A stretch of 38,000 bases of DNA from Actinomycetota bacterium (lineage in GTDB: Bacteria > Actinomycetota > Aquicultoria > Aquicultorales > Aquicultoraceae). Below, piece by piece: positions 1 through 38,000 of the stretch. Made by a program: the position numbers and the translations under genes. The stretch spans positions 1-38,000 of the forward strand of contig JACUUO010000010.1 in NCBI GenBank assembly GCA_014859275.1, written 5' to 3'. Positions within the stretch are counted from its first letter, which is position 1. Every line of letters starts with the position of its first letter. The notes beneath the pieces were generated by a model. That model had not been told where the DNA came from and made no database searches. It saw only the letters and a list, made by a program, of their open reading frames with translations.

Positions 1-813
1 TCTTTAGCATTCGTAGTTGGAACGTTTACAGGTACGTTTATAGGTGGCTATATAAATAGATCTATTTATAATATAGATCCCGTGCTTAGCGACGTATTTA
101 TAAGCGTTGTCTATGCAGTATTGCTCGGTTTTCTGGGATTTTATGCACTTGGTGACTTTTTAAAATCGAGAAAAGCTGGGGACAAAGTGGGCGTGCACGG
201 AGGTGTCTCAGGTATACCACCGTTTGCACAGAAGGTTCAGAAAATAAACATTCCACCAATGGTGAAGTTTGATGAGGACTTTGGCGGCAGGAAAGCATCC
301 GGCGTAATTATTGCTATGGGTGGAGTCATTGTCGGAATAGTAGCAGCCATAATGGGTGTTGGCGGCGGTTTTATCACATTCCCTATGTTTGTATATATCT
401 TCGGGGTTTCTACCTTGACAACAGTTGGAACTGATATCCTGCAGATCATCTTCACGGGAGGCGTCGCAGCCATGCAGTATGCCGTTAACGGTTATGTTTT
501 TTATACCCTTGCAATGGGTATGTTGCTTGGCTCGCTGATCGGTATTCAGGTTGGCGCGTTAACGACGAAGATTGTGAAAGGCATACACATCAGAGCGTTT
601 TACGCCATAACAATTCTTGCAGGTTTTATCAACAGGTTATCTGTATTACCTAAGAAGCTAACGGAACTTGAGGTGCTCAGCATGTCGAAGGCTTCAGTAA
701 ATGCTGTAGAGTTTGTTGGCAACATACTCTTCTGGGCAATTGTTGGGATCTTCGCTATCTGGGTATTTAGTAGGTTCTTTACAAATATACGTACTCTAAG
801 AGGGGAGGGATAA
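1..813 (+). CDS. TauE/SafE-family sulfite/anion exporter, 5'-truncated
   Basis: The frame is open from base 1 through the GTG at 82, so the gene begins upstream of the window and about 270 C-terminal residues are visible. They form several hydrophobic segments. A glycine-rich helix start (GVGGGFITFP, around nt 352-384) is the hallmark of the TauE/SafE permease family (COG0730), and an earlier hydrophobic half suggests the usual two-fold repeat. The family moves sulfite, sulfonates, sulfoacetate or other small anions across the cytoplasmic membrane. In a sulfite-reducing organism, export of sulfite or uptake of a sulfur oxyanion is plausible, but the substrate cannot be read from sequence. The stop TAA lies 2 bp before the next gene, so the two are translationally coupled. 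Confidence 0.85.
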   Translation, partial: SLAFVVGTFTGTFIGGYINRSIYNIDPVLSDVFISVVYAVLLGFLGFYALGDFLKSRKAGDKVGVHGGVSGIPPFAQKVQKINIPPMVKFDEDFGGRKASGVIIAMGGVIVGIVAAIMGVGGGFITFPMFVYIFGVSTLTTVGTDILQIIFTGGVAAMQYAVNGYVFYTLAMGMLLGSLIGIQVGALTTKIVKGIHIRAFYAITILAGFINRLSVLPKKLTELEVLSMSKASVNAVEFVGNILFWAIVGIFAIWVFSRFFTNIRTLRGEG

Positions 814-815
814 GG

Positions 816-1586
816 ATGATAAGAGATAAAAAGCATTTCAGTCTTGGACTCGTCCTTTTGATCTCGTTCTTTGCGGTGCTGTTTTGGATTTTTACCCCAA
901 CATTCGGGGATGGGCAAAATGGATTGCAATTTGCCGATGATATGTTCAATAAGTTGTCGAAGGGCTCCTCTTATTTTATTCCGAAGGTTGCAGAAAAGAA
1001 TGAGAAAGCAAATGGTACTAATTTTGATGTTGCTGTCAAGGTGGACAAACCGGAGGTGGCTGAGAGCGCAGCCATGCTACTAACGCATGCCGGGGCGGAG
1101 GTGGTTGTTAACGGTCTTGAGTTGAGCATAAAAGGGGATCTGGGCAAGGTGCTCACAAGTGCCATAGAGGATGCCGATGCAATGTTTCATAATGATGGCG
1201 CTAAGGTGGTAGAAAAGTATGGTTATAGCGACGGGGACGCCATTCTTGCCAAGTTTAGAGGAGAGCAGACTGCAGATTCCCATGCTAAAGGGGAAAAGAT
1301 TTTAGCTAGTAGCTGGTGGCAAGTCCTAAGCAAGATGGATAAGAGGTTGCAACTAGATAAAAAGACTGGCGAAGCAAAAATGGTTAGCGATGTTTTGAAG
1401 AAGGCCGTCGAGCCGGGCTACAATTACTACGGAATAGAGGCTAAGAGCGTCTCTGAGAATGCGGTAGTTATGACCGGTATATTGGTGTTCTATGTGTTCT
1501 ATACGCTTTGGTTTGGTTTTGCAGTATTTTATATATTTGAAGGATTGGGACTTGCTATGACTAAGGGAGCTAAAGCTGAGCACTAG
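816..1586 (+). CDS. Conserved membrane-anchored protein coupled to the TauE exporter
   Basis: This 256-residue protein is not one I can name. It has a hydrophobic segment at about residues 9-27 (LGLVLLISFFAVLFWIF) and a longer one at about 216-246. Between them lies a roughly 185-residue soluble domain rich in Lys, Glu and Ala. The ATG is preceded by GGGAGGGATAAGG, where the ribosome site overlaps the stop of the TauE gene. That coupling argues for a partner or accessory subunit of the exporter. With one helix at each end, the central domain would lie on one side of the membrane, probably outside. I recall similar two-gene pairs in sulfate reducers, but without a search this is only a recollection. 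No catalytic or metal motif stands out. Confidence 0.75.
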   Translation: MIRDKKHFSLGLVLLISFFAVLFWIFTPTFGDGQNGLQFADDMFNKLSKGSSYFIPKVAEKNEKANGTNFDVAVKVDKPEVAESAAMLLTHAGAEVVVNGLELSIKGDLGKVLTSAIEDADAMFHNDGAKVVEKYGYSDGDAILAKFRGEQTADSHAKGEKILASSWWQVLSKMDKRLQLDKKTGEAKMVSDVLKKAVEPGYNYYGIEAKSVSENAVVMTGILVFYVFYTLWFGFAVFYIFEGLGLAMTKGAKAEH

Positions 1587-1615
1587 ACTTTCAGCCTTTA
1601 AATGGAGGGGTTTAA

Positions 1616-1646
1616 GAAAGTAAGCCAATAGGCTTAATTTCTTCTT
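1616..1646 (+). terminator. Probable intrinsic terminator after the TauE operon
   Basis: TAAGCC (1621-1626), loop AATA and GGCTTA (1631-1636) form a 6-bp stem. It extends outward past one G/A mismatch by GAAA (1616-1619) pairing with TTTC (1638-1641). A short U-rich run, TTCTT, follows. An alternative pairing uses TTAAGAA (1612-1618) with TTCTTAA (1642-1648). It lies 30 bp after the stop of the preceding gene. The tail is short, so termination strength is uncertain. Confidence 0.5.
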
Positions 1647-1747
1647 AAGAAACTGGATTTAGATATTCCAAGGGATATTTAAATAAGAGAGAGTGATCTT
1701 AATATGAGAAAAGCCTATGGCTTACTTATCTGCAAGAAGGTGGTTCT

Positions 1748-2302
1748 ATGCCAGCTAAAAAATACATAAAGGATATAATGATTGGCATATATGAGTACCC
1801 TCATATAGATAGCGGTTTTTCAATTAGGCAGGCAATAAAGATAATTAAGAAATCGTTGCCTGGTAAAGACAAATATATTAAGCCAATGATCGCCCTTGTC
1901 TTTGACGAGAGAGGTCTTGTTGGAACCTTAAGGCTAAGAGATATCTTAAAAGGGTTAGAGCCAAACTTTCTTAGACCACTGGCTAGCGTACAGGGTTACA
2001 CAGAGGATACAGCCGGACTGTCTATCATCTGGGACTCTCTTTTTGATATGGGATCAAAAGAGCTTATAGAAAGACCGGTAAGCGAGGTTATGGATCCGAT
2101 AACCGCGTTTGTTGGCCCCGATGACTCGGTAGTTAAGGCTGCCTATCTGATGATTCATAATGACTTACTTATCCTACCTGTTCTGGAAGATAAGAAGAGG
2201 TTGATAGGCCTTATCAGGATGATAGAAGTATTTGATGTGCTATCAAGTGGTGTCTTGGATAGTAAAAAAAATAACTTAATTAGCCTAAGAGTTCGGGCAT
2301 AA
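1748..2302 (+). CDS. Tandem CBS-domain protein, copy 1
   Basis: The 184-residue protein consists of two CBS modules and nothing else. The first covers about residues 7-70 and contains MIALVFDERGLVGTLRLRDI. The second covers about 112-168, beginning at VSEVMDP and ending in LIGLIRMIEVFDVL. CBS pairs bind adenosine nucleotides and act as energy or ionic-strength sensors for partner transporters or enzymes. The ATG follows AAGGTGG with a 4-nt spacer. From residue 49 to 170 the coding DNA is identical to the second copy at 6109, while the first 48 residues have diverged. This points to recent gene conversion. A C-terminal tail of 14 residues is unique to this copy. The gene is convergent with the histidine kinase. 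Confidence 0.85.
   Translation: MPAKKYIKDIMIGIYEYPHIDSGFSIRQAIKIIKKSLPGKDKYIKPMIALVFDERGLVGTLRLRDILKGLEPNFLRPLASVQGYTEDTAGLSIIWDSLFDMGSKELIERPVSEVMDPITAFVGPDDSVVKAAYLMIHNDLLILPVLEDKKRLIGLIRMIEVFDVLSSGVLDSKKNNLISLRVRA
1881..2259 (+). repeat. 379-bp direct repeat, copy A (CBS gene)
   Basis: Bases 1881-2259 match 6242-6620 with a single difference (C1891 versus T6252), at a constant offset of 4361 bp. Similarity falls sharply at both ends: upstream the two genes are only recognisably related, and downstream they differ from base 2260. Both copies are on the + strand. Confidence 0.97.
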
Positions 2303-2364
2303 TCAAGGTACCTTTTCAGGGGATCTAATTTCTTATTGTCAACTGATGTGTGATGGAGTACTAG

Positions 2365-4383
2365 CTAATCTTGAGCAGGAACAGTAACGATTATGGTAGT
2401 GCCCTTACCTGGTTCGGACTTTACATCAAAGGTGCCGCCAACCAATCGGGCTCTTGTTTGCATACCATCTATTCCCAGCTTGCCAAGACGAGAAAACTCT
2501 CCTGTGCTTGCTGGTAGCGCGAAACCCTTACCATTATCAATGATAGTAACCTTTGTTTCTGTATTCTTTAAATCGATAATAACTTGTGCTTCTGTTGCTT
2601 CAGCGTGTCTTAAAATATTTCTTAATGCCTCTTGAATAATGCGGAAAAGGGTGACCTCTATCTCAGGAGAGAAACGTCTCTCCTCGCCTGATATCGATAA
2701 GTTTGCCGATATTTTCTGTTCGGTCTTTAGTTGCTCGGTTAACCATTCTACTGCCGGAAGAAGACCTAAATCATCGAGAATCGATGGCCTTAAATCACGG
2801 CTTAATTGACGTATATCCTGTAGTGTATCCTTTAGCTGTTCATGAAGACCCCATAGAAATCTTAACTTAGGCATAGGCAGGTATTCATCAGCTTGACAAA
2901 AGCTCTCCAGCTGGTGAAGAGCCGCAATGAGGTTCTGGGCGGTACTGTCGTGAAGGTCGCGGGAGATACGCAGGCGCTCCTCCTCATGGGCTCTAGTTAT
3001 TTGCTGCAAATAAAAGCGCTGGTTCTCTTGCATCCTTACTTCTTTAGTTATATCTCTGCCGATAAACTGAAAACCATCAGGATGGCCATTGACCGAAATT
3101 AGGTTGGTGGTTATCGTAAGGACGGCCTCAGAGCCATCTTTCTTAGTAAGTTTTTGTGTGTAAGGTTGGCTCATGCCTTTTCCGTTTAGGAGGTTATATT
3201 GTATCTCCCTGGATAGGGCAAAGCCTTCTTGAGATAGAAGGTGCTGGTCATCTGTACCAATTAGCTCAGGTAGAGGATATCCAAAGAGCTCGGCTGCAGC
3301 GTGGTTTGCAGCCGTAATTTTACCGGATAGATCTTGCACCCATATAGCGTCATGAGCGTTTTCAAAAAGCTGGCGGTACTTCTTTTCGGAGGATTTAAGT
3401 CGCTTGGTAGTGATCTCTCTATCATGGTAGAGCTGGGAGCTGTCTACAGCGATTCCGATTAGATTTCCGAGAGCTGAAAGCAGCTCGATCTCAGGTTCTT
3501 TAAACTGGCGATGGGATCGCGAGGATACACGAAGTGTACCCATGATCCTGCCCCTGGCTACTAAGGGCACGCATAGCTGAGTTTTAAAGCTCTCCTCTAA
3601 TGTGGTTGAGGCGCACAAACATAGGTCATCTGGGATATGCACTGCTGCTGGCAGTTGTCCTGTCTCGGCCATACGTTCACTAAAATCTTCCCCTATTTTC
3701 ATCCTGTCCAGAGCCAGAGCAGTTTTTTTGTCGATACCCTTAAACCCGCTTATCCTTAATTCTTGGGTGTGCGTGTCTAAAGAAAACACTAAGACCACTT
3801 CAACCTGCATTACTTCCATAACCATATCGATAACTGTTTCAATAACTTGCTTTAACTCTAAGGATTGACTGAGTATTTTAGAAAAGGCATTAATAACAGC
3901 CAGCTGTTTTTCTTGTTCCATGGATTTCCGGACTTTAGAGTGCAGCTTTCGCTGTGTAGATTCGAGTCTGTCTATGGCAACTTCAAGTTGCTCTTCCTGC
4001 TTGCTGTAATAACTCGACCATAGCGGGGCAAGGCTGCCTATTAGCGTAACAACAAAGGTTTCCAAAAGAGCAATGATGGGAGTTTGGGAAATGAAGATGA
4101 CTCGCGGCAGCATGATTAGAAAAGCTGCTATCAAAGCGATAAAGCCGCCTCTTAAGCCAAAGATAAAACTACTGATGATAACAGGCACGAGGTATAGTAT
4201 CCGGTCTATCGTATGCCTGGTTAAGCCCAAGTAAGTATCGGGTACAGTGAACAAGGTGAAACTAACTAGATCACCATAATAGTGGATGGTTATGAAAGTA
4301 AAGACAGCTATTACTAACCAAAATTGAGGATTGGCAATAAGGTGAACCTGGTATTTTCTCAGCTTTATGCTATCAATATTCAA
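2365..4383 (-). CDS. Membrane sensor histidine kinase (GAF-PAS-HisKA_3), NarX/LiaS type
   Basis: This 672-residue kinase has about four hydrophobic N-terminal segments (residues 17-125) and a charged coiled linker (about 128-165). A GAF domain (about 165-325) and a PAS domain (about 345-455) follow. The dimerisation box has the phospho-acceptor His478 in ISRDLHDSTAQN. The HATPase domain shows an N box (IIQEALRNILRHA), a G1 box (IIDNGKGF) and a GKGTT G2 box. This is the HisKA_3 class that pairs with NarL-type regulators, and the pairing gene lies 25 bp upstream in the same direction. The start is TTG, chosen because GGCGGAGGAG sits 6 nt before it. The sensed signal is unknown; the GAF domain has one CLC pair but no clear haem or Fe-S motif. 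Confidence 0.92.
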   Translation of the reverse strand: MNIDSIKLRKYQVHLIANPQFWLVIAVFTFITIHYYGDLVSFTLFTVPDTYLGLTRHTIDRILYLVPVIISSFIFGLRGGFIALIAAFLIMLPRVIFISQTPIIALLETFVVTLIGSLAPLWSSYYSKQEEQLEVAIDRLESTQRKLHSKVRKSMEQEKQLAVINAFSKILSQSLELKQVIETVIDMVMEVMQVEVVLVFSLDTHTQELRISGFKGIDKKTALALDRMKIGEDFSERMAETGQLPAAVHIPDDLCLCASTTLEESFKTQLCVPLVARGRIMGTLRVSSRSHRQFKEPEIELLSALGNLIGIAVDSSQLYHDREITTKRLKSSEKKYRQLFENAHDAIWVQDLSGKITAANHAAAELFGYPLPELIGTDDQHLLSQEGFALSREIQYNLLNGKGMSQPYTQKLTKKDGSEAVLTITTNLISVNGHPDGFQFIGRDITKEVRMQENQRFYLQQITRAHEEERLRISRDLHDSTAQNLIAALHQLESFCQADEYLPMPKLRFLWGLHEQLKDTLQDIRQLSRDLRPSILDDLGLLPAVEWLTEQLKTEQKISANLSISGEERRFSPEIEVTLFRIIQEALRNILRHAEATEAQVIIDLKNTETKVTIIDNGKGFALPASTGEFSRLGKLGIDGMQTRARLVGGTFDVKSEPGKGTTIIVTVPAQD

Positions 4384-4408
4384 GATTGGCTCCTCCGCCC
4401 GTCATTAG

Positions 4409-5062
4409 CTATTCTAAGTCAACCCAGCCTTTCTTAAGGGCAAGAATTACGGCTTCAGTGCGTGAGCTAACGGCTAATTTGTCAAATATATGACCTAAAT
4501 GGGCCTCAACAGTACGTACGCTCAGAACAAGATCTTCAGCAATCTCTTTATTGCTCTTGCCCTGAGCCGCCAATCTAAGTACTTCGATTTCTCGGTCGGT
4601 GAGGAATTCAAAGGGTCGGAATTCGTGATTTTTATTTGTACTTCTAAACCGCTGCATCACCTTACGAGCAACTGTAGGATGGAGCACGGAGTCTCCTCTA
4701 TGTATTGCACAAATACTATCTATTAGTTCTTGTCCGCTTATATCCTTCAGTAAATAACCGGCGGCTCCGGCCTCGAGAAGCGCAAATATATATTGATCGA
4801 AATCATAAGCAGTTAGTATAAGTATGGGTATTGATAAGCTTAGGGCTTTGATTTGCTTGGTGGCTTCGATACCGTTGAGCTTAGGCATAGCTACGTCCGC
4901 TACGATGACATCAGGCCTTAGCTCCTTGGCTAAGGCTACCATCTGTTCTCCGTCTCCAGCCTCACCCACTACTTCTAAGTCCGATTCTTTTTCTAAGAAG
5001 CGTCGGATACTTTCCCTTACTAATGCGTGGTCTTCAGCCAGTAAGACTCGAATTTTTTCCAT
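4409..5062 (-). CDS. NarL/FixJ-family response regulator
   Basis: The 217-residue regulator has a receiver domain (residues 4-120) with acidic pocket Glu10/Asp11, phospho-acceptor Asp56, Thr84 and Lys106, all in canonical places. A LuxR-type helix-turn-helix follows (about 148-210; LTDREIEVLRLAAQGKSNKE). It precedes the sensor kinase on the same strand by 25 bp, forming a two-gene operon of cognate partners. It is divergent from the RAM-domain gene. Nearby targets could include the CBS and permease genes, but I see no repeated binding site that proves it. Confidence 0.93.
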   Translation of the reverse strand: MEKIRVLLAEDHALVRESIRRFLEKESDLEVVGEAGDGEQMVALAKELRPDVIVADVAMPKLNGIEATKQIKALSLSIPILILTAYDFDQYIFALLEAGAAGYLLKDISGQELIDSICAIHRGDSVLHPTVARKVMQRFRSTNKNHEFRPFEFLTDREIEVLRLAAQGKSNKEIAEDLVLSVRTVEAHLGHIFDKLAVSSRTEAVILALKKGWVDLE

Positions 5063-5304
5063 AGTAGTTACATTATAAGCCGCACGTAGATTAATGAAAA
5101 GCAGCGTTTTCCTTTAGTAACACCTACGTAATTTTACTTACATCAGGGATTGAAATACCTAAATGCAGTTGGGTTAAACCATATTAAATACGGTTCTTAC
5201 TCAAGGGTATTTCGTTAGTTAAGAACTGGTAACAGCACCGATGTTGCCTTGATTGAATAGTGGTTAAATTAAAAGCAACGAAAACCAGGAAACGAGGTTC
5301 CAAA

Positions 5305-5574
5305 GTGGGATTAAGGGCCTATTTGCTTATAGATGTAGTAGATGACGTGGATCAACAGCAATTCATCGAGATAGTGAGAGAGCTAGAGGAGATGAAGGGT
5401 ATTGAGTTTGTTGATCCGGTCACCGGTAGCTGTGACCTGGTAATTATGGTTGAGACGCCATTAAGCGTTGAGGCCCTAGTTAACAAGATACGAGCCGAGC
5501 AGTGGCTCAAGAAAATAGAGGTACTCCGTATCGTCAGCATTTTTGAACGACGCAGGGCACTAAACAAACTATAG
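5305..5574 (+). CDS. Stand-alone Lrp/AsnC ligand-binding (RAM) domain protein
   Basis: The protein has the beta-alpha-beta-beta-alpha-beta pattern of the Lrp/AsnC effector domain (RAYLLIDVVDD..., GIEFVDPVTGSCDLVIMVET, then a terminal strand) but no DNA-binding helix-turn-helix. Such single-domain proteins form ring assemblies and bind small molecules, often amino acids; some modulate full-length Lrp proteins. The frame opens earlier with a GTG at 5260, which would add a basic 15-residue leader. I prefer the GTG at 5305 because GAGG lies 7 nt upstream of it, whereas 5260 has no ribosome site. The product would be 89 residues. It is divergent from the two-component operon. Confidence 0.8.
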   Translation: MGLRAYLLIDVVDDVDQQQFIEIVRELEEMKGIEFVDPVTGSCDLVIMVETPLSVEALVNKIRAEQWLKKIEVLRIVSIFERRRALNKL

Positions 5575-5677
5575 GATTGCTCTGAGTTCAAAGCATCTGG
5601 TTCCAAAAGTTGATTGGGAATTGCTTATACGCCGTTCTTACTGCTTACTATCGGAGATTAGTAGAAAGGATAGGCAA

Positions 5678-5779
5678 ATGAGAGATATAGCTGTACCTTT
5701 GGTCTTTGCTCTAGCGGCTGTTGTTACCGGCCTTATTTTCGCTTGGGTGGTGAATTTTGAACCCATCATTTGGTGGTAA
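5678..5779 (+). CDS. Candidate 33-residue single-helix membrane peptide
   Basis: ATG at 5678 is preceded by GAAAGGA with a 7-nt spacer and leads to a 33-residue frame ending in TAA. The peptide has a short polar start (MRDI), one uninterrupted hydrophobic helix (about residues 5-26) and a Trp-Trp end. That design is typical of small membrane subunits or regulators. I do not recognise a family. The evidence is the ribosome site and the clean transmembrane pattern; without homologues it could be chance. Confidence 0.4.
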   Translation: MRDIAVPLVFALAAVVTGLIFAWVVNFEPIIWW

Positions 5780-6008
5780 TAGTTTTCTCCTTTTGCTGGT
5801 ATAGCCTTAAATATCAGCCTGATAGAGCCTTTAAATTCCAGTGGATTGCATGGTAAGAAAATATGCGCCGGGAATTCTAGCTTTACCATTATCGACACTA
5901 TTTAAATTCTTCGGGTGTCTTAACAGTGCTGTAATAGATGGGTTTGCAGTATTGTGATAAGGGTTGCCTGAATTAAGCAAACAATACCAATTGGAAGCTT
6001 GATTAACA

Positions 6009-6066
6009 ACTTAGTAGCTCAGGCTTAAGGGCTGAATTATCAGAGCTTAAGCTTGAGCTACTAAGT
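6009..6066 (+). promoter_or_regulatory. Long hairpin upstream of the second CBS gene
   Basis: Left arm 6009-6029 (starting ACTTAGTAGC) pairs over its whole 21 bp with right arm 6046-6066, with only one G-U wobble. The 16-nt loop can fold further through CTGA/TCAG. No U-run follows, so it is not a standard terminator. It ends 42 bp before the ATG of the CBS gene, so it could be a 5'-UTR structure, a protein-binding dyad or a remnant of a mobile repeat. Confidence 0.7.
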
Positions 6067-6108
6067 ACAAGCTCTAGGAACGCTTTAACATGAAGACAAG
6101 GAGGGTTC

Positions 6109-6627
6109 ATGCTAACAAGAAAAAGCACAAAAGATTTGATGGTTGATATCTCCGAATACCCACACGTTCCCAGTGATATATCACTTAAGCAGGCGATAAG
6201 GATAATTAAAAACTCGATGCTTGAAATGCCTGGTTGTTTTCAGCCAATGATTGCCCTTGTCTTTGACGAGAGAGGTCTTGTTGGAACCTTAAGGCTAAGA
6301 GATATCTTAAAAGGGTTAGAGCCAAACTTTCTTAGACCACTGGCTAGCGTACAGGGTTACACAGAGGATACAGCCGGACTGTCTATCATCTGGGACTCTC
6401 TTTTTGATATGGGATCAAAAGAGCTTATAGAAAGACCGGTAAGCGAGGTTATGGATCCGATAACCGCGTTTGTTGGCCCCGATGACTCGGTAGTTAAGGC
6501 TGCCTATCTGATGATTCATAATGACTTACTTATCCTACCTGTTCTGGAAGATAAGAAGAGGTTGATAGGCCTTATCAGGATGATAGAAGTATTTGATGTG
6601 CTATCAAGTGGTGTCTTGGAGAACTAA
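6109..6627 (+). CDS. Tandem CBS-domain protein, copy 2
   Basis: The 172-residue protein has the same two-CBS layout as the gene at 1748. Residues 49-170 are encoded by DNA identical to that copy, while residues 1-48 differ at about half the positions (e.g. EYPHVPSDIS versus EYPHIDSGFS). The ATG is well supported by AAGGAGGG three bases upstream. It sits 57 bp before the SLC13 permease gene in the same direction, so it may be a nucleotide-sensing regulator of that transporter, as CBS domains are for several channels and carriers. That role is inferred from position alone. Confidence 0.85.
   Translation: MLTRKSTKDLMVDISEYPHVPSDISLKQAIRIIKNSMLEMPGCFQPMIALVFDERGLVGTLRLRDILKGLEPNFLRPLASVQGYTEDTAGLSIIWDSLFDMGSKELIERPVSEVMDPITAFVGPDDSVVKAAYLMIHNDLLILPVLEDKKRLIGLIRMIEVFDVLSSGVLEN
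6242..6620 (+). repeat. 379-bp direct repeat, copy B (CBS gene)
   Basis: Partner of 1881-2259, with one mismatch in 379 bp. The absence of synonymous change indicates very recent conversion, duplication or strong ongoing homogenisation. Confidence 0.97.
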
Positions 6628-6684
6628 GAATTAAAGCTGATTCATCTTTTGTATTTGACAAGTACGTGAAGGGTAGGAGGTTTT

Positions 6685-8232
6685 ATGCCAAGCGATAGGA
6701 AAGATACCGAACTAGATGTCGAACTTGATGCTGAATTAGAGCAGAGTTTAGAAGAAGCCGCTAAAGATATAGAAGTTGCAATTCCGCTAGCTGCAGTAGA
6801 TTGGAAAAGAATATTTTTCATTCTGCTAGGGCTGGGCGCATTTCTCACCATTTACTTTATGCCGTCGTGGAGTCCTGCGATTGATCCATCAGGAGAGGCA
6901 TTTGAACTATCAAGGCAAGGCAAAGCGGCAATCGGATTGTTCTTGATGGCGGGGATATGGTGGGTTTTTGAGGTCATCCCGATAGGCGTTACAAGTATCG
7001 CGATCGGCGTTATGCAGGCGCTTTTTATGATAAGGCCTGCAAAGGAAGCTTTCAGGGATTTTATGGATCCTTCCGTAATGTTTATTTTCGGTTCTGTAGT
7101 TGTCGGTCTCGCATTTACTAAATCTGGACTTACCAAACGACTGGCCTACAAAATGCTATCGCTTGTAGGTGAAAATACAAGCATGATCCTTTTAGGGTCT
7201 TTAGTTGTTACCGCTGCCTTAACGCTTGTTATGGCTCATACTGCGGCCGCCGCGACCGTGTTCCCAATATTGATGGCGGTATATGCACTCTACGGAGAAG
7301 GCGATAAGAAGACCAAATTCGCCAAAGCGCTCTTTATCGGAATGGCATACGCCGCCGGCGCGGGAAGTATTATCACCTTCCTGGGCGCCGCCAGGGGCCC
7401 TGCCGCGGCAGGTATGTTTGCTGAATTTACCGGCAGGCAGATTGGGTTTTTTGAGCTGTCAAAATACATGTTTTTGGTTGGTTCAGGAATGGTCCTTGTA
7501 ATTTGGGGCTATATGATGATCTTTTTAAAGCCTGAGAAGAAGAAGATTCCTGGGCTAAAAGAGCAGGTCCAGATGCTTACAAAGCAGCTCGGGCCAATGA
7601 CCAGAAACGAGAAGTTTGTAATTGTCGCCGTTATTCTTGTTGTTCTTGTTATGTCACTTCAATCCTTTGTGCCAGCTCTTAAGTCGTTGGATAGGGCATC
7701 TATTATGCTTGTATCAACGCTTGCATTCTTCCTCTTCAGGGTACTTACGGTTAAAGAACTTGAGGACATCCCGTGGAATATCATCCTTCTCTTTAGCGGT
7801 GCAATGAGCATAGGTTTCTGCCTATGGCAGACGGGGGCCGCACAGTGGCTGGCGGTTAACTGGCTTGTCATGTTCCAAAAGGCCCACTGGCTGGTATTTG
7901 TACTTAGTATTGCTACATTTGTTTTGCTGATGACCAACTTCATTATGAATGTGGCTGCAATCGCTATCTCGCTTCCAGTATCCCTGGTTATTGCCGGGTA
8001 CCTTGGAGTTTCGCCAGAGGTAATACTTTATGCTTCTCTTGTAGTGGCAGGTATGCCGTTCTTGCTTCTGATCGGGGCGGCGCCAAATGCTATCGCCTAT
8101 GAGTCAAAGCAGTTTACCACCGGTGAATTCTTCAAACATGGGATACCGTTGAGCGTTATTTTGCTGGTTGTTGTCGCTATAGCGGTAACGGTAATCTGGC
8201 CACTTCTTGGCATGCCGGTACTGGTTAAATAA
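6685..8232 (+). CDS. SLC13/DASS-family sodium:anion symporter
   Basis: The 515-residue protein has an acidic cytosolic N-terminus (about residues 1-45, Glu/Asp rich) and then about 11-12 hydrophobic segments with the layout of the divalent anion:Na+ symporter family. The two inverted-repeat hairpin regions fall at AHTAAAATVFPI and TNFIMNVAAIAISLPV. There the usual Ser-Asn-Thr signatures are replaced by less typical residues, so the substrate may not be a dicarboxylate. Sulfate import by Na+ symport would suit a sulfate reducer but is unproven. The ATG follows GTAGGAGG with a 5-nt spacer. The upstream CBS gene and the downstream Na+/H+ antiporter cluster fit a Na+-coupled transporter. Confidence 0.85.
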   Translation: MPSDRKDTELDVELDAELEQSLEEAAKDIEVAIPLAAVDWKRIFFILLGLGAFLTIYFMPSWSPAIDPSGEAFELSRQGKAAIGLFLMAGIWWVFEVIPIGVTSIAIGVMQALFMIRPAKEAFRDFMDPSVMFIFGSVVVGLAFTKSGLTKRLAYKMLSLVGENTSMILLGSLVVTAALTLVMAHTAAAATVFPILMAVYALYGEGDKKTKFAKALFIGMAYAAGAGSIITFLGAARGPAAAGMFAEFTGRQIGFFELSKYMFLVGSGMVLVIWGYMMIFLKPEKKKIPGLKEQVQMLTKQLGPMTRNEKFVIVAVILVVLVMSLQSFVPALKSLDRASIMLVSTLAFFLFRVLTVKELEDIPWNIILLFSGAMSIGFCLWQTGAAQWLAVNWLVMFQKAHWLVFVLSIATFVLLMTNFIMNVAAIAISLPVSLVIAGYLGVSPEVILYASLVVAGMPFLLLIGAAPNAIAYESKQFTTGEFFKHGIPLSVILLVVVAIAVTVIWPLLGMPVLVK

Positions 8233-8368
8233 GTCACAACTAAAGTTACTTGTAGGTTCCTCTTCCCGGGTTAAGATAATTGTTGCGGCATCATGCAATG
8301 TCGTAGCAATATTGGTAGAATAAAGAATGTCGGTCGTTTAGATTAATCGTTTAGATCAAGGGTAGGCT

Positions 8369-8845
8369 ATGAGCTTTTTAATAACTGCGATAATAATGTT
8401 TATCTTTTGGATGCTCCTTTCAGGACACTTCACTTTCATACTTGTATTGTCAGGTATTGCGTCAAGTCTCCTGGTTGCATACCTTTCGCATGATCTCTTG
8501 ATAGGAGAGGGAGATATAAAGCTCAATATTGCGAGAATTTACAGGTTCATAAAATACTTGCCCTGGCTCTTGTGGCAGATTGCGCTGGCGAACTTAGATT
8601 TAGTCTATCGCACCCTGCATCCAAAGATGCCGATAGATCCTGTGGTAATTGGGTTTAAAAACGAATATAAGACGGATATGGGAGTGGTTACTCTCGCTAA
8701 TTCTATAACCTTAACTCCCGGCACAGTAACCATAGAGGCGAATAATAATGAATTTATTGTTCACGCTATAGCAAAAGGACCTGCAGAAAGTCTTCTAGCA
8801 GGAGAGATGCAGGAGAGGGTAAAGAGGATAGAGGGCGATGATTAA
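8369..8845 (+). CDS. mrpE: Mrp/Mnh antiporter subunit E
   Basis: The 158-residue protein has two N-terminal hydrophobic stretches (about residues 3-40) and a third near 60-80, then a soluble C-terminal domain with the MnhE-typical NSITLTPGTVTIE core. It is an accessory subunit of the multisubunit Na+(K+)/H+ antiporter in the cytoplasmic membrane. It is the first gene of a tight same-strand cluster running to 16270 and stops 2 bp before mrpF. The 136-bp leader has a TCGTTTAGAT direct repeat (8334-8343, 8347-8356) close to the start; its meaning is unknown. Confidence 0.92.
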   Translation: MSFLITAIIMFIFWMLLSGHFTFILVLSGIASSLLVAYLSHDLLIGEGDIKLNIARIYRFIKYLPWLLWQIALANLDLVYRTLHPKMPIDPVVIGFKNEYKTDMGVVTLANSITLTPGTVTIEANNNEFIVHAIAKGPAESLLAGEMQERVKRIEGDD

Positions 8846-8847
8846 AC

Positions 8848-9102
8848 ATGTTTGATATAGCGGCAACGGTTATAGTTTTAGCGGCCATCTTGGTTCTCTA
8901 CAGGGCCATAAAGGGTCCCAGGATTTACGATAGGGTGCTTTCAGTAAATGTCATAGGCACTAAAACGGTGGTTCTGCTTGCCTTAATAGGCTATATTTAC
9001 GAGCGCCCACATTTCCTTGATATTGCACTGGTGTATGCACTTATAAACTTTATTGCTACTATAGCATTTCTTAAATATAGAGAAACGGGTAGGTTGGATT
9101 AA
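8848..9102 (+). CDS. mrpF: Mrp/Mnh antiporter subunit F
   Basis: The 84-residue protein has three transmembrane helices and the MrpF signature region YRAIKGPRIYDRVLSVN followed by ALVYALINFIATIAFLKY. It is a small structural subunit of the Mrp-type antiporter. It starts 2 bp after mrpE. A 73-bp gap with a small CAACTC/GAGTTG hairpin (9111-9129) separates it from mrpG. Confidence 0.93.
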   Translation: MFDIAATVIVLAAILVLYRAIKGPRIYDRVLSVNVIGTKTVVLLALIGYIYERPHFLDIALVYALINFIATIAFLKYRETGRLD

Positions 9103-9175
9103 GCGCAAAACAACTCAACTATAGAGTTGGGGTGCGGATTATGAAATATCCGGAATTCAGATTCTAGAGGTTTTT

Positions 9176-9493
9176 ATGGATATTAGAACAATCATAGCCG
9201 GTATTTTGTTGGCTCTTGGCTGCTTTTTCATTGTTGTAGCCGCCATAGGGGTTGTAAGGTTTCCCGATTTTTATTCGAGGATGCATCCGGCAGGGAAATC
9301 GGATACCCTGGGACAGTCGCTTGTCCTTTCAGGGATTATGATATATGAGGGGTTCTCGCTGGTGAGCATCAAGCTTTTAATCATCATAGTATTTATATTT
9401 ATTGCAAACCCGACCGCGACCCACGCAGTGGCAAAGGCTGCCTATGTCGCAGGGGTGAAACCATGGCAGAAAGAAGATAAGGTGATTAAATGA
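9176..9493 (+). CDS. mrpG: Mrp/Mnh antiporter subunit G
   Basis: The 105-residue protein has three transmembrane helices and the MrpG landmark GVVRFPDFYSRMHPAGKSDT, then a helix ending in NPTATHAVAKAAY. It is a membrane subunit of the Mrp complex. The ATG lies 5 nt after AGAGG. Its stop overlaps the start of the next gene in an ATGA arrangement, so the two are coupled. Confidence 0.94.
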   Translation: MDIRTIIAGILLALGCFFIVVAAIGVVRFPDFYSRMHPAGKSDTLGQSLVLSGIMIYEGFSLVSIKLLIIIVFIFIANPTATHAVAKAAYVAGVKPWQKEDKVIK

Positions 9494-10023
9494 TCGACTT
9501 CTTGCTCCTGCTTTTCCTCGTGGTATGCGCGATAGCAGCAATTCGCATGAAAGACCTGCTAAGTGCAATCATGATACTCGGAGTATATAGCCTCATAATG
9601 GCGGTGGTGTGGACAAGGCTGAACGCCGTTGATGTCGCCTTTACAGAAGCCTCTGTTGGAGCAGGAATTACGACTATGCTGTTGATAGCTGCATTAAGTA
9701 GAACAAAAAGAGGAGAAGAGGGTAACCGCCAGTCATCAATTTCCCGTCGCTCGTTGGCGGCCCTTCTCGTCGTCCTTGTTACAGGTGCTGTTTTAATCTA
9801 TGGCACTATTGATATGCCCAATTTTGGCGACCCCAATGCACCGGCGAATCTCCATGTGGCACCGAGGTATATAGAAAAGTCGCATGATGAAACTGGGGTT
9901 GAGAACTTTGTCACCGCTGTTCTAGCAAGCTATAGGGGCTATGACACCCTTGGAGAGACAACAGTTATATTCACTGCAGGGATATGTGTGATACTGCTTC
10001 TTAGAAGAAAGAGCGAGCAATGA
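9490..10023 (+). CDS. DUF4040/MbhD-like plus MbhE-like fusion subunit
   Basis: The 177-residue protein has an N-terminal part (about residues 1-85) with three helices and the DUF4040/MbhD motif DVAFTEASVGAGITTMLLIA. A second part (about 90-177) carries the periplasmic-loop pattern VENFVTAVLASYRGYDTLGE and one more helix, as in MbhE. In classical Mrp systems these segments belong to the C-terminal part of MrpA; in Mbh/Mbs-type complexes they are separate D and E subunits. Here they are one gene, which explains the lack of a full-length mrpA in the cluster. It overlaps both neighbours by 4 bp. Confidence 0.85.
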   Translation: MIDFLLLLFLVVCAIAAIRMKDLLSAIMILGVYSLIMAVVWTRLNAVDVAFTEASVGAGITTMLLIAALSRTKRGEEGNRQSSISRRSLAALLVVLVTGAVLIYGTIDMPNFGDPNAPANLHVAPRYIEKSHDETGVENFVTAVLASYRGYDTLGETTVIFTAGICVILLLRRKSEQ

Positions 10024-10457
10024 AAGAACGCGTAGCTAAAGATCATATAATCAGAAGGGTTATTGCTAAGATACTAATTCCTTTTATACAACTTTATGCT
10101 CTTTATGTTATAGCCCACGGTGAGCTTGGTCCGGGCGGTGGTTTCCAGGGTGGAGTTATTTTGGGCTCAAGCATAATTCTTTACGTAATCGTATTTGGTA
10201 TAGAGGAAGGAAGAAAGAGGATATCTCAAAAGGTAAGCGATACTTTAACTTCCACCGGAGTTTTACTATATGCAGGGATCGGAGTGCTGTGTTTATTAGC
10301 GGGTGGAGCCTACTTAGAGTATAGCATGCTTCCATTGCCTACACATAAGCTTGCAAGCGGTTTGGGAATTTACGGCATTGAAATAGGTGTGGGAATCACA
10401 GTTGCAGCCGTGATGATAACTTTATTCTTTGAGACAGCAAGGCGAGAAGATGATTGA
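10020..10457 (+). CDS. mrpB: Mrp/Mnh antiporter subunit B
   Basis: The 145-residue protein has four helices and the MnhB signature AHGELGPGGGFQGGVILGSS. It is a membrane subunit of the Mrp-type Na+/H+ antiporter. It begins within the stop of the preceding gene (ATGA), and its last 8 bases overlap the start of mrpC. Confidence 0.94.
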   Translation: MKERVAKDHIIRRVIAKILIPFIQLYALYVIAHGELGPGGGFQGGVILGSSIILYVIVFGIEEGRKRISQKVSDTLTSTGVLLYAGIGVLCLLAGGAYLEYSMLPLPTHKLASGLGIYGIEIGVGITVAAVMITLFFETARREDD

Positions 10458-10908
10458 GCTTATCGCAGGAAAATATAATTACTGGATCTATATAGCCCTT
10501 ATGATGATAGGTTTTTATGCGATGATAGCAAAGGGAAACTTGATAAAGAAGATCATAGGCATGAACATCTTTCAGACAGCGGTTTTCCTGTTCTATATAT
10601 CCACCTCAAAGGTAAAGGGTGGAACAGCTCCAATAGAATGGGAACATGCAATCCTATACGACAACCCGCTTCCGCATGTCCTCATCCTTACAGCTATTGT
10701 GGTCTCAGTTAGCACGACAGCGGTTGCTCTTGCTCTGATTATAAGAATATACAAGGAGTATGGGACGATGGAAGAGGACGTGATACTAGAGATGGGAGAA
10801 GGCGAAACGCAAGATACAGAACAGAGATTACATGACTTAGAAGACGAAATAAAAGATGCAGAGTTAAGGTTGCGGGACGCAGAGCAGATAGCAAAGAGTG
10901 TAGATTAA
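10450..10908 (+). CDS. mrpC: Mrp/Mnh antiporter subunit C (NuoK-like) with a charged tail
   Basis: This protein is homologous to NuoK/MnhC: three helices, with GNLIKKIIGMNIFQTAVFLF after the first helix and PHVLILTAIVVSVSTTAVALAL in the third. I take the ATG at 10450 (peptide starts MIELIAGKYN), which overlaps mrpB by 8 bp. The frame is open further upstream, but that would read through conserved mrpB codons. The last 45 or so residues form an acidic, heptad-like stretch (LHDLEDEIKDAELRLRDAEQ) predicted to be a cytoplasmic coiled coil. I do not know that tail as standard for the family. Length is 152 residues against roughly 110 for ordinary MnhC. Confidence 0.9.
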   Translation: MIELIAGKYNYWIYIALMMIGFYAMIAKGNLIKKIIGMNIFQTAVFLFYISTSKVKGGTAPIEWEHAILYDNPLPHVLILTAIVVSVSTTAVALALIIRIYKEYGTMEEDVILEMGEGETQDTEQRLHDLEDEIKDAELRLRDAEQIAKSVD

Positions 10909-10941
10909 AAAGAATCGTGTAGAAGGGACAGACAGACATAG

Positions 10942-12498
10942 ATGAATATAGCAGAACATCTTCCAATTCTAGTCATCGTGATACCGTTAATGTCTGCGAT
11001 TGTAATCCCGCTCGTGGGCAGGATAAACAAACTCTTTAGCTGGTATGTCACAGTATTCATAACCCTCTTGAGCTTCGTAATGTCCCTTTCCCTGCTTAAT
11101 ACGGTAATAAGCGCAGGTCGGATAAGCTACTGGCTTGGTGGTTGGGAGCCGCCATGGGGAATAGAGTATGCGATTGATTATCTAAACGCCTTTGTGCTCG
11201 TTATCGTTTCCTTTATAGCATTTATTGTCTCGCTATATGCAAGAAGGAGCATTGAGAAGGAGATTGATAAGAGTAAAGTAACAACCTTCTATTCAATTTA
11301 TATGCTCTTTATCGCGGGGCTCATGGGGATCATCGTAACCGGCGACATATTCAATCTTTACGTATTCATAGAAATAGCATCTCTCGCAGGATATGCCTTG
11401 ATTGCGGTTGGAAAGAGAAGAGATGCGCTTATGGCAAGCTATAATTACCTGATACTCGGTACGATTGCTGCAACATTCATTTTGCTTGGCATTGGCTACC
11501 TTTATATGGTGACAGGAACCCTTAACATGGCTGATTTAAGGGAGAAACTGCCAATGCTTTATGAGTCGAAGGTTGTGCTTACCGCCTTTGCTTTTTTCAC
11601 AGTAGGCCTAAGTTTGAAGCTCGCATTGTTTCCCTTGCACGCATGGCTTCCTAATGCATATACCTACGCCCCATCAGTTGTAAGCGCTATAATGGCTGCA
11701 ACTGCGACGAAGGTTGGCGCTTATGCAATGCTCAGGATCATGTTTACGGTATTTAAGTTGGAGTTTGATCTACACATTGTGCCGGTTACGCAGATATTAA
11801 TTATTCTTTCTCTTGTTGCCATAGTAGCAGGCTCTGTTATTGCTATTGCCCAGACAAATATCAAACGTATGCTGGCATACTCAAGTATTGGCCAGATAGG
11901 CTATATAGTTTTAGGCGCTGCCCTTGCAAATCAAACTAGTATGACAGGAAGCCTGCTTCACATACTAAACCATGGCTTGATGAAGGGAACCTTATTCCTT
12001 GTGGTAGGGGTGGTTGTTTATAAGCTGGGCATAGAAGATATAGCAGGTCTAAAAGGAATGGGTAAAAAGATGCCTTTTACTATGGCTGCATTTACTATTG
12101 CTGGTCTCTCAATGATCGGTGTACCGCTCACAGTTGGCTTTGTTAGCAAGTGGTACCTTGCCACAGGTGCTTTGAGTGCCGGTATGTGGTTCATTATCCC
12201 TATAATACTTGCAAGCTCGTTAATGACGGCGGTGTATTTCTGGAGGATTATTGAGGGAATATACTTTGCGGCGCCAGCCGGTATTCACCAGCCGGCGTTC
12301 GCCGGTTATGGAAATCCAGAGCCCGAATCCCAGGGCTCAAAACAGGTTGATGGTTTCTTGCCAAGAGATGATGGCCCACCTGGTTTACTTATACCAACCT
12401 TTATACTTGCCGGGCTTTGCATATTTTTTGGAATCGCTGCCTTTATACCTGTATCAATGGCGGGTCAGGCTGCAACTATGCTCTTGGGGGGTATGTAA
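10942..12498 (+). CDS. mrpD: Mrp/Mnh subunit D-type proton-translocating antiporter (NuoN/M-like), first copy
   Basis: The 518-residue protein has about 14 helices of the Proton_antipo_M family. TFYSIYMLFIAGLMGIIVTGD carries helix 5 near residue 120, and SLKLALFPLHAWLPNAYTYAP is the conserved helix-7 lysine region. ANTNIKRMLAYSSIGQIGYI-type residues precede the broken helix (LHILNHGLMKG). Such subunits couple ion movement in Complex I and Mrp. Near the C-terminus (about residues 445-478) is a polar Gly/Pro-rich segment encoded by palindromic DNA (12292-12338) that the paralogue at 12499 lacks. The stop is directly followed by the next ATG. Confidence 0.93.
   Translation: MNIAEHLPILVIVIPLMSAIVIPLVGRINKLFSWYVTVFITLLSFVMSLSLLNTVISAGRISYWLGGWEPPWGIEYAIDYLNAFVLVIVSFIAFIVSLYARRSIEKEIDKSKVTTFYSIYMLFIAGLMGIIVTGDIFNLYVFIEIASLAGYALIAVGKRRDALMASYNYLILGTIAATFILLGIGYLYMVTGTLNMADLREKLPMLYESKVVLTAFAFFTVGLSLKLALFPLHAWLPNAYTYAPSVVSAIMAATATKVGAYAMLRIMFTVFKLEFDLHIVPVTQILIILSLVAIVAGSVIAIAQTNIKRMLAYSSIGQIGYIVLGAALANQTSMTGSLLHILNHGLMKGTLFLVVGVVVYKLGIEDIAGLKGMGKKMPFTMAAFTIAGLSMIGVPLTVGFVSKWYLATGALSAGMWFIIPIILASSLMTAVYFWRIIEGIYFAAPAGIHQPAFAGYGNPEPESQGSKQVDGFLPRDDGPPGLLIPTFILAGLCIFFGIAAFIPVSMAGQAATMLLGGM
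12292..12338 (+). repeat. Palindromic insertion inside the antiporter subunit gene
   Basis: CCGGCG (12292-12297) TT CGCCGG (12300-12305) is a perfect palindrome, followed by GAGCCC (12319-12324) / GGGCTC (12333-12338) with an 8-nt loop. CCAGCCGG also occurs twice nearby. The encoded segment is polar and absent from the paralogue at the same place. It looks like a palindromic repeat that inserted in frame. Confidence 0.6.
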
Positions 12499-13971
12499 AT
12501 GGAAGCGGTTCAGTCGTCGATACCTCTCTATGCTCTAGTAGTATCGCTTGCTGCGGTTGTTTTGATCGGGGTCTCAGGGAAGAAACCAAATCTAAGAGAA
12601 TTCTGGACTATTGCCGCTGCAGTTCTAAAGTTTGGAATTGTTGCGTCAATGCTACCGGTTATTCTTGAAGGCAAGGTTATAGAGTGCTTTTTAATTAATG
12701 TCCTCCCGGGACTCGATATTAAGTTCAAGGTCGATGCTTTAGGAATTTTCTTTGCGCTAACAGCGTCGTTTCTCTGGATTATTACTTCCTTTTATTCCAT
12801 CGGGTATGTCAGGTCGTTGAATGAGCATGCGCAGACAAGGTATTTCATGTTCTTTGCAGTTGCCCTCTCCGCGACAATGGGTGTGGCGTTTTCCGCCAAC
12901 TTGTTCACAACGTTCGTCTTTTACGAGATCATAACTTTCTGCACATTCCCTCTTGTCGCTCATAAAGGGACGCCCGAGGCGCTTAAGGGTGCAAGGAGGT
13001 ATCTTGTGTACCTGCTTGGCACATCCGTAGCGTTTCAATTATTCGCTATATTCCTTACTTATAACGCGGCAGGTACTCTTGAATTTGCCAATGACGGTAT
13101 TCTTGCGGGGCAAGGTTCGGATGTGCTGTTAATTGCTATTTTTATACTATTTATGGCCGGAATAGCCAAGGCGGGCATGATGCCTTTTCACTCGTGGCTT
13201 CCTGCCGCAATGGTTGCGCCAACGCCTGTAAGCGCGCTTTTACATGCCGTTGCGGTTGTAAAGACGGGTGTCTTTGTTGTTTTAAAGGTTGTGCTCAATA
13301 TATTCGGTGTAAATCTGCTTGCCCAACTTGGGCTTGGCACAGTGCTCGCATTTATAGCTTCTTTCACCATAATAGTCGCTTCGATTATCGCATTAAGACA
13401 GGATAATCTCAAAGCGCGGCTTGCATACTCAACGGTAAGCCAACTTTCTTATGTAATGCTCGGTGCATCACTGCTTACACTATCAGGAATTACAGGTAGT
13501 GTTATGCATATAGGTCTACATGCATTCGGCAAGATAACCCTCTTTTTTACGGCAGGGGCGATATATGTAGCTACCCATAAGACAAAGGTAAGCGAGCTTG
13601 ATGGAATAGGAAAGCAGATGCCTTTTACAATGGCGGCCTTTACGGTGGGCTCATTATCTATGATCGGTCTTCCACCCCTCGGGGGTTTCTTAAGTAAATG
13701 GTACATAGGAATTGGAGCTATTGAGGCGGGGCAACTACCGATTATTGCCGTGATAGCTGCAAGCACGATGCTTAACGCAGCTTATTTTCTGCCGATAGTA
13801 TATGCCGCATTTTTTAAGGAATTACCACCTGGCGAGAAGACGGAAAGGCGTGAAGCCCCCGCTATTATGGTTGTACCGCTTACGGTTACCGCCATAGGTA
13901 CTTTGGTACTGTTTCTCTGGCCTTCGTTATTTCTTGAGCTTGCAAGAATGGTTGTGGCCGGTGTGATGTAA
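12499..13971 (+). CDS. Mrp/Mnh subunit D-type antiporter (NuoM/L-like), second copy
   Basis: The 490-residue protein has about 14 helices and Proton_antipo_M hallmarks. These include KAGMMPFHSWLPAAMVAPTP (lysine helix and the following amphipathic segment), LRQDNLKARLAYSTVSQLSY and MHIGLHAFGKITLFFTAGA. It is paralogous to the preceding gene and abuts it without a gap (TAA then ATG). An acidic residue in helix 5 (FVFYEIITFCTFPLVAHKG) matches the conserved Glu of proton-channel subunits. Its loop FFKELPPGEKTERREAP is short where the neighbour carries the inserted segment. Confidence 0.93.
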   Translation: MEAVQSSIPLYALVVSLAAVVLIGVSGKKPNLREFWTIAAAVLKFGIVASMLPVILEGKVIECFLINVLPGLDIKFKVDALGIFFALTASFLWIITSFYSIGYVRSLNEHAQTRYFMFFAVALSATMGVAFSANLFTTFVFYEIITFCTFPLVAHKGTPEALKGARRYLVYLLGTSVAFQLFAIFLTYNAAGTLEFANDGILAGQGSDVLLIAIFILFMAGIAKAGMMPFHSWLPAAMVAPTPVSALLHAVAVVKTGVFVVLKVVLNIFGVNLLAQLGLGTVLAFIASFTIIVASIIALRQDNLKARLAYSTVSQLSYVMLGASLLTLSGITGSVMHIGLHAFGKITLFFTAGAIYVATHKTKVSELDGIGKQMPFTMAAFTVGSLSMIGLPPLGGFLSKWYIGIGAIEAGQLPIIAVIAASTMLNAAYFLPIVYAAFFKELPPGEKTERREAPAIMVVPLTVTAIGTLVLFLWPSLFLELARMVVAGVM

Positions 13972-14057
13972 CAGGATGAAAGTTAGTAAGATAGATCTAT
14001 CTTACCTGTGTGGATTGCATATCTTTAAATGATCTAGGGGATGTGGGGAACTTAAAA

Positions 14058-14189
14058 ATGGCAAAAGAGAAAGAAGAATTAAAGGAGCTCAAGCATGATC
14101 CCATGCCGGGATTCAGGCCGTTATTTTACATAGTTTTTTCAATTGGCGTTTTATATCTTGGCACAATTGCTTTCTTAAGCCTGAGGTAA
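14058..14189 (+). CDS. Small membrane protein of the antiporter cluster (43 residues)
   Basis: The ATG at 14058 follows GGGGAAC at suitable spacing. The 43-residue product has a charged N-terminus (MAKEKEELKELKHD), the motif DPMPGFRPLFYIVF and one helix ending in SLR. It sits between two antiporter-subunit genes on the same strand, with a charged-tail-plus-helix architecture, so it is probably a single-span accessory subunit. The family is not one I can name. Confidence 0.65.
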   Translation: MAKEKEELKELKHDPMPGFRPLFYIVFSIGVLYLGTIAFLSLR

Positions 14190-14247
14190 TAAGTCGTGCA
14201 GCCTTATGGCAACTCTCATGTGTGTAGGTGTCACTGGAGGAAGCTTA

Positions 14248-14487
14248 ATGAGTAGAAGAAAGTCAGATAAGTCCAAAAAATTAAAGGGGTACCTGGGGAT
14301 CTTTTACACGATACTTCTATTGCTGATTATTATTGATTTTTTTATCCCGAAACATCCCTACTTTCGATGGGAAGGCTTTCCCTCGTTTTATGCAGCATTT
14401 GCATTTGTCGCCTTCGTTGTTCTCGTTTTAGCAGCAAAATATATACTTCGTAAAATTGTTATGAGAGATGAGGATTATTATGGTTAA
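14248..14487 (+). CDS. Small two-helix membrane protein of the antiporter cluster
   Basis: The 79-residue protein has a basic N-terminus (MSRRKSDKSKKLKG), a helix at about residues 15-34 (LGIFYTILLLLIIIDFF) and a second helix at about 48-69. It ends in the charged MRDEDYYG. The ATG at 14248 is preferred over an in-frame ATG at 14206 because GGAGGA lies 6 nt before it. The 3' end overlaps the start of the next antiporter gene. No family is recognised, but the position and overlap argue for a genuine subunit of the complex. Confidence 0.75.
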   Translation: MSRRKSDKSKKLKGYLGIFYTILLLLIIIDFFIPKHPYFRWEGFPSFYAAFAFVAFVVLVLAAKYILRKIVMRDEDYYG

Positions 14488-16270
14488 TATTGTTCCACCA
14501 GCAGCAATATTTATCATAGGGGCGTTATTTATCCCGCTTTTAAAGGGAAGGCTTAAATCAGCTTACATGCTGCTTCTACCCGTTGTTGCCTTTATAAACA
14601 TTCTCAATATTACCGAAGGAATACACTGGGTCGTCCGTTTTTTGGATTATGAACTAACCTTTGGCAGAGTTGATAGACTTAGCATGATCTTTGGTTATAT
14701 ATTCATCATCGTATCCTTTATTGCAACTCTTTATGCAATCCGGGTAAAAGATGATGGACAGCATATTTCAGCTTTCCTTTATGCCGGAAGTGCTTTAGGG
14801 GCTATCTTCGCAGGAGATTTCTTATCCTTATTCATCTTTTGGGAATTAATGGCTATAACCGCGACATATCTCATATGGGCCCGGAGAACAAAGAAATCCA
14901 TAGCAGCGGGATTCAGATATCTTATGGTTCATATTTTCGGCGGTCTCTGTCTCCTGGTAGGCATATTCATTCATGTGCATAATACAGCTTCTATTGAGTT
15001 TGGATATATAGGATTAAACGGGCTGGCTTCTTATCTCATACTGCTTGGGTTCGGTGTAAACTGCGCTTTCCCGGTTCTTCATGCATGGCTTACCGATGCC
15101 TATCCCGAGGCGACTATAACGGGTACAGTGTTTTTAAGCGCCTTTACCACTAAAGTAGCGGTATATGCGCTTGCAAGGGGATTTCCGGGTACGGAAATCT
15201 TGATATGGGTAGGGGCATTAATGACAGCATTTCCTATCTTCTATGCCGTCATTGAAAATGACCTTAGGAGAGTGCTTGCTTACAGTGTAATCAACCAGGT
15301 CGGGTTTATGGTGGTCGGTATTGGAATTGGAACAGAGCTGGCCATTAATGGGGCTACCGCCCACGCGTTTAACGACATACTATTTAAGGCGCTACTTTTC
15401 ATGTCGATGGGTGCTGTTATGCATCAGACTGGGAAGATTAAGGCCACCGACCTGGGTGGGCTATACAAGTCAATGCCGATAACGACCATATTCTGCATAA
15501 TAGGAGCTGCATCGATTTCGGCAGTACCTTTATTTAGCGCTTTTGTAAGCAAATCAATGGTTGTATCCGCTGTGGCGCACGAAGGCATGGCCATCATATG
15601 GTTTATTCTCATTTTTGCTTCAGTCGGAGTGTTAGAGCATGCTGGAATCAAGATCCCATTTTTTGCGTTTTTCAGCCATGATTCCGGTATCAGGACAAAA
15701 GAGGCTCCGCTTAATATGCTTCTGGCTATGGGAATTGCCGCTTTCTTGTGTATCTTTATTGGCACGTTCCCCGGTTTTCTTTACAGTATTCTTCCATATC
15801 CAGTTGATTATGTGCCATATGCAGCAGGGCATGTTATGAACCAACTCCAGTTGCTCTTCTTCTCGGCGTTGGCCTTCACCATCCTACTGCTAGCAGGAAT
15901 ATACCCGTCGGAAATAAGAGCCATTAATGTTGATGCAGACTGGCCTTATAGAAAAGGCGCCGGGGCCTTTATGTGGTTTATAAATAAACCCATGGCTAAA
16001 GTAGGGGCAAGGATTAATAAAACTGTTTTTGAGGTTATACCCTCGTCTTTAATCTGGGCCAGCAGAAATCCCGGGGGGGCACTAAAGATTGCATCAGATA
16101 CAGTGCTTTTACAGTTTAGCGGCCCAAAGAAAAGAGCGGAGGTTGAACAGAGAATTAAAAAAGAAAAAGAAATTTACCCTGGCAACATAGCAAAACATTG
16201 GCCCATAGGAACAACTGTACTCTGGGTAACACTGTTTTTATTTGTATACCTGCTGCTTTATTACTTGTAA
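14480..16270 (+). CDS. Large NuoL/MrpA-like antiporter subunit, third copy
   Basis: This is a Proton_antipo_M-type protein of about 596 residues. LSMIFGYIFIIVSFIATLYA lies near the N-terminus, the helix-5 acidic residue is in FIFWELMAITATYLIW, and the conserved lysine region covers FPVLHAWLTDAYPEATITGT. ENDLRRVLAYSVINQVGFMV and AHAFNDILFKALLFMSMGAV follow. The C-terminus (about residues 480-596) has further helices after a soluble stretch with KKRAEVEQRIKKEKE. I choose ATG 14480, which has GATGAGG 6 nt upstream; ATG 14468 is the alternative. It overlaps the previous gene by 8 bp. With three large antiporter-like subunits the complex could carry three ion channels. Confidence 0.92.
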   Translation: MVNIVPPAAIFIIGALFIPLLKGRLKSAYMLLLPVVAFINILNITEGIHWVVRFLDYELTFGRVDRLSMIFGYIFIIVSFIATLYAIRVKDDGQHISAFLYAGSALGAIFAGDFLSLFIFWELMAITATYLIWARRTKKSIAAGFRYLMVHIFGGLCLLVGIFIHVHNTASIEFGYIGLNGLASYLILLGFGVNCAFPVLHAWLTDAYPEATITGTVFLSAFTTKVAVYALARGFPGTEILIWVGALMTAFPIFYAVIENDLRRVLAYSVINQVGFMVVGIGIGTELAINGATAHAFNDILFKALLFMSMGAVMHQTGKIKATDLGGLYKSMPITTIFCIIGAASISAVPLFSAFVSKSMVVSAVAHEGMAIIWFILIFASVGVLEHAGIKIPFFAFFSHDSGIRTKEAPLNMLLAMGIAAFLCIFIGTFPGFLYSILPYPVDYVPYAAGHVMNQLQLLFFSALAFTILLLAGIYPSEIRAINVDADWPYRKGAGAFMWFINKPMAKVGARINKTVFEVIPSSLIWASRNPGGALKIASDTVLLQFSGPKKRAEVEQRIKKEKEIYPGNIAKHWPIGTTVLWVTLFLFVYLLLYYL

Positions 16271-16323
16271 AGCACAGATAAGAGTATTTCTACATTGGTT
16301 GGAGGGAGAACGAAGGAAAGCTT

Positions 16324-17040
16324 ATGATGTTTGCGGATATTTCTGATCTATCTTTTCAAAGTGCCTGTCCAGAGGTAGAGTTTATAGGTTTGACGTGCAG
16401 TGCATTAAGCAGGCTTGGATTTGTTGCTGAGAACACTATTGCCTGTGTCAGTGTGTGCAGAGACGAGATATCTCAATCGCTAGTTGAAATTATCAATAGT
16501 AGATGGGGTTACACATTTAATCTCTCAAGCCTTGCGGGGATGCTTCTAACAGGAAGAACCGGTCTACTTGCTGCAATGCACCATGCACCGAATATGGACG
16601 GCAAGGAAAGGTATGTATTTTATGCTATGCCCCATATAGCTATCGACGAGGGAGGAAGAATAGGCGCCTGTTTGCGAACAGGAAGACAGGGCGAATCAAC
16701 CGCTTGCGGTGCTCTGAATATATTTCTGAAAGAGGTGGCAGAGGGCAAAGTTAATCCAATAATAGATTTTAACGATATCGAGCTAAGCTTGATCAGGATG
16801 AAGCTGTTAAGAATGATACCCCGTGGTGAAATTCCAGGTCTCTTCGAACTCACGAAGATAGCTCAAAAGGCAATTCAGTTAGATCTTGAGCTTACCTTAA
16901 GGGATAATATTGATATCACTTCAAGTGATTATGCAGTTATTACTGGTATTCAGGTACATAAGCCTGATGGTAATTACGTGTGGCCGGTATCTTGCTATTC
17001 GGTTGTTGAAGGTGATAAGCGAGAGCTTGAACTTGAGTAA
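16324..17040 (+). CDS. LCIB/LCIC-type beta-carbonic-anhydrase-like protein
   Basis: This 238-residue protein matches, from memory of the family, the core pattern of algal limiting-CO2-inducible protein B. An N-terminal Cys-x-Asp-Glu (Cys45, Asp47, Glu48), a glycine-rich stretch followed by His-His (86-87; AAMHHAPN), FYAMPHIAIDEGG and GRQGESTACGAL (Cys128) are all present. Cys45, one of the histidines and Cys128 would be the Cys-His-Cys zinc ligands. The family is a divergent beta-carbonic anhydrase clade that interconverts CO2 and bicarbonate, although some members are inactive. There is no signal peptide, so it is cytoplasmic. It follows the antiporter cluster by 53 bp on the same strand with its own AAGGA site. 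The residues after about 150 are less conserved in my recollection. Confidence 0.65.
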   Translation: MMFADISDLSFQSACPEVEFIGLTCSALSRLGFVAENTIACVSVCRDEISQSLVEIINSRWGYTFNLSSLAGMLLTGRTGLLAAMHHAPNMDGKERYVFYAMPHIAIDEGGRIGACLRTGRQGESTACGALNIFLKEVAEGKVNPIIDFNDIELSLIRMKLLRMIPRGEIPGLFELTKIAQKAIQLDLELTLRDNIDITSSDYAVITGIQVHKPDGNYVWPVSCYSVVEGDKRELELE

Positions 17041-17055
17041 AACCAACATCTTACC

Positions 17056-18549
17056 CTAAATATACTTTGCCGATCTAAATATCTCCATAAATCCTGGATG
17101 AACGTTAAGTTCGAGATACGTGATTTTATCGGCTATCTGACAGGCTTCTTCTATTTTTTCGGCGTTAAGGAGGATTTCACGGGCGCCGCGTAGGGAGCCG
17201 TTACCAAGAGAGACGAAGCGATCGGTGGGGAGTTTGGGATAAAGGCCGATTGCGATTGCGGAATCTACCGCTAGATGCACCCCAAAAGATCCAGCGGTGT
17301 AGACCCGCTGGATATCGCTTACCGCTAGGCCCACGCTATCAAGCAAAATCGTAAGCGCCGCCACTACCGCTGCTTTAGTGCGCAACACGTTCTGGATATC
17401 TTTCTCGGTGATGTATGTGGCGGGCAGGTCGCTGGCACTGTCGGCTTCTGCCAGCATGTAGACCGTCCTCCCGTTTACTGTCCGCCAACGATTTGTATCT
17501 TTATCAAGAATAAAACGTCCTGTAGCGTCAAGCAGGCCGGCCAAGTAGAGCTGGGCTATCACGTCTACAAGTCCCGATCCGCAAAGACCAATTGGAGAAA
17601 TATCTCCAATAACGCTGTAGGATGGCTCGAGCGTAGCGGGGTCTATTTTAACCCGTTCGATAGCACCCGGTTCAGCGCGTCTGGCACATTCGGCAACTCC
17701 TCCTTCAAGCGCTGGGCCAGCAGCGCCAGCTCCAGCCAGGAGCCAATCTTTATTGCCCAGGATCATCTCACCATTGGTGCCTATATCAAGCAAAAGAGTG
17801 ATCTCATCATGATCAAGCATTCTTGCGGCGAGACTCCCAGCTATGAGATCGCCTCCAAGAAAACTTCCCGCGCTGGGAAAAATATAGGTTTGTGCGAGAG
17901 GTGCGATTTCAAGCCCAAGCTCACCTGAGGTTAAAATCGGTACGTGATTGATGATCGGTATGAATGGTTCTTGACGCATATGGGAAGGGTCTAAGCCGAG
18001 AAAAAGGTGAGTCATAGTTGTATTGCCTGCAGCGCAAACAGCGGATATGTGACTTGGATCAATCCCTGCTATGCCACAAGCTCTATTAATCAGCTGGTTA
18101 ACCGTGTTGATCAGCGCCATCCGTAATGCATCTACGTCACCTTGCCCGGCAAAGTGGAGGCGAGTCAGTAGGTCCTCACCATATTCGATCTGACCATTTA
18201 CTTCGCTGGGGGCGGCTAGACACTGGCCAGTACGGATATCTATCAGTTCGGCGGCGACTACCGTGGTTCCGAGGTCGATAGCCAACCCAAAATGAGAGCT
18301 TGTGGTATCTCCCGGATCTACAGCTATAACGCGCAGGCGGTCTCCATCATGGGCAGCGGTGATTGTAATTTGGTTGCTGGGCAACCATAAGGTACCTGAA
18401 ATTGATCCCAGTAAGCTTAGAGGCCAATGTATTCTTCGCAACCCGGAGGCGCGCTCTAAGGATGCATTTATCCGGTCGATATCTCCTTTGTTATTATTAA
18501 GGGAGGGGGTCGGGATATCCAGGTGGTATTTAACTGTTAATGCTGGCAT
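17056..18549 (-). CDS. RACo-like ASKHA-domain ATPase (DUF4445) without the [2Fe-2S] domain
   Basis: This belongs to the reductive activators of corrinoid proteins. After a short linker domain it has an actin-like ATPase core: FGLAIDLGTTVVAAEL as phosphate-1 loop, LLLDIGTNGEMILG as phosphate-2, and GAAGPALEGG and YTAGSFGVHL near the adenosine site. The usual N-terminal ferredoxin domain with four cysteines is missing; the protein starts directly with the middle domain. ATG 18549 is one base after the stop of the upstream MFS gene, so coupling is likely. An upstream in-frame ATG at 18612 would overlap that gene by 62 bp. The normal role is ATP-driven reduction of Co(II) corrinoids in methyl transfer. 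The electron donor here would have to act in trans, or the role differs. Confidence 0.85.
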   Translation of the reverse strand: MPALTVKYHLDIPTPSLNNNKGDIDRINASLERASGLRRIHWPLSLLGSISGTLWLPSNQITITAAHDGDRLRVIAVDPGDTTSSHFGLAIDLGTTVVAAELIDIRTGQCLAAPSEVNGQIEYGEDLLTRLHFAGQGDVDALRMALINTVNQLINRACGIAGIDPSHISAVCAAGNTTMTHLFLGLDPSHMRQEPFIPIINHVPILTSGELGLEIAPLAQTYIFPSAGSFLGGDLIAGSLAARMLDHDEITLLLDIGTNGEMILGNKDWLLAGAGAAGPALEGGVAECARRAEPGAIERVKIDPATLEPSYSVIGDISPIGLCGSGLVDVIAQLYLAGLLDATGRFILDKDTNRWRTVNGRTVYMLAEADSASDLPATYITEKDIQNVLRTKAAVVAALTILLDSVGLAVSDIQRVYTAGSFGVHLAVDSAIAIGLYPKLPTDRFVSLGNGSLRGAREILLNAEKIEEACQIADKITYLELNVHPGFMEIFRSAKYI

Positions 18550-18550
18550 C

Positions 18551-19756
18551 TTACACCGCACTTCCATAATCAAATTTGTCAACGTTTCTTCGCCCAGGTA
18601 GGCCAAATGCAAAGGCTGCTGCCACCATTGGTAGAAAACTTATGAACGCGATCGCTCTATCAAGGCCAACGGAATCCGCTAGCATGCCAATAAGACCTAC
18701 CCCAAGTCCACCCAGGCCCAGCCCAAAGCCCAGAGCCAGACTAGAGGCTACAGCCTTATTATCTGGGAATATCTCCTGGGCGGCAACCACCGTTACCGAA
18801 AACGAAGCTAAAAGTGATGCTCCCGCTAGAGCCATCCATAAACTCATCAGCCAACCACTAGACAGAAGGAATATGTTTAAGAAAGGAACGGTAAGGAAAA
18901 GAGAGCCTATGATAATTGGTTTTCGCCCCCAGCTATCAGAAAGAAAACCGCCTAATAAGCCACCAAGAGCACCCGAAAGGGCTAATATAGAAAGCAGCAT
19001 ACCACCGGCTACAGGCGAGAATCCATGATCGCTTAAGAATTTCGGTAGGAAAGTTATAAGACCGAAAAAAGAGAGTGACCGGAAAGCGACAGTTCCCAGA
19101 AGGCACAGGAATACTCGAGGTTGAACGCGTATTATCGACATAAAAGATGAGTTTGCATCCGGATGGCCGGGGCTTAAAGGTGGGGCTAGAGTATAGAGAA
19201 GAGCGATTGCAATAAGGCCGGGGATGGCGAGAACCGGTGTGGCTGTGAGGCCGAACTTTGAAACCAGCGGTACGGCTAGCAGTGGCATGACTGCCCAACC
19301 GAGATTGCCACCTAAAGTAAACAGTGACATCGCACGGCCGCTTCTGCTCTCCGCGATAGAGCCAACTAGCGCAGATGCCGGTGGATGGAATGCGGCTATC
19401 CCAAGGCCAGCCAAAGATAAAGCAATCGCCATGAGCACGTAGTTGTTGATAAGGCCGATAGAAGACATGAAGATAGCAGCTACAAGCGGCCCCAAAAGGA
19501 TAAAAAAACGCCCACCTAGGCGATCCGTTAGGTAGCCGATGGCCAGCTGAGATAAGGATGATGTAACGGAAAAAAACGTCATTAACCAGCCAACCGCAGA
19601 CACACTTAATCCAAGAGCCGGAATAATGAAAGGGAGAAGAGGTGGAAATAGGTTCATATATGAATCATTTATGACATGACAAACCGATAATAACGTGACG
19701 GTTTTAAAATTCGGCCTGATAGCTGGGTGGGTATCCGCCTTATCAATAGTCTGCAC
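18551..19756 (-). CDS. Major facilitator superfamily transporter, fosmidomycin-resistance (Fsr)-like
   Basis: The 401-residue protein has 12 predicted helices. The N-terminal LLSVCHVINDSYMNLFPPLL resembles the Fsr branch of MFS, and GYLTDRLGGR between helices 2 and 3 is the MFS motif A (again as GFLSDSWGRKP in the second half). It is probably an exporter of a small molecule; the substrate is unknown. It starts with GTG at 19756, with GAGG about 9 nt upstream. Its stop TAA is followed after one base by the ATG of the RACo-like gene, so the two form an operon. Confidence 0.88.
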   Translation of the reverse strand: MQTIDKADTHPAIRPNFKTVTLLSVCHVINDSYMNLFPPLLPFIIPALGLSVSAVGWLMTFFSVTSSLSQLAIGYLTDRLGGRFFILLGPLVAAIFMSSIGLINNYVLMAIALSLAGLGIAAFHPPASALVGSIAESRSGRAMSLFTLGGNLGWAVMPLLAVPLVSKFGLTATPVLAIPGLIAIALLYTLAPPLSPGHPDANSSFMSIIRVQPRVFLCLLGTVAFRSLSFFGLITFLPKFLSDHGFSPVAGGMLLSILALSGALGGLLGGFLSDSWGRKPIIIGSLFLTVPFLNIFLLSSGWLMSLWMALAGASLLASFSVTVVAAQEIFPDNKAVASSLALGFGLGLGGLGVGLIGMLADSVGLDRAIAFISFLPMVAAAFAFGLPGRRNVDKFDYGSAV

Positions 19757-20148
19757 TAATCATTTCCTCGTTTATTTAAATTACCAGTTAATCTCCACAA
19801 AGATTCTGCAACTTCAATACATTTACCAATTAACCGGCATATCCGGTGGACAAGAATATCCCACCACATATTATCATTTTCTCCACCTCTTTGTTGTTCT
19901 ATTACTATACAATACCTATACAATACGCAAAGATCACCTTCATGGTCTTTGTAACCCATTGCTTTATTCTAAAAATTGCCATTTCCAGAGCGACCCCATC
20001 ATCACTTGATCCTACTTTTAGAGTAGGTAGACTCTTAAATCCTGTCCATGTTAAAAATAAGTATGGTTGTTTTTATAGCTATATGATGATTGCCATATCT
20101 AATTGGTTACTGGCTGGTACTATTTGCCAGGAGTAGGGAGAGGATACA
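19757..20148. other. 392-bp divergent intergenic region
   Basis: This lies between the leftward MFS gene and the rightward dsrN-like gene, so it must hold promoters for both, though I see no convincing -35/-10 pair. It contains two short dyads: ACCGG-CATAT-CCGGT (19833-19847) and CCTAC-TTTTAGA-GTAGG (20011-20027). A minus-strand frame of 67 codons (19756-19959) ends exactly at the MFS start but has no recognisable domain. Confidence 0.5.
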
Positions 20149-21516
20149 TTGCAGTTACCGCGCGTGGTTATCTCAGCTCCACAGAGGAGCTCAGGTAAAA
20201 CCACTTTGAGCATAGGTCTATGCTCGGCCCTGACTAGGGCCGGGTTAAAAGTTCAGCCTTTCAAGAAGGGTCCGGATTATATAGACCCGATGTGGTTATC
20301 AACTGCTACAGGAAGGGATTGTCATAATCTTGACTTCTTCATGATGGGAGAAGAGGTTATTGCGCGATCTTTTCAGAGGATGGCAAGCGATGCTGACATC
20401 AGCGTTATTGAGGGCAATATGGGGCTCTATGATGGGATAGAGCTTGATGGAAAAGGGAGCACATCCGACTTGGCCCGTCTGCTGGAGGCCCCCATTATTC
20501 TAATTGTAGATACCAGCAATATGACCCGAAGCATTGCCCCATTAGTTATCGGACTCCAAAAGTTTGAATCCGGTATCTCAATGCCAGGCATGATATTGAA
20601 TAAGGTTTCGAGCGAAAGACATGAGTCAAAACTTAGGGCGGCGATAGATCGTTACTGTGATATTGAAGTGGTAGGAGCTATCCCTAAGTTACCCGAGATT
20701 GGAATCATCCAAAGGCACCTAGGTTTAAGGCCAGCTAAGGAGGATACAAGGGCGGTCTCAATCATTGAATCAATTGGAGATGCCATAAAAAACTATATTG
20801 ATTTAGACCGGCTCATCAGGATTGCAAAATCCAGTCCTTCCCTCCCTAAGGTAAAAGAAGGAGAGCTTAAGCGGTCAGAATCAAATATTAAGCTGGGTGT
20901 GGCAAGGGACCGAGCTTTTACGTTCTATTATCCGGAGAATATGGAAGCCCTCCAAGTGGCGGGCGCTGAGCTGGTTTCTTTCAGTCCCATGTGGGACGGC
21001 CGGCTACCTAAGGTAAATGGTTTGTATATTGGGGGTGGTTTCCCGGAAGTATTTATGAGAGAATTGGAGGATAATAGAGGCTTGCGTGAGGAGATCAAGG
21101 TAGCTATCAATAGGGGGATGCCTGTTTATGCTGAATGCGGCGGACTGATGTATTTGGCAAGAGGTATATCTTGGAATGGTAAGACCAGGGAGATGGTTGG
21201 CGGGATACCTTGTGGTATAGTAATGCATGAAAAGCCCAAAGGGCATGGGTATATAAAGCTGCAGGCGACAGGTCGTAGTTGGTTTAATACTGATTCCGAA
21301 ATCCGGGGCCATGAGTTTCATTATTCAGAAGTAGTAGACCTCGGCATTGTAGATTTTGCATATAAGCTTTTGCGGGGTAGAGGTATAGATGGCAAGCATG
21401 ATGGAATTGTTTATAAGAATGTCCTTGCGTCATACGCTCACTTGCATAGCCTAGGAACACCTCAGTGGGCGGAAAGGTTCGTTGCATTTGTCAAAGACAT
21501 AGGCTTTAGCTTATGA
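20149..21516 (+). CDS. dsrN: DsrN-like siroheme/cobyrinate a,c-diamide synthase (CobB/CbiA family)
   Basis: The 455-residue protein has an N-terminal ATPase half with the modified P-loop APQRSSGKTTLSIG and FKKGPDYIDPMW. A class-I glutamine amidotransferase half follows, with nucleophile Cys330 in YAECGGLMYL and a C-terminal ASYAHLHSLG. The family performs ATP-dependent amidation of two acetate side chains using glutamine. In dsr loci the homologue DsrN makes siro(heme)amide for DsrAB. Here the gene is directly upstream of dsrC and dsrMKJOP, and no other cobalamin gene is nearby, so DsrN is favoured over CbiA. It starts with TTG, with GGGAGAGG 6 nt upstream. Confidence 0.82.
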   Translation: MQLPRVVISAPQRSSGKTTLSIGLCSALTRAGLKVQPFKKGPDYIDPMWLSTATGRDCHNLDFFMMGEEVIARSFQRMASDADISVIEGNMGLYDGIELDGKGSTSDLARLLEAPIILIVDTSNMTRSIAPLVIGLQKFESGISMPGMILNKVSSERHESKLRAAIDRYCDIEVVGAIPKLPEIGIIQRHLGLRPAKEDTRAVSIIESIGDAIKNYIDLDRLIRIAKSSPSLPKVKEGELKRSESNIKLGVARDRAFTFYYPENMEALQVAGAELVSFSPMWDGRLPKVNGLYIGGGFPEVFMRELEDNRGLREEIKVAINRGMPVYAECGGLMYLARGISWNGKTREMVGGIPCGIVMHEKPKGHGYIKLQATGRSWFNTDSEIRGHEFHYSEVVDLGIVDFAYKLLRGRGIDGKHDGIVYKNVLASYAHLHSLGTPQWAERFVAFVKDIGFSL

Positions 21517-21594
21517 TACTAGTATGTTGATGAGTAGTGTGAACGTGTAACAGGGGTGTGTTCTCTAACAAAACAAAAACTTGTAATTTTATTT

Positions 21595-21632
21595 ACTACC
21601 CTATTGACAAAAGGTAGGGTAGTTGCTAAGCT
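21595..21632 (+). promoter_or_regulatory. Probable dsrC promoter with overlapping dyad operator
   Basis: TTGACA (21604-21609) and TAAGCT (21627-21632) are separated by 17 bp. The -35 is perfect, while the -10 keeps only T1, A2 and T6. An exact 8-bp inverted repeat, ACTACCCT (21595-21602) / AGGGTAGT (21616-21623), brackets the -35 element, as expected for a repressor or activator site. It lies about 112 bp before the dsrC start. Two further short hairpin-like stretches fall in the leader. Confidence 0.5.
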
Positions 21633-21744
21633 TATCGTAACATTTGGTACGTACTCTTTACCTTATAAGGTAACAGACAAGGTAGATCCCGCTATATTTC
21701 CAAGCAACTGTAAAGCAAAAAAATAATTTAAAGGAGGCATAGGC

Positions 21745-22077
21745 ATGGGTTTTGAATTTAATGGGAAGCATTACGAAACCGATGAAGATGGTTATCTAGT
21801 GGACCTTGATGACTGGAGTGAGGAGGTGGCAAACTACATAGCGCAGCAGCTTGATGTTGAAATGACTGAGGCTCATTGGGAGGTAGTTAACTTCCTAAGG
21901 GACTACTACCAAGAGTACAAGATTGCTCCAGCAATCAAGATCTTGGTCAAAGAAATGAAGAAGATGTTCGGTCCCGAGAAAGGCAACAATGCGTATCTCT
22001 ATCAGCTATATCCAGGCGGTCCAGCACTGCAGGCTTGTAAGATCGCCGGCCTCCCAAAACCGACCGGCTGCGTGTAA
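21745..22077 (+). CDS. dsrC: DsrC, sulfur-carrier co-substrate of dissimilatory sulfite reductase
   Basis: The 110-residue DsrC/TusE-family protein has the full C-terminal arm with both redox cysteines, Cys98 and the penultimate Cys109, spaced by 10 residues (C-KIAGLPKPTG-C-V). The two cysteines mark true DsrC rather than TusE. It accepts sulfur from DsrAB as a DsrC trisulfide, which DsrMKJOP then reduces. The ATG is preceded by AAAGGAGG. It is separated from dsrN by 228 bp and from dsrM by 384 bp with hairpins on the latter side, so it may be transcribed at a higher level as its own unit, as is common for dsrC. Confidence 0.97.
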   Translation: MGFEFNGKHYETDEDGYLVDLDDWSEEVANYIAQQLDVEMTEAHWEVVNFLRDYYQEYKIAPAIKILVKEMKKMFGPEKGNNAYLYQLYPGGPALQACKIAGLPKPTGCV

Positions 22078-22461
22078 GTTAGTAAACCGTCACTTCTATT
22101 TTACTGTAGAGGGATTGTAGAAGACCGACCTAACATCTTAAGAGTGGTCGGTCTCTGGCTGAGGAGGTTTTTATCCTCAGCATAAGTAAGCGCGCCTTTG
22201 CCAGGATTTAGCGGGATACAGTGAAAAACCCTCTAAAAAGAATTGAATCAGTCCTCTTAGAGCAGGCTTTTAGAGGGTTATTGAGCGAGGGCTCAAACGT
22301 ATTAGCATCCTTACACATAGAAATTGATGTATAAGAGAAATTGATGTGTAAGGAAAAAGCGGGCGTTCATTAATAAAGATTACTGGCAAAAGGCGAGCAA
22401 TACTTTCATGAAATAAATCCGTAGGACGTAATGTTCTTCAATACGCGAAAAGGGAATAAAA
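22078..22461 (+). promoter_or_regulatory. 384-bp structured region between dsrC and dsrM
   Basis: It contains four perfect inverted repeats. AGACCGACC (22122-22130) pairs with GGTCGGTCT (22146-22154). GCTGAGGA (22158-22165) pairs with TCCTCAGC (22174-22181). AACCCTCTAAAA (22227-22238) pairs with TTTTAGAGGGTT (22268-22279). CTTACACAT (22310-22318) pairs with ATGTGTAAG (22344-22352). The first two are candidates for attenuating or ending the dsrC transcript, although no U-run directly follows. The last pair encloses a direct repeat of AGAAATTGATGT. No coding frame with a ribosome site is visible. Confidence 0.7.
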
Positions 22462-23184
22462 ATGAGCGGTTTAACATTGTTCTACACTGCATTTACTTAT
22501 ATAGCGATAGCCATATTTTTATATGGTTTTCTTACTAGAATTTGGAAGTATGCCACGACGCCTTCACCTTTGAAGATCCCCCTTACGCCTGCCCCCGTAC
22601 AGCCAGCCGGTGCGGTTTATAGGATAATTCAAGAGGTAGGTTTCTTCAAAAGTCTTTTCTATAGTAACAGGATCATATGGCTGGCTGGGTATTTATTTCA
22701 TCTTGCGCTGGCCATTGTGCTCATAAAACACGCAAGGTTCTTCTTTGCTTCAACCCCGGTTGCATTCCACTGGATTACGACGTTCGAGATCTGGATCGGA
22801 TTCATCATGTTGTTGCCACTACTTCTTCTGTTTTTATTGAGATTGGTGATCGATAGAACCTACTACATATCAATAATGATGGACTACCTAATCCTCGTGC
22901 TTTTAATGGGCATTGCAGTTACCGGCATACTTACCAAATATTTTGTAAGGACGGATATTGTAAGTGTAAAGCAGTTCGTAATGGGCTTAGTACAAGTAAG
23001 ACCTGAAGCATTGCCAGCAGACCCGATATTTATCATTCATTTTACTCTGGTAATGCTGCTACTTATCTATTTTCCGTTTAGCAAGCTAATGCACGCAGGC
23101 GGAATCTTCTTTAGCCCGACAAGGAATCAGGTTGATGATCCCAGGGAATTAAGGCACGAGACAGCCTGGGCTGCGAAAGGATAG
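22462..23184 (+). CDS. dsrM: DsrM, membrane cytochrome b of the DsrMKJOP complex
   Basis: The 240-residue protein has about five to six transmembrane helices of the NarI-like gamma-subunit family. Histidines suited to haem b ligation lie in LFHLALAIVLIKHARFF and FIIHFTLVMLLLIYFPFSKL-MHAGG. DsrM oxidises menaquinol and passes electrons to DsrK. The ATG follows AAAAGGGA with 6-nt spacing. The DsrK start lies 4 bp beyond the stop. Length agrees with the short DsrM type. It is the first gene of an unbroken dsrMKJOP run. Confidence 0.93.
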   Translation: MSGLTLFYTAFTYIAIAIFLYGFLTRIWKYATTPSPLKIPLTPAPVQPAGAVYRIIQEVGFFKSLFYSNRIIWLAGYLFHLALAIVLIKHARFFFASTPVAFHWITTFEIWIGFIMLLPLLLLFLLRLVIDRTYYISIMMDYLILVLLMGIAVTGILTKYFVRTDIVSVKQFVMGLVQVRPEALPADPIFIIHFTLVMLLLIYFPFSKLMHAGGIFFSPTRNQVDDPRELRHETAWAAKG

Positions 23185-23188
23185 TGAG

Positions 23189-24727
23189 ATGGCAGAAACA
23201 ACAGCTGTAAAAACAGGAATGCCTGCGCCACCTAAAAAGGCGGAAGATGAGATTCCCCAGCTAACAGGCCTAATTCCAAAGCCTAAGATTGTACGGGGTA
23301 CAGCCGCCCACTATAAGGCCTATGTTGCCAAACCTGAGATACAGGAAAAGCTTGATTTTCCTGGAAGCCTAGTGGATAACTGGGAGGAAGCTGCCGTACG
23401 AAGACTGGGCGAACTTCTTGAGAAGTATAAATCACTCCAGGTATACCTGGATATCTGCGTGAGATGTGGTTCTTGTACAGATAAATGTCACTACTTTATA
23501 GGTACTAAAGATCCAAAGAATATGCCAGTGGCAAGGCAGGATCTATTAAGGAAGGTTTATCGTAAATACTTTACATTAGAGGGCAAGGTCCTGGGGAGTT
23601 TAGTGGGAGCTATAGGCTTTGACCTAGAATTGCTTGCTGAGTGGTACAGTTATTTCCATCAGTGTTCACAGTGCAGGCGGTGTTCACTATATTGCCCATA
23701 TGGCATTGATACGGCTGAGATATCAATGGCTGCAAGGGAAATAATGGATTCCATCGGCATGGGTCAAAAGTACACTAATGAGATCATTGGTAAGGTTCAT
23801 GAAATAGGCAACAACTTGGGTTTAAATCCCAAGGCCCTCGCTAATTCGCTCGAAAACGTTGAGGAGGAAATCGAGGAAGATACCGGTGCGCCTGTTAAAT
23901 TGCCGCTTGATGTAGAAGATGCTGATATTCTCCTGGTTACTCCTTCAGCTGACTTCTTTGCACTACCGCATGTTGAGTCGCTAATAGGTTATGCAAAGGT
24001 GTTCCACCAGGCAGGGGTTAATTGGACGCTCAGTTCGACAGCATCAGAGGCCGGCAACTTCGGAATGTTTATCGGAAGTTATGATCAAATGAAAAAGGTT
24101 GCTTTGCGGGTAAGACAAGCGATATTAGAGCTAAGGCCAAAGCGTTTGGTTGTTGGAGAATGCGGCCATGCGTGGAGAATAGCATATTCTTTTTGGAATA
24201 CGCTCATTGGTCCATTTGACATGCTAGATCCGAAGTATCCAAGGCCCCAGCATATCTGCGAATTTACGCTTGATTTAATCAATCGTGGAGCGCTGGAGCT
24301 AGATAAGTCAGCGAACGATGAGTTTGTAGTTACATTTCACGATTCATGTAACGTGGCCCGTGCATCCAGAATGGGTGATAGGCCGGGCGGGCAATTTGAT
24401 ATACCGAGGGAAGTTATTAAAGCCGTTGTTAACAGGTATGTTGATATGGAAGAGGATGCTATAAAGGAGAGAACATTCTGTTGCGGCGGCGGCGGCGGGC
24501 TCCTAACTGATGAGCTTCTGGATTTACGCATAAAGGGGGCTTATCCGAAAGTACAAGCGCTTCGCAACATTATGGACACACATGAGGTTAACTTCATGGC
24601 TCTAATATGCGCGATATGCAAAGCCCAGTTCACCAAAGTACTGCCGAAGTTTAACATACCGATGACAGTTGCAGGCGGCGTACATCAGCTTGTCGGAAGG
24701 GCTGTAGTTCTTGGAGCAAAGGAATGA
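23189..24727 (+). CDS. dsrK: DsrK, HdrD-like iron-sulfur subunit (DsrC disulfide/trisulfide reductase)
   Basis: The 512-residue cytoplasmic protein has two [4Fe-4S] motifs, CVRCGSCTDKC (about residues 91-101) and CSQCRRCSLYC (about 162-172). A C-terminal CCG domain follows, with HDSCNVAR, CCGGGGG and CAICK, the set of ligands for the noncubane cluster of heterodisulfide reductase HdrB/D. DsrK takes electrons from DsrM and reduces oxidised DsrC. It starts 4 bp after dsrM, and its stop overlaps the dsrJ start (ATGA). No key cysteine appears missing. Confidence 0.95.
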   Translation: MAETTAVKTGMPAPPKKAEDEIPQLTGLIPKPKIVRGTAAHYKAYVAKPEIQEKLDFPGSLVDNWEEAAVRRLGELLEKYKSLQVYLDICVRCGSCTDKCHYFIGTKDPKNMPVARQDLLRKVYRKYFTLEGKVLGSLVGAIGFDLELLAEWYSYFHQCSQCRRCSLYCPYGIDTAEISMAAREIMDSIGMGQKYTNEIIGKVHEIGNNLGLNPKALANSLENVEEEIEEDTGAPVKLPLDVEDADILLVTPSADFFALPHVESLIGYAKVFHQAGVNWTLSSTASEAGNFGMFIGSYDQMKKVALRVRQAILELRPKRLVVGECGHAWRIAYSFWNTLIGPFDMLDPKYPRPQHICEFTLDLINRGALELDKSANDEFVVTFHDSCNVARASRMGDRPGGQFDIPREVIKAVVNRYVDMEEDAIKERTFCCGGGGGLLTDELLDLRIKGAYPKVQALRNIMDTHEVNFMALICAICKAQFTKVLPKFNIPMTVAGGVHQLVGRAVVLGAKE

Positions 24728-25095
24728 AGATGAGAGCGATAATTGCATTTCTAGCTTTTCTAATTGTGCTAACGCTACCGTTCTTAGTAAGCGCTGGTAG
24801 CGGAAACATACTGCAAAGTGTCCAAGCGCCGGAGATCGAGCTTCCTGATCCTGAGTTAGGCGAGTGTGTAGAGGATGTTTCTTACATGCGTGCCAATCAC
24901 ATGGTTTTACTGAAGGAAGAGAGAGAGCGGGCTGTAAGGCACGGAGAAAGGGGCGATTATAGCCTAAGTAATTGCTTTAGCTGTCATACTAATATAACAA
25001 CATTTTGCAAGCGTTGTCATGATTATGCAGGCGTAAAGCCCGGTTGTTTTGAAATTGAAGAAGGCTGCCATTACGCCCCGACTTCGAATGATTAA
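24724..25095 (+). CDS. dsrJ: DsrJ, periplasmic multihaem cytochrome c with an atypical third site
   Basis: The 123-residue protein has an uncleaved-type N-terminal helix (about residues 5-24). Cys48 in GECVEDVSYMRANHM matches the cysteine proposed as haem ligand in DsrJ. Two ordinary haem sites follow, Cys84-x2-Cys87-His88 and Cys95-x2-Cys98-His99. Where the family normally has a third CXXCH, this protein has Cys108 and Cys115-His116 separated by six residues (CFEIEEGCH). The site is either a stretched haem-binding motif or lost. DsrJ is the periplasmic redox subunit of DsrMKJOP. It overlaps dsrK by 4 bp. Confidence 0.9.
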   Translation: MKMRAIIAFLAFLIVLTLPFLVSAGSGNILQSVQAPEIELPDPELGECVEDVSYMRANHMVLLKEERERAVRHGERGDYSLSNCFSCHTNITTFCKRCHDYAGVKPGCFEIEEGCHYAPTSND

Positions 25096-25196
25096 GGGTT
25101 AAGGTAAAGCCAGATTTCCATGGAGGAGAAGCACCTATTACTGCTGTACAAATCACGGTAAAAGGGCTTGAAAGATTAAAGGGAGAAGGTCAAGCT

Positions 25197-25925
25197 ATGG
25201 GAATGGACAGACGGACATTTCTTAAATTAGGTGGGGCGTTAGCCTTAGGTAGCTTAATCACCCCTGGCTCACAATTGCTACTGGCATCGCAAGAGAACAA
25301 GACTGGTAACGAGTCAAAGACTAGGTGGGCGATGGTTGTAGACCTTGATAAGTGTAGTGGCTGCAACAAGGAGTGTGAGGAGATATGCAGGGATGAGAAT
25401 AATGTCCCACACTACGGCAACGAGAGATATGATGCTTACTGGCTAAGAGTAGCCGATGTGAAGCAACACCTGCCAGGTGTCGAGACTAGGGAACGGCATA
25501 TTCCGTTGATGTGCCAGCATTGCGATAATCCCCCGTGCGTACATGTATGTCCGACAAAGGCATCGTTTGTGCGGGATGATGGGATTACGCTGATAGACGA
25601 GCATAGATGTATAGGATGCCGGTATTGTGTAATTGCATGCCCATACAGAGCAAGATCACTCATCTTTAGGAAGAGCGATAAATGGACAAATGAAGAAGTT
25701 CCAAAGATGATGATTGGTGTTGTCACCAAGTGCTCGTTCTGTGCTCATAGGGTGGACAAAGGGCAGGATCCGGCATGTGTTGAGAAGTGCCCATATAACG
25801 GACTCATATTCGGCAATATGAACGATCCGAACAGCGAAGTGGCTAAGATTATTGCTACCAAAAACACAAAAATTCTCCGGCCTGAAAAACATCTGGGCCC
25901 AAAAGTATTCTATAAAGGGTTATAG
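25197..25925 (+). CDS. dsrO: DsrO, periplasmic ferredoxin-like iron-sulfur subunit
   Basis: The 242-residue protein begins with a twin-arginine signal, MDRRTFLKLGGALALGS, so it is exported folded with its clusters. Four groups of cysteines of the DmsB/NrfC type follow: CSGCNKECEEIC, CQHCDNPPCVHVC, CIGCRYCVIAC and CSFCAHRVDKGQDPACVEKC. DsrO connects DsrJ with the membrane subunit DsrP. The start has AAAGGGAGAAGG 7 nt upstream. A 101-bp gap without a gene precedes it. Confidence 0.95.
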   Translation: MGMDRRTFLKLGGALALGSLITPGSQLLLASQENKTGNESKTRWAMVVDLDKCSGCNKECEEICRDENNVPHYGNERYDAYWLRVADVKQHLPGVETRERHIPLMCQHCDNPPCVHVCPTKASFVRDDGITLIDEHRCIGCRYCVIACPYRARSLIFRKSDKWTNEEVPKMMIGVVTKCSFCAHRVDKGQDPACVEKCPYNGLIFGNMNDPNSEVAKIIATKNTKILRPEKHLGPKVFYKGL

Positions 25926-25942
25926 GGGATTGTGAGGCTAAT

Positions 25943-27136
25943 ATGGCTAGGAAGTACTATTTTGCAAGAATAGAGGGTAAGACACCGAAGTATTATTGGA
26001 CTGTAGGTATACTGGGTGCACTTGTCTTAGGCTGGCTGGTTGCGTCTTACATAAGGTTTGTAGAAGGCATGTATCTCACGGGAATGAGCCATTCTGTACC
26101 CTGGGCAGGCTGCAAGGTGCTATTTGTGCTCTTTGTTGGCCTAAGTGCAGGTTCGTTTATTTTATCCGCGTTAGCAGCGATATTTAAGCAGAAAGAGTAC
26201 AAGGTGCTCTCGAGGGTTGGCGGATATGTCGCCATCTTATTCATGTTAGGCGCACTTGCAATACTTCTTACAGATGAGGGTAGGCCAGACAGGGTTTTAT
26301 TGCTTTTTGTGCCAGGTAATATTAACCCAAGATCAATGCTGTCTTTAAATGCGTTCATTTACACATCGTATATCACATGTGGGATATTGTACCTCTGGGC
26401 GCAGCTTAGGGAAAAAGAAAAGGTAGCAACGGCGTTGGGCATCGTAGCTACCGTACTTGCTGTTGGAGTGCATTCGGGTACGGGGTTCCTATTCAGTATC
26501 GCAAATGGAAGAGAAGCCTTCTTCACCCCGATTACACCGATCGCATTTGTTGTGGCCGCTCTCTCGTCAGGTACTGGCATAGCGATGATAATACTGTACA
26601 CAACATTTAAGCTTACAAAAAGAACCATTGATATGAAGTTTTTCATACAGCTGAGAAGGATATTAACAGGTCTAATCTTCTTCGTCATATACCTTATGAC
26701 GATTGAGCATCTTACCCACCTTTACGTCCCGGAGCATCAGGAAGCAGAGTTTTACATATTTGGTGGCGGTTTCTTTACTTGGGCGTTCTGGGGCGGACTG
26801 ATTGGAATAGGTGGTCTGATCCCGATTATATTACTTCTCAATCCTGCCACTAGGGATAAAATGAAGTGGATACTTACCGCTTCCGCCTTACACGTGTTCG
26901 GGGTGCTGTGCGAAAGAATGATAATCGTTTTACCAGGGCAATTCCTGCCGCAACCGATAATGCCCGGTTATGAGATCGGTAGTGCGTTTCGCGACGGGGT
27001 GATAACAAATTATCTCCCGTCGGTAGCTGAATGGACGCAGATCGTAGGGGTAATAGCTCTTGTAGCATTGTTATATATACTGGGCTTAAGAATGCTACCT
27101 TTGCTCCCGGTTGAAGGGAAATATATTAAGGAATAG
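25943..27136 (+). CDS. dsrP: DsrP, NrfD-like quinone-interacting membrane subunit
   Basis: The 397-residue protein has about ten transmembrane helices of the NrfD/PsrC family. It exchanges electrons between the quinone pool and DsrO. MSHSVPWAGCKVLFVLFVGLS in the N-terminal quarter and RPDRVLLLFVPGNINPRSML are typical of the family. It starts 17 bp after dsrO with GTGAGG upstream. A 13-bp direct repeat, AAGGAATAGCAAG (27128-27140 and 27144-27156), straddles its stop codon. Confidence 0.94.
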   Translation: MARKYYFARIEGKTPKYYWTVGILGALVLGWLVASYIRFVEGMYLTGMSHSVPWAGCKVLFVLFVGLSAGSFILSALAAIFKQKEYKVLSRVGGYVAILFMLGALAILLTDEGRPDRVLLLFVPGNINPRSMLSLNAFIYTSYITCGILYLWAQLREKEKVATALGIVATVLAVGVHSGTGFLFSIANGREAFFTPITPIAFVVAALSSGTGIAMIILYTTFKLTKRTIDMKFFIQLRRILTGLIFFVIYLMTIEHLTHLYVPEHQEAEFYIFGGGFFTWAFWGGLIGIGGLIPIILLLNPATRDKMKWILTASALHVFGVLCERMIIVLPGQFLPQPIMPGYEIGSAFRDGVITNYLPSVAEWTQIVGVIALVALLYILGLRMLPLLPVEGKYIKE

Positions 27137-27243
27137 CAAGTTAAAGGAATAGCAAGAAATGGCGAGAGGGGGAAAGCTTTAAATTTTTGCCACCGTCAGA
27201 AACAAACAAAGACAATCGTTTAAAAAGAAAAGGAGGCTAAGAA

Positions 27244-28428
27244 ATGTCAGATGACCTGAAAATTCCACTATTAGATGAGTTGGAAAAGGGGCCGTGGCCA
27301 AGTTTTGTTAAAGACTTGAAAACTTTGGCCCCAAAAAAACCGATGGTTAGAGACTTGTTGCGTCAGCTCGAAAAATCGTATCAGGACAAAAGAGGTTATT
27401 GGAAGCACGGTGGATTGGTGGGTGTGCTGGGTTATGGTGGGGGTGTTATCGGAAGGTATTCTGCGTTACCAGACGAGTTTCCCGGGGTTTCGCACTTCCA
27501 CACTATAAGGGTGCACCAGCCCTCCGGATGGTTCTATACTTCAGAGGCTCTAAACGAGCTGATGGACATATGGGATGCCCATGGTTCGGGCCTTCTGAAC
27601 ATGCACGGGTCAACTGGTGATCTCGTATTTTTAGGTACGGTAACAGACGAGCTTGAGCCGACCTTTAGAGATCTAACAGCGAGGGACTGGGACCTTGGCG
27701 GTTCAGGTTCCGACCTGAGGACACCGAGCTGCTGCGTAGGTCCAGCTCGCTGTGAAAATGCATGCTATGATACTCTAGAGCTCGTTGATAACCTAGCACA
27801 CAGGTTCCAAGATGAGCTGCATAGGCCGATGTTTAATTATAAGTTTAAGATTAAAGCGGCCGGCTGCCCAAATGATTGTGTAGCTGCTATCGCAAGGTCG
27901 GATTTTGGCATAATTGGAATCTGGAAGGATAACATCCAGGTAGACCAAGCTGCTGTTGCAGAGTATGTGGATTCCGGTTTTAATGTTAAAGAGTTCGTGG
28001 TCGATAATTGCCCAACCGGCTGTATGAGCCTAGAAGGCAAGGAGCTCAAAATCGATGACAGCAACTGCGTAAAGTGCATGCATTGCATCAATCTAATGTC
28101 AAAAGCATTAAGCGTAGGAAAAGAGCGCGGAGCGGCCCTTGTAATGGGCGCAAAGGCTCCGATCGTTGAGGGTGCTCTGCTCGGCTCGGTCATAATTCCG
28201 TTCATGGAAATAGAGGAGCCATTCGAAGAGATGCATGACCTGCTTGAGAGGATCTTTGAATTCTGGGATGAATACGGAAAGGCTAGAGAAAGAATTGGCG
28301 AATGTATAGAGCGCATAGGACTTGCCAGCTTCCTGGAGCAAATAGAACTTGAGCCTCTACCTCAAATGGTTACACAGCCGAGAGACAATCCATATATCTT
28401 CTATGAAGAATATTACGAAGAAGAGTAG
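27244..28428 (+). CDS. dsrA: Dissimilatory sulfite reductase alpha subunit
   Basis: The 394-residue DsrA carries the siroheme-[4Fe-4S] ligands as CVGPARC (C-x5-C) and CPNDC (C-x3-C). An inserted ferredoxin domain has CPTGC and [10 protein letters not shown] for a second cluster. With DsrB it forms the cytoplasmic alpha2beta2 enzyme that reduces sulfite with six electrons and loads sulfur on DsrC. AAAAGGAGG precedes the ATG. Length is slightly below that of many DsrA proteins, but no landmark is missing. Confidence 0.97.
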
Positions 28429-28539
28429 GGATAGGGGTAAAGCAAGTTAGGAATAGCCTAGGTAATAAGGAAAGAGTTTAGGGAGCGGTTACCCAGGTGG
28501 TTAAGATACGAAGTGAAATGTGACAGGAGGTATGACTTA

Positions 28540-29616
28540 ATGGCAACTCAAACAGAGAGAAGAACAGATATAGGCCCACCGCATTATAGTCAGTTCTTGC
28601 ACCCGATAATAAAAGAGAATTATGGCAAGTGGAAATACCACGAGACCTTAAAGCCGGGCGTTCTGATGCACGTGGGTGAGACGGGTACAATTTATAGCGT
28701 ACGTGCAGCATCTGCAAGGCTTATAACCATAAGTTTTGTAAGGTTTATGGCGGGTCTAGCAGATAAGTACGCGGATGGATATTTGAGGTTCACGAGCAGG
28801 AACAATATTGAGTTCCTATTGGCCAACAAGGATAACATCGAGCCCTTAATAAAGGAACTCGCTGATAATGGTATACCGGTAGGTGGTACGAATAACGCGA
28901 TATCGAATGTAGTACATACCCAGGGCTGGGTTCACTGCCATTCATCAGCAACCGACGCCTCTGGCTTAGTTAAGGTTATAATGGATGATCTATTCGAGTA
29001 TTTCGGCTCGATGAAGCTGCCGAATAAGCTAAGAATCGCCGTGGCATGCTGTTTGAATATGTGCGGCGCCGTGCATTGCTCGGATATCGCGGTGCTTGGC
29101 GTTCACAGGACGCTGCCAAGAATTGATCACAGCACTCTTGGTAATCTGTGCGAGATTCCAACGACGGTTGCATCGTGCCCAAATAATGCGATTAAGCCAA
29201 CAACGATTGAGGGAAAAACAACAGTTAAAGTAGATGAGGACAAGTGCATGTACTGCGGCAACTGTTATACGGTTTGTCCAGCAATGCCACTGGCCGATCC
29301 GCTAAACGATGGTATCTCGATTTGGGTAGGTGGTAAAATATCAAACGCAAGAACAGAGCCGATGTTTACAAAGCTGGCAATACCATACATCCCAAATAAT
29401 CCACCTAGGTGGCCAGAGGTAACATCTGCAATTAGGAATATCGTAGAGATATATGTTAAGAATGCTAAACCGTACGAGCGTGTTGGGGAGTGGATAAACA
29501 GAATCGGTTGGGCTAAGTTCTTCGATTTGACGGGTATCGAATTTACAAAGTACCACATCGACGACTTCAGGCATGCTGGTACGACCTATAAGAGGTCAGT
29601 ACAGAATAGGTATTAG
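28540..29616 (+). CDS. dsrB: Dissimilatory sulfite reductase beta subunit
   Basis: The 358-residue DsrB is paralogous to DsrA. It has the DsrB-type [16 protein letters not shown] segment and CCLNMCG siroheme ligands, then a ferredoxin domain ([16 protein letters not shown]). I take ATG 28540 (MATQTERRT) because CAGGAGG lies 9 nt upstream; a GTG at 28513 would run through that ribosome site. It is 111 bp downstream of dsrA. The DsrAB type (reductive or oxidative, bacterial or archaeal) needs a tree, but DsrD next door favours reduction. Confidence 0.97.
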
Positions 29617-29629
29617 GAGGTTTTTTTAC

Positions 29630-29878
29630 ATGGCTGGGGAAATTTCAGTCGAGCAGTTGGCAGACGAAATGTATGGTGTCGTCGCCGAAAATGCCGGAAT
29701 GAAGAAAATGAAAGCAGGAGATCTCACGAAGGCAATGATCGCAAAGTTCGGGGATCAAGTATCCAAGCAAGATTGCAAAAGTGCAATAAAACTGCTTATT
29801 GACTCCGGCCGGTGTGTGTATGGCTATTATGGTGGAAGCTCAATCGAGCTCCCGCGTACAGAGGGCGCTGCTAACTAA
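29630..29878 (+). CDS. dsrD: DsrD, winged-helix activator of DsrAB
   Basis: The 82-residue protein has the DsrD winged-helix pattern: MKAGDLTKAMIAKFGDQVSKQDCKSAIK, then LIDSGRCVYGYYGGSSIELP. DsrD is an allosteric activator of sulfite reduction and is mainly found in sulfite/sulfate reducers, rarely in sulfur oxidisers. The ATG at 29630 has TTAGGAGG 8 nt upstream; the open frame before it overlaps dsrB and is not used. It follows dsrB by 13 bp. Confidence 0.93.
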   Translation: MAGEISVEQLADEMYGVVAENAGMKKMKAGDLTKAMIAKFGDQVSKQDCKSAIKLLIDSGRCVYGYYGGSSIELPRTEGAAN

Positions 29879-29989
29879 TAGTCGAAAACATCACTTAGGC
29901 GCAAGGCACTATTATAACAAATGCGGTGATTTTTTGAATAAATCATTAATTAAGAGTGCAATGACGCCTGGGACTCAAAGGAGAGAAGT

Positions 29990-31657
29990 ATGGCAGTAGT
30001 ACTGAAAAAGAGAAAGCGTGAGGTAGGTGCAATCAGTTATAAACGTGGTGGGGATGAATCCTATCTAAGGCCTCAGTATAATGAAAAAACTCCGCCCTGT
30101 AAGCACACCTGCCCGAGTGGCAATGACATAAGGGGTTTTCTAACGACGATTGCTCAATCAGAGGAATATGGGCGGAGTATTGAAGAGTCATACGAGAAGG
30201 CCTGGCGGGTTCTGACGCAAACAAACCCGTTGCCAGCTGTGCTAGGAAGGGTATGTCCGCACTTCTGCGAAGGTGAATGCAACAGGAAGGGTAAGGATGA
30301 GGCTGTATCGATTAACGCAATAGAGAGATCGATTGGTGATTATGGCATAAAGAACAAACTGCAACATGAAAAGATCAGCGATGAGTCGCGTTCCGAAAAA
30401 GTTGCAGTTGTTGGTTCAGGCCCGGCAGGCCTTTCGTGTGCGTTCCAATTGGCAAGAAGGGGTTACCCCGTTACCATTTTTGAGGGATTTAGTAAATCTG
30501 GTGGTATGCTGAGATACGGTATTCCGGCCTATAGACTGCCGGAAGACATACTTGACGCTGAGGTTAGTGCAATTGAAGCGCTAGGTGTAGAAATTAGATA
30601 TAACACTAAGGTTGGAAAGGATATATCCCTTGATGACCTTAAGAAAGATTACAAGGCAGTCTATCTTGCAATTGGTGCCCACAAGGGTTGGAATCTTGGC
30701 GTACCAGGCGAGGATGAATCTGGCGTTATAAACGCCGTTGAGTTCCTGAATAAAATTAATGCGGGCGAAAGAGTCGAAATTGGAAATAGGGTACTTGTTA
30801 TTGGTGGAGGTAACAGTGCGGTCGATGCGGCAAGGGCTTCCTTGAGGTTAGGAGCAAACCCGCAAATTGTCTACCGCAGAACCAGGGACGAGATGCCCGC
30901 GCTAGCTGAGGAGATCGAGGATACCGAGGCTGAGGGCATTCATATCGAGTACTTAGCCGCCCCAGTAGAAGTAATACGCGATGGTGGTAAAGTCACCGGA
31001 TTAAAATGCATCAAGATGGAACTCGGAGAGCCAGATGCAAGCGGTCGTAGAAGGCCTGTTCCGGTTGAGGGTTCGGAGTTTGTAATTGAGGCCGATATGG
31101 TCATACCCGCAATCGGCCAGGGCCCTGATTTTACGGGTATGGAGCAGTTTGAGGATAACGGTTGGATTACAGCGGATGCTAATGGTGCGACAAGCGAAGT
31201 CGGCGTATTTGCAGGTGGAGATGTTACCAATAAGCTTGGGACAGTAACTGAGGCCATTGGTCTTGGTAGAAAAGCCGCTCAGGCGATCGATTGTTATATA
31301 GAAGGGGTAGATGTACCGAAGGAGTACCCACCCCCAGTAATAAAGCATACAAATATGGCGATCAACTATTATACGGCATCGGCGTGCGCTGAGAAGTCAC
31401 ATGTTGCAGTTAAGGATCGTGTTAGCAACTTCAATGAAGTGGTCTCAACCCTGGCGGATGAACAGGCTATTGAGGAGGCCAAGAGATGCTTAAGCTGCGG
31501 AATGTGTTTTGATTGCGGGAACTGCTATAATTTCTGCTCGTACAACGCAGTAATTAAATTACCCAAGGGCGAGCACTACAAGTTTAATCTTGATGCCTGC
31601 GTAGGTTGTAAGAAGTGTGCAGAGGAGTGCCCATGCAGCTATATCGATATGATATAG
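29990..31657 (+). CDS. dsrL: DsrL-like NAD(P)H:acceptor iron-sulfur flavoprotein
   Basis: The 555-residue protein has an N-terminal Cys-rich domain of the GltD type (CKHTC, CPHFCEGEC). A FAD-binding Rossmann fold (VAVVGSGPAGLSCAF, near residue 137) and an NAD(P)H fold (VLVIGGGNSAVDAARAS, near 260) follow. The C-terminal double-cluster ferredoxin domain contains CLSCGMCFDCGNC and CVGCKKCAEECPC. This architecture and the CGMCFDCG end are those of DsrL, which transfers electrons between NAD(P)H and DsrAB. It is shorter than the DsrL of purple sulfur bacteria as I remember it, consistent with the group found in reducers. It is the last gene of the dsr locus, 111 bp after dsrD, before a strong terminator. 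Confidence 0.85.
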   Translation: MAVVLKKRKREVGAISYKRGGDESYLRPQYNEKTPPCKHTCPSGNDIRGFLTTIAQSEEYGRSIEESYEKAWRVLTQTNPLPAVLGRVCPHFCEGECNRKGKDEAVSINAIERSIGDYGIKNKLQHEKISDESRSEKVAVVGSGPAGLSCAFQLARRGYPVTIFEGFSKSGGMLRYGIPAYRLPEDILDAEVSAIEALGVEIRYNTKVGKDISLDDLKKDYKAVYLAIGAHKGWNLGVPGEDESGVINAVEFLNKINAGERVEIGNRVLVIGGGNSAVDAARASLRLGANPQIVYRRTRDEMPALAEEIEDTEAEGIHIEYLAAPVEVIRDGGKVTGLKCIKMELGEPDASGRRRPVPVEGSEFVIEADMVIPAIGQGPDFTGMEQFEDNGWITADANGATSEVGVFAGGDVTNKLGTVTEAIGLGRKAAQAIDCYIEGVDVPKEYPPPVIKHTNMAINYYTASACAEKSHVAVKDRVSNFNEVVSTLADEQAIEEAKRCLSCGMCFDCGNCYNFCSYNAVIKLPKGEHYKFNLDACVGCKKCAEECPCSYIDMI

Positions 31658-31709
31658 TTGAAACCTGAGAAGGATAAAGCACTTCTATAGTGCACAAGGC
31701 ACAGAGAAT

Positions 31710-31750
31710 AGTGCCTGTCTTGATCATGGCCAAGACAGGCACTTATTTTT
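31710..31750 (+). terminator. Intrinsic terminator closing the dsr locus
   Basis: AGTGCCTGTCTTG (31710-31722) pairs perfectly over 13 bp with CAAGACAGGCACT (31731-31743) around an 8-nt loop. TATTTTT follows immediately. It lies 52 bp after the dsrL stop. This is the clearest factor-independent terminator in the window. Confidence 0.9.
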
Positions 31751-31820
31751 CTGGGATAACTAAAAAAGTTAGTTATAATATAATAAGTGCTACCGAAGAT
31801 CATATAAGTGGATCATATAT

Positions 31821-31852
31821 CCCTCTCCCCCTGGGAGAGGGTAGGGTGAGGG
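31821..31852 (+). repeat. REP-like GC-rich palindromic element
   Basis: CCCTCTCCC (31821-31829), CCT loop and GGGAGAGGG (31833-31841) form a perfect 9-bp stem, followed by TAGGGTGAGGG. This block resembles intergenic repetitive palindromes known from many bacterial genomes. It lies between the dsr terminator and the aminotransferase gene. Confidence 0.6.
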
Positions 31853-31895
31853 TAAAGTTTGTAGTACCAGTAACCTTAGGACAGGGAGGCGTCAA

Positions 31896-33176
31896 TTGGA
31901 GGAAGAGGTTATTGACCAGAATAGTGATATAGCGATGGAGGATGCAGATAGGTTGATCGAGGAAACCCTAGAGAAATATGAAAGGTATGTGAATCCCGGT
32001 TTCACACGGTTTATGAGGCTTTTAGGGACCACTCTGGAAGTCAAGACCGAAGGCACCTATATGTACGATGTCTACGGTAAAAAGTATCTTGATTTTCTTG
32101 GGGGACATGGGGTTTACAACCTGGGGTATGCACATCCGAAGGTGGTTCAGGTAGTTAAGGATCAACTAGATAAAATACCGCAGACAAGTTCAAGATTAAT
32201 GCTAAATAAACCTATGGCGGATCTTTGCGAACGACTTGCAAGAATAACGCCGGGAGATCTGACCTACTCTTTTATCTGTAACAGCGGTACCGAGGCCGTA
32301 GAGGGGGCCTTAAAACTGGCAAGAGCGGCGACTGGAAAATCGAGAATCATTTCAACGATTAATGGATTCCACGGTAAATCAATGGGCTCTTTGAGTATAA
32401 GCGGAAGGGATGTTTACAAAAAACCATTTGAACCCTTGGTGCCCGATATTCATCACGTGCCGTATGGCGATATAGGTGCTTTAAAGGCTTCCGTAACAAA
32501 TGATACGGCAGCAGTTATTATAGAGCCGATTCAGGGTGAAGGTGGGGTAATTTGTCCACCGGCTGGCTATTTAAAAGATGTTAGGCAAATATGTGATGAG
32601 AAAGGCGCATTACTAGTTCTTGATGAAGTCCAGACCGGTCTGGGAAGAACGGGTAAAATGTTTGCCTGTGAGCATGAAGACGTTGTTCCCGATATCATGA
32701 GCTTGGCAAAAGCGCTTGGTGGGGGAGTTATGCCAATTGGTGCATTCATTGCGACTCCAAAAGCTTTTGCTCCTTTTGAAGAGGATATATTGCTTCATAC
32801 CTCAACCTTCGGCGGTAACCCGCTCGCGTGTGTGGCGGCAAGCGCTACAATAGATGCTATCCTTGAAGAGAACTTGGTCGATCAAGCTGCCGAAAAAGGC
32901 ACGTATCTGCTATCAAGATTGAAGGAATTGAAGGACGCATACCCGAATTTAGTAACTGACGTTCGCGGTAAAGGACTGCTTATCGGGATTGAATTTGCCG
33001 ACGAGGGTATGGTTGGAAATGTTATCTACGAACTTGAGCAAAACGAGGTAATGGTGCTTCATATGCTAAATAATCAAAGAGTGGTACGACTTGAACCCCC
33101 GCTTGTTATCGATTATGGGCAGATCGATTTTATGCTCAGTGTACTTAAAGAGGCGCTTGAGATAAATAATTACTAA
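31896..33176 (+). CDS. Class-III pyridoxal-phosphate aminotransferase (ornithine/putrescine type)
   Basis: The 426-residue protein has fold-type-I PLP landmarks: [20 protein letters not shown] (phosphate-cup region), [48 protein letters not shown] and the Schiff-base lysine in [16 protein letters not shown]. The class transfers amino groups from omega positions such as those of acetylornithine, putrescine or 4-aminobutyrate. The exact substrate is not decided by sequence alone, and no arginine-synthesis gene is adjacent. The start is TTG, chosen because GGGAGG precedes it by 6 nt. The following SRPBCC gene is on the same strand after 18 bp. Confidence 0.9.
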
Positions 33177-33194
33177 CATTAAGGAGTGATTGAA

Positions 33195-33632
33195 ATGCCT
33201 TTGGTTGTAGAGACCATCGATATAGGTGTCGAGCCAGGGGAACTCTTCCCCGTAATCTCCGATTATGAAAGGTACTCGGATTTTATGGAAAATGTTAAGG
33301 AAGTAAATATAGTTGAGAGGTGTGAGGGGTACGAGTTAGTGGAATTTATATTGAACGTTGATGGTCGCATAATAAAGTGGATTGAAAGGAATTACTATAA
33401 GCCGTCTGAAAATAGGATAGATTTTGAGCTGGTAAAAGGCGATCTGAAGACCATGGGGGGATATTGGCAGCTTGAAAGCAGTGGATTATCGACAAAAGTC
33501 GAATATAGCATACATTTTGAATTTGGGATTCCCATGCTAGCCCCCTTGGTTCATCCGCTGTATGCCAGGAAATTGAGGGAGAACATGAAGCAGATGCTTG
33601 CAGAACTAAAGAAAAAGGTTGAAAGTAAATAG
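33195..33632 (+). CDS. SRPBCC/polyketide-cyclase-like ligand-binding protein
   Basis: The 145-residue protein has the START/Bet v1 helix-grip pattern. It opens with VVETIDIGVEPGELFPVISDYERYSDFM, has alternating strands in the middle (IDFELVKGDLKTMGGYWQLE) and ends in a long amphipathic helix (ARKLRENMKQMLAELKKKVE). Relatives include RatA/COQ10-like and polyketide cyclase-like proteins that bind hydrophobic ligands. The ATG at 33195 has TTAAGGAG upstream at 8 nt; the earlier GTG at 33186 lies inside that site. It is likely cotranscribed with the aminotransferase. No catalytic residue can be assigned. Confidence 0.82.
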   Translation: MPLVVETIDIGVEPGELFPVISDYERYSDFMENVKEVNIVERCEGYELVEFILNVDGRIIKWIERNYYKPSENRIDFELVKGDLKTMGGYWQLESSGLSTKVEYSIHFEFGIPMLAPLVHPLYARKLRENMKQMLAELKKKVESK

Positions 33633-33936
33633 TTACCCAGTGCTGCAGTTTACCAGTTATCAGTTGATGTGGGTTAGAGGTGTGGGTACTCAGTTTCCGG
33701 TGCTGCAATATTGCAGTGCCAATAATTATCCGTAGTTGCCCGATTCATCGGGCGATCTCTGCTAGTGCTGCAGGGTGTGGGAGAGGGATGTGGGTACTAC
33801 TCTATGAACTACTAATTATGAACTACTAACTACTGGCTCTTGGCTGTGCCAAGGTGCGAACGTCGGTGAAGGAATCTTGGCTTAAAGAGGAGGGGAATTA
33901 GCCAATAGCCAGTAGTCTACTCCGAGGTATGACAAC
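33633..33936. repeat. 304-bp intergenic mosaic of short repeats
   Basis: No gene is visible. It contains CTGCAATATTGCAG (33703-33716, perfect palindrome), GCCCGA-TTCA-TCGGGC (33738-33753, hairpin) and TATGAACTACTAA twice with period 14 (33803-33815, 33817-33829). AGTTACCCAGTGCTG (33631-33645) and ATGTGGGTTAGAGGTGTGGG (33667-33686) recur nearly unchanged at the end of the window. It reads as a patchwork of dispersed intergenic repeats. Confidence 0.75.
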
Positions 33937-34500
33937 ATGGTAGTAAACTTGCCTAACATACTGACAATATCAAGATTGTTACTTATCCCGGTTTTTGCTT
34001 ACGCATTACTGGCAGATGGTTTTTCATTGCGTTGGGTCGCAGCGATTGCATTCGGTATAGCGGCGGCTACTGACTGGCTTGACGGATTTATTGCTAGGAA
34101 GTTAAATCAGGTAACCGAATTCGGCAAGATCGTGGATCCGTTGGTCGACCGTGTATTGATAGCCTCGGCGATATTCGTTCTCTACATAAAAATAAGCAAT
34201 GTTATTCCTTTGTGGGCGATTATTATAATTGTAGGCAGGGATCTTATGATGGTTATAGGCTGGTTATACATATCGCATCGTGGTAAACGGATGTCGGTTA
34301 TAAGATCCGGTAGGCTTGCGACGGCTACTTTGATGATGGCGTTCTTTTTACTATTTGTTAATGTTCAGCTAAGCTCAAATATACTAGAGACGGCAAGCAT
34401 ATGGCTCTTTTATACAGGTATGGCTCTCTCGCTGATATCAGGTTTGAGCTACCTAAAGATAGGAAATATTATAATGCGAAGCAACCAGGCGGAAAGCTAG
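33937..34500 (+). CDS. pgsA: CDP-diacylglycerol-glycerol-3-phosphate 3-phosphatidyltransferase
   Basis: The 187-residue integral membrane enzyme has about six hydrophobic helices. The complete CDP-alcohol phosphotransferase signature D-x2-DG-x2-AR-x8-G-x3-D-x3-D is visible in DWLDGFIARK followed by GKIVDPLVDR. PgsA condenses CDP-diacylglycerol with glycerol-3-phosphate in phosphatidylglycerol synthesis. The start ATG has GAGG 9 nt upstream. The short, six-helix form and NLPNILTISRLLLIPVFAY start fit PgsA, though related CDP-alcohol transferases such as cardiolipin synthases cannot be fully excluded. Confidence 0.9.
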   Translation: MVVNLPNILTISRLLLIPVFAYALLADGFSLRWVAAIAFGIAAATDWLDGFIARKLNQVTEFGKIVDPLVDRVLIASAIFVLYIKISNVIPLWAIIIIVGRDLMMVIGWLYISHRGKRMSVIRSGRLATATLMMAFFLLFVNVQLSSNILETASIWLFYTGMALSLISGLSYLKIGNIIMRSNQAES

Positions 34501-34604
34501 TATCACGGAGCCGGAGAGGATTTGGGCGAATAAGCGAATGCCTATTAGCTTCTTCATTTTTAACTATCTTGGGTTTTTTTTGATCGGGGTGATCTAAAGT
34601 AGAT

Positions 34605-35273
34605 ATGAAGACTGGAAGCGACAGAAAGAAGAGTATAAAATTAAGCTGGCTAGGCCATGCAATGTTTCTCATAGAGGGTAGCGATGGGATAAAGATATTA
34701 ACCGACCCGTATAGTGAAAAGACCGGCTACTCGATACCTGAAGTAAACGCTGATATTGTTACCGTCAGCCACCACCACTACGATCACGATAATGTCGGCA
34801 GAATCGATGGTTCACCGGAGGTTATTGAGTCTGCCGGAAGATTCGTAATCGGGAGCATAATAATAGAAGGAATCCCGTCCTACCATGACGAAGTTAAGGG
34901 TAAGAAACGAGGGGAAAACATAATCTTTAAATTCATACTGGATCAGTTGGTAATCGCCCATATGGGCGATTATGGGCAATCCATAACAGAAGAGCAGCTA
35001 GCTATGCTAAAAGATATTGATATCCTACTCATACCAGTTGGGGGTACCTACACTATAGATTCTGAGCAGGCTGCTGAGATCGTGCAAAGAATCAAGTCTA
35101 AAATTGTTGTTCCAATGCACTATAAAACTAAAGATTGTGTTATCAAAGTTGATACTGTCGAGCCATTTTTGAGAAAGATGCCGGTTATAAAGCAGAAGGA
35201 AAGTAGTGTACGATTATCTGCTTCAGAGATCCCAGACGAAACAGAGGTCTGGGTGATGGATTATATTCAGTAG
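34605..35273 (+). CDS. Metallo-beta-lactamase-fold hydrolase (UlaG/YtkL-like)
   Basis: The 222-residue cytoplasmic protein begins with SIKLSWLGHAMFLIEGSDG and has the metal motif VSHHHYDHDNVG. AHMGDYGQSI supplies the second histidine/aspartate group and VVPMHYKT the last histidine. This is the compact UlaG-like branch of the superfamily, which hydrolyses phosphoester or lactone substrates. The physiological substrate is unknown. It lies 104 bp after pgsA, and its start has no strong ribosome site (GGGGTGATCTAAAGTAGAT upstream). A 24-codon frame directly after the stop is probably chance. Confidence 0.85.
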   Translation: MKTGSDRKKSIKLSWLGHAMFLIEGSDGIKILTDPYSEKTGYSIPEVNADIVTVSHHHYDHDNVGRIDGSPEVIESAGRFVIGSIIIEGIPSYHDEVKGKKRGENIIFKFILDQLVIAHMGDYGQSITEEQLAMLKDIDILLIPVGGTYTIDSEQAAEIVQRIKSKIVVPMHYKTKDCVIKVDTVEPFLRKMPVIKQKESSVRLSASEIPDETEVWVMDYIQ

Positions 35274-35392
35274 ATGCCTATGCCACTGAGGATGATGCTG
35301 GAGATGAGGCAAGATCTCTATCACTACTACTTTCTGGGCGGTAAATAGGTTGTTCAAACGTTAATGTTTTCACTAAACTCGGGAGGTTACGT

Positions 35393-37897
35393 ATGAGGGC
35401 GGTCGTTATGGCTGGCGGCGAGGGAACAAGGCTTAGGCCTTTGACAAGTAATCAACCGAAGCCCATGGTACCGATATTAAATAGGCCAGTTATGGACTAT
35501 ATCCTAGATTTGCTACGAGAGCATGGGTCTACGGATGTAGTAGCTACCTTACAGTTCCTTCCGCAGCTTATAAAGAACTATTTCGGTAAAGGGGCTGATC
35601 ATAGCATAAACCTGAACTACTCAATTGAAGATTTTCCGCTAGGGACAGCGGGAAGCGTCAAGGAGGCAGAAAACTTCTTAGATGAGACGTTTCTCGTCAT
35701 AAGCGGAGACGCGCTAACGGATTTTGACCTTACAAGCCTTATGGATTTTCATAAAAGAAAGGGTGCAATGGTTACGATTGCATTAAAGAGGGTTGAAAAT
35801 CCTCTTGAATTTGGTGTCGTAATTACAGAGGAATCAGGGCAGATAGAGAGATTCCTTGAAAAGCCAACATGGGGTCAGGTGTTCAGCGATACGGTAAATA
35901 CCGGTATATATGTCCTGGAAACAGAGATATTTAAGTATGTGCCTAAGGGGGAGCCTTTCGATTTCAGTAAGGACCTATTTCCGATGCTCTTAGAGAAAGG
36001 CGCACCGCTTTATGGTTGTATTATGGATGGCTACTGGTGTGACATTGGAAACTTTGAGCAATACATGCAAGCCCATAGGGATATCCTCGATCTAAAATCA
36101 AAGATTCATCCACCCGGCATTAGAATGCGGGATAATGTATGGATAGGCGATGGTGCGGATGTTGATCTCTCGGTCGATATATCAGGTCCGGTTGTTATAG
36201 GCCAAAATGCTAAAATTGAGGCCGGTGCCGAGCTAGACGAATATTCCATAATTGGAAATAACGTAGTGATGATGAGCAAGGCTCACACACATAGAAGCAT
36301 AGTATGGGATAACTCATATCTCGGGCCGCACTCTCATATCCACGGGGCTGTTGTCGGCAAAAACTGCGATATTAAAACCGGTGTTCGTATAGAGCAGGGA
36401 GTGGTGGTCGGCGATGACTCTGTCATGGGTGAAAACGCTGTTATTAACCACGATGTCAAGATTTATCCGTTCAAGAGGGTGGATGAAGGCGCGGTAATCA
36501 ACAGTAACCTCATCTGGGAATCAAGAGGCATGAGGAGCCTGTTTGGCGCGAAGGGCATAAGCGGGCTAATAAATATCGACATAACGGTCGATCTTGCGAT
36601 GAAATTGGCTATGGCATACGGAACGACCTTAAAAAAAGATTCCTCTATAGTTGTCAGCCAAGATGCGAGCAGAGCCTCGAGGATGATAAAGCGTGCGATG
36701 ATCGCCGGGCTTAATTCGACGGGGATTAATACCAGTGATTTAAGAATAACATCCGCATCGATAAACAGGTTCCTAATTCAAACCGGTCAGGAAGTGGGCG
36801 GCATACACATTAGAACATCGCCATTCGATCAGCAATCGATGGAGATACATTTCTTTGATTCAAATGGCTTGGATATCAAGGAGGGCTTACAGCGAGATAT
36901 TGAGAAATATTATTATCGCCAAGATTATAGGCGTGTTTTCTATAACCAAATCGGTGAGACAAAGTTTCCACAGAGATCGATTGAGGCTTACAGGAGTGCT
37001 ATTCTCAAGGCAATCGATATCGAGAAAATCCAGCAGCGGCGATTTAAAGTGATAGTCGATTATGCTTTTGGGAGCACAGCGCTCACGATGCCCCATCTTT
37101 TGGAGAAGCTCAATTGTGACGTTGTCGGCCTTAACGCTTATACGAGTGAGAGCCGGACCACCATATCGCCAGAGCAGCTCGGTGCTGCAATACAGCAACT
37201 ATCAAGAATAGTGGATACATTTAAGGCTGATTTCGGCATAATGATCGATAGCGGAGGGGAGAAAGTGACAATTGTTGATGATCGCGGAAGAGATGTATCG
37301 TTCAACGATGCCCTCCATTTGCTAATTTACCTGACATGCCAGTTCGAACGAGGCATGGGAAAAATCGCTGTTCCGCTTACGGCCTCGTCGATAGTTGACG
37401 AGATTGCGGGTAGTTTTGGGCGTGATGTGATCAGGACAAAGGTTAGCACGAGGGCCATGATGGAGGCGGCCCTCGATTCGAGCGTTATGTTTATAGGAGC
37501 ACAAGCAGGCGGATATATATTCCCGCGCTTCCTGCCAGCTTATGATGGAATAATTACCTTCTTCAAACTCATGGAATATTTAGCCGCGGCAGGAAGACCC
37601 CTCTCTGAGCTTGTGGCAAGCATGCCGTCTTATTATCTGGCACACAAAAATACGTTCTGTCCATGGGATAAGAAAGGGTTAGTTATGAGAAAGCTTCTTG
37701 AGATCGCCAAGGATCAGGAGGTCGAGATGATAGACGGGATTAGGATATGTAACAAAAGTGGATGGGCACTTGTGTTACCGGACCCCGGTGAGCCTTTAGT
37801 ACGCGTATATGCGGAGGGCTCTAGCCAGCGGAATGCCGATTACGAGGTCGATAGATTTGTAAGTACCGTAAACGAAATAATCGAGAGCGGGGAGTAA
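35393..37897 (+). CDS. Sugar nucleotidyltransferase / phosphohexomutase-like fusion (mannose-1-P guanylyltransferase type)
   Basis: The 834-residue protein begins with a nucleotidyltransferase domain (about residues 1-235; MRAVVMAGGEGTRLRPLTSN, PKPMVPI, ISGDALTDFD). A left-handed beta-helix of hexapeptide repeats (about 250-365; e.g. IGDGADVDLSVDISGPVVIG) and a phosphohexomutase-like half (about 375-834) follow. Family knowledge suggests GDP-mannose or related sugar-nucleotide synthesis for cell-surface glycans. In the mutase half, the usual TASHNP serine loop is replaced by IRTSPFDQQ (Ser476) and the magnesium loop DGDxDR by DSGGEK (619-624). The second activity is therefore doubtful. AGGAGG-like GGGAGG lies upstream of the ATG. 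Confidence 0.88.
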   Translation: MRAVVMAGGEGTRLRPLTSNQPKPMVPILNRPVMDYILDLLREHGSTDVVATLQFLPQLIKNYFGKGADHSINLNYSIEDFPLGTAGSVKEAENFLDETFLVISGDALTDFDLTSLMDFHKRKGAMVTIALKRVENPLEFGVVITEESGQIERFLEKPTWGQVFSDTVNTGIYVLETEIFKYVPKGEPFDFSKDLFPMLLEKGAPLYGCIMDGYWCDIGNFEQYMQAHRDILDLKSKIHPPGIRMRDNVWIGDGADVDLSVDISGPVVIGQNAKIEAGAELDEYSIIGNNVVMMSKAHTHRSIVWDNSYLGPHSHIHGAVVGKNCDIKTGVRIEQGVVVGDDSVMGENAVINHDVKIYPFKRVDEGAVINSNLIWESRGMRSLFGAKGISGLINIDITVDLAMKLAMAYGTTLKKDSSIVVSQDASRASRMIKRAMIAGLNSTGINTSDLRITSASINRFLIQTGQEVGGIHIRTSPFDQQSMEIHFFDSNGLDIKEGLQRDIEKYYYRQDYRRVFYNQIGETKFPQRSIEAYRSAILKAIDIEKIQQRRFKVIVDYAFGSTALTMPHLLEKLNCDVVGLNAYTSESRTTISPEQLGAAIQQLSRIVDTFKADFGIMIDSGGEKVTIVDDRGRDVSFNDALHLLIYLTCQFERGMGKIAVPLTASSIVDEIAGSFGRDVIRTKVSTRAMMEAALDSSVMFIGAQAGGYIFPRFLPAYDGIITFFKLMEYLAAAGRPLSELVASMPSYYLAHKNTFCPWDKKGLVMRKLLEIAKDQEVEMIDGIRICNKSGWALVLPDPGEPLVRVYAEGSSQRNADYEVDRFVSTVNEIIESGE

Positions 37898-38000
37898 AAT
37901 CGGGCAACAGGTGACCGGGTTACCGGGACTAGGGTCCAGGGACCAGGGACTAGGGTCCAGGGATGTGGGTAAGAGATGTGGGAATAGTTGCCCAGTGCTG
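37898..38000. repeat. Intergenic repeats at the window end
   Basis: GGGACTAGGGTCCAGGGA occurs twice (37925-37942 and 37946-37963; period 21). ATGTGGGTAAGAGATGTGGG (37963-37982) matches 33667-33686 at 18 of 20 bases. AGTTGCCCAGTGCTG (37986-38000) matches 33631-33645 with one difference. ATCGGGCAAC (37899-37908) is the reverse complement of 33736-33745. The array continues beyond the window. Confidence 0.8.

Follow-up and report, generated by a model that had tools for sequence, protein, structure and literature searches.

The third haem site of DsrJ in a lineage spanning two families of one phylum (Actinomycetota) reads C-x6-CH and, judged from sequence comparison, is a genuine natural variant, real and under selection. 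Our best reading, to which we give a probability of roughly one half, is a functional third haem site on the DsrO side, with an enlarged loop and probably a covalent haem that would be loaded by the ordinary maturation machinery. DsrJ, a small cytochrome of the apparatus for bacterial sulfite reduction, is expected to bind three haems covalently (His/Cys, His/Met, and bis-His ligated). The gene was studied in a 38,000-nucleotide stretch of DNA, hereafter the window.

Gene and operon setting

The window contains a dsr operon in the order dsrN-C-M-K-J-O-P-A-B-D-L (Table 1). Its dsrJ is placed between dsrK and dsrO, the position of the corresponding DsrMKJOP subunit gene, and the product matched the NCBIfam DsrJ profile (NF038038) with 81.5 bits, below the curated cut-off of 100. 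The identification as DsrJ made in the initial annotation was upheld. A canonical sister DsrJ with three CXXCH motifs also fell below the cut-off (83.6 bits), so the threshold shuts out the lineage and not the variant alone.

Translation confirmed the haem motifs as first described. A DsrJ is expected to have three CXXCH motifs; the window copy has two, together with C-x6-CH. Cys48, the conserved cysteine proposed as an unusual axial ligand, was retained in both translation and alignment, in the context GEC48VEDVSYMRANHM. It aligned with that of 56 other DsrJ and was invariant across the 57 aligned sequences. The AF2 model of the window DsrJ showed a helix at residues 2–25 with a pLDDT of about 92. 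Mean pLDDT was 65 for the stretched DsrJ and 64 for a canonical DsrJ, with tails near 40 that are unreliable in both. A PDB sequence search found no solved DsrJ relative.

Table 1. Features of the dsr operon, in window coordinates.
Feature	Position	Strand	Description or evidence
dsrC	21745..22077	+	profile match
dsrM	22462..23184	+	profile match
dsrK	23189..24727	+	568 bits, above cut-off; source of lineage tree
dsrJ	24724..25095	+	123 aa, N-terminally anchored c-type cytochrome, two CXXCH and one C-x6-CH
Cys48 codon, proposed axial Cys ligand	24865..24867	+	translation, alignment
haem motif 1, CFSCH (84-88)	24973..24987	+	translation, alignment
haem motif 2, CKRCH (95-99)	25006..25020	+	translation, alignment
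third motif, stretched, C108-FEIEEG-C115-H116	25045..25071	+	translation, alignment, codons
dsrO	25197..25925	+	278.6 bits, above cut-off; likely periplasmic partner of DsrJ
dsrP	25943..27136	+	NrfD-type membrane subunit
dsrA	27244..28428	+	profile match
dsrB	28513..29616	+	profile match

Conservation and origin of the stretched site

The lineage comprises 14 DsrJ, 13 with C-x6-CH and one with C-x9-CH. Within the window's family, searched among 60 related genomes, three further genomes encode a DsrJ 58–60% identical, with the motifs CFVEAGGCH, CFAEVGGCH, and CFGDRGGCH. Of these, one corresponds to the public MAG 'Actinomycetota bacterium Yes71-11' (L021), and two (G004 and G009) additionally encode a normal DsrJ (CWDCH), its gene lying in a dsrMKJOP operon of its own. 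The second family (f32) came from a search of 396 genomes of the phylum, followed by one of 19 f32 genomes. It contributed ten DsrJ of the lineage, nine with C-x6-CH (e.g. CMDKTGGCH and CFNETGGCH) and one with C-x9-CH (L171, CFGGSTGTGGCH). The four-residue difference had initially been taken as in frame and unlikely to be a sequencing indel, and the conserved spacing in the three family genomes and in f32 agrees with this. A normal motif at the same place in relatives, or a non-conserved Cys108, had been named as grounds for refutation; neither refutes the variant.

Twenty-nine columns were invariant over the 14 sequences, including C48, H59, the Cys and His residues of sites 1 and 2, C108, G114, C115, and H116. 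The positions between C108 and G114 were mostly variable. Codon usage varied at each fixed residue of the third site: C108 (TGT 5, TGC 9), G114 (GGC 6, GGT 5, GGA 3), C115 (TGC 8, TGT 6), and H116 (CAT 10, CAC 4). As these four residues are invariant despite synonymous codon variation, the pattern indicates purifying selection on the components of a haem site, the loop between them being mostly free. Four stretched DsrJ (L166, L167, L170, and L172) show NHQQ in place of NHM and have lost the otherwise invariant Met60.

The outgroup comparison covered 80 DsrJ loci from species-representative genomes, and among these every readable DsrJ outside the lineage had CXXCH as its third motif. The closest outside sequences, from Desantisbacteria and other MAGs (L022–L025), read CFECHYFPTGK and similar (CFECHYxPT). 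Because these relatives have CFECH, the stretched motif is a four-residue insertion between the two cysteines; the comparison shows an ancestral CFECH site extended to C-[FML]-x3-x-G-C-H. In the DsrK tree, stretched and truncated forms make one clade (98/97), with the truncated forms nested among the stretched ones and the CFECH lineage as sister to this clade (84/73). On this topology a single origin of the stretched site is the simplest account.

Loss of the third site and the link to dsrO and dsrP

In f32, twelve further DsrJ contain two CXXCH motifs only. They terminate immediately ahead of where C108 would stand, and position 48 is not a cysteine. These di-haem forms were found in 12 genomes (loci L156–L159, L162, and L173–L182), and their dsrMKJ operons (L184, L186, L188, L190, and L194–L198) follow the layout dsrM-(C)-K-J, with dsrA-B after it or not. 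Both dsrO and dsrP were absent beside dsrJ in all nine readable operons. Where the third site is stretched or normal, the operons run J-O-P, and the stretched site occurred together with dsrO/dsrP in 13 of 14 operons, the remaining one being cut at a contig end. Four genomes carry one operon of each kind, the first without dsrOP and with a di-haem DsrJ, the second J-O-P. In the di-haem genomes examined, the nearest DsrO-like genes lay within molybdoenzyme operons. Since the truncated forms are nested inside the stretched clade, the simplest order puts the loss of DsrOP, Cys48, and the third haem site after the stretching, in one or two events.

Three of the di-haem operons (L186, L197, and L198) belong to genomes with two tandem dsrAB + dsrL sets. 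The second set is strongly diverged, at about 390–460 bits compared with 700–750.

We considered a strict rule by which haem 3 and Cys48 need DsrOP. In a Deferribacteres MAG (L074), Cys48 and three CXXCH motifs are kept although dsrOP is not adjacent and no DsrO exceeds the cut-off. For cable bacteria, a dsrMKJ operon lacking dsrOP has been reported, along with a divergent DsrJ (PMC13047784, PMC10926707). In genome G833, which we infer to be a cable bacterium, dsrMKJ lies on L262, and the DsrO/P homologues adjoin a multihaem gene on L261; its DsrJ (L262:13980-14408) keeps three CXXCH motifs and has lost Cys48 (..NGQSHPPAEEMRAKHM). Loss of DsrOP was thus accompanied by Cys48 loss in two of three cases and by loss of the third haem in one of three. 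These two genomes weaken the strict rule: Cys48 and haem 3 do not go with DsrOP in every case.

Two side observations concern other dsr loci. In G007 the dsr operon (L018, 9698-16473) has a reductive-type dsrMKJOP instead of one with the stretched DsrJ. A remnant resembling dsrM (15453-15899) is left next to dsrC, and the arrangement looks like a replacement in situ. An in-frame TGA was listed for many DsrJ of Desulfobulbales. In the four that were read (L242–L245) the TGA stood at the protein end (..CHLAPVE, then stop), and the similar stretch beyond probably belongs to dsrO as its ribosome-binding region.

The lineage offers a natural series: a normal third site, a stretched site, and loss of that site along with Cys48 and dsrOP. 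It allows tests of which haem owns Cys48, of whether DsrOP is served by that haem, and of the acceptance of C-x6-CH by general haem lyases, and it bears on the role of DsrJ and its unusual Cys-ligated haem.

Haem attachment and comparison with known systems

In our preferred reading His116 would be the proximal ligand of haem 3, and Cys115, most likely together with Cys108, would form thioethers to it across the enlarged loop. Cys48 would be the probable distal ligand, and electrons would pass between DsrJ and DsrO/DsrP through haem 3. Retention of H116, expected for a haem site and not for a plain disulfide, favours this reading, as does the conservation of C108, G114, C115, H116, and C48 with synonymous variation over 14 divergent sequences. 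The DsrO-side placement is favoured by the co-occurrence of the site with dsrO/dsrP and by the operons of truncated DsrJ, which have neither.

The initial annotation had offered two alternatives, only two covalent haems or a spacing to which cytochrome c maturation would have to be adapted, and had pointed to a specialised CcmF/CcsA-type lyase as something to look for. Both alternatives stay plausible; the need for an adapted or specialised lyase was not borne out by the genomes. The window's genome has one System I cluster (CcmB, CcmE, CcmF, CcmA, and CcmC beside hemA; names assigned from the sequences, CcmF and CcmC by PF01578). It holds a single CcmF locus and a lone CcsA-like gene, and the latter also occurs in most relatives, including ones without a stretched DsrJ. 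Each f32 genome has a single CcsA whether its DsrJ is stretched or not; it adjoins a ResB-like gene in the one genome read out. Among 12 + 18 genomes, no PF01578 gene tracks the variant as a dedicated haem lyase would. This favours the ordinary machinery, and the putative haem 3 would be loaded by the cell's ordinary lyase, Ccm in the window's family and CcsBA in the other. The lone CcsA-like protein (L281:379-1335, G000 contig C4) has 318 aa and no ResB nearby; in the window's family this protein shows an atypical, tryptophan-rich WWWSP replacing the usual WWD region.

System I reportedly recognises little beyond CXXCH and gives an abnormal product at altered cysteine spacing (PMC3601427), and CX15CH-type sites depend on dedicated lyases (PMC3601427, PMC6976685). 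Filling of C-x6-CH by ordinary machinery would therefore be new, and the best reading is weakened as no precedent for it was found. A literature search for CX6CH haem sites, which did not reach the key DsrJ biochemistry, found no mention of them. A bolder proposal is that ordinary CcmF and CcsBA each load haem onto C-x6-CH, by a spacing rule looser than thought, and that this haem is the Cys-ligated, DsrO-facing one; we put it forward tentatively, as somewhat improbable.

The third site may instead carry no covalent haem. DsrJ would then be a di-haem protein whose C108 and C115, with H116, make up a metal site, a site for non-covalent haem, or a disulfide, and the stretched form would be a step toward the truncated DsrJ of f32. 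This would fit the spacing that ordinary lyases are not known to manage (PMC3601427), the lack of a special lyase in either family, and the descent of truncated forms from within the stretched clade in the DsrK tree. However, DsrJ that have clearly lost the third motif have also lost the tail and Cys48, whereas in the stretched clade selection maintains C48, C108, C115, and H116 in two families. We regard this explanation as rather unlikely.

Less probable again is a haem 3 held by a single thioether from Cys115 (in GGCH), with Cys108 used otherwise, for instance as a distal ligand close to the haem or as a redox thiol. G114-C115-H116 is invariant and the stretch separating the cysteines mostly free to vary, as if GCH were the attachment unit, and C-x9-CH in L171 shows that the distance to Cys108 may shift by three further residues. 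Against this, Cys108 matches the first cysteine of CFECH in the sister lineage and never varies, and one-cysteine attachment of c-haem is rare among bacteria. Sequencing or assembly error in the window contig can practically be dismissed: the assembly is fragmented (299 contigs), but 12 further genomes, each assembled independently, have C-x6-CH and one more has C-x9-CH, and two of those genomes are also in public records from another collection (L020 and L021).

Compared with DsrJ of known DsrMKJOP complexes (NF038038; Allochromatium vinosum and Desulfovibrio types), the window DsrJ is alike in operon place, N-terminal anchor, Cys48, NHM motif, two CXXCH motifs, and a C-terminal third haem site. 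It differs in that this third site is C-x6-CH, where the known type has CXXCH.

The initial annotation had likened the motif to rare long-spaced ones, which is a fair analogy as far as the spacing goes. Like the MccA/SirA sulfite reductases (CX15CH or CX12NKGCH), the stretched DsrJ is a sulfite-related multihaem cytochrome with a long-spaced haem c motif (C-xn-CH, n = 6, once 9), and the Shewanella motif likewise ends in GCH. MccA and SirA are nevertheless different, octahaem proteins that need the dedicated lyases CcsA1 or SirEFG (PMC3601427, PMC6976685), whereas no extra co-occurring CcsA/CcmF-type lyase was seen with the stretched DsrJ, and this part of the likeness did not hold.

Cable bacteria have DsrTMKJ and a separate DsrOhPh-tetrahaem locus (PMC13047784). 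They resemble the truncated-DsrJ operons of f32 in having a dsrMKJ operon without dsrOP. Their DsrMK, however, is of the reductive type, and the DsrJ read in G833 keeps all three CXXCH motifs while Cys48 is lost.
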